Below are positions 1 to 64,000 of a stretch of DNA of 64,000 nucleotides, in pieces; positions within the stretch are counted from its first letter, which is position 1; each line of letters starts with the position of its first letter. The notes beneath the pieces were generated by a model. The model made no database searches and had not been told where the DNA came from. It was given only the letters and a program-made list of their open reading frames with translations. Source of the stretch: an uncultured Verrucomicrobiales bacterium (GTDB lineage: Bacteria > Verrucomicrobiota > Verrucomicrobiia > Verrucomicrobiales > DEV007). The stretch covers positions 1 to 64,000 of the forward strand of contig CALLLI010000224.1 in the NCBI GenBank assembly GCA_938082635.1, read 5' to 3'. The translations under genes and the position numbers were made by a program.

Positions 1-3000
1 ATTGTTGGTCTCTTCAGCGTTGACCCAGAAGGACCAGGTGAAGTCGGAGTCGAGCGTCTGAGCCGGGATCGTTCCAAGATCCAAGTGATCAGCTGCGGTA
101 GAGACATACTCCGCAGGCCAGTAGCCTTCCAGACCAGCAACCCCGCCGCCGCCGCCGACTGCGATTTGTTCGCCAAGGGAGGCTCCATTGAAGAGGAGAC
201 CCACTTCATCCGCAGACAGACCGCGATTCCAGACGGCCACGTCATCAATGAGACCATTCCAGGTGCGGCCGTTGCCACCACCGTCAGCGTTCTCACCAAT
301 CATCATTGGCCACTCGTTGCCCTGGGTGCCACCTGCTGGTGCTTCACCAGCAAGGACGCCGTCGAGGTAGTAGTTAGAGCCATCAGGGCCATTCGTGATG
401 ATCACGTGGTGAATCTCACCATCATTGACGTCTGGGCCATCAACCATGTCGGCACCAGAATTCGCATTATCGGCCTTTGGGCCTGCAACAGGTCCAAGAT
501 TATCGGCATCACCGCGGCGGTGGATGCGCCAGTTGCTGCCTTCACCCTTAGTGACCAGCGCCTGCCAGTTCTTGTCGAAGGAATCAACGCGGAACCAAGC
601 GGATACTGAGAAGTTGCCTTCAGGGAAGTCGAACAACTCTTCGTTCTCGACCGGCGTGATCACATGGTTTGCACCATTAAGATCAATGCCTTGACCAAAC
701 TGGCCGTCAGCGAACTCGATTGCATCACCAACTCCAGTTCCATGACTGTCACCTGCCTTATCTTCGAGATCTCCATCGAATGGGAAGTAAGCGATGAGGC
801 CTTGTCCCAAATCATCACCATCACCATCACCATCACCACTACTAGCAAAGATGCCCGTGATCTGGATATCAGTAAGCGCCTCGTTGTAGATCCGGACCTC
901 ATCGAGGTCACCACTGAAGAAGCGGGTATCACCGGCCCTCGTCGAGCCAATGGTGATCTCTGCATCGACAGCGACACCACCTTTATCGGCTGCTGTTTGC
1001 ACCTGGACACCATCAACAAAGATCGTTTGGACACCTTCGTCAAAACGGTAGGCCACATGCTGCCATTCCCCGACAACAACGCCGCCGCCAGTAATGTCAT
1101 TGCCCCAGTGACCAATGTGGAAGTTCGCATTGCGAATCCCATTGTGAAGGACGTTTTGGTCCTCAACCTGACCAAAGATCATGTTGTCGCCAGTCGTGTT
1201 CGCAGCGCGCACCCATGTCACCATGGTGTAGGGGCCTTCGGCAATATTCACACCGCCTGCGTCTAGCCCTGTTGCCACATACTGGGCATCAGCTCCGGCC
1301 GCAGCCTCTTCGACAAAGTTCAGGTAACCGCTGTCACCAACGCCGCCAGAGGCTACCCATGCCGCTCCGTGAGCATTTGTCAGCGTGCCGTTTCCACCCG
1401 TGCCGCCATTGCCGATGTCAGTACCACTGCCTTCGTTGAAGTCATACTGTACCACGGCATCTCCAATGCTATTGATGATGTCAGGGAGTGAAGGGCTATC
1501 CGCACTGGTGGGATCGTAGTTGCCCGCGACTTCAGCGCTGTCGCCAAATCCATCACCATCGGTATCCCCACTTAGAGGATTGGTCCCGCGGGTGACTTCG
1601 TCACCGTCTTCGAGGCCGTCGCCATCAGTATCCTTATCCTGAGGATCGGTCATGTACTGGCTGACTTCAAGCTTATCGGAAAGACCGTCGCCATCACTAT
1701 CTGGATCTTGTCCTGTCGCAAACGGATCGAGGACTCTGCCTGCGTTATCTATGAGGAAAGGAACCTCAACTTCAAGGTCGAGAACTCTTCCATAGAACTG
1801 AATGTCATCCAGGATGCCATCCAATCCGAGAGCACCGTCCGACCCAAAGGCTCCCGCGTAAAAGGTACCATCACTAGCCGGTACTGAGACATCATCACTG
1901 GCCACGACAACACCATCGAGAACAATGCTTCCCACCGTGCCATCATAAATCATGGCTACATGATAGGTCTCGCCTATCTCGATAGGCGCTCCAGAAGTGC
2001 TGAAGAGAATCGTTTCTTCACCAAACCAGTGGAGATCGCCGCCGGCAAGAAGCAGTGCCGCTTCTGGAGTGCCCTCTCCTTGACCAACCAAGGTACGCAA
2101 ATCAGCAGGCAAGCCTCCTAGTTCATTCGCTTGGAAGAAGAAGGAAACACTATACTGATCTAGCGGGAATCCCGCATCAAACCGCAACAGCCCGCCACCA
2201 TTGACTGTCATTGAGCTACCCTCACCAGAGAGAGCCGCCCCGCCCAAAGCGAGACTACCGCTATTCTCGTCATAGACGCCTAGATACTGATTCGTCGTCG
2301 TATCTGTCGCGTCCGTGCTTCCTGCGGCGTCGTCCAGTGGGTAGTGCGCGAGTGGTCCGTCAGGATTCGGAATCAGCGCAGTGATCGCCACGACGATCTC
2401 TTTATCATCGGCATCAGGATCATCCGTGGTGTAGGAGACGGTCGCGTTGAAGGTGCCCAGTTGTTGGAAACCATTGAAGGTCATGTTAATCGCGGCCTTA
2501 CTATCAGGTGCAATAGCGGTCGGAGAATCGACGATCGTGAAATGATCCATGTCTGCACCAGCAAGAGTCACATTGGAAATATTCAGTGGCTGGGTATCAC
2601 CCGTGTTGCTGATATTGATGGCAAAGGTTTGCTCCGTTTCGGGAAGCACGTCCCTTAGAGTGACCGACTTGGAGCCGGAAACATTCGGATCGGAAGGGTC
2701 TAGCGCTGTCTCAACGCTCGTGCCGTCGCCACCATTCCAGAGCTGCATGATCTCTTCGTCTGTAAGCGGGCGATTCCACATGGCGACATCATCAATGTTG
2801 CCTTCCCAGGTCCGATCGGCGGTATCCGGGTTCTGACCAATCATCATGGGCATGACATTGCCCTCTGGGTTAATGCTATCTTCGGTCGCATCCTCGGTGC
2901 CATTCACCCAGAAATCGTGTTTGTCATTCTCCCGATCACTGCGCAGCACGAGATGATACCACGTGCCATCGCCATCTTCATCTTCCGATGCTTCGATGAC

Positions 3001-3570
3001 TCCATCAGGGGTGTCCCCATTGCCGCCATTGCCGGTAAACGTTCTGCCATCACCACGACGATGGATACGCCATTGATTCTGCTCCCCTTTGGCAACAGGG
3101 GCCTGCCAGCCTTTGGTAAATTGATCGACCGTGACCCAGACGGAAACGGTAAAGCCTTTCAGATCGGGATCCTCTTCTTCGGGATCATCTTCATCCAAGT
3201 CATCAATCGCGCCGAAATCGAAGCGATCCTCCAACTCCAGAGGAGTCTCGACATAGAATGCGTCCGCGAATTTGCCGCTCTGGCCAAACTTTCCAGGAAC
3301 GTAAGTCGCCTCTGCCTCTTCCAAATCGGCGAGATTCTCGGGCATATTCTGATGGTTTCCTTCCCAGATCTTACCGACGCCATGGGCGGGTGGATCTGAT
3401 TCAGATTTGTCCTCTAAATCTCCGTCAAACGGCCAGTAGCCGACGAGGCCGTCCGAAAGTTCCGCTTGAGCTAGCGGGCCTGATAAGACCAGTGCAAAGC
3501 AGCCCAGTAGGAGCGCAAGCCCTGTTCTAGCCCGCTTGGCGAGCCAGTTAAAATCATGGGTGGTTTTCAT
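1..3570 (-). CDS. Secreted multi-LamG (jelly-roll) surface protein, C-terminus beyond the window
   Basis: An open frame of 1190 codons runs without a stop from an ATG at 3570 to the left edge. Residues 1-35 form a signal peptide with a long hydrophobic core ending in an AQA-type cleavage site. Then come LamG/concanavalin-like jelly-roll modules at about 37-278, 410-595, 707-905 and 917-1147, with a fifth starting near 1150; several contain the typical 'IDDVAVWNRGL' or 'LDEVRIYNEAL' end motif. Residues about 294-407 resemble a choice-of-anchor/Hydin-like Ig domain. Residues about 618-680 hold thrombospondin type 3-like calcium-binding repeats (DPDSDGDGLSD and similar). Known family role: adhesion or glycan binding at the cell surface; the ligand cannot be told. 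No clear Shine-Dalgarno was seen. The missing C-terminus could carry a sorting signal. Confidence 0.85.
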   Translation of the reverse strand, partial: MKTTHDFNWLAKRARTGLALLLGCFALVLSGPLAQAELSDGLVGYWPFDGDLEDKSESDPPAHGVGKIWEGNHQNMPENLADLEEAEATYVPGKFGQSGKFADAFYVETPLELEDRFDFGAIDDLDEDDPEEEDPDLKGFTVSVWVTVDQFTKGWQAPVAKGEQNQWRIHRRGDGRTFTGNGGNGDTPDGVIEASEDEDGDGTWYHLVLRSDRENDKHDFWVNGTEDATEDSINPEGNVMPMMIGQNPDTADRTWEGNIDDVAMWNRPLTDEEIMQLWNGGDGTSVETALDPSDPNVSGSKSVTLRDVLPETEQTFAINISNTGDTQPLNISNVTLAGADMDHFTIVDSPTAIAPDSKAAINMTFNGFQQLGTFNATVSYTTDDPDADDKEIVVAITALIPNPDGPLAHYPLDDAAGSTDATDTTTNQYLGVYDENSGSLALGGAALSGEGSSMTVNGGGLLRFDAGFPLDQYSVSFFFQANELGGLPADLRTLVGQGEGTPEAALLLAGGDLHWFGEETILFSTSGAPIEIGETYHVAMIYDGTVGSIVLDGVVVASDDVSVPASDGTFYAGAFGSDGALGLDGILDDIQFYGRVLDLEVEVPFLIDNAGRVLDPFATGQDPDSDGDGLSDKLEVSQYMTDPQDKDTDGDGLEDGDEVTRGTNPLSGDTDGDGFGDSAEVAGNYDPTSADSPSLPDIINSIGDAVVQYDFNEGSGTDIGNGGTGGNGTLTNAHGAAWVASGGVGDSGYLNFVEEAAAGADAQYVATGLDAGGVNIAEGPYTMVTWVRAANTTGDNMIFGQVEDQNVLHNGIRNANFHIGHWGNDITGGGVVVGEWQHVAYRFDEGVQTIFVDGVQVQTAADKGGVAVDAEITIGSTRAGDTRFFSGDLDEVRIYNEALTDIQITGIFASSGDGDGDGDDLGQGLIAYFPFDGDLEDKAGDSHGTGVGDAIEFADGQFGQGIDLNGANHVITPVENEELFDFPEGNFSVSAWFRVDSFDKNWQALVTKGEGSNWRIHRRGDADNLGPVAGPKADNANSGADMVDGPDVNDGEIHHVIITNGPDGSNYYLDGVLAGEAPAGGTQGNEWPMMIGENADGGGNGRTWNGLIDDVAVWNRGLSADEVGLLFNGASLGEQIAVGGGGGVAGLEGYWPAEYVSTAADHLDLGTIPAQTLDSDFTWSFWVNAEETNN
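811..837. repeat. Hexanucleotide microsatellite (ATCACC)4 inside the LamG gene
   Basis: Four tandem copies of ATCACC on the plus strand (GGTGAT in the gene) encode an acidic Asp-Gly linker between the third and fourth LamG modules. A six-base unit keeps the frame, so copy-number change would alter only linker length. Confidence 0.8.
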
Positions 3571-3795
3571 GAGTATGGTGATGGTTTGGGGTTTGTATCT
3601 TGTCACGAATGCAGGGACACGATGTCATGAACCTACCTGAAACGACAAGAAGACGTATTTACCAGTATAGCACTGCAGGGTGTAAAGGCTAAACGAGGCC
3701 ACTTACGAATACTTAACCGTTGGCTTTCCCTCCTTTCACGACGCAAGAAGCCGCGACGTTTCGCATTGCACCGCTTTTCATGCTAATCTATCACC

Positions 3796-6700
3796 GTGAG
3801 CATGAGAGAGAGTGCCTTGCCTACCTGGATAACACACACGGTTGCTTATCTCGCATTGGGGATGTTCTCTCAAGCCGCGCCACCCAAGGCCGCCACCGAA
3901 GCAACGGCTGTTCCCAGTCTAGAGAGTCGAAACTACGTTGGGCCTCTAGCAGATGCTTATTCACGTATTGATCCCACAAAGGATGGCTGGAACACCGAAG
4001 CGCTGAACGAAGCCGCCAACGAACAACTTCATCTGTTGCAGTCATGGCTCACGAACATGGAGTCCGACTCGCTGCCTGCTCTCAGCAAGAGCTTCCGATC
4101 CACACCCTGGATACCGAGCCAACTGAACACGGCATTCTCGGCAGATGGTCTCACCGTGAGACGATCAATCAACAAGGCGGCATCCAAGCCCAGCATGGGA
4201 TTGAAAGAAGCCGCGTCGACGCTCCAACAAGCGTTCGCTCCCGGCTCGCTCAAACTGAAATTCAAGCTTTACCGAGTCGACCCCAAACCAAACAGCACCC
4301 AGTTCCTAACCAATGTGCGGGTGGAAGCGAGCGGGCTAGCGCCTAACGTCACCCCTAAGGCTAAGAAACAGCATGTCGCAGAATGGAACCTCACTTGGGA
4401 ACGCAAGGGCCTGCAGGCTGAGCTGATGTCCATCACCCTCCAAGCGTTTGAGGAGGTCGTTCATGCTGGAGCAAGTGCCCCCGTTATCTTTGAAGACCGC
4501 ACCCACGCTGTGTTGGGGGACAATGCTTCCTACCACGAGCAACTTCTAAACAGCACCGATCATTGGCGCAGTCGAATCTCTCGCGACTTCGGAGTAGATG
4601 TCGTGGCCAATCACGGCATGGCTTTGGGCGACGTGAATGGAGATCTGCTAGACGACGTTTACTTGTGCATGCAAGGCGGTTTGCCAAACCGTCTCTATCT
4701 GCGTCAGTCTGATGGCACTCTCAAAGACGTCTCACGAGAAAGCGGTGCCGATTGGTTAGACTATTGTGCGAGTGCTCTCATTGTCGACTTCAACAACGAC
4801 GGACATCGTGACCTTGTGGTGGGTCAGGAGTGGCGGCTCCTATTTATGGAGAACGACGGCAAAGGTCATTTCGAACTCGCTTTCGGGCTGGGCACCATGG
4901 CTCAAACCTATTCACTCGCGGCCGCTGACTACGATGGTGATGGCGATGTGGATCTCTATGCCTGCGGCTACAATGGTTCGACCAACTCGATCCGACAGGG
5001 TGCCATGGGGGAGCCCATGCCCTATCATGATGCTCAGAACGGCGGCCCCAGCATGCTGCTAAGAAATGATGGCAACTGGGAATTCAACGAAGCCACCGCA
5101 GAGGTGGGGATGGACCACAACAACAACCGCTTCAGCTTCGCCGCCTCTTGGGAAGACTACGACAACGACGGCGATCTCGATCTCTACGTGGCCAACGACT
5201 ACGGACGCAACAACCTCTACCAACAGACTAATGGTCGCTTCATAGACATCGCTAGTGAGTTAGGCCTAGAAGACATGTCGTCTGGGATGTCTGTCGCCTG
5301 GGGAGACTACAATCGCGATGGCAACATGGATCTCTACGTCAGCAACATGTTCTCCGCAGCAGGCAATCGCATCACCTACCAACGGCAATTCCAAACCCAA
5401 ACCGACGACTCTATCCGCAAAGTGTTCCAGCGCCACGCTCGCGGAAATTCACTCTTCGAGAGCATCGGCAAAGGACAATTTCAGGATGTCAGCGTGGAAC
5501 GTGACGTGACCATGGGCCGCTGGGCTTGGGGCTCCGCCTTCATCGATGTGAACAATGATAGTTGGCAAGACCTCATTGTCGCAAACGGCTTTATTTCTGC
5601 CGAAGACACAGGCGACTTGTGAAGTGTCTACTGGCGGCAGGTCGTGTCGCAAAGCCCGATCAACGATTTTTCACCTGCGGCCACCGAGAGCTACCGCCAA
5701 GGCTGGCAAGCGCTCAACCGCCTCTTGCACGAGAATCGCTCCTTTAGCGGCAATGAACGTCACTGCGCCTACCTCAACACGGGCTCTGGCAAATTTGCCA
5801 ACATCTCGGCCGTGAGTGGACTCGATTTTGCAGAGGACGGACGCGCTATCGCCTCCGTGGACTGGGACTTCGATGGCGACCTCGATCTTTGGATCACCAA
5901 CCGCACCGCACCGCGCACGCGACTCATGCTCAATCAGAGCAAGACGACGAACAGCTTCCTCGCGGTCATGCTCCAAGGAAACGGAAAGACGACGAATCGC
6001 GATGCGATTGGTGCCCGTGTCGAGGTGCTAGGGCTGTCCAAACCCAGCATTCAGACGAAGCATGCAGGCGAGAGCTTCCTTTCCCAATCCAGTGGGTGGA
6101 CGCACTTCGGACTCGGCAAGCAACAAGGCAAAGTCAACGTGTTGGTGCGCTGGCCAAACGCCGCAGCAGAAACCTTCTCAGCGCTCGGAGTGAATGGCCG
6201 CTACATTCTCAAACAAGGAAGCGGACGAGCCCGATCATGGACCCCACCGAAGAACAGCGCAAACTTTGCCGACCACGCAGCCCCAATCGCCCCCCCCGAA
6301 TCTCCCAGCAACGTGCGCCTCGTCTTACCCGGGGGCCTACCACTGATCGAACTCACGCAGTGGCAAGTGGGCGGCAAGGAGTCAGAGCTCGTTTTAGAGA
6401 GCAAGCCGACGCTGATCAATGTGTGGGCGACCTGGTGCCAACCATGCCTTACAGAAATTGCAGCGTGGTCAAAAGAATCGAAGATCTTTGCCAAGGCAGG
6501 CCTCAACATCCTCACGCTCAATGCTGATGAAGACGACGCCGATCGAAAGAAGAGCGCTGCCGTGCTCAAACGATTAGGCTCTCCCTACCCAGCAGCCGTT
6601 GCCACAAACACAACCATTCGCCGGCTGGATATTCTTCAACGGGCAACCGTTGATCTCTGGGAGCCACTCCCCGTGCCTTCCAGCTTCCTAGTCGATTCTC

Positions 6701-7692
6701 AGGGTTATGTCAGGATCATCTACAAAGGTGGCGTCAGCTCTAGTCAACTGATCGAAGATCTCAAACTCTTGTCTGCCAAACCAGCAGCGTTGCGTGATGC
6801 GGCGGTCCCCTTCCCTGGCGTCTGGACCCATGAGCCTTCGGCACCAGAACCGCTTCGCGTCACCACTCAGTTCGTCGACCACAATCTTGTGCACGATGGC
6901 CTAGCCTATCTCCGGAAGGCCACAAAGCTTGATCAGAAGTATCGGCCCATGGAATTTGGCAACGTCGCTCTAGCAGACAGACTATTCGTCGCTGCAACTC
7001 TCCTCCGGGCGCAAGGCGAAATCAAAGGCGCCATCGGCACTTACGAAGATGCACTCAAACTCAATCCCAAAGATCAACGCATCCGGGGAGATCTCGCAGA
7101 TGTCTACGAGAAACAGGGACAGGCCGGAAAGGCAATTTTAGAACTGAAGCGATTGCTCGCCGCCAATCCAAGCGATCAGAAACTCGCAGCGAAACTCGCC
7201 GTGATGCTGGTGCGAACCAATCAGTCGAAAGACGCCCTGCGCTTGTTAGACCAACTCGTCAAATTACAACACACCAATGTGACCCTGCGATTCTATCACG
7301 GCGTGGCGCAACAGCGTACAGGCAATTTGTCAGGGGCTATCGCGAGCTTCGAACTCGCCCACAAGCTCGATCCCGCTCATGCCCTCTCCGCGAATAGCCT
7401 CGCCTGGATCGGTGCCACGCATCCCAAGGCGACGTATCGCAATGGCAAGCGCGCGGTGACCCTTGCCCAACAACTTTGCGAGCGCACTCAATACAGGAAT
7501 CCCTCCTTTCTCATGACGCTGGCTGCTGCTCAGGCTGAAGTCGGCACCTTTCCAGCGGCAGCCAAGACGATTCAGCAGGCGATCTCAGTCATGCGTGCGG
7601 CCAAACAGAAACGGCCTGCCGACGTGAAGGTACTCGAGACGCGCCTCAAGCTCTACCAGTCCGGGAAGCATTTCCGAGACGCCAGTCTCTAA
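3796..7692 (+). CDS. CRTAC1-like VCBS/UnbV-ASPIC/thioredoxin/TPR protein, probable selenoprotein (Sec609 at TGA 5620-5622)
   Basis: Two long open frames, 3796-5619 and 5623-7692, lie in the same frame and are separated only by a TGA at 5620-5622. Read through, they give one 1298-residue protein. Start: GTG at 3796, or ATG at 3802; a signal peptide follows. Residues about 270-680 hold VCBS/FG-GAP repeats (DYDNDGDLDLYVAND and relatives). Residues about 725-800 match UnbV/ASPIC. Residues about 840-990 are a TlpA-like thioredoxin domain with WCQPC (Cys881, Cys884). Residues about 1060-1260 are TPRs. The TGA falls in a stretch that reads naturally on both sides (AEDTGDL-U-SVYWRQVVSQ), and a fdhF-like stem-loop lies at 5634-5650. 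The family is abundant in PVC bacteria and its function is poorly known. Alternatives are a recent nonsense mutation or a sequencing error; the absence of any other lesion and the hairpin favour Sec. Confidence 0.72.
5634..5650 (+). promoter_or_regulatory. Candidate bacterial SECIS stem-loop after TGA 5620-5622
   Basis: GCGGCA (5634-5639) pairs with TGTCGC (5645-5650), six base pairs including one G-U, closing a five-base loop GGTCG. Seventeen bases separate the TGA from the loop. Known bacterial SECIS elements lie directly after the UGA, with an apical loop about 16-37 bases away and a G in its first two positions; E. coli fdhF has a GGUCU loop at nearly the same distance. Pairing was done by eye. 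Confidence 0.65.
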
Positions 7693-7700
7693 GGCTGGGC

Positions 7701-8325
7701 AGGGCTTACGCATGAACAGATGAAGATAACCTTACATTTTGCCTTAATTATAACTGGTGCTTTCATGTGTAATTATTAGAGGGAACTTATGGACGAGCCA
7801 CCTCTCTCAGAAAGCCACAAGCTAGCTTCATCACGGCATGAACCACGAAAGGCACGAAATACACGAAAAGTTGCTCTACAAAGATGAGGTTTACGCCATT
7901 CAAGGTGCCATCTTTGAAGTCTACAAGGAAATGGGCTGTGGTTATCTCGAAGCGGTTTATCAAGAGTGCTTGGAGAAAGAGCTTCGTCTAAGACACATTC
8001 CATTCGTGGCGCAGAGCGAACTCACACTATCTTATAAGGGAATGTTGCTGAATCAGATCTATAAGCCCGACATTGTCTGCCACAACCAAATCATACTCGA
8101 ACTGAAAGCAGTCAAGACCATTGCGCCCGAACATCAGGCTCAAATGTTAAACTACCTCAAAGCCACGGGCTTCAGACTTGGCCTCATCGTCAACTTCGGA
8201 CACCACCCAAAGGTAGAGATCCAAAGGTTCGCCCGGTAACTCAACTTTCGTGTATTTTGTGTATTTCGTGGTTAAGAAACTAACTTCAGGGCTGAAATCA
8301 TCTGCAACATTCATGCGTAGGCCCT
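7701..8325. repeat. Nested inverted repeats enclosing the GxxExxY gene
   Basis: Inner pair: 7841-7868 and 8246-8273 are inverted copies of a 28-base sequence (AACCACGAAAggCACGAAAT... against its near-exact reverse complement) with only a few mismatches. Outer pair: 7701-7723 and 8298-8325 share the inverted core AGGGCyTACGCATGAA and a trailing GATGA. The inner left arm begins at codon 2 of the enclosed gene and encodes its His/Glu-rich N-terminus. The arrangement looks like a small mobile or formerly mobile cassette; no target-site duplication was identified. Confidence 0.7.
7838..8239 (+). CDS. GxxExxY family protein (PDDEXK-like)
   Basis: This 133-residue protein belongs to the GxxExxY family (PF13366-type), recognised by the namesake 'GCGYLEAVYQECL' and by the downstream 'YKPDIVCHNQIILELKAVK', which looks like a D...ExK core of a PD-(D/E)XK nuclease fold. 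The biological role of the family is not established. Length is normal for the family. The N-terminus (NHERHEIHEK) is encoded by a repeat arm rather than by conserved domain sequence, so translation may really begin inside or after the repeat. The gene is an isolated single cassette between two unrelated genes. Confidence 0.85.
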   Translation: MNHERHEIHEKLLYKDEVYAIQGAIFEVYKEMGCGYLEAVYQECLEKELRLRHIPFVAQSELTLSYKGMLLNQIYKPDIVCHNQIILELKAVKTIAPEHQAQMLNYLKATGFRLGLIVNFGHHPKVEIQRFAR

Positions 8326-8382
8326 AAGGGCTGTGCCGCTGTCATTTGACCTTCGCCCTCGTGAAGGCCATAGTGTGCGCCT

Positions 8383-9813
8383 ATGAAGCTTTGGGTCCTT
8401 CTCGTCGTCACTGCCGTTGCGGGAGGTCTCGGCGGATTCCTCATTGGAAAAACCAAATCAGGGAGCGAAGACACCGCGTCTTCTTCGTCTTCCGTTGAAA
8501 GTGCCGGACTCCTCAGCGGAGGGGATCAAGGATCAGGTAAAGTAACAGCAGGCCCGGCTAGGCAGACGTCGACAGCCGGTGGGATGAATCGGAACAACCT
8601 GCGACGTGAGTTGGAAACGATCAAACGAGATCCAAACCCGATCAATCGCTTTGCAAGTCTCACACAACTCTTAGGCGACCTCTCGGAAGACAATCTGAGT
8701 TCCGTGCTTTCAGCCTTTGATGAAATTCCCATGCGCAACGAGCACCGAGAGGAGTACCAAATGCTCATCTACGCATGGGCCGCCTTTGATCCCCAGGCCG
8801 CGCTCAAATTCGTCGATGAGAATGCGAACAGTCGCAGCATCAATAAGAATGATCTCATGAATCCACTCGTAGCCTCCTGGGCTTCTGAAGATCCTGACGC
8901 TACTTTGGAGTGGATCAACGAACTTCCCGAAGGTGAGCGTTCCAGTCAACTCATGGCGGGGCTGATGGAAGGTTGGGCGACGAAAGATCCTTATGCTGCC
9001 GCTGAGTACCTCCAAGAGAATGTGGAGCCTGGCAAAGATCGCGAGAAACTAGCCGGCGAAATCGCTAGCCACCTCTTCAAGCAGGATCCTAGCGATGCCG
9101 CCAAGTGGGCTGAATCTCAAGCCGATCTCGGTTTCCGCGCCGAGGCGTTTGAAGAGCTGGCTGAAGATTGGGCCAGCGTGGACCCGCTAGCTTTGGCAGG
9201 TTGGTTAAGAGAACATGCCGACGAGGAATACAGCGCTGAGGCGTTCCAAGATCTAGCCCGTGCCTGGGTGAGCGAAGACCCAAGCGCTGCCACGGAATAT
9301 TTCGAAGGCCTGCCTGACGGAGTCGCGAAAGAGACTGGCATTTATGAAATGGCCGTAACCTGGGGCAAAGATGACCTGGGCGCGTTAGGCGAATGGCTCA
9401 ATGGTTTGCCAGACTCGAACGTGACCGATCTTGGCGTGAAGGCCTATGTGAATCGGCTGGCGAAAGACTCTCCTCAGGCGGCGATTGATTCGGCGCTCTC
9501 CATCACAGGTGATGAAGTCCGTAACGAGACCGTGCAGGACCTCGGCCAGAACTGGTTCCGCCAAGATCCCGAAGCCGCCACTGCCTGGGCCAGTGCCAAT
9601 GGCGTGCCAGTCGAGACGTTCCAATCAAAGGACGACACCATCCGCATGGTCATCAATGGGGAAGAGATCGAAGTGCCAACGGGCGCACCATCAGTGCAAC
9701 TCGACATTTCCAACAACGTTCAGCAAATTCAGGGCACCCTTGAGCAAATGCAGGAGCAAAGAATCGTCATCGATAACGTAGAATCCACCCTCGAACTGGT
9801 CACCCCTCAATAA
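8383..9813 (+). CDS. Membrane-anchored W-x4-DP repeat protein, function unknown
   Basis: This 476-residue protein has a single N-terminal hydrophobic segment (residues 3-22, with glycine-rich GGLGGFLIG) acting as signal or anchor, then a Ser/Gly-rich linker to about 70. From about residue 120 to 420 there are nine helical repeats of 30-37 residues. Each contains a W-A-x-x-D-P-x-A-A-x-x-W/F pattern (for example WASEDPDATLEWI, WATKDPYAAAEYL, WVSEDPSAATEYF). Such repeats should stack as an alpha-solenoid, as in HEAT or Sel1-like proteins, but I do not recognise a named family. The C-terminal 50 residues are non-repetitive. The gene ends directly at a palindrome that could act as terminator. Confidence 0.8.
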   Translation: MKLWVLLVVTAVAGGLGGFLIGKTKSGSEDTASSSSSVESAGLLSGGDQGSGKVTAGPARQTSTAGGMNRNNLRRELETIKRDPNPINRFASLTQLLGDLSEDNLSSVLSAFDEIPMRNEHREEYQMLIYAWAAFDPQAALKFVDENANSRSINKNDLMNPLVASWASEDPDATLEWINELPEGERSSQLMAGLMEGWATKDPYAAAEYLQENVEPGKDREKLAGEIASHLFKQDPSDAAKWAESQADLGFRAEAFEELAEDWASVDPLALAGWLREHADEEYSAEAFQDLARAWVSEDPSAATEYFEGLPDGVAKETGIYEMAVTWGKDDLGALGEWLNGLPDSNVTDLGVKAYVNRLAKDSPQAAIDSALSITGDEVRNETVQDLGQNWFRQDPEAATAWASANGVPVETFQSKDDTIRMVINGEEIEVPTGAPSVQLDISNNVQQIQGTLEQMQEQRIVIDNVESTLELVTPQ

Positions 9814-9843
9814 AGTAGCGTCGGCCAAGATGGCCGAGCTACT
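9814..9843. repeat. Palindromic intergenic repeat, possible terminator
   Basis: AGTAGC-G-TCGGCCA-AGA-TGGCCGA-GCTACT forms a thirteen-base-pair hairpin with a single bulged G and a three-base loop, two bases after the stop codon of the upstream gene. The core GGCCAAGATGGCC recurs in near-inverted form at 44715-44740, so this is a dispersed repeat as well as a likely transcription end signal. Confidence 0.7.
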
Positions 9844-9857
9844 CTAACAAGGCGATT

Positions 9858-9928
9858 TGTAGGGTAACTTTCCAAAATCGCCTTGGCGGGGTGCCCTCTC
9901 CGTCGCAACTTTGGAAAGTTGCGCTACA
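9858..9928. repeat. TGTAG...CTACA palindromic repeat overlapping a stop codon
   Basis: The segment starts with TGTAGggTAACTTTCCAAA and ends with a near reverse complement of it (TTTGGAAAGTTGCGCTACA), with the perfect palindrome GCAACTTTggaaagttgc-like core at 9905-9922. It fills the gap between convergent genes and its right end contains the TAG stop of the PfkB gene. It is probably a REP-like intergenic unit. Confidence 0.6.
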
Positions 9929-10826
9929 CGACTTGTGTGTAGCGGATGAACTCATCGTAGCGGGCTTTGATCTTCGCATCATCGAGCTCGTGAAGCATCT
10001 TGGTAGAGAAGGCTTCGCAAACGAAGCTGGCCATGACCGTTCCTTGGACCACGCCCTGACAGAGATCCTTAAAGGTAACTTCACCCTCGCTCTTCGCCAG
10101 GTAACCTGCGAGAGCTCCGGCAAAGGTATCGCCTGCACCAGTGGGGTCGAGGACCTCGTGAAGAGGAAAGGCACCACAGGTGAAGAAGTGATCCTTGGCA
10201 AAGAGCATGGAGCCGTGTTCGCCCTTCTTAATCACCACATACTTGGAACCCATTTCGAGGAGACGATTCCCGGCCGTGATCAGGTTGCTCGCCCCTGCCA
10301 ACTGCTTGGCTTCGCTGTCGTTGAGGATGAGGAGATCGATCTTCTCAATCAGCGCTTTGAGCGGCTCTAGCGTAACATTAATCCACAAATCCATCGTATC
10401 CGCGATGACGAACTCAGCCTGGCATTGCTCTAGAACTTCCATCTGCGTGACCGGGCTCATGTTAGCCAAGAGAACGATCTTACTTTTAGCCACCGTCTCA
10501 TCGAGCTTGGGATGGTAGTCTTCAATGACGTTCAACTGCACGTCGAGCGTCTCTCGCGTATTGAGATCATCAAAGTACTCGCCCGACCAATAGAAGGTCT
10601 TGCCATCCGAGTGCTCCACGCCGCTCATGTCCACACCGTGCTTCTTCAGCGTCTCGACATGTTCTGCGGGAAAGTCCTGCCCCACAATGCCTTGCAACAC
10701 AGTGGGAGCAAAGTAACTCGCGCTAATGGCTGCATAACAAGCCGATCCTCCGAGAAGGTTCTTGTGCGCAGTGGTGGGAGTTTTGATATCATCAATGGCA
10801 ATGGTGCCTGCTACGAGTACGGACAT
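9924..10826 (-). CDS. PfkB-family carbohydrate kinase
   Basis: This 300-residue protein shows the ribokinase/PfkB fold: an N-terminal MSVLVAGTIAIDD strand, the GGSACYAAI glycine motif near residue 27, and the C-terminal signature DPTGAGDTFAGALAGYL near residue 228 with the catalytic Asp and anion hole. PfkB enzymes phosphorylate sugars or nucleosides with ATP in the cytoplasm. Relatives of this branch are often annotated as sugar or adenosine/ribokinase-like enzymes; the substrate cannot be fixed from sequence. The gene starts 16 bases after thiE on the same strand and is probably the last gene of the accB-accC-thiE-pfkB transcript. Confidence 0.9.
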   Translation of the reverse strand: MSVLVAGTIAIDDIKTPTTAHKNLLGGSACYAAISASYFAPTVLQGIVGQDFPAEHVETLKKHGVDMSGVEHSDGKTFYWSGEYFDDLNTRETLDVQLNVIEDYHPKLDETVAKSKIVLLANMSPVTQMEVLEQCQAEFVIADTMDLWINVTLEPLKALIEKIDLLILNDSEAKQLAGASNLITAGNRLLEMGSKYVVIKKGEHGSMLFAKDHFFTCGAFPLHEVLDPTGAGDTFAGALAGYLAKSEGEVTFKDLCQGVVQGTVMASFVCEAFSTKMLHELDDAKIKARYDEFIRYTQVV

Positions 10827-10842
10827 GATCTTTTGAGTTTGG

Positions 10843-11469
10843 CTATTGAGTTAGAACAGATTGGCAAGCTGCGATGTAAGCAGCTTTGTCAGAGCTTTGA
10901 AGGATACCTGAAACGACCACCGCTCGCTGAGCGCCCTGTGCCGTGATCGTAGGAAGATTCTCTTGTTTCACACCGCCGATGCAGAAGATCGGCAGATCAA
11001 GGTCTTGGTGGACCTGAGCGATGTCCTCCAATCCAATCGGTGTGTACTCCGGCTTCGTGGGCGTGGCAAAGAGTGGCCCGAAGCCGATATAATCAACAGG
11101 CTCTTTGGCAGCCGCACGCGCTTGCTCCAAGCTATGCGTCGACTTTCCGACAATAGCTTGGTCTCCAACAACGGCTCTAGCCGCTGCCACCGAGTCATCG
11201 TCCTGCCCGACATGAACGCCATCGGCTTCCACCGCGAGAGCGATGTCGGCATGATCATTGATGATGAAGGGAACCTGCCCCAGCTTGGCAATCGGCTGGA
11301 TCTGGCAAGCCATGGCCGCGATGTCGTCTTTGGAGAAGCCCTTGGCACGAAGCTGGAGAATATCCACGCCGCCATCGACGAGTTCCTGCGCGACCGACGC
11401 CACTTGATCGCGCGTGACGTAGCCAAGATCTATGATCCCGTAGATGTGACAGTGATATAGATTCGCCAT
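10843..11469 (-). CDS. thiE: Thiamine-phosphate synthase
   Basis: This 208-residue TIM-barrel enzyme joins hydroxymethylpyrimidine pyrophosphate and thiazole phosphate to make thiamine phosphate. Diagnostic stretches are DILQLRAKG, FIINDHADIALAVEADGVHVGQDD, VGKSTHSLEQA, DYIGFGPLFATPTK and FCIGGV, all in the order expected for ThiE. The start at 11469 (MANLYHCHIYG) is preferred over an in-frame start at 11601, because the extra 44 residues read through a dispersed palindromic repeat and do not look like protein. No other thiamine gene is adjacent, and no TPP riboswitch was recognised in the short upstream gap. Confidence 0.93.
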   Translation of the reverse strand: MANLYHCHIYGIIDLGYVTRDQVASVAQELVDGGVDILQLRAKGFSKDDIAAMACQIQPIAKLGQVPFIINDHADIALAVEADGVHVGQDDDSVAAARAVVGDQAIVGKSTHSLEQARAAAKEPVDYIGFGPLFATPTKPEYTPIGLEDIAQVHQDLDLPIFCIGGVKQENLPTITAQGAQRAVVVSGILQSSDKAAYIAACQSVLTQ

Positions 11470-11486
11470 TTGCCTGATCGTTGTAA

Positions 11487-11539
11487 TGTAGCCCTGGCAT
11501 CCTGCCGGGGACGCGGGCTGGATGCCCCCCCCCGCTACA
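11487..11539. repeat. TGTAG...CTACA palindromic repeat between accC and thiE
   Basis: The unit is bounded by TGTAG and CTACA and has the internal inverted pair GGCATCC / GGATGCC plus GC-rich middle and a run of nine C. It belongs with the repeats at 9814 and 9858 by its ends, and shares the GGCATCCTGCC word with the hairpin at 57503. It ends directly at the stop codon of accC. Confidence 0.6.
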
Positions 11540-12898
11540 CTAATTAGCCGTCGTCTCCCGGGCCATGAACTTCTCGACCCAATCGATGTTGTACTGGCCA
11601 CTCTTGAAGTCGTGATCCTTCAAAATGGAATCCTGGAATGGGATCGTCGTCTTGATTCCTTGGATTAGGAACTCATTGAGAGCACGACGCATGCGAGAGA
11701 TTGCAATATCCCGAGTAGCTCCAGTCACGATGAGCTTGGCGATCATCGAATCGTAATAAGGCGGCACCTCATAGCCTGAGTAAACGTGCGTGTCCACCCG
11801 GACACCACGTCCGCCGGGAGCGTAGAACAGCTCGATCTTGCCTGGACTCGGCATGAAGTTATTGTAAGGATCTTCCGCATTGATGCGGCACTCAATCGCG
11901 TGATGACGCACGATCGCGTTCTTCACGTGATCAGAAAGCTCTTCACCGGCAGCGATACGGATCTGCTCCTTGATGAGGTCGCAACCGTAGATCTCCTCCG
12001 TGATGGGGTGCTCGACTTGGATCCGAGTGTTCATTTCCATGAAGTAGAACTCACCAGAATCGTCTAGCAAATACTCTATCGTGCCACAGTTCTCGTAGCC
12101 GATCTCTTTCGTCAATTTGACAGAAGCCTCGCCCATGCGCTGACGCAGCTCATCGGTCAGCTTGGGAGAAGGACACTCTTCGATGATCTTCTGATGCCGA
12201 CGTTGGAGCGAGCAGTCGCGTTCTCCCAAATGCACGACGTTCCCATGACTATCAGCCACCACCTGAAACTCGATGTGGTGAGGATTCATGATGAGCTTCT
12301 CCATGTAAACCTCCCCATTGCCAAAGGCTTTGAGGGCTTCATTGGAGGCGGCTTGAAAGGCGCCACTAAGCGCAGCTTCATTCAAGGCCGGGCGCATGCC
12401 TTTGCCACCGCCACCGGCCGAGGCTTTGATCATGACAGGGTAGCCAAGCTTCGCCGCAACCTTAAGTGCTTCTTTCTCATCGGAGATGACACCGGCGCTG
12501 CCTGGCGTACAAGGCACGCCTAACCGGGTCGCGGTGGCACGCGCTTGATTCTTATCGCCCATCATCTCAATGATGCGGGCCGATGGACCGATGAACTTGA
12601 TCTTACAGCTCTCGCAGATGTCCGCGAACTGCGCGTTCTCTGACAGAAAGCCATAGCCAGGATGAATGGCGTCTACATTCGCAATCTCTGCCGCGCTGAT
12701 AATGCGATCCGGCAAGAGATAACTCTGCGAACTTGCCGCAGGCCCGATACAAATGGCTTCGTCCGCCAATTGTACGTGCATGGAATCCACATCCGCCTCG
12801 GAGTAAACCGCGACCGTACGAATATCCAACTCTTTGCACGCGCGGATGACACGCAACGCGATTTCGCCTCGGTTGGCGACGAGAACCTTTTGAAACAT
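11540..12898 (-). CDS. accC: Acetyl-CoA carboxylase, biotin carboxylase subunit
   Basis: This 452-residue enzyme carboxylates the biotin carried on AccB with ATP and bicarbonate, the first half-reaction of acetyl-CoA carboxylase in fatty-acid synthesis. It starts with [20 protein letters not shown]. It shows the ATP-grasp glycine loop [11 protein letters not shown] near residue 159-169, the HIEFQV and [17 protein letters not shown] motifs, and [16 protein letters not shown], with the usual catalytic Glu and Arg. Length and order are normal. It lies 21 bases downstream of accB, the classic arrangement. Confidence 0.96.
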
Positions 12899-12919
12899 GC
12901 TAGTTCAGAATGATGTTTA

Positions 12920-13402
12920 TCAATCGCTGCTAACCAAGAAGAGTGGCTGCCCGTACTGGACCGGCATGCCATCCTCAACCAAGCACTTCGTCACCTTCCC
13001 TTTGATCTCAGCCTTGATCTCATTCATCACCTTCATGGCTTCGATAATGCAGACCACACTCTCATCGGAGACGTCATCGCCGACATTCGCAAAGACACCT
13101 GCCTCAGGAGACGCCGCCCGGTAAAAGGTGCCCACCATGGGACTGGCAATCTCTTTCTCGTTCGCGGCCAAGGCTGGAGGCACACTGCCATCTTGCAGTG
13201 CCGCAGAGGCAAGCGGAGCTGGCGCGGAAGCCGCAATCATTTGAGGCGCAGAAGCTTGTTGCATTCGGATCAGAGATTGGATCTCATCCGCATCCATCCC
13301 CTTCTTGAGCTTGAGATTGATACCCTCCCGCTCAAGATGAAAGAGCGACAAGTCGTACTCGTCCATCAACTCCACTATTTGGCGAATCTCTTCGAATTCC
13401 AC
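12920..13402 (-). CDS. accB: Biotin carboxyl carrier protein of acetyl-CoA carboxylase
   Basis: This 160-residue carrier has an N-terminal helical part (residues 1-50), an Ala/Pro/Ser-rich flexible linker (50-80) and a C-terminal biotinyl/lipoyl domain (84-158). The biotinylation site is Lys124 in IIEAMKVMNEI. ASPMVGTFYRAASPEA is typical of bacterial AccB. It carries CO2 between AccC and the carboxyltransferase subunits. It is the first gene of the accB-accC unit. Confidence 0.96.
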   Translation of the reverse strand: MEFEEIRQIVELMDEYDLSLFHLEREGINLKLKKGMDADEIQSLIRMQQASAPQMIAASAPAPLASAALQDGSVPPALAANEKEIASPMVGTFYRAASPEAGVFANVGDDVSDESVVCIIEAMKVMNEIKAEIKGKVTKCLVEDGMPVQYGQPLFLVSSD

Positions 13403-13463
13403 GCGTTTAAAGTAACTTAGGTTTGGGCTAGGGTGCTTGGGTGAAAGGCGATCTAAGAGCGGC

Positions 13464-13829
13464 TCAAACGCGACGGGCGTCCTCGCCTTCTTTGATCAGT
13501 TCCCAGAAGACCTTGGACTGGCTAACAGCCTCGTCCTCTGCGAGCGGAAGTTTGCTGCGATAGAGAAAGTCTTGCAAGGTGTTTTTATGGAGCACTCGGT
13601 GGACGACCACACAGCCCTCGGCCACCTCGAAATAGAGCCGCAAATCCTTCGCACGATAGCGGTAAAGCTTCTCCCCATTCCGCTCGATCACCCCGTAAGC
13701 GTCCGAACTCTCTATGGATTCTAGATCCTTCGGATCTACCTGAAATTCATCCAAGACTTCCAACTGCCCCATCGTGGGCAGTTGGGACATCTCAGCAGCG
13801 CTAATTTCATTGAAGACGACCTGGAACAC
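13464..13829 (-). CDS. RelE/ParE-like toxin-fold protein
   Basis: This 121-residue protein has the small alpha/beta layout of RelE/ParE-type cytotoxic translational repressors. The central part (GEKLYRYRAKDLRLYFEV followed by CVVVHRVLHKNTLQDFLYR) matches the usual 'Y-R-x-R-x-x-D-x-R-x-x-F' strand pair and the C-terminal basic helix. No antitoxin-like small gene is visible next to it: upstream lies the UxxU gene and downstream accB. It may therefore be an orphan or a house-keeping member. Whether it is toxic cannot be told. Confidence 0.65.
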   Translation of the reverse strand: MFQVVFNEISAAEMSQLPTMGQLEVLDEFQVDPKDLESIESSDAYGVIERNGEKLYRYRAKDLRLYFEVAEGCVVVHRVLHKNTLQDFLYRSKLPLAEDEAVSQSKVFWELIKEGEDARRV

Positions 13830-13904
13830 GAGCCCACTATGCCGAAGGCTCCCCTCGCGCGCTACAAGAAACCAACACTCATCGTCTAGGATGTCGTTTG
13901 CAGC

Positions 13905-14906
13905 CTACTCCACCGCCACCGTGAGCCGCAGAAACTGAACCCCATTGACCGGCAACGTGATCTTCGCGGAATCCAGCCCTTCTCCAGGCGTAATGACCCA
14001 ATCCTTGGCCGGAACGTCTACAGTCGACCAGGTGATGCAATCGTCAGAGCCCTCAAGACTAGCGATCACGCCCTCGCGATTCTGGCCCATTGTGTAGCTG
14101 ACCGACACTTGAGTTTCATCGACTCGAGCAATGCTCAACGGCTGTAGATCTGTAGCCAGAGGTGGCCTATCCAGGTAGAACTCAACGCCGTTGGACAGAC
14201 CATCTCCATCGGCATCACCAGAAACGGAGGTGTCAGCAGGGAGGCCGTTATCGTTGAGCCAAACCGAGAACGTTAGTCCACCAGGACCACCACCATCGCC
14301 CGGCATGATGGAATTGATATGCCCGAGCACTTCGTCCTTCACACCAGAACCGTAGGACTGACTGAAGTAAAGAAGTTTCCAAGGATCATGGGACGCCGAG
14401 TCGGTAACCCCGTTCAAGATCAAGAACGCGCGCCGCTGAGCGGAACTCCGAGGGACACGCGAAGAAGGTAGACCGGTGTAGTAAGAGAACCCCTCGCGCA
14501 CCTGGTCCCGCTGATTCCCCTCAAGAACACAATCGACACCGCCTTGATCAAATCCATTCGTATCGACGAAGTCTCTGATCGTGCCATCAAATCCGTCCGG
14601 CTCGATGCTCAGGAGAAGGCTCACGACTTCGACACCGTTCGCATTGACACCATTCAGAGGTTTTAAAATATCGCGGCCAAACTGGCTGCCTTGGACTCCT
14701 CAAGCGCCTCACCACGGTGTGTAGTAATTGACGACCACAACCTTCCCTTCAAAATCCGAGAGAGACTTGTTAGTAAGTGAGTTGCCATCGAACAACGCAA
14801 ACGGCGTGACGTCAGAGGAGGTGCCCACGCCAAGTTGGGCTTGAGAAGAATGAAACGCCACCAAAGAACAGACAGCGGCAATGAAAGTGAGGGGCAAAGA
14901 CTTCAT
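13905..14906 (-). CDS. Secreted thioredoxin-like selenoprotein with a U-x-x-U motif (TGA at 14709-14711 and 14700-14702)
   Basis: Read with both TGA codons as selenocysteine, this is one 333-residue protein. Residues 1-23 are a signal peptide ending SSQA. Residues about 30-200 form a thioredoxin/TlpA-like domain: the strand KVVVVNYYTPW leads straight into U66-G-A-U69, precisely where the C-x-x-C of the fold is expected, and FLILNG near 160 looks like the later core strand. Residues about 220-333 are a Verrucomicrobia-style C-terminal module with a DADGDGLSNGVEF calcium-type motif. The frame stays open on both sides of the two TGAs, with no other lesion. A stem-loop lies at 14673-14689. The gene follows a DUF3570-like barrel gene by 18 bases and a DUF4266-like gene before that. 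The family precedent for UxxU is eukaryotic selenoprotein L, recalled from memory. The alternative is a pseudogene with two nonsense codons that happen to hit both catalytic positions, which is unlikely. Confidence 0.82.
14673..14689 (-). promoter_or_regulatory. Candidate SECIS stem-loop after the second TGA of the UxxU gene
   Basis: On the minus strand GCAGCC (14689-14684) pairs with GGCCGC (14678-14673), with one A-C mismatch, closing the loop AGTTT (14683-14679). Sixteen bases separate the second TGA from the loop and a G sits at loop position two, which fits the bacterial SECIS rules. The first TGA lies nine bases further upstream, so one element could serve both codons. Folding was done by eye. 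Confidence 0.5.
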
Positions 14907-14924
14907 AGATTCGTTCGGGGTTGT

Positions 14925-16073
14925 CTAGAAAGTATGCGTGTAAGTGAGCTGCACAAGTCCCCAACGACGATCATTGTAGAGATTCTCCAGGAAGATATTG
15001 TCCTCAGCCAGCGGGTCATATTCCGTTTGGTAATAACCGGCATACAGATTCACGGCATTGTGAACGCCCTGCCAACGTATGCCCGCACCAAGCTCGACCG
15101 ACTTCAAAGAAGGTGCTGAACTCGTAAAGCCGCCGAGCGAATTCTCAATCTCGCCAGTGTCTTCATAATAGCGCCCATTCAATCGGAAAAACCAATTGTC
15201 CGCGAAACGATACTCTAGAGAGCTACCAAAGTAGTAGGCATCAAAGTTAGGTTGCTCAAGCGCTCCACCTGCATTCAAGCGAAGAAACCAATCATCTGCC
15301 AGCGCGATGTTCCAAGCCGTTTGACCTGACCAGCGCTTCGCTCGGCTCGTGGTATCAGTGAACTGAAAGGTGTTCTGAACAACCACCCGAGGAGAAAGCA
15401 CGTTCTCTGTCTGAAGCTGGAGAAACCTAGTGTACAAGTCAGGACGACTCCGTTCAAAGCCATTTTCACCAAACTCAGATGCAGGTGCGATGGTGTCTTT
15501 ACCGTACCCACCCGTGAGTCGAACCTTGGCCACCACGGGAACATACTCCCACTCTAATCCTAACGACAAGCTACTCCCTTTCGGCGCAGCCTCAATGTAG
15601 CCGGGCACTTCACCGAAGAGCTGACTGTAGTACTCATTAATCCACAACGAGCGATAATCCGTGTAGCCATCGTAGTAAGCCACTGATCCTAACAGATTCC
15701 AATTCGTCGCCAAACCCACCCGCGTATCGAGGGCGTACGCGTAGCTGTCTTCTGAAAGACTGGTTGGGGCACCGAAGACATTCGGCTCATAATCGACATC
15801 ATAAGAACTTCGCGTGATTGTCAGTCCGAGATCAATCGGTTCAGAAGTCAGGCGAGTACCGATCGAATACTCGTCTAAGAGAATCCCATCTGCCCACAGA
15901 ACAGATCCTTCCGCATCAAGACGGGTATTAAAAGACCACCCCCAGCCTTCATCGTCGACTTCAAATGAAGAATCATCCTCCTCGTAGTCAGTAAAGTCCG
16001 CGACCTCGCCAGAGAACGCATTGCTAACACACCAAAGGATAGCCAGGAAACCTACAGAGACACGTCGCATCAT
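14925..16073 (-). CDS. DUF3570-like outer-membrane beta-barrel protein
   Basis: This 382-residue protein has a signal peptide (residues 1-22, ending AFSG) and then a run of alternating hydrophobic strands rich in Tyr, Trp and Asp. It ends in a C-terminal aromatic strand, LVQLTYTHTF, the classic outer-membrane barrel insertion signal with a final Phe. Strand pairs such as WFFRLNGRYYEDTGE and NAVNLYAGYYQTEYDP repeat through the second half. Its position between a DUF4266-like lipoprotein and a thioredoxin-like protein matches the gene neighbourhood I know for DUF3570 proteins. Function of the family is unknown; a transport or surface-assembly role is an inference. It starts 11 bases after the upstream stop. 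Confidence 0.75.
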   Translation of the reverse strand: MMRRVSVGFLAILWCVSNAFSGEVADFTDYEEDDSSFEVDDEGWGWSFNTRLDAEGSVLWADGILLDEYSIGTRLTSEPIDLGLTITRSSYDVDYEPNVFGAPTSLSEDSYAYALDTRVGLATNWNLLGSVAYYDGYTDYRSLWINEYYSQLFGEVPGYIEAAPKGSSLSLGLEWEYVPVVAKVRLTGGYGKDTIAPASEFGENGFERSRPDLYTRFLQLQTENVLSPRVVVQNTFQFTDTTSRAKRWSGQTAWNIALADDWFLRLNAGGALEQPNFDAYYFGSSLEYRFADNWFFRLNGRYYEDTGEIENSLGGFTSSAPSLKSVELGAGIRWQGVHNAVNLYAGYYQTEYDPLAEDNIFLENLYNDRRWGLVQLTYTHTF

Positions 16074-16084
16074 GATTGGGTCGA

Positions 16085-16306
16085 TTAATGACAGGAACTA
16101 CAACCACCACCCGCAGCGCCACCGGAACCCGCGCGACCCGTTTCAATCTGACTCGTCAGGCCACAATCAAACCGATGCGCCCCCGTGCCATCAAAGAGCA
16201 TGCAAGGCTGGGAAATATACTGACGCTTGCTCAAGGGCAGCGTTTCACAGCTAACGAGAAAGAGAGCGACTGCGCCCAGCGCCACACAAGTGAGTTTCGT
16301 AAACAT
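16085..16306 (-). CDS. DUF4266-like small lipoprotein with Gly/Cys tail
   Basis: This 73-residue protein starts at an ATG at 16306. An upstream in-frame start at 16366 would place 20 residues before the evident signal. A lipobox-like FLVSC gives a lipidated Cys near residue 20. The mature part (PLSKRQYISQPCMLFDG) resembles the conserved centre of DUF4266. The C-terminus is a glycine-rich tail ending GGGCSSCH; DUF4266 proteins typically end in such a Gly/Cys run. Two closely spaced Cys beside a predicted U-x-x-U oxidoreductase in the same operon suggest, as inference only, an enzyme-substrate or partner relation. It is the first gene of the operon, divergent from the gene at 16450. Confidence 0.75.
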   Translation of the reverse strand: MFTKLTCVALGAVALFLVSCETLPLSKRQYISQPCMLFDGTGAHRFDCGLTSQIETGRAGSGGAAGGGCSSCH

Positions 16307-16449
16307 AGTTGGGAATATTGAGGTTCCAGAGACAGACAACTGAGCACAGGATTCTATTCCCAGCAATCGGTTCCCGGCAGGGGGCTGTGTGCCTTGACAC
16401 CTGTGAGGATCTGTCAGAGACTGTAGGGCTATTCACTTAACGTTTTAAC

Positions 16450-19400
16450 ATGTCGCTTGGATCCATTCACTATCTCGCCTATTTGAGTCTCCTGATTGCC
16501 ACTGTTCCAGCATTGCTGGCCAGCCCGGTCATCAATGAGTTCATGTTTCATGCCCCAGGAAATCCTGCAGATGACACTCGCGAGGAATGGATTGAACTCT
16601 ACAACACTTCGAAGACTTCGATTAATGTGAGCGGCTGGCGATTCACCAAGGGGATTGATTTCGCCATCCCCGAGGGCACGCAGCTACCTGCAAATGGCTT
16701 CCTCATCGTCGCAGCTGATACAGCGACGTTTCACACAGCGCATCCAGACATTAACACCGACGTCATCGGCAACTGGAGCGGCCGTTTGAGTAATGACAGT
16801 GAAACCATCACGCTCACAAACGCGAATGGCAATCCCGTCGATCAGTTAGACTATGCCACCCAAGGTGACTGGGGACTACGAACGCAGTCTGCACCAGAAA
16901 AGGAGATCACCGGATGGATCTGGGAAAACAAAGCGGACGGCGACGGCCACAGCCTTGAGAAACGCCAGCCCCTTGTCAGACTCTCCAGCGGGATGGCTTG
17001 GGCACCTAGCACTGAAGCAGGCGGCACTCCAGGAGCGACCAATAGCACCTTCACCGAGAACCTCGCTCCGGTAATACAGGATGTCGAGCATGAACCTATC
17101 ATTCCAAAATCTTCTGACACCATCACCATCACCGCTCAGGTCACGGATGATGCCGATCCCAGCCCCGAGGTGTCCTTATTCTATCGGATAGATGGAGACC
17201 AGCCATGGCAACGGCAAGCCATGCTCGATAACAACTCCACCCACAAGACTACCATTGGCCCATTTTCGAATAAGGCGATCATTGAATACTACATCGAAGC
17301 TCAAGACGCTGAGGAACCGAAGCATTCCTGGCCCCGACGATCAAAGAAGCCAGGAGGAGGGATCAATATCTTTGACGTCGATGAGCTAGAGCAGTTCAAC
17401 AATGCTCTTGTCCAGGTAGATGACGCTTACCACCTCAACTCATGGGAACCAGGCAGCCCTCCTCGCTACCGCATCATCATGACCGCCGAACAGCGGGACC
17501 TCCTAAAAAAAGCTCAAGATTTGAGCTCAAGATCTGTTCCCATCAACGTGGCTTTTCACGCTACATTTGTCAGCGAAGACGGCACTGGGGTGAAAGCGCG
17601 CCACAATGTAGCAGTACGTGACCGTGGCTTCTCCAGCCGATCCGGCACCCCTGTGAACTACCATGTCGCTTTCCCCAGCGGAGATCGCTGGAATGAGAGC
17701 AAGTCGATCCAACTCAACTCGCGCTTTCCTTTCAGCCAAGCTCTCGGAGCCGCCATGTTTCAGCTCGCCGGTCTCAGTACGACTGAAGCTGTCCCCGTGG
17801 ACGTCTTCGTGAATGGGGTCAGTACGGCAGACACTGGCGCGATTGGCTATAGCCGCTATGTCAGAGCTGAACCTGTCAACGGAGACTGGATGAAGCGGCT
17901 CCTTCCAAACGACCCAAATGGCAATCTCTACCGTATCGATGACCATGCCGCTATAGGAACCGGGCAGTTCGACTACGCTGGAGAGGACGCTGCCCCCTAT
18001 GATGTCACTTATCTTAAGAAGACCAATGAAGCGCTGCACGACTACAGCGACATCGTTAGGCTAACAAAAGTTTTAAACCAAGCAGCACCCAAAACCTTCC
18101 GCCAGGAAGTCGACCAAGTGGTCAATGTGAGACAATGGCTCCGCTACCTGGCCACCAATGCGCTCATTGCCAATCAAGAAGGTGGCCTCGCAACGGGACG
18201 GGCCGATGACTTTGCCATCTACAGCGGCGTTGAGGACCCACGCTTCATCCTCCTGCCGCATGACCTTGATACCGTCATGAGCATCGGGGAGCGCGACTTC
18301 AACTCAACCCGGTTAGACATCTTCGTATATCGGCGCCTGCGGGGAATGCAGAAGCTTCTCTCAGACGACACTCAGACGATTCGAGAGTATTACCAAGTGT
18401 ACCTGGAGATGCTCGACGATTGGTTCAACTCGGAAACGATCGATCCTGTGATCGATCAGATCTTCGAAGGCTGGGTGCCTAATGACAAGATCACCAAAGC
18501 CAAGAGCTTCGTCGTCGAGCGGAGCGACTACGTTCTCAGCCAAATTCCTCAGGAGAATGTGACGATTCCACGGCCAGAGACACTCGAAAGGATCAATGGT
18601 CGCATACAGAGCACTACCGGAAACATAAGTTTCGAAGGCCGCTTTCACGTTGGCGACGTCGGCTCAATCATGATCGGTGGCGTTGAGGCCTCTCTGTCCT
18701 ACGGTGAACGCACTAACCTTCTAACAAGCGGACAATGGTCTTGGGACTCGGCCGCTTCGATCCTGTCACCTGGGGTAAATGTGCTAGCCGTCCAGTATTA
18801 CTCGGAGCCGGGCGGCCAAGGTGAAATCGTGCACACAAACACCTTCGAAGTCTTCTACCGCCAGCCTGTCACTCAGGTGTCCGCTGACTCCTACGGAGAC
18901 GCCGATGCCGACAACGTCATTCACTGGACCAAAGACGAGAGCCCTTTCCATCTCGTCAGCGACGTCACCATCCCTGCTCGCACTCAGCTGCGCATCGAAC
19001 CAGGCGTCCAAGTCTACTTAGAATCGAAGGTACGTTTGACCGTAGAAGGAACCCTACAAGTCCTCGGTGAGCCTAACCAGCGCGTCCGCTTCGGCCCTCA
19101 TCCCCAAGCGGACGATGAAGATGATCCATTGCTCCCGGGGCAACAGTTCGGCGCGCCCAAATGGGGCGGCATTCGACTCACAGACTCGCTATCCCCAGAA
19201 AACAAGATCCTCTATACGGACTTCATCAATGCTCAACCTACCGATAACAAAGGAAGCATCGGCATCATCCGCTCAGAGTGCTTTATTGATCACTGCACCT
19301 TCAGCGGCACACACTACCGCATGGTCTATGGCCGCAACTGCTCACTTACCGTGCAGTACTGCACCTTCCCTGACATGTTTGCCGAGGATGAGAATCCAGT

Positions 19401-22182
19401 CGCCATCGGTCTCGACAACGTTGCTGAACAACTCAAGGTGGAGTCCGCAAATTTCCCTGAAGTTCAAGGCGATCCGCGCTTCGTCGGCGGCTTTCCCGTG
19501 GGTGGTCATTTCCGAGTCTATCACAATGACTTCTATGGCAACAAGGGTCACAACGATGTCTTCGACGCCGACAGCGGTCGCTGGGGCGTGAGCCCAGTGC
19601 TAGACTGCCGCTACAATCACTTTCATGGCCCCGTGGGTGACGAACACATGGACCTCGGTGGCGATGCCTATGTCGCCTTCAATATCTTTGAGAACGTCAA
19701 CAAAGATGAATTCACGTCTGACCGTGGCTATGCCAATGCCATCTCCACGGGAGATCGCGGCAGCGGCACCACGGTCGTGGTGGTTGGCAATGTCTTTCGC
19801 AACGTCGAGCATGCCATCAACTGCAAGGTCAACACGGCCACCATCTTCGAGCATAACACGTGCTTAGATTTCTTCAGCGACTACGACTACCGTTCCGGAA
19901 ACATCCAGCAAGACATCCAGGCATCTGCCGTAAACTTATTCGTCCCCGAAGACTTCGGCCCGACTCCTGGTGATGGCGCCTACCTCGGTTACAATGTCTT
20001 CCATGGCTCGCAAGACACTCCGGGCCTCTTCATCCCAGGCAAAGGCTTCCCTCGCCTCATCAGCTGGGCTGACCAGGATGTGCCCGCCCGTCCTCCCAAG
20101 ACGAGCCGCATTCAATTCTATCACAACCTCATCGATTCAGCTCTAGAGGATGAATCCATCGGCGAACGACACCCGGGTAGCGTCTTTGATCCGCAATGGG
20201 GAGAAGGCAATGTGCGTGGACTTCCTGACACCCGCCTCGCTCCTAACGACCTTCCCTACGGCGCAGAGATCCCCGAGTGGGCCTACGTCACTGGAATCAC
20301 AGAGACTTCTGGAACTGAAGTCTCTCTAACCATCGGCGGCCCTGGCATCTTCGCCTATCGCTGGCGACTCGATAACGGACCTTGGAGTGATCCCATCGCG
20401 ATTGCTCCAGGCAGATTTCCCCGTGACACGCCCACGACCCGAACCGCCGTTCTTCTCCTTCAAGAACTAACACTCGGACAGCATCGCATGGAAATTCGTG
20501 GGCAAGACTTCGTAGGGAATTGGCAGCCCGAAGAGACACCAACCGTTCTAGAATGGGAAGTTGAAGACAACTCTACCAACATTGTCCTCAACGAAATTCG
20601 CGCTTCCGGAGGTGATGCCCTAGAGCTCTTCAATCGAGGAGAAGCTGTCGACCTCACAGGCTGGTCTGTAAGCGAAGATCCCACCCTCATGACAAACCCC
20701 TCCTTCCCTGAAGGCACGATGATCGAGACGGGCGGCTATTTCATCGTTGAAGACATCCAGATCGATCGCGATGGCGACACACTCTATCTCATGGATTCGA
20801 ATGGGAGCCTACACGATCTCATCGAGTTCGACTACCAACCGAAGGGCTACACGTTAGGCCGTTTCGGAAACGAATGGCAGCTTTGTCAAGACACTCTTGG
20901 GGAGGCCAACGAGGCCGTTGCCTTGGGAGATGTAAGGGAGTTACGTATCCACGAGATACTCGCAGCCACCAGCAGCGGGCCCCTTTCAGACTGGCTTGAG
21001 TTACACAATCCTCTCATGAACCCAGTCGCGCTGACCGGGCTCCATCTCACTGACAATTTCGCTGGAGTTCCCGCAGCTTACACCTTTCCTGCACACTCCT
21101 ATCTGGGACCAGAAGGCTATCTTGCCCTCGAGGCAGACGGCGAAGATAAAGAAGGCCATGTACCTTTCTCTATCAACGCCGATGGTGAGACCCTAGTATT
21201 GACCAGTGAAGGCGGAGAGATCATCGACCGCGTCTTCCTCAGCCCACAAACAGAAGACCACTCTGTCACTTGGACGACGAATGGAATCGCCTCCTTTGCG
21301 ATCATTCCAAGCCGAGGCTTCGACCCAGCTGAAGAAGAGCTCTCACGCATGCACAGCCTGCTCGACCATCTTAGAATAACCGAGATCCACAACGAGTCGC
21401 TTCCACTGAAAGGCGAGGAGTTCATTGAACTTACCAACACCGGGGACACACCGCTCGATCTCACGGGCGTCAGCTTCACTTTTGGAATTGAATTCACGTT
21501 TCCAGAAATGGTGTTAGATTCCAACTCTTACGTAATTGTGGTCAGAGAGGAAGCTGCCATACGAGCACGCTTTCCGGAGGCTGACCTGCCCATCGCAGGC
21601 GTCTTCGATGGGAAACTGGGGAATAACGGCGAGCAGATCACGCTCATGCTTCCGGAGCCTTACCACACAGCCATCTTGGACTTCTCCTACGAACATCGCG
21701 ATCCCGGCTACTCACTGGAGATCGTCGACACCGAAGCCATGACCTGGAAATGGGGCGACACCCTCCACGGCACGCCAGCCGGTTTCACCACAGGGCCCAC
21801 CGCTTCTCTAACAGGTTACTTAAAGTGGGCAGTAGACTTCAATCAGCCAAGCACTACCACTGACACCGACGAAGACGGTGTCAGCGCGCTGATGGAGTAT
21901 GCCCTAGGAACCAGCCCTAACCGGGGCGAGCCACTTCTCCTACCGCGCATCTCCCCAGATCGACGGTTCATCGTCCCAGTGAATCGTGAGAGCACTGATT
22001 TAATCTACGTCATCGAAACGTCTTCTGATCTGCAGATATGGGAACCTACCGCCACTCGTGGTGTGCGACAGGCCTGGCCATTAAGTCTCGATCCCCAGCC
22101 TTCCGCCACAAACACCACCACCGTTCAGCTAACCTTGCCAGACGAGGCGACCTTCGTGCGCTTGCGCGTGGAGTTGCCTTAG
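16450..22182 (+). CDS. Giant secreted LTD/CotH protein with beta-helix region
   Basis: A 1910-residue protein. Residues 1-24 are a signal peptide. LTD1 spans about 25-145 (VINEFMFHAPG, EEWIELYN). An Ig-like segment lies near 205-290. A CotH-like kinase domain covers about 315-690, with the PHDLDTVMS stretch near 606. A beta-sandwich follows, then a right-handed beta-helix-like region from about 840 to 1260 (TQLRIEPGVQVYL, VRLTVEGTLQV). Three further LTDs start near 1377, 1498 and 1641. The C-terminal part contains DTDEDGVSALMEYALG, a calcium-type motif. CotH domains are atypical protein kinases, and LTDs are found in secreted bacterial proteins. The substrate is unknown. Compared with its three relatives here, this one lacks chitobiase-type domains and has the beta-helix instead. 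Confidence 0.88.
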   Translation: MSLGSIHYLAYLSLLIATVPALLASPVINEFMFHAPGNPADDTREEWIELYNTSKTSINVSGWRFTKGIDFAIPEGTQLPANGFLIVAADTATFHTAHPDINTDVIGNWSGRLSNDSETITLTNANGNPVDQLDYATQGDWGLRTQSAPEKEITGWIWENKADGDGHSLEKRQPLVRLSSGMAWAPSTEAGGTPGATNSTFTENLAPVIQDVEHEPIIPKSSDTITITAQVTDDADPSPEVSLFYRIDGDQPWQRQAMLDNNSTHKTTIGPFSNKAIIEYYIEAQDAEEPKHSWPRRSKKPGGGINIFDVDELEQFNNALVQVDDAYHLNSWEPGSPPRYRIIMTAEQRDLLKKAQDLSSRSVPINVAFHATFVSEDGTGVKARHNVAVRDRGFSSRSGTPVNYHVAFPSGDRWNESKSIQLNSRFPFSQALGAAMFQLAGLSTTEAVPVDVFVNGVSTADTGAIGYSRYVRAEPVNGDWMKRLLPNDPNGNLYRIDDHAAIGTGQFDYAGEDAAPYDVTYLKKTNEALHDYSDIVRLTKVLNQAAPKTFRQEVDQVVNVRQWLRYLATNALIANQEGGLATGRADDFAIYSGVEDPRFILLPHDLDTVMSIGERDFNSTRLDIFVYRRLRGMQKLLSDDTQTIREYYQVYLEMLDDWFNSETIDPVIDQIFEGWVPNDKITKAKSFVVERSDYVLSQIPQENVTIPRPETLERINGRIQSTTGNISFEGRFHVGDVGSIMIGGVEASLSYGERTNLLTSGQWSWDSAASILSPGVNVLAVQYYSEPGGQGEIVHTNTFEVFYRQPVTQVSADSYGDADADNVIHWTKDESPFHLVSDVTIPARTQLRIEPGVQVYLESKVRLTVEGTLQVLGEPNQRVRFGPHPQADDEDDPLLPGQQFGAPKWGGIRLTDSLSPENKILYTDFINAQPTDNKGSIGIIRSECFIDHCTFSGTHYRMVYGRNCSLTVQYCTFPDMFAEDENPVAIGLDNVAEQLKVESANFPEVQGDPRFVGGFPVGGHFRVYHNDFYGNKGHNDVFDADSGRWGVSPVLDCRYNHFHGPVGDEHMDLGGDAYVAFNIFENVNKDEFTSDRGYANAISTGDRGSGTTVVVVGNVFRNVEHAINCKVNTATIFEHNTCLDFFSDYDYRSGNIQQDIQASAVNLFVPEDFGPTPGDGAYLGYNVFHGSQDTPGLFIPGKGFPRLISWADQDVPARPPKTSRIQFYHNLIDSALEDESIGERHPGSVFDPQWGEGNVRGLPDTRLAPNDLPYGAEIPEWAYVTGITETSGTEVSLTIGGPGIFAYRWRLDNGPWSDPIAIAPGRFPRDTPTTRTAVLLLQELTLGQHRMEIRGQDFVGNWQPEETPTVLEWEVEDNSTNIVLNEIRASGGDALELFNRGEAVDLTGWSVSEDPTLMTNPSFPEGTMIETGGYFIVEDIQIDRDGDTLYLMDSNGSLHDLIEFDYQPKGYTLGRFGNEWQLCQDTLGEANEAVALGDVRELRIHEILAATSSGPLSDWLELHNPLMNPVALTGLHLTDNFAGVPAAYTFPAHSYLGPEGYLALEADGEDKEGHVPFSINADGETLVLTSEGGEIIDRVFLSPQTEDHSVTWTTNGIASFAIIPSRGFDPAEEELSRMHSLLDHLRITEIHNESLPLKGEEFIELTNTGDTPLDLTGVSFTFGIEFTFPEMVLDSNSYVIVVREEAAIRARFPEADLPIAGVFDGKLGNNGEQITLMLPEPYHTAILDFSYEHRDPGYSLEIVDTEAMTWKWGDTLHGTPAGFTTGPTASLTGYLKWAVDFNQPSTTTDTDEDGVSALMEYALGTSPNRGEPLLLPRISPDRRFIVPVNRESTDLIYVIETSSDLQIWEPTATRGVRQAWPLSLDPQPSATNTTTVQLTLPDEATFVRLRVELP

Positions 22183-22196
22183 TGTCTGCTTGGCGC

Positions 22197-23078
22197 ATGA
22201 CATCTATCGACCCGCTGAACGCCTCTTGGAAAGCACCGGGACTGCATTTCGAAGAAGGGCTCGGTGATTTACCTATTGCAAAACTCAGTCACGAAGGCGC
22301 TGAGGCGAGTATCGCCCTTCACGGCGCGCACGTCCTCTCATACACACCACAAGGAGCCAAACCTATCTTATGGCTGAGTAAAGAGGCGATCTTCAAAGAC
22401 GGCAAAGCCATTCGCGGCGGCATCCCGGTTTGCTGGCCATGGTTTGCGAATCACCCGAGTGAGCCTAACTATCCGGCTCACGGCGTTGCTCGCACGAGCT
22501 CATGGACTGTTATCGATACGGCACCTGCTAGTCTCACCTTGGAGCTGCAAGCTGATGAAACGACCCGCCAGCATTTCCCCCATAATTTCGTTCTACGATT
22601 GCAGGCCACCTTGTCTGACACTCTCGAGGTCAAGCTAAGCATTCACAATCCAGGTCCAGACGCCTTCACCTACACCGGCGCCTTGCACACCTACTTTGCC
22701 GTTTCACACATCGACCGAGCACGCGTCGAGGGGCTAGACGGACGACCATACATTGACTCTATCGATGGGAAATCCCGTAAGACGCAATCCGGCCCCATCC
22801 ATTTCAAGGAAGAAGTCGACCGGATCTATCTAGAAACCGAGGACGACTGTCTCGTCTGCGATGAAGGCTGGGATCGCACGATTCGGATCGAAAAAGAAGG
22901 AAGCCGCTCGACCGTGGTCTGGAATCCTTGGATCGCCAAGGCCCAGCGCATGGCCGATTTCGGTGATCAAGAATACCAAGAAATGCTCTGTGTGGAGACC
23001 ACAAACGCGGCAGACGATGCCATGGCTGTCCCACCAGGGCAGGTCCATCGTGTCCAACTCACTCTCAGCCAGGACTAG
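22197..23078 (+). CDS. D-hexose-6-phosphate mutarotase (aldose 1-epimerase family)
   Basis: This 293-residue protein belongs to the YeaD-like glucose-6-phosphate 1-epimerase branch of the galactose mutarotase superfamily. Key stretches are ALHGAHVLSYTPQG, WLS, AIRGGIPVCWPWF, PAHGVARTSSW, ALHTYFAV and VVWNPW near the C-terminus. The HG-AR and ALHTYF motifs carry the expected catalytic His and substrate residues. It interconverts alpha and beta anomers of hexose 6-phosphates in the cytoplasm. The start at ATG 22197, 14 bases after the stop of the giant upstream gene, is chosen because an in-frame start at 22038 would lie inside that gene. Confidence 0.9.
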   Translation: MTSIDPLNASWKAPGLHFEEGLGDLPIAKLSHEGAEASIALHGAHVLSYTPQGAKPILWLSKEAIFKDGKAIRGGIPVCWPWFANHPSEPNYPAHGVARTSSWTVIDTAPASLTLELQADETTRQHFPHNFVLRLQATLSDTLEVKLSIHNPGPDAFTYTGALHTYFAVSHIDRARVEGLDGRPYIDSIDGKSRKTQSGPIHFKEEVDRIYLETEDDCLVCDEGWDRTIRIEKEGSRSTVVWNPWIAKAQRMADFGDQEYQEMLCVETTNAADDAMAVPPGQVHRVQLTLSQD

Positions 23079-23151
23079 CGCCAGGCCGAACTATCGATTA
23101 GCTTGCACTTGGCAAGACGACTTCCCGTCTTCACGCTTGGCCCCTACGCTC

Positions 23152-26100
23152 ATGAAGAAACCCCTATTCCTTGTCCTAAGTCTGGTCTTCCCCTTGCTCG
23201 TTGCACGCGCGCAAGACACCGCCATCATCTCTGAATTCATGGCCTCCAACCTGGAAGCGCTTGAAGACGACGATGGCGACTCCTCGGATTGGATCGAGTT
23301 CTACAATCCCACTGGAAGTGACCTCAGTCTGCGCGATCACTTCCTGACTGACGATCGGCGCAATCTCCGCAAATGGAAGGTGCCAGGTTCACTCAGCGTT
23401 TCTCCAGGCGGCTACGGCCTCCTCTTTGCTTCAGGCAAAGATCGTGGTGGACTCTTTGCTTCCACCTTCCATACAAATTTCGAACTGAGCGAGTCAGGTG
23501 AGTATCTGGCCCTGGTCGCTCCGGATGGGGAAACCATCTTAAGTGAGTTTGCTAGCAAATACCCCAAACAACGTGTCGGACTCTCCTATGGTATCGGGAA
23601 CAACGAGAATGCTGGCACTGAGGAACGCTATTTCGAAACACCGACACCACGTGCCGCCAACGGCCCTGGTCGCGTTGATCTTCCGCCTCGCGTTGCCGAC
23701 ACAAAGTTCAGTGTGAGCCGAGGTTTCTATGAAGAGCCTATCACCGTCGAGATCACGACCGAAACAGAAGGGGCGGTGATCTACTATAGCACTGACGGAA
23801 GTGATCCGAGCAAAGGATCCGTCTTCGTTCCTGGGAATTCTTATACGGAGCCGTTGATCATTGATGAAACGACAGTGCTACGCGCTCGCGCTTTCAAGGA
23901 TGGAATCGAGCCAACCAACATCGATACCAACACTTACATCTTCACTAGCAGTGTAAAACGTCAGCCAGATGATCCAGTCGGTTATCCGGAAAGATGGGAG
24001 CAAGGCCAGAGTGCCGACTACGAGATGGACCCAGACGTGGTGGATGATCCCGCTTACAAAGATGAGATCGAAGTAGCCCTCAAGGATATTCCTTCGATCT
24101 CGGTCGTCTCTGATCCTGACAATCTCTTTGGGAGAGACGGTCTGTATCTCAATGTGACTCGAAGACCGCAACAAGGTGAGGGTGCCGATTTCAATTATGA
24201 ATATGGAGTCTCGGCCGAGTTCCTTTTTGCGGATGGTGAAGCCCTGCAAATTGACTGCGGCCTTCGCTCGCAGGGAGGTGCAAGCCGAAACCCCGGGAGT
24301 TCGCCAAAGCACGCGATGAGCTTACGCTTCAGAAATGCGTATGGTGCTGGCAAGCTCGCCTTTCCCCTGCTGAAGGATTCACCGCAAACTGCATTCAACT
24401 CCATCCAACTTCGGGCCCGCTATAACAATACTTGGCATCATAGCAACAGCGCCCAGCAGGGACGCGCCCAGTTAATGCGGGATCAGTTTGCCCGCGATAC
24501 AGCGTTGGACATGGGCTTCGAAGGGGCCGGTCATGGCAACTACTTCCATCTTTTTTTAAATGGTCTCTACTGGGGGATCTACAATGTCCATGAACGTATG
24601 GATCACACCCACTATGCGTTCTATTACGGTGGTCAAGCGGGTGAGATTGATGCGCTAAATGGTGGTAGCGCAACCAACGGGTCCACCTCTGAGTACAACG
24701 CGATGAAGAGCGCTGTGTCTAATGATAATACACCTTGGGAACGCATTGAAGAGCTTGTGGACATTGATGACTACATTGATTGGACGATCGTTCAGCGTTG
24801 GATGGGAAATCATGATCTTAAGAATGACGGCAACTGGAAAGCTGCTGGTGGTGGTCCTGGCAAATTGCCATGGCGTTTCTTCTTGTGGGATACGGAGCGA
24901 ATTATCGAGGAAGTGAACTTCCGGTTACCGACGCCTGTGGCCGATCCTACTGGTATTCTGGATAACCTCAGTGATCACCCGGAATTTGTTCGCCGCTTTG
25001 GCGACCGCCTACAAAAGCACATGTACAATGGCGGCGCGCTCACTCCCCAAGCCAACATCAGCCGATGGCAAGAACGGGCCGACGAACTCCACCTTGCCAT
25101 GATTGCGGAGAGCGCCCGATGGGGTGACTATCGCCGCGCAAATAATCCCTACACCCGGGATGACGAATGGCTGACGGAACAAAAGCGCATTCTTGAAGAC
25201 TTTTTTCCTAACCGTGGAGAGGAAGCACTCGATAACTTCGAAGGTTGGGGGCTCTATCCGAAAATGGCTGGCGTCGATCTGGGACAGGTCGGCGGAGCAG
25301 TTGCGCAGGATTTCACTCTGAAGCTGTCGTCAAAAGGTGTCTCTTTATTCAATCCAGGAAAGATCTACTACACGCTGAATGGAAACGATCCGAGCACGAT
25401 GGCCGGAGAGATCGATTCGGAAGCGATTGAATATTCCAGTGGAGTAACTCTCACGGATTCCGCATGGGTGAAAGCGCGTGTCCGGACCTCGAGTGGAGAT
25501 TGGAGTGCCCTGACGGAATCTTACTACCGTGTCGCGGCGCCCCCAGCAAATGCCTCGAACACGGTGATCTCCGAAGTGATGTATCATCCGGCACCGCCCA
25601 CCGCTGACGAATCGGCAGCGGGTCACGTGAGTAGCGATGACTTTGAGTATGTCGAGTTGCACAATGCCAGTGATCAAGTGGTGGATCTCACGGGGTGCCG
25701 CTTTAGTCGGGGGCTGCGCTATGAGTTTGTGGCCGGTCCAAATGCTTTGTTAGCGCCCGGTGCGAGCTTGATCCTCGTCGTTGATGAAGCCGCGTTTCGT
25801 TTCCGATATGGCGATGCGATTGCCATTGCCGGAATCTATGATGGTAGCCTGACAAACGGCAGCGAAGCGATCGAGCTCATCAATCCTGAAGGTGCAGTTA
25901 TTCAGGAGTTTGAGTACAGTGATGGCGGCTCGTGGCCCCAAACGGCCGATGGCGTAGGCTTCTCACTCGTTCTCACGGATAACAGCGCTGATCCAAGCAA
26001 AGGCACCTCTTGGCGCGCAAGTGCTGCGCTGGGTGGCTCCCCGGGCACTGATGAAACGGCTCCAAGCTTTGGTGTCGTGATCAATGAGATTCTTACCAAC

Positions 26101-27450
26101 TCCGCACCGCCTGCGGTCGATGCGATCGAGCTTTTCAATAGCGGAGCCGAAGCCGTCGACCTGAGTGGCTGGCTCCTGACGGACGATCCAAATGAACCCA
26201 GCAAGTATACCATTGGAGCAGTATCCAACATTCCTGCTGGGGGCTACCTCGTGATCCTTGAAGACAATGACAGTGATCCTGCAAACAATGCTGACTTGCC
26301 TGCCGAGTTCTTTGGCAACGCCTTCTCGCTCAGTTCACGTGGCGACGCCATTCACCTCTTCTCCGCTCAGAGTGACGGCCAATTGACCGGCTACAGCAAT
26401 GGCTTTTCGTTCGGCGATGCCGAAGAAGGCGTCACCTTTGGGCGAGTCGTCGATTCACAAGGCCGGGTCGAGTATCCTACCCAGGCAACGGCTTCACTCG
26501 GTGATGCCAACAGCGCTCCACGCATTGGCCAGGTTGTCTTCTCAGAGATCATGTACCATTCCTCTCAAGCCGACGACGCCGGTGAATTTCTCGAATTGGT
26601 CAACCGCTCTCAAGCTTCTGTCAGTCTCGCAGGCTGGCAGATAAGCGGCATCGGATTCACCTTCCCCGAAGGCGCCACCATCGCGGCAGGAGAGGTCATT
26701 CTCGTCACCCGCGCCACAGCCGATGCGGCCCGCGCCCTCTACCCGAGCATTCCTGACGGCGTTACCATCTTCGGTGGCTTCAACGGACGACTCAACAACG
26801 ACGGTGAACGCCTCGCCCTAGAACGTCTGGGCGAAACCTACCTCGACAACGGGATCGAGAAGACGACACAGATCACTGAAGACTCGCTTCGTTACAATGA
26901 CGCAGAACCTTGGCCAATTGCAGCCGACGGGACAGGCCGTTCACTTGAACGCACCTCACTAGATGCCTATGCCGATGAAGTCATGAGCTGGAACGCGTCT
27001 ACTGCCGAGCAAGGTAGCCCTGGCACTGCTGATGGAGGTGTCGAGCCTCAACCAGGACTTACTTTCGCACAATGGCAGGCCGAAACGTTTAGCGCTAATC
27101 AGTTAGGCAATGACGCAATCGCAGGCCCCATGGCTGACCCAGACACAGACGGCTTCATCAATCGACTAGAGTATGTCTTTGCCACAGACCCACTAACGTC
27201 AGAGAGCGGCGCAGTCATCACAGCCATCACCGAGGGAGATGCCGTTAAGGTGCGCTATCAACGTCGACGCAATCTCGAGGGATCCCCCGTCAACGCCGAA
27301 ATCTCCCAAGATCTTCAGGGCTGGCAGGCTGCAGGTGCCGCTGTTATTGAATCTGAAACCACTGTCATCGATGCCACACGCGAGACCGTGACACTCACAC
27401 TAGACAGTTCTATGGATGTGCATTTCCTGCGCCTCTCCGTTTCGGAATAG
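23152..27450 (+). CDS. Giant secreted LTD/CotH protein with chitobiase-type domains
   Basis: A 1432-residue protein starting at ATG 23152; an earlier in-frame start at 22861 lies inside the mutarotase gene. Residues 1-20 are a signal peptide ending ARA. LTD1 is at about 22-150 (AIISEFMASN, SDWIEFYN). A chitobiase/beta-hexosaminidase C-terminal type domain is at about 183-264 (VIYYSTDGSDP). The CotH kinase-like domain covers about 310-690 (GLRSQGGASR, LNGLYWGIYNVHERMD, FLWDTERI). A second chitobiase-type domain lies at about 713-793. LTDs start near 803, 973 and 1123. The C-terminal 130 residues include DPDTDGFINRLEYVF. It is closely similar in order to the protein at 57553-62211. Its TAG stop abuts the ATG of the next gene. 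Confidence 0.9.
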   Translation: MKKPLFLVLSLVFPLLVARAQDTAIISEFMASNLEALEDDDGDSSDWIEFYNPTGSDLSLRDHFLTDDRRNLRKWKVPGSLSVSPGGYGLLFASGKDRGGLFASTFHTNFELSESGEYLALVAPDGETILSEFASKYPKQRVGLSYGIGNNENAGTEERYFETPTPRAANGPGRVDLPPRVADTKFSVSRGFYEEPITVEITTETEGAVIYYSTDGSDPSKGSVFVPGNSYTEPLIIDETTVLRARAFKDGIEPTNIDTNTYIFTSSVKRQPDDPVGYPERWEQGQSADYEMDPDVVDDPAYKDEIEVALKDIPSISVVSDPDNLFGRDGLYLNVTRRPQQGEGADFNYEYGVSAEFLFADGEALQIDCGLRSQGGASRNPGSSPKHAMSLRFRNAYGAGKLAFPLLKDSPQTAFNSIQLRARYNNTWHHSNSAQQGRAQLMRDQFARDTALDMGFEGAGHGNYFHLFLNGLYWGIYNVHERMDHTHYAFYYGGQAGEIDALNGGSATNGSTSEYNAMKSAVSNDNTPWERIEELVDIDDYIDWTIVQRWMGNHDLKNDGNWKAAGGGPGKLPWRFFLWDTERIIEEVNFRLPTPVADPTGILDNLSDHPEFVRRFGDRLQKHMYNGGALTPQANISRWQERADELHLAMIAESARWGDYRRANNPYTRDDEWLTEQKRILEDFFPNRGEEALDNFEGWGLYPKMAGVDLGQVGGAVAQDFTLKLSSKGVSLFNPGKIYYTLNGNDPSTMAGEIDSEAIEYSSGVTLTDSAWVKARVRTSSGDWSALTESYYRVAAPPANASNTVISEVMYHPAPPTADESAAGHVSSDDFEYVELHNASDQVVDLTGCRFSRGLRYEFVAGPNALLAPGASLILVVDEAAFRFRYGDAIAIAGIYDGSLTNGSEAIELINPEGAVIQEFEYSDGGSWPQTADGVGFSLVLTDNSADPSKGTSWRASAALGGSPGTDETAPSFGVVINEILTNSAPPAVDAIELFNSGAEAVDLSGWLLTDDPNEPSKYTIGAVSNIPAGGYLVILEDNDSDPANNADLPAEFFGNAFSLSSRGDAIHLFSAQSDGQLTGYSNGFSFGDAEEGVTFGRVVDSQGRVEYPTQATASLGDANSAPRIGQVVFSEIMYHSSQADDAGEFLELVNRSQASVSLAGWQISGIGFTFPEGATIAAGEVILVTRATADAARALYPSIPDGVTIFGGFNGRLNNDGERLALERLGETYLDNGIEKTTQITEDSLRYNDAEPWPIAADGTGRSLERTSLDAYADEVMSWNASTAEQGSPGTADGGVEPQPGLTFAQWQAETFSANQLGNDAIAGPMADPDTDGFINRLEYVFATDPLTSESGAVITAITEGDAVKVRYQRRRNLEGSPVNAEISQDLQGWQAAGAAVIESETTVIDATRETVTLTLDSSMDVHFLRLSVSE

Positions 27451-28515
27451 ATGATTCGAGTTCTCCTTTGCCTCGTTCTCCTCTGTCCTGACATCCTCGC
27501 CGAAGAGGCGCCCTCCAGTTTCGGATCCAAGCAACAGAGCCAAGCCTATCGCTGGCTTTGCTCAAAGGATTCCAATACCCGCAGGCGCGCTCACCAATCC
27601 CTTGGCCAGCTCTCAGAGAACGATGGGGCTATCCACAAACGCCTTCTCAAAAAGGCGCACCAGCACCATGCCACACCGTTGGAGAATGCCTTGGAGCGCG
27701 TTTACCAGAACCTCCAGCCATTCGCCGAAGCCCGACGGAATTGGAACTACGAATGCACAAAAGCACTCAAGCTGGGTCGAAAGAACTTGGACTATGACAC
27801 CAATGACCTGAAGAAGCTTGATCAGCTCCTCAAGAAAGTAGCCCGCACCTATAGAGAACTCCAAAGACAAGCGCAGGCCGCCAGCAACAGTCGGAAGGCC
27901 TTGGAGCCAGCTGGAAAAGTTCTGCTAGAACTCGACATGGAACTGGCCATGCTCGTAGGTGACGAAGAGGACGCCTTTGATCTTTCGTTAATCGAGGTCT
28001 ACGAGGACCTGCCTTTCGGGGACAATGTCATTGACTTGATCAAACAGGCCGAAAGCCTCATCGCGCAACACCAGCAGTTTGTTCAGATCGACGCCTATAA
28101 CAACGAAGCCTCGAAATGGCCGACATCACCCCAACGGGGCTTTGCCAAGATCATCAACGAGATGCGCATCGAGCTAGGCCTCAGTCCGCTCTACTTGCAG
28201 AAAGAACTCACTCAAGGAAGCATCCATCACAGCGCCGAAATGGCCAAGCTTGGCTACTTTGCACACCAGTCCCCCACTCCTGCGAATGCCTCACCAGCGA
28301 AACGCGCGAAGAACGCAAGCTACGCCGGCAGCTGGCAAGGCGAGAACATCTACAAAGGAAGCAGCTCACCCATGGCCGCCTACGTCGCGTGGTGGAAGAG
28401 CGATGGCCACCGCAAGATCATGCTCATGGATGGCCCGAACCACCTAGGAATCGGTCTGGTCAAAGCCCATTGGACGTTGAGCATGGGCAAAGGGAAGGCT
28501 CCAAATAGCACTTAG
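27451..28515 (+). CDS. Secreted CAP (SCP/PR-1-like) domain protein
   Basis: This 354-residue protein has a short signal peptide (residues 1-17, MIRVLLCLVLLCPDILA), then a helical charged region of about 200 residues with no recognised domain. The C-terminal CAP domain spans about 225-345. CAP features are INEMRIELGLSPL, HHSAEMAKLGYFAH, GENIYKG and WWKSDGHRKIML, matching the four CAP signature regions with their conserved His and Glu. CAP proteins in bacteria are extracellular and of mostly unknown activity. The start codon follows the previous gene's stop with no gap, so translation is probably coupled to the LTD/CotH protein. Confidence 0.88.
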   Translation: MIRVLLCLVLLCPDILAEEAPSSFGSKQQSQAYRWLCSKDSNTRRRAHQSLGQLSENDGAIHKRLLKKAHQHHATPLENALERVYQNLQPFAEARRNWNYECTKALKLGRKNLDYDTNDLKKLDQLLKKVARTYRELQRQAQAASNSRKALEPAGKVLLELDMELAMLVGDEEDAFDLSLIEVYEDLPFGDNVIDLIKQAESLIAQHQQFVQIDAYNNEASKWPTSPQRGFAKIINEMRIELGLSPLYLQKELTQGSIHHSAEMAKLGYFAHQSPTPANASPAKRAKNASYAGSWQGENIYKGSSSPMAAYVAWWKSDGHRKIMLMDGPNHLGIGLVKAHWTLSMGKGKAPNST

Positions 28516-28576
28516 CTCAGATAGACTTAACAGAAATTTAACAAAGCCATATTAAACCACAGCAGGAGTAGGGCGT

Positions 28577-29356
28577 CTACACTTCAGCCATTTTTTGAAA
28601 CGGCCGCACCGGAATCCCGCGCTTCTCAAGATGCACTTTGGCTTCAGCAATCGTGTATTCGCCAAAGTGAAAGATACTCGCCGCCAACACCGCGTCGGCT
28701 TTGCCTTCTGTGAGACCATCCGCAAGGTGATCAAGATTTCCCACGCCACCACTGGCGATGACGGGAATGGTAAGCGCCTCGCTCACGGTCCGGGTCAATT
28801 CCAGGTCGAAGCCGTCCTTAGTCCCATCCGCATCCATGCTCGTAAGCAAGATCTCTCCTGCGCCTAACTCTTCACCACGCTTTGCCCACTCGATCGCATC
28901 CAGCTCCGTTGGGTTGCGACCACCATGCGTGTAGACGGTCCAGCTTCCGCATTCGTTGCGCTTGGCATCGATGGCGAGGACAATGCACTGCACGCCAAAG
29001 GCACGAGCGCCTTCGGACAACACTTCAGGCCTGTGAATGGCCGCCGTGTTCACACTCACCTTATCGGCACCGGCACGAAGCATCCTGCGCATGTCCTCCA
29101 CTTCCCTGATACCGCCTCCGACTGTCAGGGGCATGTGACACTGCCGCGCGGTTTCTTCCACCACCTCCACCATGGTCTTACGCGCGTCTGACGACGCCGT
29201 GATGTCCAGGAAGACAAGCTCGTCTGCACCCTGACGTTGATACTCGATGGCGCACTCCACAGGATCTCCCGCGTCACGCAGGTTCACAAACTGAGTGCCC
29301 TTGACCACGCGGCCACCGGTGACATCGAGGCAAGGAATGATTCGTTTGGTCAGCAT
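28577..29356 (-). CDS. hisF: Imidazole glycerol phosphate synthase, cyclase subunit
   Basis: A 259-residue TIM-barrel enzyme that, with HisH ammonia, converts PRFAR to imidazole glycerol phosphate and AICAR in histidine synthesis. It begins [12 protein letters not shown], with the catalytic Asp11, and continues with [68 protein letters not shown] (second catalytic Asp) and [10 protein letters not shown]. All motifs are intact and length is typical. It stands alone, without other his genes nearby, which is common in these genomes. Confidence 0.97.
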
Positions 29357-29415
29357 CGTGTGCTAACGTGACCGACGTCTCTCCGGGCGTCAAAAGGCAT
29401 TTATTTAGATAGACC

Positions 29416-30345
29416 ATGGCGGCTCCTCAAAAGACTCCCTCTCCCGAAGAGGCCGTGGATGACGCCAAGGTAGACGCCTTCCTCGAGTTCATGCGTGTGG
29501 AGAAGGATGCCTCCGACCGCACTGGCCGGAACTACCTCCAGGCTCTCAACCGATTTCGTAAACGTCACCCCCTCGGCTTCAAATCGTGGGAACAGTGCCA
29601 GCCTGACGACTTTCGGGCCTACCTCTTCGAGATGATGAAGGAGGAACGCGCGCGCAGCACGATTCGGCTCCACTTCGCCGCTCTTCGATCCTTCTACAAA
29701 TTTCTCTGCCACCGGCACGGCCTCGAACCGAGTCCGCTAGCAAACGTGCAACTACCGAAGTTAGAGAAGAAGCTTCCAGTTGTCCTCACTCTCAAGCAGA
29801 TCGAAGAACTCCTCGCACTCCCACTGAAGATCGAGCAACCTAAGCAAGCCGCCAGTTGGGTGGGCGAGCGTGATGCCGCCATCCTCGAACTCTTCTACAG
29901 CACCGGCATGCGATTGGAAGAACTCGCGAAGGCAGACATTGCGGATCTGGACACCTACCAAGAAACCATGCGAGTCATCGGCAAAGGACGCAAAGAACGC
30001 CTCTGCCCTGTCGGCCATCACGCGCTCGAGGCCATCCAGCGTTACAGGCAGAAAGCAGGCGTGCACGAAGGACCGATCTTCATTTCCAAGCTGGGCAAAC
30101 GCATGTCACGCACATCGATTCACAATGTGGTAAAGAAGTATCTGCGCCACTCCGGTATCCCCATCGATATCAGCGCCCACAAGCTCCGCCACTCTTTCGC
30201 AACGCATCTGTTAGACAATGGCGCTGATTTGCGAAGCGTGCAGGCCTTGTTAGGCCACGTAAGTCTTTCGACCACACAGATCTACACGCACGTCAGCGTC
30301 GCGCGGATGAAGGAAGCTTACGACGAAGCTCACCCTCGGGCCTAG
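29416..30345 (+). CDS. Tyrosine recombinase of the XerC/XerD type
   Basis: A 309-residue site-specific recombinase. The N-terminal SAM-like core-binding domain spans about 14-110. The catalytic domain spans about 125-305. The active-site set is present: Arg166 in STGMRLEEL, a Lys in GKGRKER, His255-x-x-Arg258 in HKLRHSFATHLL, His281 in LLGHVSLS and nucleophile Tyr290 in QIYTHVS. Length and the close match to the Xer signature suggest chromosome-dimer resolution rather than a mobile integrase. No phage or integron genes are adjacent. XerC and XerD cannot be separated from sequence alone. Confidence 0.92.
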   Translation: MAAPQKTPSPEEAVDDAKVDAFLEFMRVEKDASDRTGRNYLQALNRFRKRHPLGFKSWEQCQPDDFRAYLFEMMKEERARSTIRLHFAALRSFYKFLCHRHGLEPSPLANVQLPKLEKKLPVVLTLKQIEELLALPLKIEQPKQAASWVGERDAAILELFYSTGMRLEELAKADIADLDTYQETMRVIGKGRKERLCPVGHHALEAIQRYRQKAGVHEGPIFISKLGKRMSRTSIHNVVKKYLRHSGIPIDISAHKLRHSFATHLLDNGADLRSVQALLGHVSLSTTQIYTHVSVARMKEAYDEAHPRA

Positions 30346-30347
30346 CG

Positions 30348-30872
30348 TTACTCCAACTCGAAGTTGGGCACTTCCATCACTTCCCCGTCTAACGGAATAT
30401 TAAAATCGTCTTGACTGGCCATCCTGATTCCAAAAATGACCATGCCCACCGCGAAGAGGATAACAAGAACAAAGCCGACGATGACCATGATTCCAGTAAT
30501 TTTCCAGAAACCGCGCTGCGCCGATAGAGCACTTTCCAAGTGATCGTTGCTGCCAGAATACTGAAACTGTGTGATTGCCGAACCATATTTCCACAGCTTA
30601 ATTGCTGGGACAATGTAAATCAGGCCCATGAGCACGTAGAGGACTCCAATGAAAAGGGCCCCTGGGCCCATCTGCTTCATCATGGCCGCCGACACCCCCA
30701 GCCCAGCCAGAATCGTAAATCCGGCCCCGAGGAAAGCTAAGACGGCAAGAAACCGCACCCAAGGCTTCGTGCCCGTGAGTTCGCTCACGACACGTGGTGA
30801 CACGGCACCGCCTACAGCAGTATTTGTTCCAAGTGGGTCAGCAGAAGGGCTTTCGTAAGGGTTGGGATCCAT
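30348..30872 (-). CDS. Small three-helix membrane protein, DUF5362-like
   Basis: This 174-residue protein starts at ATG 30872 (MDPNPYESPSADP); an upstream in-frame start at 30992 adds residues unlike protein. A proline-rich cytoplasmic N-terminus of about 45 residues precedes hydrophobic segments at about 55-75, 80-105 and 140-165. The segment between helices two and three (SNDHLESALSAQRGFWKITG) resembles DUF5362-type proteins. The MDPNPYESP start is common in small PVC membrane proteins. Function is unknown. It is divergent from the RDD operon and convergent with the Xer gene. Confidence 0.75.
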   Translation of the reverse strand: MDPNPYESPSADPLGTNTAVGGAVSPRVVSELTGTKPWVRFLAVLAFLGAGFTILAGLGVSAAMMKQMGPGALFIGVLYVLMGLIYIVPAIKLWKYGSAITQFQYSGSNDHLESALSAQRGFWKITGIMVIVGFVLVILFAVGMVIFGIRMASQDDFNIPLDGEVMEVPNFELE

Positions 30873-30963
30873 GGCAGCCCACTGGAGCAAAGCGTGCACT
30901 CTTTGTCGACTTCCAAGCCCAGAATTCTGAGGCATTTCTAAAGATCTGTGTTTCTTTGAGCCA

Positions 30964-31692
30964 ATGTCAGAAACATCGCCCGCCATTCCCAAGATTGATA
31001 CGCGTCAACGTATCGAACTGACCGAAGGCGTGGAGATCTGGCTGCCCATCGCTGGGCCTACGGTCCGTGCCATGGCCTACCTGATCGATTTCCTCATCCG
31101 CTGGGGGATCCTCATCGGCGTAGGAATTATCATCGGGCTAGCCAGCACCTTCTTAGGCGAGAATGTCGCCCAAGGGCTGATGCTACTCTTCATGTTCTGG
31201 TGGACGTGGTTCTTCTACGTCTTTTACGAGGTGGGCAAACGTGGTGCCTCTCCTGGCAAACGCGCCATGGGCTTACGAGTGGTGCAAACGTCAGGCGCAC
31301 CACTCACTTGGAGCCAGGCTATTGTTAGGAATCTCCTCAGGTTCGTGGATGCCCTGCCTGTGGGCTATGCCTTCGGTTTAATCGCCTGCTTGTCAGGGAA
31401 TGGCTTTCAACGCTTGGGAGACATGGCCGCAGGCACCTGTGTTATCTATGCGGGCACAGAGCCTCCCACTGAAGGACCCATGCCTCTGAATCTAGAACCC
31501 CTTGCGCCATCCACGGCATTGGAACGATCGGAACAGCTCGCCATCGTGAGTTATCTGGAACGCGCTGGACTCTGGTCCGACGCTCGACGTGAAGAACTTG
31601 CCAATCACGTGCCCACGCTCACTCGCCAAACAGGACGCGAGGGCGTCAATCGCCTCCTCCGAATGGGCCGCTGGATTCGCAACTCTTCCTAG
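30964..31692 (+). CDS. RDD family membrane protein
   Basis: This 242-residue protein carries an RDD domain at about 25-160: VRAMAYLIDFLIRWG gives the Arg-Asp pattern of the family, followed by two more hydrophobic segments and GASPGKRAMGLRVVQ, then FVDALP. The C-terminal 80 residues are soluble. RDD proteins are membrane proteins, possibly transporters, of uncertain role. As the first gene of a six-gene run with SpoIIM, MoxR and DUF58 proteins, it fits a well-known bacterial cluster. Confidence 0.88.
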   Translation: MSETSPAIPKIDTRQRIELTEGVEIWLPIAGPTVRAMAYLIDFLIRWGILIGVGIIIGLASTFLGENVAQGLMLLFMFWWTWFFYVFYEVGKRGASPGKRAMGLRVVQTSGAPLTWSQAIVRNLLRFVDALPVGYAFGLIACLSGNGFQRLGDMAAGTCVIYAGTEPPTEGPMPLNLEPLAPSTALERSEQLAIVSYLERAGLWSDARREELANHVPTLTRQTGREGVNRLLRMGRWIRNSS

Positions 31693-31707
31693 CACTGATC
31701 AGATATC

Positions 31708-32673
31708 ATGAATCGGCATACTTTCGAATCCCTGCACCAGAAGCGTTGGAGTGCTTTTGAAACAATGCTCGATGAACTGGACGGAAAGAATCCGCCGCAG
31801 CAAAGTGCCGAGTTTCCTGCCATGTTTCGACAAGTGTGCAGCGATCTTTCACTCGCACAGCAACGCATGTACGGCTTACGCCTCTGCGAGAGGCTCAATG
31901 CGATGGTCATTCGCGGCCACAAACACCTCTACCGGAGTTCCGCACGACTCGGAGAAGGAGTCTTGCGTTTCATCGCCGTCGATTTCCCCAGGGCCTTTCG
32001 TCAAGACATCAAGCTTTTCTGGATCAACTGCGTCTTCTTCCTCGTCCCGCTCGCTGGCATCATCCTTGGAGCCATGATCGAACCGCGTTGGAGTCATGCA
32101 CTCCTCGGCACAGAGCAAATGTCTCAACTTCAGTCCATGTATGGGAGCGATAGTCCCATCGAGCACTTGCGGGAGGAGTTCGGCTCGAGCTTCATGATGT
32201 TCGCCTTCTACATCATTAATAACATTGGCATTGATTTCCGAATCTTTGCCGGCGGCATCCTGTGCGGCGTAGGCACTCTGTTCTTCATCGTCTTTAACGG
32301 GCTCTTCTTCGGTGCGGCCACCGCCTACATCCACGAAGCCGCCAATCCCGAGGCCTTCTACACGTTTATTTGTGGTCACGCTAGCGTCGAAATCATGGGA
32401 ATGCTCGTAGCGGGCATGGCTGGACTTCACATTGGTTTGGGCATCTTGCATTCGGGGCAGCGCGGGCGGAAGCAAGCTTTGTTAGACGCAGGGAAGCGCG
32501 CGGTCACCTTTCTCTACGGAGCGGCTCTCCTCACGTTCTTAGCGGCCATCATCGAAGGCTTCTGGTCAGCCCAACCCGTCTCGGCTTCTATCAAATACGC
32601 CGTCGCGACTTTTTGGTTCGTCGCCTTAATCGCCTACTTCACCTTTGCCGGGGGACAATCCGATGAAGCTTGA
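31708..32673 (+). CDS. SpoIIM-family (stage II sporulation protein M) membrane protein
   Basis: This 321-residue protein has a soluble N-terminal region of about 95 residues, then several transmembrane segments between about 105 and 320. Segments such as NNIGIDFRIFAGGILCGVG and HASVEIMGMLVAGMAGLHIG are characteristic of the SpoIIM/DUF95 family. Despite the name, members occur in non-sporulating bacteria next to RDD, MoxR and DUF58 genes. It starts 15 bases after the RDD gene and its end overlaps the next gene by 11 bases. Confidence 0.88.
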   Translation: MNRHTFESLHQKRWSAFETMLDELDGKNPPQQSAEFPAMFRQVCSDLSLAQQRMYGLRLCERLNAMVIRGHKHLYRSSARLGEGVLRFIAVDFPRAFRQDIKLFWINCVFFLVPLAGIILGAMIEPRWSHALLGTEQMSQLQSMYGSDSPIEHLREEFGSSFMMFAFYIINNIGIDFRIFAGGILCGVGTLFFIVFNGLFFGAATAYIHEAANPEAFYTFICGHASVEIMGMLVAGMAGLHIGLGILHSGQRGRKQALLDAGKRAVTFLYGAALLTFLAAIIEGFWSAQPVSASIKYAVATFWFVALIAYFTFAGGQSDEA

Positions 32674-34171
32674 GGATGTCTCGGCCGAGATCCGGCCTCG
32701 CACTTCTTGGGAAGCCATCGATCTCGGCATGGCGCTGGCGCGTCGCGACTATGGCTTCATCATGCTGGCCTGGGCCTGCACGGCATTGCCTTTCTGCGCG
32801 TTGTTAGTCTGCCTTCTCCAAGCTTGGCCTAGCCTATGGGCCATCGCGATCTTCTGGTTCAAACCGCTCTATGACCGTGTGCCCCTCTTCATCCTAAGCC
32901 GTTCGCTCTTTGGCACTCGGCCTCGCTTGCGAGAGATTCTGGGATCTCCCAAGTTCTTCATCGGCATGCTAATCGGCGACCTTACTTGGCGGCGTTTCTC
33001 TCCGGCCCGGAGCTACCTCATGCCAGTAGGCTTGTTAGAAGGACTTTCTGGAAAACCCCGCAGCACACGCGTCAGTATTCTCAATCGCGAGGCAGATGCT
33101 CACACCACCTCGCTCATCACTGCGTGTGCTCTCTTCGAAGTTGCCATCGCATTTGGATTTATCGGCTTGTTAGTCATACTCAACCCGTCACCAGCCATTG
33201 GCGCCGAGCTGGAAGACTGGATGGCAGGTTTCGAGATGGAGGAATTCTCCCCGATTCCGAATATCGTCTACTACCTATTCACGGCGGCCTATTTCCTCGC
33301 CATCAGCCTAGTAGAGCCTTTCTATGTAGGCGGCGGCTTTGGCATGTATGTGAATGGCCGTACCCAGAGCGAGGGCTGGGACCTCGAGTTGAAATTCCGC
33401 CAACTCGAATCTCGTCTGGTCGCCCGCGTGACCAAGACAATAACTATCATTCTTCTATCTACTCTTCTCATTGCCTCAACCAGCCCCGGCCAGGCTCAAG
33501 ACGCGATTCTAGATTTGGAAACAGAGCTGACCCAGACCGAGGAGATCGATTCTGCTCCGAAGACCGTCGCAGAGAAGATACTCGAGCAACCTGAATTCGA
33601 AGTCCACAGCCGCACTCAAGAGAAATGGGATTGGAAAGGAAACAACCGGGAGTCAAACAGAGGTGGTGGCGTTGGTTTCTTTCAAATCCTAGGCAATTTC
33701 TTCTTCTGGCTAGTCGTGGTGGCAGCGATAGGCGGACTGGCCTACTGGATCTACACCTACCGACACGTCTTCCTCAATCGCAGTTTCAAAAGAAGTTCAA
33801 CCCCCTCACACTCACGTGCCACCACCGTGATGGGAATGGATGTTCGCACCGAATCACTTCCTGACAACATCGCCCAAGCAGCCTGGGATGCCTGGACTGC
33901 AGGACAACGTCAGGAGGCGCTGAGCCTTCTCTATCGAGGATCCATTTCTTGGATGGTCGTGCGGGAGAACCTTCCCATCATTGAAAGCGATACGGAATTC
34001 GACTGCATCCAGCGTGCTGAGGCTCTGACAGATCGCCAAATGGTCGCCTATTTCAGCCAGCTCACAGATCGCTGGACCAGTGCCGCCTACGGGAAGCTCT
34101 GGCCTGACGATGCGACAGTCGAACTTCTCTGCAAAGACTGGCCCTTTCACCAGAAGGAGGCGTCTTCATGA
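32663..34171 (+). CDS. Membrane protein with DUF4129-like C-terminus
   Basis: This 502-residue protein is taken from ATG 32663, overlapping the SpoIIM stop, because an in-frame start six codons earlier is less natural. The N-terminal half holds hydrophobic segments at about 32-75 and 150-240. A linker rich in Glu/Asp follows, then a single transmembrane helix near 345-370. The C-terminal cytoplasmic domain (about 400-500, AWDAWTAGQRQEALSLLYRG) resembles DUF4129, which sits beside DUF4350, MoxR and DUF58 genes in many bacteria. Exact function unknown. It overlaps the next gene by four bases (ATGA), so the genes are translationally coupled. Confidence 0.8.
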   Translation: MKLEDVSAEIRPRTSWEAIDLGMALARRDYGFIMLAWACTALPFCALLVCLLQAWPSLWAIAIFWFKPLYDRVPLFILSRSLFGTRPRLREILGSPKFFIGMLIGDLTWRRFSPARSYLMPVGLLEGLSGKPRSTRVSILNREADAHTTSLITACALFEVAIAFGFIGLLVILNPSPAIGAELEDWMAGFEMEEFSPIPNIVYYLFTAAYFLAISLVEPFYVGGGFGMYVNGRTQSEGWDLELKFRQLESRLVARVTKTITIILLSTLLIASTSPGQAQDAILDLETELTQTEEIDSAPKTVAEKILEQPEFEVHSRTQEKWDWKGNNRESNRGGGVGFFQILGNFFFWLVVVAAIGGLAYWIYTYRHVFLNRSFKRSSTPSHSRATTVMGMDVRTESLPDNIAQAAWDAWTAGQRQEALSLLYRGSISWMVVRENLPIIESDTEFDCIQRAEALTDRQMVAYFSQLTDRWTSAAYGKLWPDDATVELLCKDWPFHQKEASS

Positions 34172-35292
34172 AACCTTTCTCCCTAGTATTGGTCAGCCTC
34201 CTGTGCCTGACACTCACCTCATGCCTTGAAAAACGTAAGGAAACCACCGAAATCGGCTACACAGGCGAGGCTCGACGCAATGCTTTCCTTGCTTCCGAGC
34301 AACTCTATCAATCTTACGGTGTCGAGGCTTCTAGTTCACTCCACCTCGATGAAATGCCGTGGGATGGCACCATGTTGATCATGCCCGGGCAGGCCATCAC
34401 GACTCCAAGTCGTGCGCGCCAACTAAAGACATGGGTTGAGAATGGTGGCCACCTTGTCTACTTGCTGCATGGCACCGGCATGATGAGGTGGGAGAGCGAA
34501 GGTGGCCAATACGAGGAACCCGACCTCGTCGATCACCCTCTCCTCGATGCCTACGGAATTCGCTTCGGTGAACTTACCGACAACGAAAGCACAACATCGT
34601 TTGATCTTGGCAACTATTCTGGACGAGTCCTGTTCCCAATCAGCAACACGTTTGACGTGACAGATACAGACGATGTGGACCATTTCATGGGCAAAGATGT
34701 AGAGAATGCCCTCATGGTCAGCATTGACTCTGGCAATGGCCGCTTCACCGCGCTCGCATCAGCTTTCCCCATGCGCAATCGCGCGATCGCTCAAGAAGAC
34801 CACGCTGCCTTCACTCTAGCACTCAGCGAGCTTCACGAATGCTACGAAGTGCTCTTCGTGTATGCCAGCGACCTTTCATTCTGGGGCATGCTCTGGGAAG
34901 CTGGTTGGATGCCCTTGTTAAGCTTGCTCACCCTCTTACTCTTCTGGCTATGGAAATCCCTCCCTAGCTTCGGCCCGCGCCTGCCACCGGCGACTGCCTT
35001 GCCTCGTCATTTCTCCGATCATCTCGGGATGACCGCGCAATTCCTTTGGCGCCACAGCGCACCCAACAGCCTCTTGGCTCCAGTACGACGCCGCTTAGTC
35101 AAACACTATCAGTCCTCTACAGGACGCGCCTTGCCCGGCTTCAATGATCCGGAATTGCACGCTTACCTTGCAGAACGTAGTGGTCTGGCTCTCGATCGCG
35201 TTCACGAAGCCATGCTCGGAGAACCCAAGAAGGATGCCAACCAATTCACACGTTTGATCCAAGACATTACTTTGCTAGAAACGAGCTTATGA
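34168..35292 (+). CDS. DUF4350 domain lipoprotein/membrane protein
   Basis: This 374-residue protein begins with a signal sequence and lipobox-like LTLTSC (Cys19). A Rossmann-like DUF4350 domain covers about 30-210, with WDGTMLIMPGQAITTPSRAR and WVENGGHLVYLLHG, as in GATase-1-like proteins that lost the catalytic Cys. A transmembrane helix lies near 248-268. A soluble C-terminal tail follows. The family accompanies DUF4129, MoxR and DUF58 proteins. It overlaps neighbours by four bases on both sides. Confidence 0.87.
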   Translation: MKPFSLVLVSLLCLTLTSCLEKRKETTEIGYTGEARRNAFLASEQLYQSYGVEASSSLHLDEMPWDGTMLIMPGQAITTPSRARQLKTWVENGGHLVYLLHGTGMMRWESEGGQYEEPDLVDHPLLDAYGIRFGELTDNESTTSFDLGNYSGRVLFPISNTFDVTDTDDVDHFMGKDVENALMVSIDSGNGRFTALASAFPMRNRAIAQEDHAAFTLALSELHECYEVLFVYASDLSFWGMLWEAGWMPLLSLLTLLLFWLWKSLPSFGPRLPPATALPRHFSDHLGMTAQFLWRHSAPNSLLAPVRRRLVKHYQSSTGRALPGFNDPELHAYLAERSGLALDRVHEAMLGEPKKDANQFTRLIQDITLLETSL

Positions 35293-36344
35293 ACGACACA
35301 AACGAACCCACGGGCCCTCCTCTACCTCCTCTACCTCCGCATTCCTCGGAGCCCACGCCACCCACCGACTTCCGTCGAGAGACCGCCGAACTGCCAGCGA
35401 AGCCCCCAAGCATTTGGCAACGCATCCGAAATGAGGTCACTCGTGTCTTCATCGGTCAAGACGCGGTCATCGATCAAGTCCTGGCTGCGCTCATCGCAAG
35501 CGGCCACATTCTACTCGAAGGCAAGCCTGGGCTTGGCAAGACGCATCTCGTCCTCGCATTGTCGCGAACCTTCGCCGGCAACTTCCAGCGGATCCAGTTC
35601 ACCCCAGATCTCATGCCCTCAGATGTCACGGGACATTCTCTCTTCGACATGAGTACCCAGCAGTTCCGATTGCGCAAAGGACCGGTTTTCACCAACCTAC
35701 TCTTGGCTGATGAGATCAATCGCGCTCCCGCCAAGACTCAGGCCGCTTTGTTAGAAGTGATGCAAGAGGCTCAAGTCACGATCGATGGCGAATCCATGCC
35801 GTTGCAACCGCCATTCATGACCTTTGCCACGCAAAACCCGATCGAGCAGGAAGGCACGTACCCATTACCAGAAGCACAACTGGACCGTTTCCTACTCAAG
35901 ATCCTCATCGATTACCCAAGCTTGGCCGATGAAGAGACCATCGTGAAACGCGCTGCCGGAGGCGCAGGTGGACGGGGCCTCGATCCCAACACGATTTCCC
36001 CAATCTGCCAGCCGGAAGACATCATTGCCGGACAGCAGGCGGCCGCCGAAGTTCAAGCAGTCGATGAAGTCATCCACTATGCGGTCAATCTCATCCGAGC
36101 CACTCGCGAGTCTGATGCGATCACTTTGGGTGCCGGTACCCGCGGTGCCATCAGCCTCATTCGCATGGCGAAAGCATTCGCCGTGCTTGATGATCGTCAG
36201 TTCATCACTCCAGCCGACGTCAAACGAGCCACCCTTCCTGTCTTACGTCACCGGGTCGCTCTTGCACCAGAGATTGCCATCAGTGGTCAGCAAATTGACG
36301 ATGTCCTCACGACCATCATCCACACCGTCGAAACACCTCGCTAG
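35289..36344 (+). CDS. MoxR-family AAA+ ATPase
   Basis: This 351-residue ATPase has a proline-rich N-terminus (about 1-35) and then an AAA_3 core. Walker A is GKPGLGKTHL near 78-87; Walker B is LLADEINRAPAKTQAALLE; the sensor region is TFATQNPIEQEGTYPLPEAQLDRF. A C-terminal lid domain follows. MoxR ATPases act as chaperones for metal-cofactor or complex assembly, usually with a VWA/DUF58 partner, here the next gene. It overlaps the previous gene by four bases. Confidence 0.95.
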   Translation: MNDTNEPTGPPLPPLPPHSSEPTPPTDFRRETAELPAKPPSIWQRIRNEVTRVFIGQDAVIDQVLAALIASGHILLEGKPGLGKTHLVLALSRTFAGNFQRIQFTPDLMPSDVTGHSLFDMSTQQFRLRKGPVFTNLLLADEINRAPAKTQAALLEVMQEAQVTIDGESMPLQPPFMTFATQNPIEQEGTYPLPEAQLDRFLLKILIDYPSLADEETIVKRAAGGAGGRGLDPNTISPICQPEDIIAGQQAAAEVQAVDEVIHYAVNLIRATRESDAITLGAGTRGAISLIRMAKAFAVLDDRQFITPADVKRATLPVLRHRVALAPEIAISGQQIDDVLTTIIHTVETPR

Positions 36345-36364
36345 CAAAGCCTGACGTATTCACG

Positions 36365-37669
36365 ATGAGGCCCACCACTCGTCTACTCCATAGTATCCTG
36401 GTCTGGATCGCTTTCGGTATCGCTGCGTCTTTCTGGCAGCCATTCGTGGCTCTATGGTGGGAATTAGGAGTTCTGCTAGTAGCCCTTTTCGGAATCGACT
36501 TCATCCTTTCCAGATCTAGCAGACGCATCGATATCGAGCGCAAGATTCCGGGACGACTGGCTATCAACGTCGAAGCCGAGATCTCACTCACGTTACACAA
36601 CCGGAGCCGCTTGAACGCCCACCTCTCAGTCTTCGATGAGCTCCCTGAAGAGGCCCACGCCCCGGACATTCCCTGGAACGGCGCTGTCCCGCCCAAAGGC
36701 TACACTGCAGTTACCTACCCAATTCGCATGCGGAAACGAGGGCGCTCCAAGCTCGGCGCTATCCATGTGCTCCACCAATCTCCCCTAGGCCTCTGGCAGC
36801 GCAGGTACCTCACCGATCATGAGGACGAGATCCGGGTTTACCCAAATTACGAACCCGTCGTGCGCTACGCTCTCCTTGCCATGGAGAATCGCGAAAACCA
36901 AATAGGCATCGTCACAAAGAATCGCCGCGGAGCCAGCCTAAACTTCCATCAGCTACGGGACTATCAAGAAGGCGACAACCTCTCGCAGATCAATTGGAAG
37001 GCCACCTCCAAACGCCTCCAACTCATCAGCCGAGAGTACCGCGAAGAACGGGATCAGAACGTCATTCTCATGGTCGATTGCGGACGCCGTATGCGCGCAC
37101 TGGATGGGGATCTCTCACAGTTTGATCACTGCCTCAACGCCATGCTCCTGCTATCATTTATCGCTCTCCGACAGAGCGACCACGTTGGCATCCTCAGTTT
37201 CGGCGGCACCGATCGCTGGCTGCCTCCGGTCAAAGGGCAGCACGCCATGACGACCGTGCTCAACCACCTCTACGACTACGAAACAAGTCCCAAGACAAGC
37301 GATTTCGCAGAAGCCGCCGAGCGCCTGATGAAACGACAACGCCGTCGCGCCCTCGTCATTCTCCTAACCAATCTACGGAGCGAAGACATTGCCAACATCC
37401 TCCCACCGCTCCAACTCATGAAGCGGCGTCACCTCCCACTCATCGCCAGCCTCCGTGAATCTACCACCGAGGGAGCCTTGAAACATCCCGTCAACACCTT
37501 CGAGGGCGCCCTCACCCACAGCGCCACTCAGCGCTATGTCGAAGAGCGCAATCAGACCTTCGAACAGATTCGCTCACACGGTATCCTCACCCTAGACGAC
37601 ACCGCCGCTAATCTCCCTACCGCTCTCACCAATCGGTATCTGGAGATCAAAGACGCCGGGACCCTCTAG
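36365..37669 (+). CDS. DUF58 domain protein, MoxR partner
   Basis: This 434-residue protein has two N-terminal hydrophobic segments (about 8-50), a beta-rich region with LHNRSRLNAHLSVFDELP, and the DUF58 signature around 200 (GASLNFHQLRDYQEGDNLSQINWKA, written here as key residues Arg-x-Tyr-x-x-Gly-Asp and Ile-x-Trp-Lys). A VWA-like segment follows (NVILMVDCGRRM, a degenerate MIDAS). DUF58 proteins pair with MoxR ATPases. It is the last gene of the six-gene run and ends three bases from the stop of a fragment on the other strand. Confidence 0.93.
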   Translation: MRPTTRLLHSILVWIAFGIAASFWQPFVALWWELGVLLVALFGIDFILSRSSRRIDIERKIPGRLAINVEAEISLTLHNRSRLNAHLSVFDELPEEAHAPDIPWNGAVPPKGYTAVTYPIRMRKRGRSKLGAIHVLHQSPLGLWQRRYLTDHEDEIRVYPNYEPVVRYALLAMENRENQIGIVTKNRRGASLNFHQLRDYQEGDNLSQINWKATSKRLQLISREYREERDQNVILMVDCGRRMRALDGDLSQFDHCLNAMLLLSFIALRQSDHVGILSFGGTDRWLPPVKGQHAMTTVLNHLYDYETSPKTSDFAEAAERLMKRQRRRALVILLTNLRSEDIANILPPLQLMKRRHLPLIASLRESTTEGALKHPVNTFEGALTHSATQRYVEERNQTFEQIRSHGILTLDDTAANLPTALTNRYLEIKDAGTL

Positions 37670-37881
37670 CGCTCACCCTCTTCTTTACCAATATCCTCGG
37701 TCTCACTTCGCTTCCCCGTGATCAAATAACGTGCCAAGTCACAAAGACCCGCATAACGGAAACGCGAATCAGCGTAATGCTCTAGCACATAGAACGCGAA
37801 GTAATAGAACGCCTTTCAGCTTAAGAACCTTGGGAATCGAAATATCCATCGTTTCAGCAAAGACAATACTTTCTTGTTAAA
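37666..37881 (-). pseudogene. Remnant of a small gene with an in-frame TGA
   Basis: On the minus strand a protein-like stretch reads LLKRWIFRFPRFLS, then TGA at 37818-37816, then KAFYYFAFYVLEHYADSRF and on to a TAG at 37668-37666. The aromatic-rich sequence is coherent on both sides and most easily explained by a Trp codon (TGG) turned TGA. No SECIS-like hairpin was seen after it. I do not recognise the family. It lies in a decaying region. Confidence 0.4.
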
Positions 37882-37887
37882 TGACTA

Positions 37888-38031
37888 TCATTTGCCACGT
37901 CTCTTCGATTTCCACCACTTGATCAAGAGCATGATCGTAATCACTCCCCCAAGGAACGACCAGGCAGCCACTTCTCCATTCATCAGTTTACCGATAAAAT
38001 CTGACTGCCTCGCAGCAACTAGGTAGCTCAT
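37888..38031 (-). CDS. Short single-helix membrane peptide, hypothetical
   Basis: A 47-codon frame (MSYLVAARQSDFIGKLMNGE at the start) has one hydrophobic segment at about 22-36 followed by a strongly basic end, KWWKSKRRGK, consistent with a small membrane protein. A longer in-frame start at 38145 exists but its extra residues do not look coding. It may equally be another remnant in the decaying region. Confidence 0.35.
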   Translation of the reverse strand: MSYLVAARQSDFIGKLMNGEVAAWSFLGGVITIMLLIKWWKSKRRGK

Positions 38032-38172
38032 TAAAATACAAGATAGTTGAGATGATTGGAACGGAGTTGCTCCACCAACTTTCCCATTCCTACAGCCACT
38101 CGATCCTCCTGGCAATGCCAATACAAGCGCATTGCTAGAATCCACTTTGGCCTTAGAACTCCGGACGCGAAC

Positions 38173-39010
38173 TCACAATCGAACCATCCAGACCACAGAA
38201 CCGTTGCCTGCCGGCGACGCTGTGCACTTCACTTTCAGACGCTCGTCTGCGGTGGCTCCAATCGTATCTCCGTCAGGGATCGGCTCGCCTCGATCTGCGA
38301 CATAAGCGAGAAGGTCAAAGAACCTCTCTAACGCCACGCCCACATTGTCTACGGGGGTAATCAGATACAAATCGGGAAGTGCGATCTGGTTCATCCCAAG
38401 GCTAAGAATACTGAATTGCCCATCTGACTCTGATGCCCGACTAATCCCGTTCCAGAGCATGACTCTTGTCATGATCGAATAGTCTTCTGCCATGGAGAGA
38501 AAGAACTCAGAAGGATGGCTCGCTCCTACGTCCCCCCAATAGCCCCCCGTCGCTGAACTTGCTGCCAACAGGGCTGCGAGAACGGACGTAAACGCCATGA
38601 GCCCAGCCACCGGAGTCGGCCCCCTGGTCGACTCCTATAAGAGTCACGATAAGATGAGCAGCATGATCACGGAGCGTAAAGTCCTCTGCTATTGAGGAAA
38701 CGCTGAACTTAACGGCCCGCTCGGCCTCACCATCGGGTATGGGCATCGGCACCAAAACGTCCAAGAGAGAACCTATCCCTTCCAATTAAAGAACCAAGGC
38801 ACTGTCGCTGGATTCTTCATCTGCAGAATCTTCGCCCGAAGACTGGGTAAGTGTTTCCGACGCACCTCGAAATCTAACGAAAGCCGCAATCACATCCTCA
38901 GCCACAGGAAGCCGAGCTTCCGGCAAGAGCACAAAGGCCAAATGACTATCCTTTGGCTCCAATATCGGCAGCGGTTTCTTCTTCCTATTGAACAGTCCAA
39001 ATAACCCCAT
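38173..39010 (-). pseudogene. Broken DUF4261-domain gene (nonsense plus frameshift)
   Basis: Three pieces line up as one DUF4261-type protein. Piece one, from ATG 39010, starts MGLFGLFNRKKKPLPI and stops at TAA 38788-38786. Piece two continues in the same frame (VLVPMPIPDGEAERAVKF, then DHAAHLIVTLIG). Near 38600-38620 the reading must shift frame to reach piece three (LLAASSATGGYWGDVGASHP, SIMTRVMLWNG, LPDLYLI, FFDLLAYVADRGEPIPDG), which ends at 38173. The order and motifs are those I know for DUF4261 proteins. With one nonsense codon and one frameshift the gene is almost certainly dead. Confidence 0.78.
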
Positions 39011-39083
39011 AACAGAAATTTATCTACAAATCCAAGCCGTTTGAGGTTACAAGATTGCTTCTGTCAAAGCAAGGCAAAGCAGA

Positions 39084-40613
39084 CTAGCCTCTCGTACGCC
39101 CAGCACTGATGTGAGCGTCAAGCTCCTCAATCATCTTGTTCGCGATGTCAGGATGTTTTTCGATCAAATTATGAGTCTCACCAGGATCCTCTGCCAAATT
39201 GAAGAGCCGATGCTTAGGGACCTTCGTATTCGCAAGCTTGGCCTCGACGACCACGTTTCTAGCCGTGCCCTTCTGGTGGCGCTGGAGCTTCCAATCACCC
39301 TTGCGGTAGCCGTAGTTCCCAGCGCGCCCGTTGTCTTGCTGAATGAAATGCTCACGGCCCTTGGCATTCCCCTCACCTAGCAAGGCGCCCATCACATCGT
39401 AGCTATCCAGGCAGGCATCAGCAGGAAGAGGCGTTTCTGTAAGAGAGGCAAGGCTGGCGGCAATGTCGATCGTGGAAACCAGCGCCTTGCCTTCAACCCC
39501 AGGCTTTATCCGGCCTTTCCAACGAGTGATAAAAGGCGTGCGCGTACCGCCCTCTAGCACACTGTACTTGCCACCACGGAAAGGACCACCTGCTCGGTGG
39601 CGGCCAATCTTCGCGACAGCATCATCAGCATAGCCATCATCCAAAACAGGGCCATTGTCAGAACAGAAGACAACCAAGGTATTCTCAGCCAAGTCGAGAC
39701 GGTCTAGCGTCTTCATCAGTTCGCCCACACACCAGTCTAACTGAACAATCGCATCCCCACGGAAACCTAGCCGCGTCCTACCTTGGAAGCGCTCATGGGG
39801 AATGCGTGGAACGTGAAGGTCATGGGAAGAGAAAAAGAGAAAGAAAGGCTCTTCCTTGTGCTTCTCTATCCAGGCGTTGGAACGATTGACCCATTCGTCA
39901 GCGAGGTCCTCATCACGGAATCGTGCAGCATGGCCACCTGTATAAAACCCGATGCGACTGATGCCATTATGGATCGTCGAATTGTGTCCGTGAGACCAAT
40001 CCATCTTGAGGGTGTCCCGATGAGTAACACCTGTGGGATGATCATCGCTCGGCTTCTTGTTTCCCACCCAAAGAGGATCGCTTGGATCGAGATTCTTGAC
40101 TCGGTGGTCTTCGACGTAAACCTGCGGCACGCGATCATTGGTCGTGGGCAGAAGATAACAATGATCAAAGCCAATCTCAAGCGGCCCTGGCTTCAAGTCG
40201 CCATTCCAATCGGGACCATCTGGCCCACCAAGCCCAAGATGCCATTTGCCGATAACTGCCGTGGCGTAGCCGGCCTTCTGAAGCAAGGATGGGAGCGTTT
40301 CCGTACCGGGCTTGATGACAGCAGGACTGTTAGGAGGCGCAATGCCCGTGCCCTCCTGACGGAACGCATAGGTTCCAGTCAGCAACGAATATCGAGTGGG
40401 CGTACAGGTCGAGGCCGAGCAGTAACCGCTTGTAAATCGGCGGCCCTCTGCGGCAAGCTTATCAATGTGCGGCGTCTGGAGCTCGGTGGCTCCATAGCAA
40501 GACACGTCGCCATAGCCCATGTCATCCGCCATGATGACGATGACGTTAGGCTTCTCAGCAGCGTGCCCGAGATTCCAAGCCAGCAAGGTGAATAACAGAA
40601 AGCGCTTTAGCAT
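39084..40613 (-). CDS. Sulfatase (formylglycine-dependent arylsulfatase family)
   Basis: This 509-residue protein has a signal peptide (residues 1-19), so it acts in the periplasm or outside. The N-terminal metal site is IVIMADDMGYGD (Asp30, Asp31). The formylglycine signature is C70-T-P-T-R, the Cys-type motif matured by an anaerobic or FGE-type enzyme. GKWHLG and SSHDLHVPR, and CSDNGP for the remaining metal ligands, are present. It hydrolyses sulfate esters, probably of algal or mucin-like polysaccharides, which fits the lifestyle of many Verrucomicrobiota. Divergent from the cobalamin-controlled receptor gene. Confidence 0.94.
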   Translation of the reverse strand: MLKRFLLFTLLAWNLGHAAEKPNVIVIMADDMGYGDVSCYGATELQTPHIDKLAAEGRRFTSGYCSASTCTPTRYSLLTGTYAFRQEGTGIAPPNSPAVIKPGTETLPSLLQKAGYATAVIGKWHLGLGGPDGPDWNGDLKPGPLEIGFDHCYLLPTTNDRVPQVYVEDHRVKNLDPSDPLWVGNKKPSDDHPTGVTHRDTLKMDWSHGHNSTIHNGISRIGFYTGGHAARFRDEDLADEWVNRSNAWIEKHKEEPFFLFFSSHDLHVPRIPHERFQGRTRLGFRGDAIVQLDWCVGELMKTLDRLDLAENTLVVFCSDNGPVLDDGYADDAVAKIGRHRAGGPFRGGKYSVLEGGTRTPFITRWKGRIKPGVEGKALVSTIDIAASLASLTETPLPADACLDSYDVMGALLGEGNAKGREHFIQQDNGRAGNYGYRKGDWKLQRHQKGTARNVVVEAKLANTKVPKHRLFNLAEDPGETHNLIEKHPDIANKMIEELDAHISAGRTRG

Positions 40614-40734
40614 GCGCTATGAGATCGCTCTTGGGTCGCCTTGGCAAGCTTTCAGCAATTCATTGTTGCACGGTGTCTAAAATGCGCTGAACTGCGCCCA
40701 CCTCGGGAGAGCCGGGGTCTTCTCTAGGAAGCCC

Positions 40735-40860
40735 GTCGCTCGGGCAAGAAATAGATGGGGAATCCGGTGACAGCACGTTGTGCCTATTCCGGAGCGGTCC
40801 CGCCACTGTAAGATTGAATGACACGTTCATTCGGTCGAGCCAGATCGCCAGCCTTGAGAA
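40735..40860 (+). promoter_or_regulatory. Cobalamin riboswitch
   Basis: The leader of the TonB receptor gene contains GGGGAATCCGGTGACAG (about 40757), the highly conserved CCCGCCACTGTAA (40799-40811) and GAGCCAGATCGCC (about 40837-40849), in the order and spacing of the B12 element. A hairpin CGTCCG-loop-CGGACG at 40871-40889 follows before the start codon and could be part of the expression platform. Boundaries are approximate. Confidence 0.85.
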
Positions 40861-40909
40861 GTGATTGATTCGTCCGCGGAATACGGACGCCACATCCTTA
40901 AATACACAC

Positions 40910-42703
40910 ATGTCATCAACCACACGCGCACTGCCTCGCAGTGCCATCTTGTTAGTCCTTTCATCAACATTCGCAGGGTTATCGCCCTTAGCCGCTGAAG
41001 AAACGGAGACTCTGGCGCCCACCACCGTGGTCGCCAACCGCATCTTCACTCCCCTGGCCCAGTCGGGCAGCGCCGTCACCGTGCTTGAAGGAGAAATGTT
41101 GGAAGAAGCCCAGGTTTTCCGTTTGGAAGATGCCTTGCGGCGCTCACCCGGCGTCTTCTCAGAATCCACGGGAGGCCAGCGCGGCTCCATCAGCTCACTC
41201 TTTCTCCGCGGCATGAAGACAGCTCACGCCCACGTCCGTGTCGATGGCGTGCGTCTCAGCGATTCCACCGTCTCAACAAACAACTTCCTTGGCAACGGGC
41301 TCCTCGATGGCGTGGGCAGGATTGAGATTCTGCGAGGCCCTCAAAGCGCCCTCTATGGAGGCGAATCCATCGGCGGCGTGATCGGTGTTTATTCTGAGCA
41401 AGGCTCGGGCACACCCGAATCCCACGTCTTTGTCGAAGGCGGCTCGTTTGGAACCCTACGCACAGGAGCCAGCTCCAGTGGCAGTTTTGATAGTGGACTT
41501 TCTTACTCACTTGGCATTGGCTGGGAAACCACAGAGAACGATGCCCAAGGCACGCCCGAACTCGATCATGAACAGTTAGCCTACACGCTCCGCTTAGACT
41601 ACGATCGGAGCGACCACGCAAGATTCGGAGCCACCTTCCGTGGAGGTCATGGCGAGTTCCACGACACCTTCGGTGGCGAGAATTTCACCGATTACCAGTT
41701 AGTCACCGTGTATGGTGAAATCGACATCACCGATACCTGGAAGTCACGCCTACGATTCGGCTCCTACACGGAATCCTACGATTTCGGCCAGCCCTCCACG
41801 TTCGCTACCGATGCCGAGAAGCTCAGTTTAGGTTGGGAGAATGAGATCAAGTGGTCAGGCGATCACACCACGGCATTCGGTGCCTTGTTTGAGCAGACCG
41901 ACTTTGCTCAAGACTTCTCGTTCCCAGCAGACCGCGATCAGTTAGGCCTCTTTGCCACGCACCTTTGGGAAGTATCTGAAGATTTCGTTCTCACCGGCGG
42001 TATCCGTTGGGAAGACTACGACGACTACGGAGATGAATTCACCTGGCGAACCACAGCCGCTTACACGATCCCAAATTCGGAGACCACCCTGCGCGGCAGC
42101 TACGGCACCGCCTTCCGCACCCCAAATTTGCTCGAGCTCAACGGTGGCCCGTTCGAAGCTGGCAACCCTAACCTTTCTCCTGAACGCTCAAAAGGCTGGG
42201 ACCTTGGCATCACGCAGTCCTTTGGAGACGACGTTTCACTCAACCTCACCTGGTTCGAGAACGACGTGGAGAACCTCATCGTCGACCGGTTCGGGGCAGC
42301 TCCTTTCAACACAGCTGGCGAGGGTAAAGCCAGCGGGTTAGAGCTAGGCCTCGAAGGCCAAGCTGGTTCCATTCGCTATGGCCTCGCCTACACTTATCTA
42401 GAGGATAGTTTGGTAAGTTTGCCAGAGCATGTTGTTCAAGCGCATCTCCATTGGGAAGCGAGCGATCAGTTAGACCTCGGCGTCGAAGTTTCTTACGTCG
42501 GAGAGCGTAAGCTAGCAGGAGATCCCCTAGACGCCTACTTGGTCACCAAACTCTACGGCTCATATGAGGTAAATGACCACGTCACCATCAACGCCCGTCT
42601 CGAGAACGCCTTCGATGAGCGCTATGAACACGCCAGCTTCGGAGGCACACCCGTCGCCGCCCGCAGATTGGGCGCCTTCGCCGGTCTAACAGTGACCTGG
42701 TAG
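40910..42703 (+). CDS. btuB: TonB-dependent cobalamin receptor (BtuB-like)
   Basis: This 597-residue outer-membrane receptor has a signal peptide (1-28), a plug domain at about 35-150 (PTTVVANRIFTP, VTVLEGEML, LRRSPGVFSESTGGQRGS), and a beta-barrel to the end with a C-terminal aromatic residue (FAGLTVTW). The plug carries IEILRGPQSALYGGESIGG, the standard TonB receptor signature. The cobalamin riboswitch just upstream indicates that B12 or a corrinoid is the cargo. The start at 40910 gives a normal signal peptide; an upstream in-frame ATG at 40865 lies in the leader. No btuCDF genes are adjacent. Confidence 0.9.
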   Translation: MSSTTRALPRSAILLVLSSTFAGLSPLAAEETETLAPTTVVANRIFTPLAQSGSAVTVLEGEMLEEAQVFRLEDALRRSPGVFSESTGGQRGSISSLFLRGMKTAHAHVRVDGVRLSDSTVSTNNFLGNGLLDGVGRIEILRGPQSALYGGESIGGVIGVYSEQGSGTPESHVFVEGGSFGTLRTGASSSGSFDSGLSYSLGIGWETTENDAQGTPELDHEQLAYTLRLDYDRSDHARFGATFRGGHGEFHDTFGGENFTDYQLVTVYGEIDITDTWKSRLRFGSYTESYDFGQPSTFATDAEKLSLGWENEIKWSGDHTTAFGALFEQTDFAQDFSFPADRDQLGLFATHLWEVSEDFVLTGGIRWEDYDDYGDEFTWRTTAAYTIPNSETTLRGSYGTAFRTPNLLELNGGPFEAGNPNLSPERSKGWDLGITQSFGDDVSLNLTWFENDVENLIVDRFGAAPFNTAGEGKASGLELGLEGQAGSIRYGLAYTYLEDSLVSLPEHVVQAHLHWEASDQLDLGVEVSYVGERKLAGDPLDAYLVTKLYGSYEVNDHVTINARLENAFDERYEHASFGGTPVAARRLGAFAGLTVTW

Positions 42704-42713
42704 CAGCTTTATC

Positions 42714-42785
42714 TTACGCAGAGACGCGAAGACGCAGAGGTTTGGCAAACCATGCCGCCCTTCTTGTCTTCGTGCCTTTGCGTGA
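42714..42785. repeat. Imperfect inverted repeat without an enclosed gene
   Basis: Left arm 42714-42740 (TTACGCAGAGACGCGAAGAC...) and right arm 42758-42785 (reverse complement TCACGCAAAGGCACGAAGAC...) pair imperfectly around a 17-base spacer. Style and composition resemble the ACCACGAAAxxCACGAAA arms around the GxxExxY gene at 7838, but here there is no gene between the arms. Confidence 0.6.
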
Positions 42786-42869
42786 GCCCCCTTCAACTAA
42801 CCAACCTCTAGCTGAATGGATCAAACAATCCTCCTGGGATTGGTCCTCAGAATGAAGTAATGTTTCACC

Positions 42870-44546
42870 ATGAGACCACTTGCCATCGCCGCATTCTGCC
42901 TGTTGACCATTGCCTACGGCGAACAGGTATCCCCAGTTCGCCATGCCACTGGAACAAACGGCGTTGTGGCCACAGTCCATCCTGCAGCATCTAAGATTGC
43001 CCTCGATATCCTAAAGGACGGCGGCAATGCCATTGACGCCGCCATCGGAGCAGGACTCGCCCTCGGTGTGGTCGATGGCTTCAACTCTGGCATCGGCGGC
43101 GGTTGCTTTCTCCTCATTCACACCGCAAAGGGGGAAATCATCGCGATCGACGGCCGCGAAACAGCTCCCGCAGCAGCCCATGCCGACATGTTTCTTCGCG
43201 AGGGCAAAGCCGTTCCCGACTTGAGTCAGAAAGGCCCGTTGGCGGTGGGAGTCCCCGGTACCCTAGCGGCCTATGCAAAGGTGCTGGAAGCTCATGGCAA
43301 CAAGACTCTAGCCCAAGTCATCACGCCATCGGTTGCTATCGCGCGCGATGGGTTTGTCCTGGGAAAAGACTATGTTAGCAGACTCGACGGCGCCGTGAAG
43401 AAACTCCGCGAATTTCCCGGCGCCGCCGCTATCTTTCTCAATGACGCCCACGCACTGAAAGTGGGTGACCGACTCGTCCAAAAAGACCTCGCCTCCACCT
43501 ACGAGGCCATTGCCAAACACGGCCTCGATCATTTCTATAGCGGCCCCATCTCAACAGCCATCGCCACATGGATGAAGACGAACGGCGGCATTCTCACAGA
43601 ATCAGATTTCGCCAACTACCAGCCCAAGCAGCGCGAAGCAATCCGAACGACCTACCGCAATCACGAAATCATCGGCATGCCGCCACCAAGCTCTGGCGGT
43701 ATTCACGTCGCCCAAATCCTAAACATGCTAGAAACATTCGAACTCGCTTCCATGAAGGAAGCCGACCGCCTTCATGTCATCGCCGAAAGTATGAAGCTCG
43801 CCTTCGCAGACCGAGCCCATTGGTTAGGCGATGCCGACTTCGCTAAAGTACCGAAAGGACTCATCGACAAGAGCTACGCTAAGACACTCGCCAAACGCAT
43901 CGACCTAAACAAAGCCATCGACGTCCCCACTCACGGAACACCCGATGAATCAGACAGCGCTTGGTTCGGCAAACACACCACCCACTTCTGCGTCGCCGAC
44001 AAAGCTGGCAACTGGGTCGCCTGCACCCAAACGGTCAACACAACTTACGGCTCTGGAGTGGTCGTTCCAGGAACGGGGGTCGTCCTCAACAACGAGATGG
44101 ATGACTTCGCTGCCCAACCCGGCGTCCCCAACGCCTTCGGCTTGTTAGGCTCCGCTGCCAACGCCGTCGCCCCTGGCAAACGCCCTCTTTCCAGCATGAG
44201 CCCCACCATCGTGCTCAAAGACGGCAAGCCCGTCTTCTCCGTCGGTGCCGCCGGCGGTCCTACCATCATCACTCAGGCCCTCCAAGCCATCGTCCGTCGC
44301 ATCGATCTCAAGAAACCACTCACCGAATGCCTCAAAGCCCCCAGGATTCACCACCAATGGCGTCCTAACCAGCTCCGGGTAGAACGTGCCATGCCTCAAA
44401 AGGTTCAGGACGCGCTTAAGGCAAAAGGCCACAAGGTCACCCCAACTTCCGGACTCGGCGTCAGCCAAGCCCTCAGCCTTGAAGCCGATGGCGTCCTCGC
44501 CGCTCAAAGCGACCCACGCATCAGTGGCAGTGCGTTAGGATTCTGA
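42870..44546 (+). CDS. ggt: Gamma-glutamyltransferase
   Basis: This 558-residue enzyme is exported (signal peptide 1-17) and autocleaves into two subunits. The nucleophile is the Thr at the start of TTHFCV (Thr370/371). GGNAIDAAIGAGLALGVVDG and GIGGGCFLLIH (large subunit), DGRETAP with the substrate Arg, and PLSSMSPTIV and GAAGGPTIITQ (small subunit) are all in place. It transfers or hydrolyses gamma-glutamyl groups, mainly of glutathione, in the periplasm. It stands alone. Confidence 0.96.
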   Translation: MRPLAIAAFCLLTIAYGEQVSPVRHATGTNGVVATVHPAASKIALDILKDGGNAIDAAIGAGLALGVVDGFNSGIGGGCFLLIHTAKGEIIAIDGRETAPAAAHADMFLREGKAVPDLSQKGPLAVGVPGTLAAYAKVLEAHGNKTLAQVITPSVAIARDGFVLGKDYVSRLDGAVKKLREFPGAAAIFLNDAHALKVGDRLVQKDLASTYEAIAKHGLDHFYSGPISTAIATWMKTNGGILTESDFANYQPKQREAIRTTYRNHEIIGMPPPSSGGIHVAQILNMLETFELASMKEADRLHVIAESMKLAFADRAHWLGDADFAKVPKGLIDKSYAKTLAKRIDLNKAIDVPTHGTPDESDSAWFGKHTTHFCVADKAGNWVACTQTVNTTYGSGVVVPGTGVVLNNEMDDFAAQPGVPNAFGLLGSAANAVAPGKRPLSSMSPTIVLKDGKPVFSVGAAGGPTIITQALQAIVRRIDLKKPLTECLKAPRIHHQWRPNQLRVERAMPQKVQDALKAKGHKVTPTSGLGVSQALSLEADGVLAAQSDPRISGSALGF

Positions 44547-44714
44547 ACCACTACTCTCCAATTTCTATCGGTGTGTTCAACAAGAACTCCACCTCTGTTC
44601 TCTCATTGATCCGGTGATAAACGGCAAGCTGAGCCGAGGAAAACAAGGAAGGATCCGAAGTCGGATGAATCTTCATGTAGCTATGGCCTTTCTCTATAGG
44701 GCAAAAAATCTCCG

Positions 44715-44740
44715 TTGGATGGCCATTCTTGGCCGTCCAA
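44715..44740. repeat. Palindromic hairpin in the ggt-pheT gap
   Basis: TTGGATGGCCA-TTCT-TGGCCGTCCAA forms an eleven-pair stem, one pair being G-T, and shares its GGCCA...TGGCC core with the repeat at 9814-9843. It lies between convergent genes. The rest of the 246-base gap shows nothing recognisable. Confidence 0.6.
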
Positions 44741-44792
44741 CATACAGGTGTCCACACGGACTCAAGCCAAAAGCTCAAGCTACCCTCTTACA

Positions 44793-47189
44793 CTAGCGCT
44801 GCCTCACATCGCCGAGCTTGGGCAATGCGGCCAAGACTTTGGCATGCGCTTTGTCGATTTCCTCAGACTTCAAGGTACGGTCATTTGAGCGATAGGTGAG
44901 GGTGTAGGCCACCGACTTCCTATCGACCGGGAGTTTCTCGCCAGTTGGATCAGCAAAGAGGTCGAACATCTTGAAGCCTACTAGCAGAACATCATTCCGC
45001 TTGCTGAAGAAGTTTGCCACTTCGGCGTTCTCCATGTCGGCGGGGACTTCGAGGGCGATGTCTCGCGTGATGGCGGGAAATTTGGGAAGGTCTGTGACAG
45101 GCTCCGCTGGCGCGCTCGGCTTGATTGCTTTTCCGAGATCAATCTCGGCAACATAAAGCGGGCCTTGGCAGTCCATCTCGCGTGCCCGCGCTGGGATAAC
45201 TTGACCAAGTCGACCAATGACCGTCTTGCCTAACAAGATCTCCGCAGCAGCAAGAAGACTCTCTTGCTCGAGACGTCGCATGCTCACTGCCTGCTTGCCT
45301 CCGCCGAAGAGCGCTTCGCAGAGACCAATCAGGTCATAAAGGTCCGCTCCGGGTGCGTCCCCATGCCAAGATGGGTTCGCCATGTCACCCGAAAGCACGA
45401 TGCCCAATTGCTGAGATTCAAGAACCTTTGGGCTCTTCTCGTGCTTGGAGAAGACCGTGCCAATCTCGAAGAACTTCAGACTCGTCGCGCCTTGGCGAAT
45501 GTTCCGCTCGGCAACATCGAGCAACCCGGGGATGACGCTAGGTCGCAAGGTCGTGTGATCTTGCGAGAGTGGCTTCTTGAGAGGCACCGCTTGGGTCTGC
45601 CTGCCGAGGCGCAATGAACATAGATCGTCCCCCAACTGAGCGTCCGAAATGAGCTTAATCGTCAGACAGTCATCGTAGCCAAGGTCGACCAGACGCTGGC
45701 GCAGCTGATGAGTGGCATCATAGCGCGCATCTTCCTTACTAGGCTCTGCAAAGGACGCCACTTCACGCGCAGGAATCTTATCGATGCCGTAGACTCTCGC
45801 AATTTCCTCAACGAGATCCACGTGTCGTTCGAGATCACCACGGAAAGTAGGCACTTTCCATGCACCATCACCCTGACTTTCCAAACCAAGACCAGTGAGG
45901 ATCTCTCCCATCTCGGCTTCAGTGAGATCGACGCCCAACAAACGCTGGGCCCGACCATGATCAAGCGTCACGGGCGATGGAGGAGCTGGCACTTCTCCAG
46001 CCACTAGCAGAACGTCTTCCGCTTCACCGCCAGCAATCTCGAGAATGAGCTTGGTCGCCAGTTCAGACGCTCCCACGGTTTGCGCAGGATCGATCCCGCG
46101 CTCAAAGCGATAGCTCGAATCACTGCTCAAATCTAACCGCCGCGAGATGCGACGAATGTGGCTTGGCGTGAAGTAGGCACTTTCCAAGAGTAAGTCTGTG
46201 GTGCCGTCCGTCACCCCAGAATCTTCGCCCCCCATGACACCTCCGATGGCCACGACTTTTGACTGATCGGCAATGACCAAGTCATTCGTCTGCAGGGCAT
46301 ATTCATCGCCATCGAGCGCGGCGAATTTCTCACCGTCATTCGCCAAACGCACGCGAATGCCACCATCAAGCTTAGCCACATCGAAGGCATGCAAAGGCTG
46401 TCCCATTTCAAACAGGACGTAGTTCGTGATATCAACAATGTTATTGATAGGGCGTAAACCGATCGCTTCCAGCTTGCTCTTCAGCCAGTCTGGACTGGGG
46501 CCTACCGTCACTCCCGAAATCCGGCGTGCCGTGTAGAATGCGCAAGACTCCGTGGCGTCCAAAGTGATCTCTTCGGGCTTGGCTGCCTGTTGGATCACTG
46601 TCGTCGCACCATGATGAGCAACACCTTTGAGAGGTCGCTTAGCAAGAGCTGCCAGTTCGCGCGCGATGCCCAAGTGACTCAAGCAATCGGGGCGGTTCGG
46701 AGTTATCTCGAGCTCTAGCAGCGTATCCGATTCGAACAACTCACCAATCGGCATTCCTGTAGCCGCTTCCGTCTTTAGAATAAGGAGGCCGTCATGGTCT
46801 TCTGTTAGTTGAAGTTCACGACCACTGCACATCATGCCATTCGAATCGACACCGCGCAGCTTGCCTTCCTTGATCTTAAAATCGCCAGGCAAGACCGCGC
46901 CAGGCAGAGCCACCGGCACCTTGTCATCGACCTTGTAATTCTTGGCGCCACAAACAATCTGCCGCAGGGTGCCACTGCCGTCATCCACCTGACAGACACT
47001 CAAACGGTCTGCTCCAGGGTGCGGATCCGAACTTTTGATCTGACCGACCACCACATGATCGACGACTGCACCGCGCGCTTGGACGCCTTCGACTTCGACT
47101 CCCGCAAAGGTGAGGAGGTCAGAAAGTGTATCTGTGGAATAGTCCGAGAGATCAATATGATCTTGGAGCCAATTGAGAGAGGTATTCAT
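44793..47189 (-). CDS. pheT: Phenylalanine-tRNA ligase beta subunit
   Basis: This 798-residue subunit has the full bacterial domain order: N-terminal EMAP/tRNA-binding domain (about 40-150, VVGQIKSSDPHPGADRLSVCQVDDG), B3/B4 editing domain, B5 domain, a catalytic-like core and the C-terminal anticodon-binding FDX-ACB domain (about 705-798, LPKFPAITRDIALEV). With PheS it charges tRNA-Phe. It begins 9 bases after pheS, so the two are co-translated. Confidence 0.97.
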   Translation of the reverse strand: MNTSLNWLQDHIDLSDYSTDTLSDLLTFAGVEVEGVQARGAVVDHVVVGQIKSSDPHPGADRLSVCQVDDGSGTLRQIVCGAKNYKVDDKVPVALPGAVLPGDFKIKEGKLRGVDSNGMMCSGRELQLTEDHDGLLILKTEAATGMPIGELFESDTLLELEITPNRPDCLSHLGIARELAALAKRPLKGVAHHGATTVIQQAAKPEEITLDATESCAFYTARRISGVTVGPSPDWLKSKLEAIGLRPINNIVDITNYVLFEMGQPLHAFDVAKLDGGIRVRLANDGEKFAALDGDEYALQTNDLVIADQSKVVAIGGVMGGEDSGVTDGTTDLLLESAYFTPSHIRRISRRLDLSSDSSYRFERGIDPAQTVGASELATKLILEIAGGEAEDVLLVAGEVPAPPSPVTLDHGRAQRLLGVDLTEAEMGEILTGLGLESQGDGAWKVPTFRGDLERHVDLVEEIARVYGIDKIPAREVASFAEPSKEDARYDATHQLRQRLVDLGYDDCLTIKLISDAQLGDDLCSLRLGRQTQAVPLKKPLSQDHTTLRPSVIPGLLDVAERNIRQGATSLKFFEIGTVFSKHEKSPKVLESQQLGIVLSGDMANPSWHGDAPGADLYDLIGLCEALFGGGKQAVSMRRLEQESLLAAAEILLGKTVIGRLGQVIPARAREMDCQGPLYVAEIDLGKAIKPSAPAEPVTDLPKFPAITRDIALEVPADMENAEVANFFSKRNDVLLVGFKMFDLFADPTGEKLPVDRKSVAYTLTYRSNDRTLKSEEIDKAHAKVLAALPKLGDVRQR

Positions 47190-47198
47190 GACTAACAG

Positions 47199-48221
47199 TT
47201 ATGCGGATGCGAATTGACGAAGGAAGCGTTGATCGTTCTCGATCAGCAAACGGATATCCGGGATGCCCCACATGATCATAGCGAGGCGCTCAAGCCCGAG
47301 ACCGAAGGCAAATCCAGTCACTTTGTCAGGATCGTAGACATCATCCCCACGCGATTCGCAGATTTGACTGAAGACACTCGGATCAACCATGCCGCAGCCA
47401 GCAATCTCAATCCAACGAGGCTCTTGGCCTTTCGGCTGGAGCTTGATGTCGATCTCGAAGCTGGGCTCGGTGAAGGGGAAAAAGTGCGGGCGGAAACGCA
47501 CCGGCGTCTTGGGACCAAAGATGGCACGGAAGAGACGCTCTAACGTCCCTTTTAAATCACCGAGACTGACATCTTCCGCAACGTAGAGGCCTTCCATCTG
47601 GCTGAAGACACTGAGGTGCGTGGAGTCAATCTCATCCCGACGGTAAGCGCTCCCCGGAGCAATGATGCGGACAGGCGGCTTCGTCGTCTCCATCGTGCGA
47701 ACCTGCACGGAAGAGGTGTGCGTCCGGAGCAAATGGCCGTCAGCAAAGTAGAAGGTGTCCTTCTCATTGCGAGCCGGATGATCTTCAGGTGTGTTCAGCG
47801 CGTCGAAGCAATGGAACTCTGTTTCCACCTCAGGGCCTGCGGCTAACGTGAAGCCCATCTGACGAAGAGCACTGATACCACGGTGCATGACCTGGGTCAG
47901 TGGATGAAGGGCCGCTTGTTGAGGACGACGCCCTGGCAAAGTCACATCGACGCCTTTGGCAGCGTCGGCGTCTTTCAGCGCGAGAAGTTCGGCTGAACGC
48001 GCCTCGACAAAACCGGTCAGCGCTTTACGGACTTCGTTGAGCTTCTGGCCGACAGCGGGCTTGTCTTCTTTAGACACGTTTCGCATTCCGGCAGCCGCCT
48101 GGGTCAGGGCGCCTTTCTTGCCAAGGAAACGGATGCGAAACTCTTCGAGCGCCGCGTCATCGCGGGCGTCTTCGATAGCCGCTTGAGCGTCCTGATGAAT
48201 AGCATCGAGCTGAGCGATCAT
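47199..48221 (-). CDS. pheS: Phenylalanine-tRNA ligase alpha subunit
   Basis: This 340-residue class II synthetase subunit has the N-terminal coiled coil (about 1-85) and the catalytic core. Motif 2 and surroundings (GSAYRRDEIDSTHLSVFSQ) and motif 3 (FAFGLGLERLAMI) are intact, as is RFRPHFFPFTEPSFEI. It lies 101 bases downstream of rplT and directly before pheT. Confidence 0.97.
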   Translation of the reverse strand: MIAQLDAIHQDAQAAIEDARDDAALEEFRIRFLGKKGALTQAAAGMRNVSKEDKPAVGQKLNEVRKALTGFVEARSAELLALKDADAAKGVDVTLPGRRPQQAALHPLTQVMHRGISALRQMGFTLAAGPEVETEFHCFDALNTPEDHPARNEKDTFYFADGHLLRTHTSSVQVRTMETTKPPVRIIAPGSAYRRDEIDSTHLSVFSQMEGLYVAEDVSLGDLKGTLERLFRAIFGPKTPVRFRPHFFPFTEPSFEIDIKLQPKGQEPRWIEIAGCGMVDPSVFSQICESRGDDVYDPDKVTGFAFGLGLERLAMIMWGIPDIRLLIENDQRFLRQFASA

Positions 48222-48322
48222 AGTGATGAGGATAGATTGAGAGTGTTAGGTAGAAATAGCAATGGCCGCGAAACGGCAAAGCGTCGCGGCCATTGAAACT
48301 AGAAATTCGCAGGAAAACCTAT

Positions 48323-48694
48323 CTAACTGGCAACCTTCTTCTCGAGAGCCTCCTTGGCGGTTTCAACGAGAACGTTGAACGCGCCTTCGTCCCGAATGGC
48401 CATGTCGGAGAGCACTTTGCGATCCAACTCAATGCTAGCCGCTTTCAGCCCTTCCATAAATCGGCTGTAACTCAAGCCGTGGGCACGAGCACCAGCATTG
48501 ATACGCTGGATCCAGAGACCGCGAAACTCGCGCTTGCGGACCTTACGGTCACGGTAGGCGTGCTGCTGCGCTTTGTAGACGGCGTCTTTCGCGTAGCGAT
48601 ACAACTTCGAACGGAATCCGCGGAAACCCTTCGCTTTAAGAAGCATGCGTTTCCGACGCTTCCGACTGGCTGGTGAATTAGTTGCTCTAGGCAT
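48323..48694 (-). CDS. rplT: 50S ribosomal protein L20
   Basis: This 123-residue very basic protein matches bL20 throughout: [66 protein letters not shown] and [10 protein letters not shown]. It binds 23S rRNA early in 50S assembly. It follows rpmI with a 137-base gap, longer than usual, in which no gene is seen. Confidence 0.97.
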
Positions 48695-48831
48695 TGGTTA
48701 GTAGGTGTCGAACAGACCGTTATTCCGATATCACCAGGCAACTCGTCCGTTCGGTGTCCCCGCCGAAGCGAGGTAGATGCCTTGATGAGAGGCCGCCCAC
48801 TGAAGGCGACCATGGAAAGTATTCGGGAACT

Positions 48832-49041
48832 CTAGGCGAAGGGCATGTTTGCCCGCACGGCCTTGAGGTTCGCAGAGGAAACCAAAGTCACCTTACCGAG
48901 ATTGCGTTTCCGCTTACGATTCTTGGCGCGCAACAAGTGACGCTTGCCTTGCTTGCGGCGTAGAATTTTACCTGTGCCGGTCACTTTAAAACGTTTCGCG
49001 ACTGATTTTCTCGTCTTTGCTTTAGAAGTGCCTTTGCCCAT
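48832..49041 (-). CDS. rpmI: 50S ribosomal protein L35
   Basis: This 69-residue basic protein matches bL35: MGKGTSKAKTRKSVAKRFKV, TGTGKILRRKQGKRHLLRAK and KRNLGKVTLVSSANLKAV. In most bacteria infC precedes it. Here a 231-base gap and a divergent kinase gene precede it, so infC must lie elsewhere and the operon must have its own promoter in this gap. Confidence 0.96.
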   Translation of the reverse strand: MGKGTSKAKTRKSVAKRFKVTGTGKILRRKQGKRHLLRAKNRKRKRNLGKVTLVSSANLKAVRANMPFA

Positions 49042-49272
49042 GGGAGGACGAAGCTATCGTCGAATGGATCCTTGGCAATCAGTTTTTAACCAGAATGCAC
49101 TGCTGCTCAATTTGGGCATAGGGAGCGAATTTCTATAGCCCACTAGAATTGCCAGTATTCGGTCAATCTTCTTCTCAAATTTAGTCTTTTAATATTGAGA
49201 ATCTTCTAAGACTTCTTAATCATTAGACTTTCTTAACCTCGTCGCATCCTCTCCCTTTGTGACACGATTCCA

Positions 49273-50886
49273 ATGACTTTAGAAGAACTGCAGGCGTTAA
49301 ATCACCACTGGCGACTCGCGATTGATCAGGTTCAAGAAGGCATCCTCATCCTTCAAGGGGGCATCGACGACTTTGATCTTCTTCGAATCGTGTTTGCGAA
49401 CCATGCTGTCGAGACTCAGCTGGAACTTGAGCCCGCTCGGCTGGAGGGGGTGGCTCTGAGCGAGCTCTTTTTAAAGGAGGAACGGAACCGGTTTCGCGAA
49501 GACTGGCTAAAGTCCGACCCGCAGCATGACTTTCGCGGCGCCTACACCATGCGGACGCTCAGTGGCGACTTAGTCGAAGCCGACTGGACAATTTCCTCTC
49601 GTGCAGGTGGCGAAGATCGTGAGGCCGATCACACGGCCACCCTTCTTTGGCGTTTGGCAGTGGAACAGCCGGAGGCAGAAGCTCTCCAAGATTCAAACGA
49701 CGTCATTCCAGAGGGTCACGCGTTCGAACTCAACAAAGCGGATACCATCGCCCACATCGCCAAAGGCATCGTTCACGATTTTAACAACTCTCTCACCACG
49801 ATTCGCGGCCACTTGGAAGTCGCGATGCCGGGAACGGAACCCAGTTCGCCCGTCCACAATGCCTTGGAGCATGCGCTTGAAGCCGCCATGACCACGAGCG
49901 AACTTTGCCAACGGTTGCTCAACTACGCCAAAGGCCGGCGCTCGACCAAGCGCCCTTGCCCCGTACCCGACGTTCTCCATCAAGCGGTCGCCATCACAGG
50001 CTTGGGCTCAAACGTCACTTTCAAACGCGTCGTCAATCCTGACATCTGGCCCATCCTCGCTGACAGCATTGAGATCGTACAGGTGATCAATAACCTCCTC
50101 GTGAATGCCCAGCAGGCCATGCCGAGCGGAGGCACCATTGCCCTCATGGCGGACAATGTCCCCGTCGACGAAGCCTCACCACTGGGTTTGCCTCCGGGCA
50201 ACTATGTCACCCTAACCGTCCGCGATCGCGGTGTAGGCATTCCTCCGGAGCAGCAGGAACACATCTTCGAATCTCTCTACACAACGAAAGCTACTGGCAG
50301 CGGCCTCGGTCTCGCCACCTGCGCTCAGATTGTGTCCGGGCACAACGGCTACATTGATGTCCACTCCGAGCCCAACCGGGGAAGCGAGTTTATTATCTAC
50401 CTCCCCGCCGTGCCAGAAGCCTTTGCTGAGCTCTCAAGCGAACCGCAAACTTCAAAGCCAGCGAATGAAGAGATCCCCATCAAGCAAGCCTCTTTGGCAC
50501 ATCTCAAAATTCTCGTCGTCGAAGACCAAGTCGGGATTAGAAAGATCGCGCAGATGTATCTCGAGCAGCTTGGCCACGTGGTGGTGTGCACGGACAACGG
50601 TCAATCCGCTATCGATACCTACCGCGACGCCTGGCAATCCGGTGACTCCTTCGATATCGCACTCATCGACCTGACCCTACCTGGAGGCATGAACGGCATA
50701 GACACCTTCCGCGAACTCCGTAGCCTCGCGCCTCACATCGTCGGCATCGCCACTAGCGGCTCGCTGGATCAGGATTCGCTAGCAGAATTTCAAGCCAAAG
50801 GCTTTGCTAGTATTCTCCCTAAGCCGTTCGCCCTGAAAGCACTCGGTGACGTTGTGCAAGAGGCCATGCTCTTTCACACCGTGTGA
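49273..50886 (+). CDS. Hybrid sensor histidine kinase with C-terminal receiver
   Basis: This 537-residue cytoplasmic protein has no membrane segment. A PAS-like domain spans about 12-130. The phospho-acceptor region has His168 in GIVHDFNNSLTTI. The ATPase domain covers about 220-380, with the N box NNLLVNAQQAMPSGG, G1 DRGVGIP and G2 GSGLGLATC. A receiver domain covers about 410-535, with the phospho-acceptor Asp466 in IALIDLTLPGG and Lys in ILPKPF. Its target is unknown. It is a soluble hybrid kinase, with input perhaps a small molecule bound by the PAS domain. Confidence 0.92.
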   Translation: MTLEELQALNHHWRLAIDQVQEGILILQGGIDDFDLLRIVFANHAVETQLELEPARLEGVALSELFLKEERNRFREDWLKSDPQHDFRGAYTMRTLSGDLVEADWTISSRAGGEDREADHTATLLWRLAVEQPEAEALQDSNDVIPEGHAFELNKADTIAHIAKGIVHDFNNSLTTIRGHLEVAMPGTEPSSPVHNALEHALEAAMTTSELCQRLLNYAKGRRSTKRPCPVPDVLHQAVAITGLGSNVTFKRVVNPDIWPILADSIEIVQVINNLLVNAQQAMPSGGTIALMADNVPVDEASPLGLPPGNYVTLTVRDRGVGIPPEQQEHIFESLYTTKATGSGLGLATCAQIVSGHNGYIDVHSEPNRGSEFIIYLPAVPEAFAELSSEPQTSKPANEEIPIKQASLAHLKILVVEDQVGIRKIAQMYLEQLGHVVVCTDNGQSAIDTYRDAWQSGDSFDIALIDLTLPGGMNGIDTFRELRSLAPHIVGIATSGSLDQDSLAEFQAKGFASILPKPFALKALGDVVQEAMLFHTV

Positions 50887-50887
50887 G

Positions 50888-52663
50888 GTGAGCACCGAAC
50901 CAAACCTGCTTGCCGTACGAGACGAACTCGCAAGCCTTGTTAAGAACGAGCATGATTACCTGAGGAGCTTCTACGAGCAGCTCTGGCGACGCCCCCTGGC
51001 GAAACGAGTTCGGCTTGGACGCGCTGTTGATGGCCTGACTTACGATCGCGTCTCCGACGAGAAACGGCGCGTGCTCCAGTTTCATTGCGCCGTCAATGAA
51101 TCGCGTTTCCGAGCAGGCGATGTCCTCCGCCTGAGCCAGAACACCCCCTCGGGACGCCACTACGAAGTCACTTGGTATGGCGAAGACGACGGCTGGATCG
51201 GCGTCGTGCTCTATCGAAAGGGAGATTTCCCAGCATTCACACAAGAAGCGCTCATCGCCACAGAATGGACCCTAGACGAATCCTACGTGGACTTGCTAGG
51301 ACTCTACGAACGCGCCCTTGGAGATCTGACAGAAACCCAGATCGGCCGGGATCAAGTCCTCCCCACACTCGCTGGTGCGTTGAAACCTAAAGTCGATCTC
51401 GGTGCCTTTGACCAAGCCGCGACTGAACTTGGCGCGCAGCAAATGAACGACACCCAAGTGGAGGCTGCCGCCATGGCGCTCGCCTCCCACCCCTACGCAC
51501 TCATTCAGGGACCACCCGGCACCGGCAAGACACGCACGCTTGCTAGGATCGTTAGGCAACTGGTCGAGCGCGGTGAACGCGTGCTTGTCACCGCACTCAC
51601 ACACCGGGCCATTCACGAAGCTCTGAACAAAGTCTGTGACGTTGTCAGTCCAGACCTGGTGGCCAAGATCGGCGTGCCCATCTACGATCCCGGCCTCACG
51701 ACTAAAGAGTTTGGCTATTTCAAAGACTGCCCCCTGTCCAATGCTGATAGCGGCTATGTCATCGGTGCCACGCCATTCACCCTCTGGGGTCGGCGACTCC
51801 AAGACGTCTTCTTTGACACGGTCATCATCGACGAGTCTAGCCAAGTGACACCCGCCCTGGCCACCATGGCGATGCTCAAGGCCCGGCGTTACGTCTTTGT
51901 CGGAGATCATCAACAACTGCCTCCCGTCATTGCCCATCTCGCCGCCAGCCAAGGGTCGTCTCAAGAAGCCCCTAGCATATTCACTCGCCTCCGCGATCAC
52001 GCCTCATCCACCTTACTCACCACCTGCTACCGCATGAACGCTGAACTATGTCAGTGGTCGAGCGACACCTTCTATCACCAACGTCTCCAAGCCAGCCCTG
52101 ACAATGCCCAACGAACGCTCACCTGGCCCAATTCAGATGGGCTCCCATCAACGCCATGGAACCTGGAGCCATCCTCCGTCTTCATCCGACTAGATCACGA
52201 TGAACGGCGGACTGATTCCCGAGAGGAAGCCGAGATCGTGGTCGCGCTATTACAAGACTGGAGCGCTGGAGGAAACTCGCCAAGCGAGATCGGAGTCGTC
52301 GTCCCCTACCGCAGACAAGCAAATCGCATCCGACGCCTCCTACGACGGCGCTTTCGCGAACACCCTAGCATTACACGGCGGATCACGATTGATACCGTCG
52401 ACCGCTTCCAAGGGAGCGAGCGCGAAGCCATGATCCTTTCGTTCACCGCCTCAGATCCGAAGTTCATTTCAGAACAAGTCCCCTTTCTCTTCCAGGCTCA
52501 GCGACTCAATGTCGCCGTCACCCGCGCCCGCTCGAAACGGCTTCTCCTCGTCAGTCACGGCCTCATCGACACGGCAGAGACGCTCGCCAGCCAGGGAAAT
52601 GAATCAGCCGCACTCTTTCTCAGCCTCCTAGAGGATGCTACCTTGGCACCATGGCCCGGCTGA
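50888..52663 (+). CDS. Superfamily 1 helicase, Upf1/DNA2-like
   Basis: A 591-residue protein is obtained from GTG 50888, one base after the stop of the kinase gene; the frame itself opens earlier, inside that gene. An N-terminal region of about 190 residues precedes the helicase core. Walker A is GPPGTGKTRTL (about 207-215), motif Ia LVTALTHRAIHEAL, Walker B VIIDESSQ, motif III VGDHQQLPP, motif IV-VI TTCYRMN, IDTVDRFQGSEREAM and LNVAVTRARS. This is the Upf1-like SF1B group (AAA_11/AAA_12). It overlaps the next helicase gene by 13 bases. Confidence 0.88.
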   Translation: MSTEPNLLAVRDELASLVKNEHDYLRSFYEQLWRRPLAKRVRLGRAVDGLTYDRVSDEKRRVLQFHCAVNESRFRAGDVLRLSQNTPSGRHYEVTWYGEDDGWIGVVLYRKGDFPAFTQEALIATEWTLDESYVDLLGLYERALGDLTETQIGRDQVLPTLAGALKPKVDLGAFDQAATELGAQQMNDTQVEAAAMALASHPYALIQGPPGTGKTRTLARIVRQLVERGERVLVTALTHRAIHEALNKVCDVVSPDLVAKIGVPIYDPGLTTKEFGYFKDCPLSNADSGYVIGATPFTLWGRRLQDVFFDTVIIDESSQVTPALATMAMLKARRYVFVGDHQQLPPVIAHLAASQGSSQEAPSIFTRLRDHASSTLLTTCYRMNAELCQWSSDTFYHQRLQASPDNAQRTLTWPNSDGLPSTPWNLEPSSVFIRLDHDERRTDSREEAEIVVALLQDWSAGGNSPSEIGVVVPYRRQANRIRRLLRRRFREHPSITRRITIDTVDRFQGSEREAMILSFTASDPKFISEQVPFLFQAQRLNVAVTRARSKRLLLVSHGLIDTAETLASQGNESAALFLSLLEDATLAPWPG

Positions 52664-54744
52664 TTCCTAGCGAACCCACCGGAAACGTACGCCCGCCGGT
52701 CGCCCGCATGTTTAGGCTCGTCAAAGCGCTACCGAACACCTTCACCGCGTGGTTTGCTCTAGAAGAAGACGCCTTAGTAAAGCCGCATTTCATGCTCGTG
52801 TGGAAGGAATGTTATGGATTCCTCATCCAAGTAGCCGAAACCACTCAGCAACTCGCCGAGTCCGCCCTCCAGCAAGACTTCCTCGTCGAGCCGGTGGAAA
52901 CGCTCTCCGCCGACACGTTAGGCCAATCAGAAACAGACGTGATCGAACGCTTCGCTCAACGTGTCCACGAAGAACTCGGGCTTCCAGCTAACGGAAGCGT
53001 CCCCGTACGCCGCTTGGTCGTGTTCCCAAATGTTGAAGAGAACACCATCAACGAAATCGTCCTGCAACGCGCAGAAGAGTCCGAGACGTCGTTTCTTGGA
53101 TGCCATCAGTTAGGCGAAGGGAAGTTCGCACAGTATCTGGAACACATCGCCACCGAAGCCTTGCCAGAACTTTCTCTAACCATCTTCCGCAAACACTTCA
53201 CGCCCGAGAGCAAGATCCCTCGACACTTCAGTCCGCTCACACCACCAGAGCGTAACACGGCAGCGTCTCTCACAGACATGCTGATCGACTTTGATCAAGA
53301 AGCCGTGGCCAAAGCTGAACTGAACTTACCACCAGAGAGCGAAAGCGTGGTCAGTGATCTCAGCGCGCGCTTAGTCACGGGCGTCGCTGGTAGCGGGAAG
53401 TCTCTCATTCTCATCATCCGCGCTCTCCTCATGACACGCCTGAACAAAGGCGCCCGTCTCCTCGTCCTCACGCACAACCGCCCTCTCAATGGCGAATTGA
53501 AACAGCGCTTCCGTCACCTTGCAGGCACGTGGCCGCACTTCGAGTGGATGACCTATTTCCAATGGGTCAAACATTGCCTACCAGACGACGCCTGGCCCGA
53601 CAAGATTCTGTCAGGACGCCCACTCGAAGACATCGCCCGTTCGGCAGCGGCGCGTCATCCCGAGCTCACGTCCTTCAACCTTGCCTTCCTCATCGATGAG
53701 CTGAACTGGATCAAGGATCAGCGCTTTCATGAGCGTCGCACCTACCTAGAAGCCAAACGCCAAGGACGCGAGCTGCCTCTTTCTTCCAAACAACGCGAAG
53801 CCATGTGGGCCTTCTTTCGCGACTATCAGTTAGGCTTAGAACGCGAAGGCGCCACGGACTGGAGCGGCGTGGCCATGCGCTTCTGGAAGAAGGCGATTCA
53901 CGATCAATCTATCACTCTTCCAAGTTACGATGGTATCTTTGTCGATGAGGCTCAGTTCTTCGCACCTGCTTGGTTCGATTGCGTGAAAACGTCGCTCCGT
54001 CCCGGCGGGCAACTCTTTCTCTGTGCCGACCCAACCCAGGGATTCCTCAAGCGACGCCAATCCTGGCTTGCCAGCGGCATCGAAGTCCGCGGACGAACGG
54101 TAAAGCTGATTCACTCTTACCGGAGCAGCCGAGCCATCCTCGAATTTGCCAAGAACTTCTACCAAAGCCGCCTCGGTGAAGAGCAGGCGGAAGAAGCTCT
54201 CAACCTGCCCACGCCAGAACAGTTAGCAGCAGCTCCCGAACTCCCTCATGTCCCCATCGTGGAAGTTTGCGGCAGCCCGCAAGACGTCCAAACCAGGCTC
54301 ATCCACGAGATCAAGCAGCTCGTCAATCACGACCTCCGGCCAGGTTCCATCCTCGTCATGCACCGCTCTTACACAGCCCTAGAGAACATCCACCAAAGAC
54401 TTACGCGGGAACTCGGCCCAAACCAATCCCAACTCTTACAAAACGCAAGCCGCCCCGCTCCAGAACCCCTCATTGGCCTGACCACCCTAAATGCAGGCAC
54501 CGGCTTGGAAGCCCCGATCGTCTTTCTTCTCGGTTGTGATGAACTGATAGAACGCGAGTCTGACCTGAAGCTCAGTCAGGAAGAACGCACTGCCCTTTGC
54601 CGTGACCACACCCGCCAGCTCTACATGGCCATGACCCGCGCAGCTCGACAACTCGTCATCCTTTGCCACCAAGGAACCACCGCAAAGATCCTGCGCAGAG
54701 CAGCGGACCGATTCGTCGATGTTTCTACCATTGGCACGCTCTAA
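52651..54744 (+). CDS. UvrD/Rep-like helicase with NERD-like N-terminus
   Basis: A 697-residue protein. The N-terminal 190 residues (ALPNTFTAWFALEEDALVK, WKECYGFLIQVAETT) resemble the nuclease-related NERD domain found in front of some helicases, though the catalytic residues are not obvious. The SF1A core follows: Walker A GVAGSGKSLIL near 244, LLVLTHNRPLNGELK, Walker B IFVDEAQFF near 429, CADPTQGF, HSYRSSRAILEF, TTLNAGTGLEAPIVFLLG and LYMAMTRAARQL. Overlap with the preceding Upf1-like helicase indicates coupled translation and a joint task, which could be DNA repair or defence. Confidence 0.85.
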   Translation: MARLIPSEPTGNVRPPVARMFRLVKALPNTFTAWFALEEDALVKPHFMLVWKECYGFLIQVAETTQQLAESALQQDFLVEPVETLSADTLGQSETDVIERFAQRVHEELGLPANGSVPVRRLVVFPNVEENTINEIVLQRAEESETSFLGCHQLGEGKFAQYLEHIATEALPELSLTIFRKHFTPESKIPRHFSPLTPPERNTAASLTDMLIDFDQEAVAKAELNLPPESESVVSDLSARLVTGVAGSGKSLILIIRALLMTRLNKGARLLVLTHNRPLNGELKQRFRHLAGTWPHFEWMTYFQWVKHCLPDDAWPDKILSGRPLEDIARSAAARHPELTSFNLAFLIDELNWIKDQRFHERRTYLEAKRQGRELPLSSKQREAMWAFFRDYQLGLEREGATDWSGVAMRFWKKAIHDQSITLPSYDGIFVDEAQFFAPAWFDCVKTSLRPGGQLFLCADPTQGFLKRRQSWLASGIEVRGRTVKLIHSYRSSRAILEFAKNFYQSRLGEEQAEEALNLPTPEQLAAAPELPHVPIVEVCGSPQDVQTRLIHEIKQLVNHDLRPGSILVMHRSYTALENIHQRLTRELGPNQSQLLQNASRPAPEPLIGLTTLNAGTGLEAPIVFLLGCDELIERESDLKLSQEERTALCRDHTRQLYMAMTRAARQLVILCHQGTTAKILRRAADRFVDVSTIGTL

Positions 54745-54900
54745 ATATGCTAGACCTAGAAATAACAGAAAGCCGTCAAGGACACTACGGCAAATCGCTC
54801 TAAAAGGAGACTCTATCTCAAATCTTTAGATGATCAGGTGTGACCTTTTTTTCACGGGATTACTCCAATGTATTAATCCGACCAATTAAACCACACACCT

Positions 54901-56433
54901 ATGAGACTCTCCACTCTTTCCTTCATCGCCTTCATCGCCTTCTTGGGATTGCACTATTCGCTATCCGCCCAGGATCAAGGTGTCCGCTCTACTTCTGGTA
55001 TCCAAGAAATGGAAGACCAGTTATCACTCGCCAACGATTCCGAGATCGACCTCTGGAAGATTTCCGTAAACATCGGTCTCTCGATTTCTTTGGGAAACTC
55101 TGACAGTTCGTTAATCTACGCTGATCTGCAAACAACGCGCGCCTGGGGCCAGAATGAGCTACTCATGGGTCTCGGTGGCACTTACAGCGAATCCGATAGC
55201 GTTACTACGAGTGACTATCAGTTTGCTTATCTTCAGTACAACCGTCTCCTGACCGATCGGTTTTACTTTGGCGCCAAGGCTTACGGCATCCGTGACGAAC
55301 TCGCCATTCTCGACTACCGCCTGCACCTCGGCCCAGTTTGGGGATACTACTTCATCAAGGATGCGAACACCACGTTCAGCCTTGAAGCAGGTCCAGCCCA
55401 CACCTGGGAGAACCAAGGTGGAGTAACAGATAAATACGTAAGTCTTCTCATCTCCGAGCGCTTTGAGCACCAGTTCACGGATCGCTTGAAACTTTGGCAG
55501 CGGCTAGAATTCAGACCTGAAATCGATGCCTTCAATTCTTACACACTCACTGCTGAGCTAGGCATCGAGACAAGAATGACGGACAACCTCAGTTTAAAAA
55601 CCTTCGTCCGCAACATTCACGATTCCACACCAACCAACGGTTTGAAGCGCAATGACCTGGCCTTCGTCACGGCACTTTCTTACTCCTTTGGCGGCGAAGA
55701 TGCACTGGATCTCACCGCAAAGAAGAGAAGCCTTCGTCTCTCCGGCGAGAATATGAACGACCTCGCAGGCAATGTAGACGGCAACGTCACCAAGGCAGCT
55801 CTCGGAGCGACACTCAACCGAGGCAACACCGAGTCACTCGCGATCACTGGAGATCTCCTCGGCATTCGCCGTTCTGGGAATGACGAATTGACCTTCGGAG
55901 CTTCGGCCACCTACGGCGAGTTTGAGGACGCCAATGGCACGAAAGTCACCGATCAGAACATCTACGGCGTCGTGCAGTTCAATCGTCAGTTCGCAGATCC
56001 TTGGTATTTCGGACTTCGCACGGACCTCTTCCATGATCAGCTTGCTGATCTCGACTATCGGTGAACGACGTCCCCCGTGCTTGGTTTCTATGCAATCAAA
56101 GACGCAGACACAGGCCTGAGCTTCGAAGCAGGGCCTGCCTACGTGCGTGAAAAGCAGGGTGACGAGAAGACGTATTCTGCGGCCATCTTCACTCAAGAAA
56201 AGTTCACCCATCGCTTCTCGGACAATCTCCACATGTGGCAATCCGTTTCCTACCTCGCTCCATTCAACGACACCGAGGACTAGGTACTTCGTGAAGAAAT
56301 CGGAGCCGCTGTCCAACTCGGTGGCGGCTACAGCTGGCGCACGTCACTGGAAGATGTTTACACCAATTACCCCTCGAATGGTCGGGATCGCAACGACCTT
56401 CGACTGAAGAGCGCTCTAGCCTTCACCTTCTAG
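54901..56433 (+). pseudogene. DUF481-type outer-membrane barrel gene with two in-frame stops
   Basis: One frame of 511 codons encodes a signal peptide (1-24) and two tandem DUF481-like barrel halves, ending in a C-terminal aromatic strand, SALAFTF. It is broken by TGA 56062-56064 (codon 388) and TAG 56281-56283 (codon 461). Comparing the two halves, LDYRLHLGPVWGYY matches LDYR-stop-TTSPVLGFY, and FNSYTLTAELG matches TED-stop-VLREEIG, so the second stop replaces a Tyr codon and the frame never shifts. No convincing SECIS follows the TGA. A recent pseudogene or sequencing error are the likely explanations; Sec is unlikely, because a barrel strand has no use for it and TAG is also present. Confidence 0.75.
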
Positions 56434-56471
56434 GAATCCTTTACTAATCCTTATTAATAAGCCCAGAACGA

Positions 56472-56508
56472 CCCAAGAGAGCCCGGCTCTCCTGGGTTTC
56501 TTTGTTTC
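56472..56508 (+). terminator. Rho-independent terminator after the DUF481 gene
   Basis: CCCA-A-GAGAGC-CCG-GCTCTC-C-TGGG forms a GC-rich hairpin (56472-56496), followed by TTTCTTTGTTT. It lies 39 bases after the DUF481 stop and 83 bases before the DUF2314 gene. Confidence 0.85.
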
Positions 56509-56590
56509 TAAAAACTCGCTATCGTCATGACCCGCGCCACTCGGCAGGAGACTGGGTTGACCCTTACCTAGCCCCCTGGCAAGTTAACGG

Positions 56591-57379
56591 ATGACCTTGT
56601 CTCGTATTCTCGGTGTTCTGATGCTCGGCATCTTCATGAGCGCGGCTCTCGCCGAGGACCCACCCACGCCAATTAAGACCGATGACGAACGCATGGATGC
56701 GGCTATTGCCGAAGCGCGCTCTCGAATCGACGAGTTTCTGACCGTCCTCAAAACCAACGACAAAGAGCGCTATCCAAAGTTCGCCGTGAAGGCGGCCGTC
56801 ACTGAAGGCGAACACGTCGAACACCTTTGGCTCACTGACATCAAATTCGTAGCCGGGCACTTTACAGGCAATGTCGGCAACGACCCGCACATGATCACCA
56901 AGGTAAAACGTGGCGATGAGATCAAGGTAGCGAAGAACAAGATCTCCGACTGGGTCTACGCCGATGCCGAGAAACGCGCCATGGTCGGTCGATTCACTGA
57001 CAAAGCTATGGAAAAACCCGTCGTCGATCTCGGCGAGCATGAATTGCTCGGACTCTGGCTGGTCAAAGAAGTGGATGCAGGCAAGGGCGCTCGCGAGCAG
57101 CCCGGCGCAGCCATCGCATTCACGCGCAACGCCGTCTTCATGGTTCAGTTAGGCGACAAGGCAACACGGGCCAAGATGGCTGATCTCGCTCAGATCGACA
57201 CCAAAGCCTGGCCAAAACAGATCGACTTCAGTCGCGAAGACACCCTCGGCTACGGCGCCTACAACTTGGACGGAGACAATCTAACGCTTTCCATACGGAA
57301 TCCCGGAGAGCAGCGCCCCACATCCTTGAAAGCCTCTCCTGGCGGGATGGTCTTTCAGCTCGTCCGCGAAGGTGAGTGA
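56591..57379 (+). CDS. Secreted DUF2314 protein
   Basis: This 262-residue protein has a signal peptide (1-20, ending AALAE). Residues about 25-150 form a DUF2314 domain (YPKFAVKAAV, EHVEHLWLTDIKF, GDEIKVAKNKISDWVY). Residues about 155-262 look like the small beta-rich TIGR03067-type repeats common in Planctomycetes/Verrucomicrobia (GLWLVKEVDAG, YGAYNLDGDNLTLS). Function unknown. Confidence 0.85.
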   Translation: MTLSRILGVLMLGIFMSAALAEDPPTPIKTDDERMDAAIAEARSRIDEFLTVLKTNDKERYPKFAVKAAVTEGEHVEHLWLTDIKFVAGHFTGNVGNDPHMITKVKRGDEIKVAKNKISDWVYADAEKRAMVGRFTDKAMEKPVVDLGEHELLGLWLVKEVDAGKGAREQPGAAIAFTRNAVFMVQLGDKATRAKMADLAQIDTKAWPKQIDFSREDTLGYGAYNLDGDNLTLSIRNPGEQRPTSLKASPGGMVFQLVREGE

Positions 57380-57502
57380 ATACATTCGAATGCGCATGAT
57401 CGCTAAGACAGAGAACCACGACTGCACACCAATTGCCTGTTGAGAATCTCAGTGCCCACCGCAGACTCCAAACGGCTCTTCGTGATCCAACTTAAGGTAG
57501 AC

Positions 57503-57517
57503 GAGGCATCCTGCCTC
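57503..57517. repeat. Small GGCATCCTGCC-type hairpin in an intergenic gap
   Basis: GAGGCA-TCC-TGCCTC forms a six-pair stem within GTAGACGAGGCATCCTGCCT. The GGCATCCTGCC word also occurs in the repeat at 11487-11539. It lies between convergent genes. Confidence 0.5.
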
Positions 57518-57552
57518 AGCCACCTATACGGACCTCACTTATGGAGCGGAGA

Positions 57553-60500
57553 CTACTTTGCGGCAGCGGCAGGAGCCATACCTGGGGTGCCCCCATCCTG
57601 AGCCGATGCCTTCCAGGATTCGGGATCATCGGAGAATTCGACGGTGGGAACACGTTCTAGGGAGACTCCTTCGCCGTCGGCGTCTTCGGGCCAGGGGTCG
57701 CGGTCGTTGTAGCGGACGGTGTCGACTTCTAGCATAGGCACGGTGATTTCCTGCGTCTGTGGATCGATGTCAGGGAGATCGGGGCGGAGGAGACGGATGC
57801 GTTCGCCTTTGTTTGAAAGTTTGGCTTTCTCATCGAGGGGGCCGAAGACTTTGACCGAGGCATCGACCTTGTAGCGACGTCGGAAGGTGTCGGGATCCAA
57901 TCGAGTGATCAGGGCAACTTCATTTGGCTTGAGCGTCTGTTTCTCGGGGAAGGTGAACTTCACGCCGCCGAGTTTCCACGTGTGGGCCGGGTGAGCCGGA
58001 TCGAACAGTTGGGCGGCCTGCTTGCTCCTGTTCCAGATCTCGATGAACTCGCCTTCTTCCTCTTTCTCGCTGTCATCGGGATGGTACATGATCTCGCTGA
58101 TCACGACAATTGGCTTGATAGGGCCTACATTCTCAGCTCCCAGGGTTACCGCCAACTGAGGTGGGAAGAGCTCTTTGCCCTCGGAGTTGATATGGCGGCC
58201 AAAGGAGACGCCATTCTGGGCGGCTATGAATTCGAAGCCGTGGCTGTATCCGGTGCGCATACCAGAGGCGTCTGCCGCAAAGAGATAAATCTCTTCGCCG
58301 TGTGAACTGAGCGAGAAGCTCTTGGCGAAGCGATCGGCAGGAAGCGAGTTATTGTTGGTAGGAACATCATCGTTGTCGCCCTTGATCACGATGTAGTCCT
58401 TTGCTGCGATCTTGGTGCCCGATGCGATTCGGTACTTGTCAGGAGTATCCTTGTTGTCGGTGAGAAACCAGCCGCTGAGATCGATCTCGGCATCCGTGGG
58501 ATTGTAGAGTTCGATCGCATCAACGTTTGGTAGATCCGTGTGCGTGAGGATCTCGTTGATCACAACGCCACCCGATGTGGATTCATCTCCAGAGCCTGGC
58601 GAACCTTCGACCGCACTACTCGCTTGCCAATTTCCTGCTTGGTTTGGCGATGGATTCGTTTCTGGAGCCTTGAGCACAAGCGAGAAACCAAGCCCGTCAG
58701 CACTCTGTGGCCACGGCGTGCTGTCCTTGTAAGACACACTCGCAATCTCATCATCGTCGGAATCGATCAAGGTAAGCTTCTCTCCAGAATTTTTCAGCCC
58801 CCCCTCATACAAGCCCAAGACTTTCACCTTACTGCCAGCATAGCGCTTCTGGAAGGCTCCCAGGTTTTTGACAATGACCGCACGTTCGCCTGCCTTGAGA
58901 GCCGCGTTCTTGGGGAAGATGTAGTCAATGCCGTTGGAGAAAGACGCACCCGCTAGGCTGACGTCTTGATCACTGATGTTCATCACCTCGACGAACTCGA
59001 AGTCATCGGGATCTTCCGACACATCGGCCGCTTCGTCATCGGTGGGTTTGCCAGGATGATACATGATTTCGGAAATGACCACGTTTCCAGCGGCCGCGGC
59101 CGTGACCGTTGCCGGCTCTCCAGTAACGATCGGCACGACACGCATGGGGCTCCAGCGATCCAATTCGAAGGCACGAGCACGTAATTCACACACGCCTTTC
59201 GCGAGGGTGATCTCGGTACCTGCAATTTCGCGTTCGGCGACAAGCTCAGGATAGATGAGTAGATCGGAGCTGCCCACGCGATCATTCATCGTCTGGATGG
59301 CGAGGACGTTGTCCTTTCCTGTGACAAGAAGGTCTTTGTGATCGCTGAGATCGAACGGCTTCCACTGCAGGGCTTCGTTGTCCATGTGTGGCCCCCTAGC
59401 GCTCGCCACATTATCAGGATCTTTCGGCGCATTGTGCGAAGCCACGGGCACTCCGTTGAGATAGGCGATGAAGCCGTCTTCAAATTTCAAGTTGAGTATG
59501 AGCTTCTCAACCGGCTCCCCATCCCATTCAAACAGTGACCGTGTCAGAACACTTGGGAGCTTTCCGGCTGCTTCTTCTCGGACATCGATGCCGATAAGAG
59601 ATTTATAGTCGCTCCTAAAGTCATACCCGACACCGCCGATCCCAGCGCGCCATTTCGAATCATCGAAGCCTGGCTTGGTCCAGGTCTGCTTGAGCTCATT
59701 GTCCTTGGGCACGAATGCACGGATGACAATGCCGGCAGGGAGAAGCGATTTGTGCGCGGTGGTCGATGGCGTGGCTTCACTTGCCGCGCCTGTCTCCTTC
59801 GGATCAGAACCATCCGTCGTGTAGAAGACCTTCTTGCCTTGGCTCAAGCGGAAAGAACCTCGAGTCTTGGCATCGTCTCGCCAGTGCATCACAGGAATCG
59901 GCACTGGATTGAAGAGGGGTGCGGGAACGAGTCCCCCGGAAACCCTACCATTCTTAAAACGTCGAGAAAGTCGAAGTTGCTCAGGCAGAATCTGGGTCCG
60001 GACGGAGGCCACTTCTTTCAAGCGCTCGATGGCTCCCTGCCAGTCTTGCTTGGTGTAGCTTGGTTGATCTTTGTAGTCTCCCCAACGAGCGCATTCGGCG
60101 AGGATCGCTTTCCCGACAGTGCCAGCACGTCTATCAATACGCTCGAGCACCGCTACTTCTGTCAATGGGCCGTTCTCATTGAGCAAGGCCCATTCCGCGC
60201 GGTCCTGGAAAGCTTGTCGATACTCATCCACAGCCAGCAACTGCTGATGAACCCATTGAGGATTGCTACCGCGATACTGTTCTCCGGCAGGAAACGGCCC
60301 GACGCGATTGATAAGAGCACCGCCATCCGAGCCTAACGAATGCTCCGAGTCATGACAGAAGAACTGAAATCCTCGACGGCCGTCATGTTGGAAGATGGAG
60401 AACCAATTGTTCGCCATCCGATTCCCCGTGAAGCGAGAAATGGGCGCATCAAAGTTGCCTGTGTAGAAGATGATCATCATGTAATCGATCAGGTTCTGCG

Positions 60501-62211
60501 AATCGAGATAGACCGTCTTCTCAAGATTAGGTTTACCCGAGGCATCGAGCCCCTGCAGGCCATAATAACGCGCTAGTCGCTTGCTAGGGTCTTGCTCGGT
60601 CGCAATGCTACCTGACTCTTCATACAAATACTGCCAGGCCTCTTCATTGCCATCCGTGGCACGCTCCCCCGTGCGTGAGGCTTTGATGGTGTCGTAGTCT
60701 TCTTCATCGCCTCCAAAGTAACTAGCACCGTAAGACGCCTCAGTGTGCTCCTGGCTCTGATAGAGCCCCCAATAGAGCCCATTCAAATACAAGTGGTAGT
60801 AGCGACTCCGCGCGTAGGGCTGACCAAAGGCGCGTTGGGTATCACGAGAGAAGACCTCGCGGACCATGGTGTTCTGGGAACCATCATCAGAATAATGATA
60901 GGAATAGTTCTGTGCGGTTCGCAAATCAATGTCGTCAAATTCATCGACGCCTTCACTCCCGAAGAGTGGGTAGATCAGCTTGCCATCGCCATAGTCATCT
61001 CGGAAATACACACGGAAGGCATGCTTCGCACAGCGAGGACTGCGACTGTGGCCACCACGGATACGCAGGCCAGCATTCCAATGAAAGCCTTTCTCGTTTC
61101 CAGTCGGATCAATCAGTTCGATGGAAACGGGCCGTTCCCAATCTCGCCCACGCTCGCTGGGATTCGCATAGATGCCTTCCTTGCTATCTAACAAGTGGGA
61201 CAATTCCGTCACCACAGAGAGCGAAGGAATCGCGGTAAGCGCTTCGATGAGCTCTGCCTCTGTCGCCTTCACCTCGCTCGGGGGTGCCATGGCGTAGTCC
61301 ATGGGCATATCACCACCGCCCTGGCGCCGACCAAAGCCAAAGAAGCCACCACCGCCTCGGCCACCGCGGCCCGACCGCGTGCTTGGCCAACCTTCAGGAC
61401 TCTTGGGCTGCTGAACGACCGCTTTCGGAAAGATATAGGTGTGCGTGTCAATGTCAGAAGATTGCATACCTTCGGAGAACGCCGCGGCACGCAGCGTGGT
61501 CGTCGTCGCAATCTCAACGGGCCCTTCATAGAGAGTGCCGCTTTCTTCCGTAGGCGGGCTACCATCCGTTGTGTAACGAATCTGCGCGCCTCCCGTGGCA
61601 GAAGCGATCGTCACTTTAAAAGGAGCCTCATAAAAACCACGATCCTGACTAAATTTGGTATCGGCCGTCTGCGGCAGGGCCCAAGCCTCGGCATTAGGCT
61701 GCCCAGGAGTTGGCTCTAACAGGGCACCTAATTTCTCCATGTCAGCCTGCCCACCTCGGAAGACCACTCCATAAGACTCATTCTGACCTAACTTCGGCAA
61801 GGACGGCGCGAACGTTTGAATAGACTCCTCACCTTTATACATCCCCAGAAACTCACCCTTGGCCCCGAGCTTGAAATTCGTGTGCAAAGTCTCGCCCTTA
61901 GCGCGGTCTTTCCCCGAAGCAAAGACCAGGAGAAATTCGCCGCTTCTCAATTGGCGATCCGGAAAAGCCCATTTCCCGAGATTCGCAGGATCATCCGTCA
62001 AGGTGTAGCCCATCAAGGCCACCGGCTCGCTCCCCGCATTAAAGATCTCAACCCAATCAGACGCATCGCCATCCTCATCGGAAATAACGCCCTTGTTAGA
62101 CGGCATCACCTCAGTGATCACGAGCGCGGGAGCAGAGACACCGGATACAGTAGTGACTACTCCTAAGGAGGCCATCAAGCTTGATAAGAGGCGCTTACAG
62201 TTCATCATCAT
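57553..62211 (-). CDS. Giant secreted LTD/CotH protein with chitobiase-type domains
   Basis: A 1552-residue protein. Three Met codons in a row at 62211-62203 are possible starts. Residues 1-26 are a signal peptide. LTD1 lies at about 27-150 (LVITEVMPSN, SDWVEIFN). A chitobiase-type domain is at about 180-265 (IRYTTDGSPP). A Gly/Arg-rich loop lies near 280-300. The CotH domain covers about 320-760 (GLRIRGGHSRSPR, LNGLYWGLYQSQEH). A second chitobiase-type region and a beta-sandwich (FEDGFIAYLNGVPVASHN) cover about 770-1010. LTDs start near 1040, 1213 and 1364. Domain order repeats that of 23152-27450. It overlaps the upstream gene by 17 bases. Confidence 0.9.
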   Translation of the reverse strand: MMMNCKRLLSSLMASLGVVTTVSGVSAPALVITEVMPSNKGVISDEDGDASDWVEIFNAGSEPVALMGYTLTDDPANLGKWAFPDRQLRSGEFLLVFASGKDRAKGETLHTNFKLGAKGEFLGMYKGEESIQTFAPSLPKLGQNESYGVVFRGGQADMEKLGALLEPTPGQPNAEAWALPQTADTKFSQDRGFYEAPFKVTIASATGGAQIRYTTDGSPPTEESGTLYEGPVEIATTTTLRAAAFSEGMQSSDIDTHTYIFPKAVVQQPKSPEGWPSTRSGRGGRGGGGFFGFGRRQGGGDMPMDYAMAPPSEVKATEAELIEALTAIPSLSVVTELSHLLDSKEGIYANPSERGRDWERPVSIELIDPTGNEKGFHWNAGLRIRGGHSRSPRCAKHAFRVYFRDDYGDGKLIYPLFGSEGVDEFDDIDLRTAQNYSYHYSDDGSQNTMVREVFSRDTQRAFGQPYARSRYYHLYLNGLYWGLYQSQEHTEASYGASYFGGDEEDYDTIKASRTGERATDGNEEAWQYLYEESGSIATEQDPSKRLARYYGLQGLDASGKPNLEKTVYLDSQNLIDYMMIIFYTGNFDAPISRFTGNRMANNWFSIFQHDGRRGFQFFCHDSEHSLGSDGGALINRVGPFPAGEQYRGSNPQWVHQQLLAVDEYRQAFQDRAEWALLNENGPLTEVAVLERIDRRAGTVGKAILAECARWGDYKDQPSYTKQDWQGAIERLKEVASVRTQILPEQLRLSRRFKNGRVSGGLVPAPLFNPVPIPVMHWRDDAKTRGSFRLSQGKKVFYTTDGSDPKETGAASEATPSTTAHKSLLPAGIVIRAFVPKDNELKQTWTKPGFDDSKWRAGIGGVGYDFRSDYKSLIGIDVREEAAGKLPSVLTRSLFEWDGEPVEKLILNLKFEDGFIAYLNGVPVASHNAPKDPDNVASARGPHMDNEALQWKPFDLSDHKDLLVTGKDNVLAIQTMNDRVGSSDLLIYPELVAEREIAGTEITLAKGVCELRARAFELDRWSPMRVVPIVTGEPATVTAAAAGNVVISEIMYHPGKPTDDEAADVSEDPDDFEFVEVMNISDQDVSLAGASFSNGIDYIFPKNAALKAGERAVIVKNLGAFQKRYAGSKVKVLGLYEGGLKNSGEKLTLIDSDDDEIASVSYKDSTPWPQSADGLGFSLVLKAPETNPSPNQAGNWQASSAVEGSPGSGDESTSGGVVINEILTHTDLPNVDAIELYNPTDAEIDLSGWFLTDNKDTPDKYRIASGTKIAAKDYIVIKGDNDDVPTNNNSLPADRFAKSFSLSSHGEEIYLFAADASGMRTGYSHGFEFIAAQNGVSFGRHINSEGKELFPPQLAVTLGAENVGPIKPIVVISEIMYHPDDSEKEEEGEFIEIWNRSKQAAQLFDPAHPAHTWKLGGVKFTFPEKQTLKPNEVALITRLDPDTFRRRYKVDASVKVFGPLDEKAKLSNKGERIRLLRPDLPDIDPQTQEITVPMLEVDTVRYNDRDPWPEDADGEGVSLERVPTVEFSDDPESWKASAQDGGTPGMAPAAAAK

Positions 62212-64000
62212 CTTGTTTGTCGTTCGTTGTTGGTTTAAAAGTCAGGAAAGTGGTGCCAGGGCTTCCGCCAGCCGTTACGGAGGCTTGCCAAGTATTCGGC
62301 TCATCGGTGATCCCAGAACTATCGCGACGCTCTAGCGATTGGCCAGCGCCGTCTGCCTCTTGCGGCCATGGGGCCTTGTCATTGTAGCGGATGGAATCGA
62401 CGGGAACCATAGGAATGACCAAGAGTTCGCCATCAGCCTCAGGGGCCAACGGACGCTCTAAGGTGAGTCGCTCACCGCTATTGTTCAAGTTTCCCTCGAA
62501 CGGCCCGTATACTTTCACGTCCGCTGACAGCCCGCGTATTCTCCGGAATTCTTGAGGCTCCATGCGTGCCACGAGCGCCGTTTCCCCCGGAGCAAGTGTC
62601 TGGTCCGGCGGAAAGGTGAATTTGGCCCCCTTCAGCGCCCACGTATTCTCCGGGCGCTTTGGATCGAAGAGCGGTATCGGATGATCCGTCCGATTCCAGA
62701 TCTCAACGAACTCTGTCACTTCCTCCGTATCGCTTTCTTCAGGATGATAGTGAACCTCCGTGAAGAGCACGGGGCCTAGTAAAGGCATGCCATTCGCGTT
62801 GCCAAGGGTCGGCTTACGAATGGCAAAGACATCTTTGCCCGCCGAATTGATAGAGCGACCATAGGCGATCCCCGTGGGCAAGGCATCGAACTCGCAGCCA
62901 TGGGTATAACCTGTCAATGTACCCTTGGCGTCCGCAGAGAAGAGAAACACTTCCTCGCCCAGGGAACTCAGAGAGAACGCACTCCCAAAGTAGTTCGGCC
63001 CAAGATCAGCATTGTTCGTGAGGTCGGCATCGTTGTCTTCTTGAACGACCCAGTATCCCTTCGCCGGGATCACTGTTCCGGTAGGGATTGGCCACTTCTT
63101 AGGCTCCTTCACGTCATCCGTTAGAAACCAGCCACTCACATCAACCGCGCGATCGCTCGGATTGTGCAACTCGATGGCATCCGTATCCGGCCAGTCTGAG
63201 TTCGTGAGGACTTCATTGATGACAATACCAGCAAAGCTCGAATCCGGCTCGGCACGGCCCGGAGAGCCATGCACTTCCGTACTCGCTCGCCAACTAGACG
63301 CTTTGCCCAGGTTCGCCTTCCCGCTCGCCGAGCTCAACACGAGCGAGAAGCCGAGGCCGTCCGCGCTACTAGGCCACGGAGCATCATCGTCATACCGAAA
63401 CCTCAAGATTGGCTGGCTGCGGCTGTCTAGGATGGTGAGACGTTCGCCGCCGTTCTTCAGGCCACCCGCATAGGGGCCTAGCACACCTTTCACTTTAGGA
63501 TAGCGCACCGCGAAAGCGCGCGGATCCTTGGCCACGACCAATCGCTGCCCTGGCCCAAGGGGCGCGCCTCGATCGGGAAACTGAAACTGAATGCCATCGA
63601 TGAACCGGACCTTCGACAGATTGATCGGCTTGCTTCCGGTATTGAGGAACTCAAGGAACTCAAACGAGTCTGGGTCCTTCACACCGCGTTGTTTCTCCTT
63701 CGTCGAGAGCGCTGGAGGGTGGTACATGATTTCCGAAATGACCAAATTCGCAGCGGAGGCACGTTCCGCCTTCCCCGTGGAACGATAAACCGCTAGAGCA
63801 CTCCATTGCCTCCCCAACTTCGAACGGGCCTCGATCGTTTCACCTGGTGGAACCGACAGCCGCTTTCCTCCCGTGACAAAGGTGGCTTCCAAACGAGGCG
63901 CAAATTCGATGTCACTACTGACACGGCTCTTTCGATGGATGGCGAAGGCGAGCAGATTCGCTCCTTTACGCAAGTGTGAGTAAAACTCTCGCAGGTCAAG
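62195..64000 (-). CDS. LTD/CotH protein, C-terminal 601 residues, N-terminus beyond the window
   Basis: An open frame enters from the right edge and ends at 62195. The visible part starts in a beta-sandwich (KGANLLAFAIHRKSR) matching the one in the downstream neighbour, followed by three LTDs near residues 85, 255 and 395 of the visible part (LVISEIMYHPP, IVINEVLTNSD, VLFTEVHYHPE). Because the same order follows a CotH domain in its neighbours, a CotH domain is expected upstream. The two genes overlap by 17 bases and probably arose by tandem duplication. Confidence 0.88.
   Translation of the reverse strand, partial: LDLREFYSHLRKGANLLAFAIHRKSRVSSDIEFAPRLEATFVTGGKRLSVPPGETIEARSKLGRQWSALAVYRSTGKAERASAANLVISEIMYHPPALSTKEKQRGVKDPDSFEFLEFLNTGSKPINLSKVRFIDGIQFQFPDRGAPLGPGQRLVVAKDPRAFAVRYPKVKGVLGPYAGGLKNGGERLTILDSRSQPILRFRYDDDAPWPSSADGLGFSLVLSSASGKANLGKASSWRASTEVHGSPGRAEPDSSFAGIVINEVLTNSDWPDTDAIELHNPSDRAVDVSGWFLTDDVKEPKKWPIPTGTVIPAKGYWVVQEDNDADLTNNADLGPNYFGSAFSLSSLGEEVFLFSADAKGTLTGYTHGCEFDALPTGIAYGRSINSAGKDVFAIRKPTLGNANGMPLLGPVLFTEVHYHPEESDTEEVTEFVEIWNRTDHPIPLFDPKRPENTWALKGAKFTFPPDQTLAPGETALVARMEPQEFRRIRGLSADVKVYGPFEGNLNNSGERLTLERPLAPEADGELLVIPMVPVDSIRYNDKAPWPQEADGAGQSLERRDSSGITDEPNTWQASVTAGGSPGTTFLTFKPTTNDKQDDDEL

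Follow-up and report, generated by a model that had tools for sequence, protein, structure and literature searches.

A CRTAC1-like propeller gene with a conserved in-frame TGA and a bacterial SECIS-like hairpin: a candidate selenoprotein family of Verrucomicrobiota, Planctomycetota and Acidobacteriota

The analysed window is a 64,000-nucleotide stretch from the 6.3-Mb draft genome (88.65% complete) of an uncultured Verrucomicrobiales bacterium. It contains a long CRTAC1-like gene (Table 1), whose frame is broken only by a TGA at codon 609. The original prediction of 608 codons before this TGA and 689 sense codons after it was confirmed. An ORF finder splits the gene into two ORFs at the TGA; a GTG at 5644 is a possible start of the second. 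The N-terminus of the product looks by eye like a signal peptide, and the protein is predicted to be exported. On the other strand lies a divergent, open-ended gene (1-3606, minus strand) of at least 1202 residues, with what look by eye like LamG/concanavalin and thrombospondin-type-3 repeats. A small protein of the PD-(D/E)XK nuclease superfamily (7838-8239, plus strand; PF13366, 144.8 bits) is encoded directly 3' of the CRTAC1-like gene. The window also contains a cobalamin riboswitch (40709-40870, plus strand), which scored 36.7 bits, above the Rfam gathering score. No single conserved partner was found in the gene neighbourhoods of the family, which mainly contain other CRTAC1 paralogs, TonB-type receptors, sulfatases, and PSCyt/PSD proteins.

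Table 1. Features of the TGA-interrupted CRTAC1-like gene (window coordinates).
Feature	Position	Strand	Remarks
CRTAC1-like gene, putatively Sec-containing	3796..7692	+	1298 codons/residues; GTG start, or ATG at 3802; single frame, TGA-interrupted
CRTAC1-type propeller (FG-GAP repeats) and UnbV_ASPIC (residues 737-803)	4498..6204	+	outer bounds approximate; Pfam, AlphaFold2, structure match
TGA codon 609	5620..5622	+	almost certainly read as selenocysteine; column TGA in 121/136 homologs, Cys in 4
SECIS stem, 5' arm	5634..5639	+	folding and covariation
SECIS apical loop GGUCG	5640..5644	+	GGUC at this place in 98/121 TGA homologs; fits published bSECIS constraints
SECIS stem, 3' arm	5645..5650	+	compensatory changes in two separate alignments; stem lost in most non-TGA homologs
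Cys657, possible partner of Sec609	5764..5766	+	Cys in 78/118 TGA homologs, 0/15 others
AhpC-TSA/ResA/TlpA-like thioredoxin domain	6394..6714	+	residues 867-973; CxxC 881/884
TPR repeats	6985..7395	+	about residues 1064-1200; Pfam

The protein had been read as a VCBS/ASPIC/thioredoxin/TPR protein. This reading was right: Pfam and structure matches give FG-GAP, ASPIC, thioredoxin, and TPR. The Pfam scores were 138.1 bits for FG-GAP_3 (cut-off 26.9) and 43.2 bits for UnbV_ASPIC (cut-off 23.4). The thioredoxin domain scored 43.2 bits with AhpC-TSA, contains WCQPC at residues 880-884, and matched ResA/TlpA structures; the full-length NCBIfam dsbE model scored below its cut-off. An AlphaFold2 model of residues 235-990, with the residue at position 609 modelled as Cys, has a pLDDT of 92.9. 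Its best match among solved structures is murine CRTAC1 (TM 0.70, normalised by target), and its C-terminal part matches ResA/TlpA. In this model, residue 609 opens a helix that is inserted in the propeller; the conserved Trp613 and Arg614 come after it. The N-terminus of a helix is a usual position of reactive thiols and selenols.

The order was sampled with 142 genomes, and named genomes of Verrucomicrobiota, Planctomycetota, and Acidobacteriota (including Thermoanaerobaculia and Holophagales) were scanned as well; the homologs from both sources gave 136 aligned sequences from three phyla. The same-order search yielded about 50 close homologs, and in every one of these a lone TGA was the only stop within the frame. 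The named relatives were mostly Verrucomicrobiota and Planctomycetota; the matches in Roseibacillus come from metagenome assemblies. The original prediction expected Cys or Sec in column 609. A single in-frame TGA was found at exactly this column in 121 of the 136 sequences, within the motif DLU-S-x-x-W-R-x-V-V, and Cys was found in four distant homologs, two from genomes without selA and two from genomes with selA. A codon-pattern search of the genome itself identified nine copies, each an open frame of the family with one TGA; the reversed control gave no match. With a covariance model of this region, nine matches were obtained here and nine apiece in two congeners (in one congener, one of the nine was close to the threshold); a relative had up to eleven, of which the two weakest were close to the threshold. 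There was no match in six tested genomes without the TGA form, and the plasmid and phage collections contained only distant CRTAC1 proteins, or nothing. Four loci (L081, L082, L033, L035) form a divergent TGA-bearing subgroup with DLUSxxW and RTVV-like sequence, in which the loop is a 4-nt GGUC and the stem is shifted by one nucleotide.

The TGA might truly terminate translation or be the lesion of a pseudogene, with the downstream part a separate or decaying gene, as the two ORFs and the GTG at 5644 would permit; this is very improbable, because the same TGA occurs in 121 diverged genes, TAA or TAG is found at column 609 in none of the 136 compared sequences, and conserved residues continue straight through the TGA. 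The substitution rates on either side of the codon argue the same way. In four compared pairs, dN was about 0.06-0.23 and dS 0.8-2.1, with values much alike before and after the TGA, so that dN is about one tenth of dS downstream as well as upstream. This ratio and the identical single TGA in 121 homologous genes place the codon far beyond chance.

A hairpin with a six-pair stem and a GGUCG loop follows the TGA, as had been proposed. The proposed distance of 17 bases is that of the loop; the stem begins 11 nt after the TGA. The calculated energy is -8.7 kcal/mol. The published model of the bacterial SECIS requires a loop of 3-9 nt that lies 16-37 nt from the UGA and has a G within its first two positions, a stem of 4-16 bp, and an MFE of at most -7.5 (PMC13188914). 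The hairpin fits these constraints, with a loop of 5, a stem of 6, GG at the start of the loop, and the above distance and energy. In single-sequence folding, its stability is not above that of shuffled sequence (z 0.2 to 0.9), and its significance therefore rests solely on the comparison across homologs. In a first set of 48 homologs, 98.6% of the pair cells were kept, with three compensating pairs, and covariation was 0.262 versus 0.104 after shuffling (reached in 0/500 shuffles). In a second set of 65 sequences, 95.9% were paired, and covariation was 0.243 versus 0.119 (0/500 shuffles). The two sets were collected separately, but since some near-identical strains are in both, their independence is incomplete. 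At the synonymous third position of an Arg codon, the base goes with the residue encoded four codons later: CGC occurs with Ala in 10 of 12 cases and with Ser/Pro in none of 105, kinship being ignored in these counts. Of the 121 TGA genes, 119 retain at least five of the six stem pairs, versus one of 15 genes without the TGA. The hairpin check that the original prediction had called for was favourable, through the fit to the published model and the covariation.

The genes selA, selB, and selD are all present in the genome. SelA scored 497 bits, and SelB is a protein of 665 residues with C-terminal winged-helix domains. The SelD (L185:1393-3648, minus strand) carries an FAD-type oxidoreductase fused to its N-terminus, according to a domain reading from sequence. 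In the sample of the order, selA was found in 16/16 genomes with the TGA form (in two of these as partial matches under the cut-off only) versus 24/126 others. Of 26 additional genomes with the TGA form, which were reached via named records, 20 had selA above the cut-off; the six others are probably incomplete assemblies. No tRNA-Sec was found in the draft genome. The Rfam tRNA-Sec matches in this genome were rejected as ordinary Leu/Ser/Gly/Glu tRNAs. Both congeners have a tRNA-Sec with the UCA anticodon, and a search with the flanks of a congener's gene gave no match in the draft. The missing tRNA-Sec is likely a gap in the draft.

This missing tRNA is the point in favour of another reading, in which the UGA is decoded by suppression or recoding as a different amino acid, such as Trp. 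Such decoding is highly unlikely, given selA, selB, and selD in the genome and tRNA-Sec in the congeners, the covariation of the SECIS stem, the Cys in distant homologs, and the disappearance of the hairpin where the codon is no longer TGA. Sequence comparison thus points to selenocysteine with near certainty, in support of the original prediction. SelB and Sec-tRNA would decode UGA 609 as selenocysteine by virtue of the hairpin starting 11 nt downstream.

In eleven Acidobacteriota homologs (L169, L170, L171, L173, L174, L176, L178, L179, L182, L183, L184), the Sec column contains Ser, Gly, Ala, Met, Gln, or Asn, and the flanking DLxSFFWRQV-like sequence is unchanged. An unrelated residue in this column, combined with a lack of Sec machinery, had been named in advance as evidence against selenocysteine. 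The unrelated residues were indeed found, whereas selA is kept in 10 of the 11 genomes. In a quick tree with SH-aLRT support only, these homologs group together as a single clade (support 99) within the TGA forms, beside two TGA sequences. The SECIS stem is gone in most of them. The single nested clade, the retained selA, and the mostly lost stem together mark the non-TGA state as a secondary loss. The replacement of Sec by residues other than Cys in genomes that mostly keep selA is unusual. Since six different residues are tolerated at this position, Sec is not required for the fold. The CxxC of the thioredoxin segment is also absent in all eight alignable non-TGA acidobacterial homologs, versus 104 of 110 TGA homologs in which it is kept; the six others keep Sec without an intact CxxC. 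In these alignments, the joint loss of Sec and CxxC is suggestive of coupling and, coming from a single clade, is not statistical proof.

The gene very likely encodes a selenoprotein. Its product would be exported and would combine a calcium-binding propeller of the CRTAC1 type with ASPIC/UnbV, thioredoxin (TlpA-like), and TPR domains. A redox role, the likely one for Sec, is suggested by the position of Sec at a helix N-terminus, the ResA/TlpA domain, and the loss of both Sec and CxxC in Acidobacteriota. Sec609 might act on the substrate of an exported redox enzyme, and the CxxC of the TlpA-like domain fused to the propeller might then reduce it again. Cys657 was rejected as an obligatory partner, being Cys in just 78 of 118 TGA homologs; it may serve as an intermediate partner in the two-thirds of members that carry it. 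The chances of this recycling by the TlpA-like CxxC, in many members perhaps via Cys657, are about even.

Alternatively, Sec609 might bind a metal or a cofactor, or might serve in electron transfer, instead of being a redox centre of the thiol type that the TlpA-like domain recycles. Its location within a calcium-type propeller would suit such a role, as would the homologs with Sec and without CxxC. TlpA-like proteins also take part in copper-site assembly, and the complexes of TlpA with Sco and with cytochrome oxidase subunit II (4txo/4txv) were among the structure matches. In other bacteria, CRTAC1-family genes are reported to adjoin hydrazine-synthase-like subunits (PMC12758564). However, no His or Cys column that could build a metal site with Sec609 is conserved in all members, and the acidobacterial loss of Sec together with CxxC also argues against a ligand. 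A ligand or electron-transfer role is considered less likely than not, though far more likely than a stop codon or another amino acid. Returning to the thiol-type redox centre, it may tentatively be extended to a large family of exported calcium-propeller selenoenzymes, in which the propeller Sec and the fused TlpA-like domain would form one electron relay and the paralogs would differ in substrate. Each genome of some Verrucomicrobiota would encode roughly nine to eleven such paralogs, with further members in Planctomycetota and some Acidobacteriota.

The original prediction regarded the family as one not commonly listed as selenoprotein. A review of May 2026 inventories 119 families and subfamilies of prokaryotic selenoproteins (PMC13188914, Table 1), and nothing like it, nor any FG-GAP, CRTAC1, or UnbV entry, is found in that table. 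NCBIfam release 20 contains no selenoprotein model matching the protein, and no report of this selenoprotein family was found in the open-access literature, the scope of the search, with subscription papers and preprints lying outside it. Selenoprotein candidates from two Planctomycetes were listed in the supplement of an earlier paper (PMC4807772), so a partial earlier notice is possible. The family is filed here as a new selenoprotein family, widespread over three phyla and absent from the published lists that were found. Its Sec is located in a CRTAC1-type propeller, not in a thioredoxin or another usual redox fold. Standard gene callers would split each such gene in two; with some ten members possible per genome, the selenium demand of these bacteria is underestimated. 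The conserved Sec and the linked loss of the thioredoxin cysteines point to redox chemistry and offer a handle on the biochemistry of CRTAC1/ASPIC proteins.

In the fdhF gene of E. coli (formate dehydrogenase H), an in-frame UGA precedes a short stem whose GGUC loop is read by SelB. The present gene likewise has an in-frame UGA and then a short stem with a GGUC loop. The protein is unrelated to that of fdhF, however; the loop is one nucleotide closer to the UGA here, and a conserved lower stem is not seen. Murine CRTAC1 (PDB 9etn), which has an FG-GAP propeller followed by an ASPIC domain, is the best structural and sequence match among solved structures. It differs from the present protein, in which there is a helical insert with Sec and to which TlpA-like and TPR domains are fused. 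The Sec motif is missing from the other bacterial CRTAC1 proteins compared (L037-L045), and the inventory lists no Sec for CRTAC1 proteins. The UGC-containing TlpA disulfide reductase family selenoprotein (PMC13188914, Table 1) also combines Sec with a TlpA-type thioredoxin domain in one protein. In that family, Sec lies within the name-giving UGC motif; whereas the thioredoxin domain of the present protein has CxxC, and its putative Sec is located about 270 residues upstream, in the propeller.
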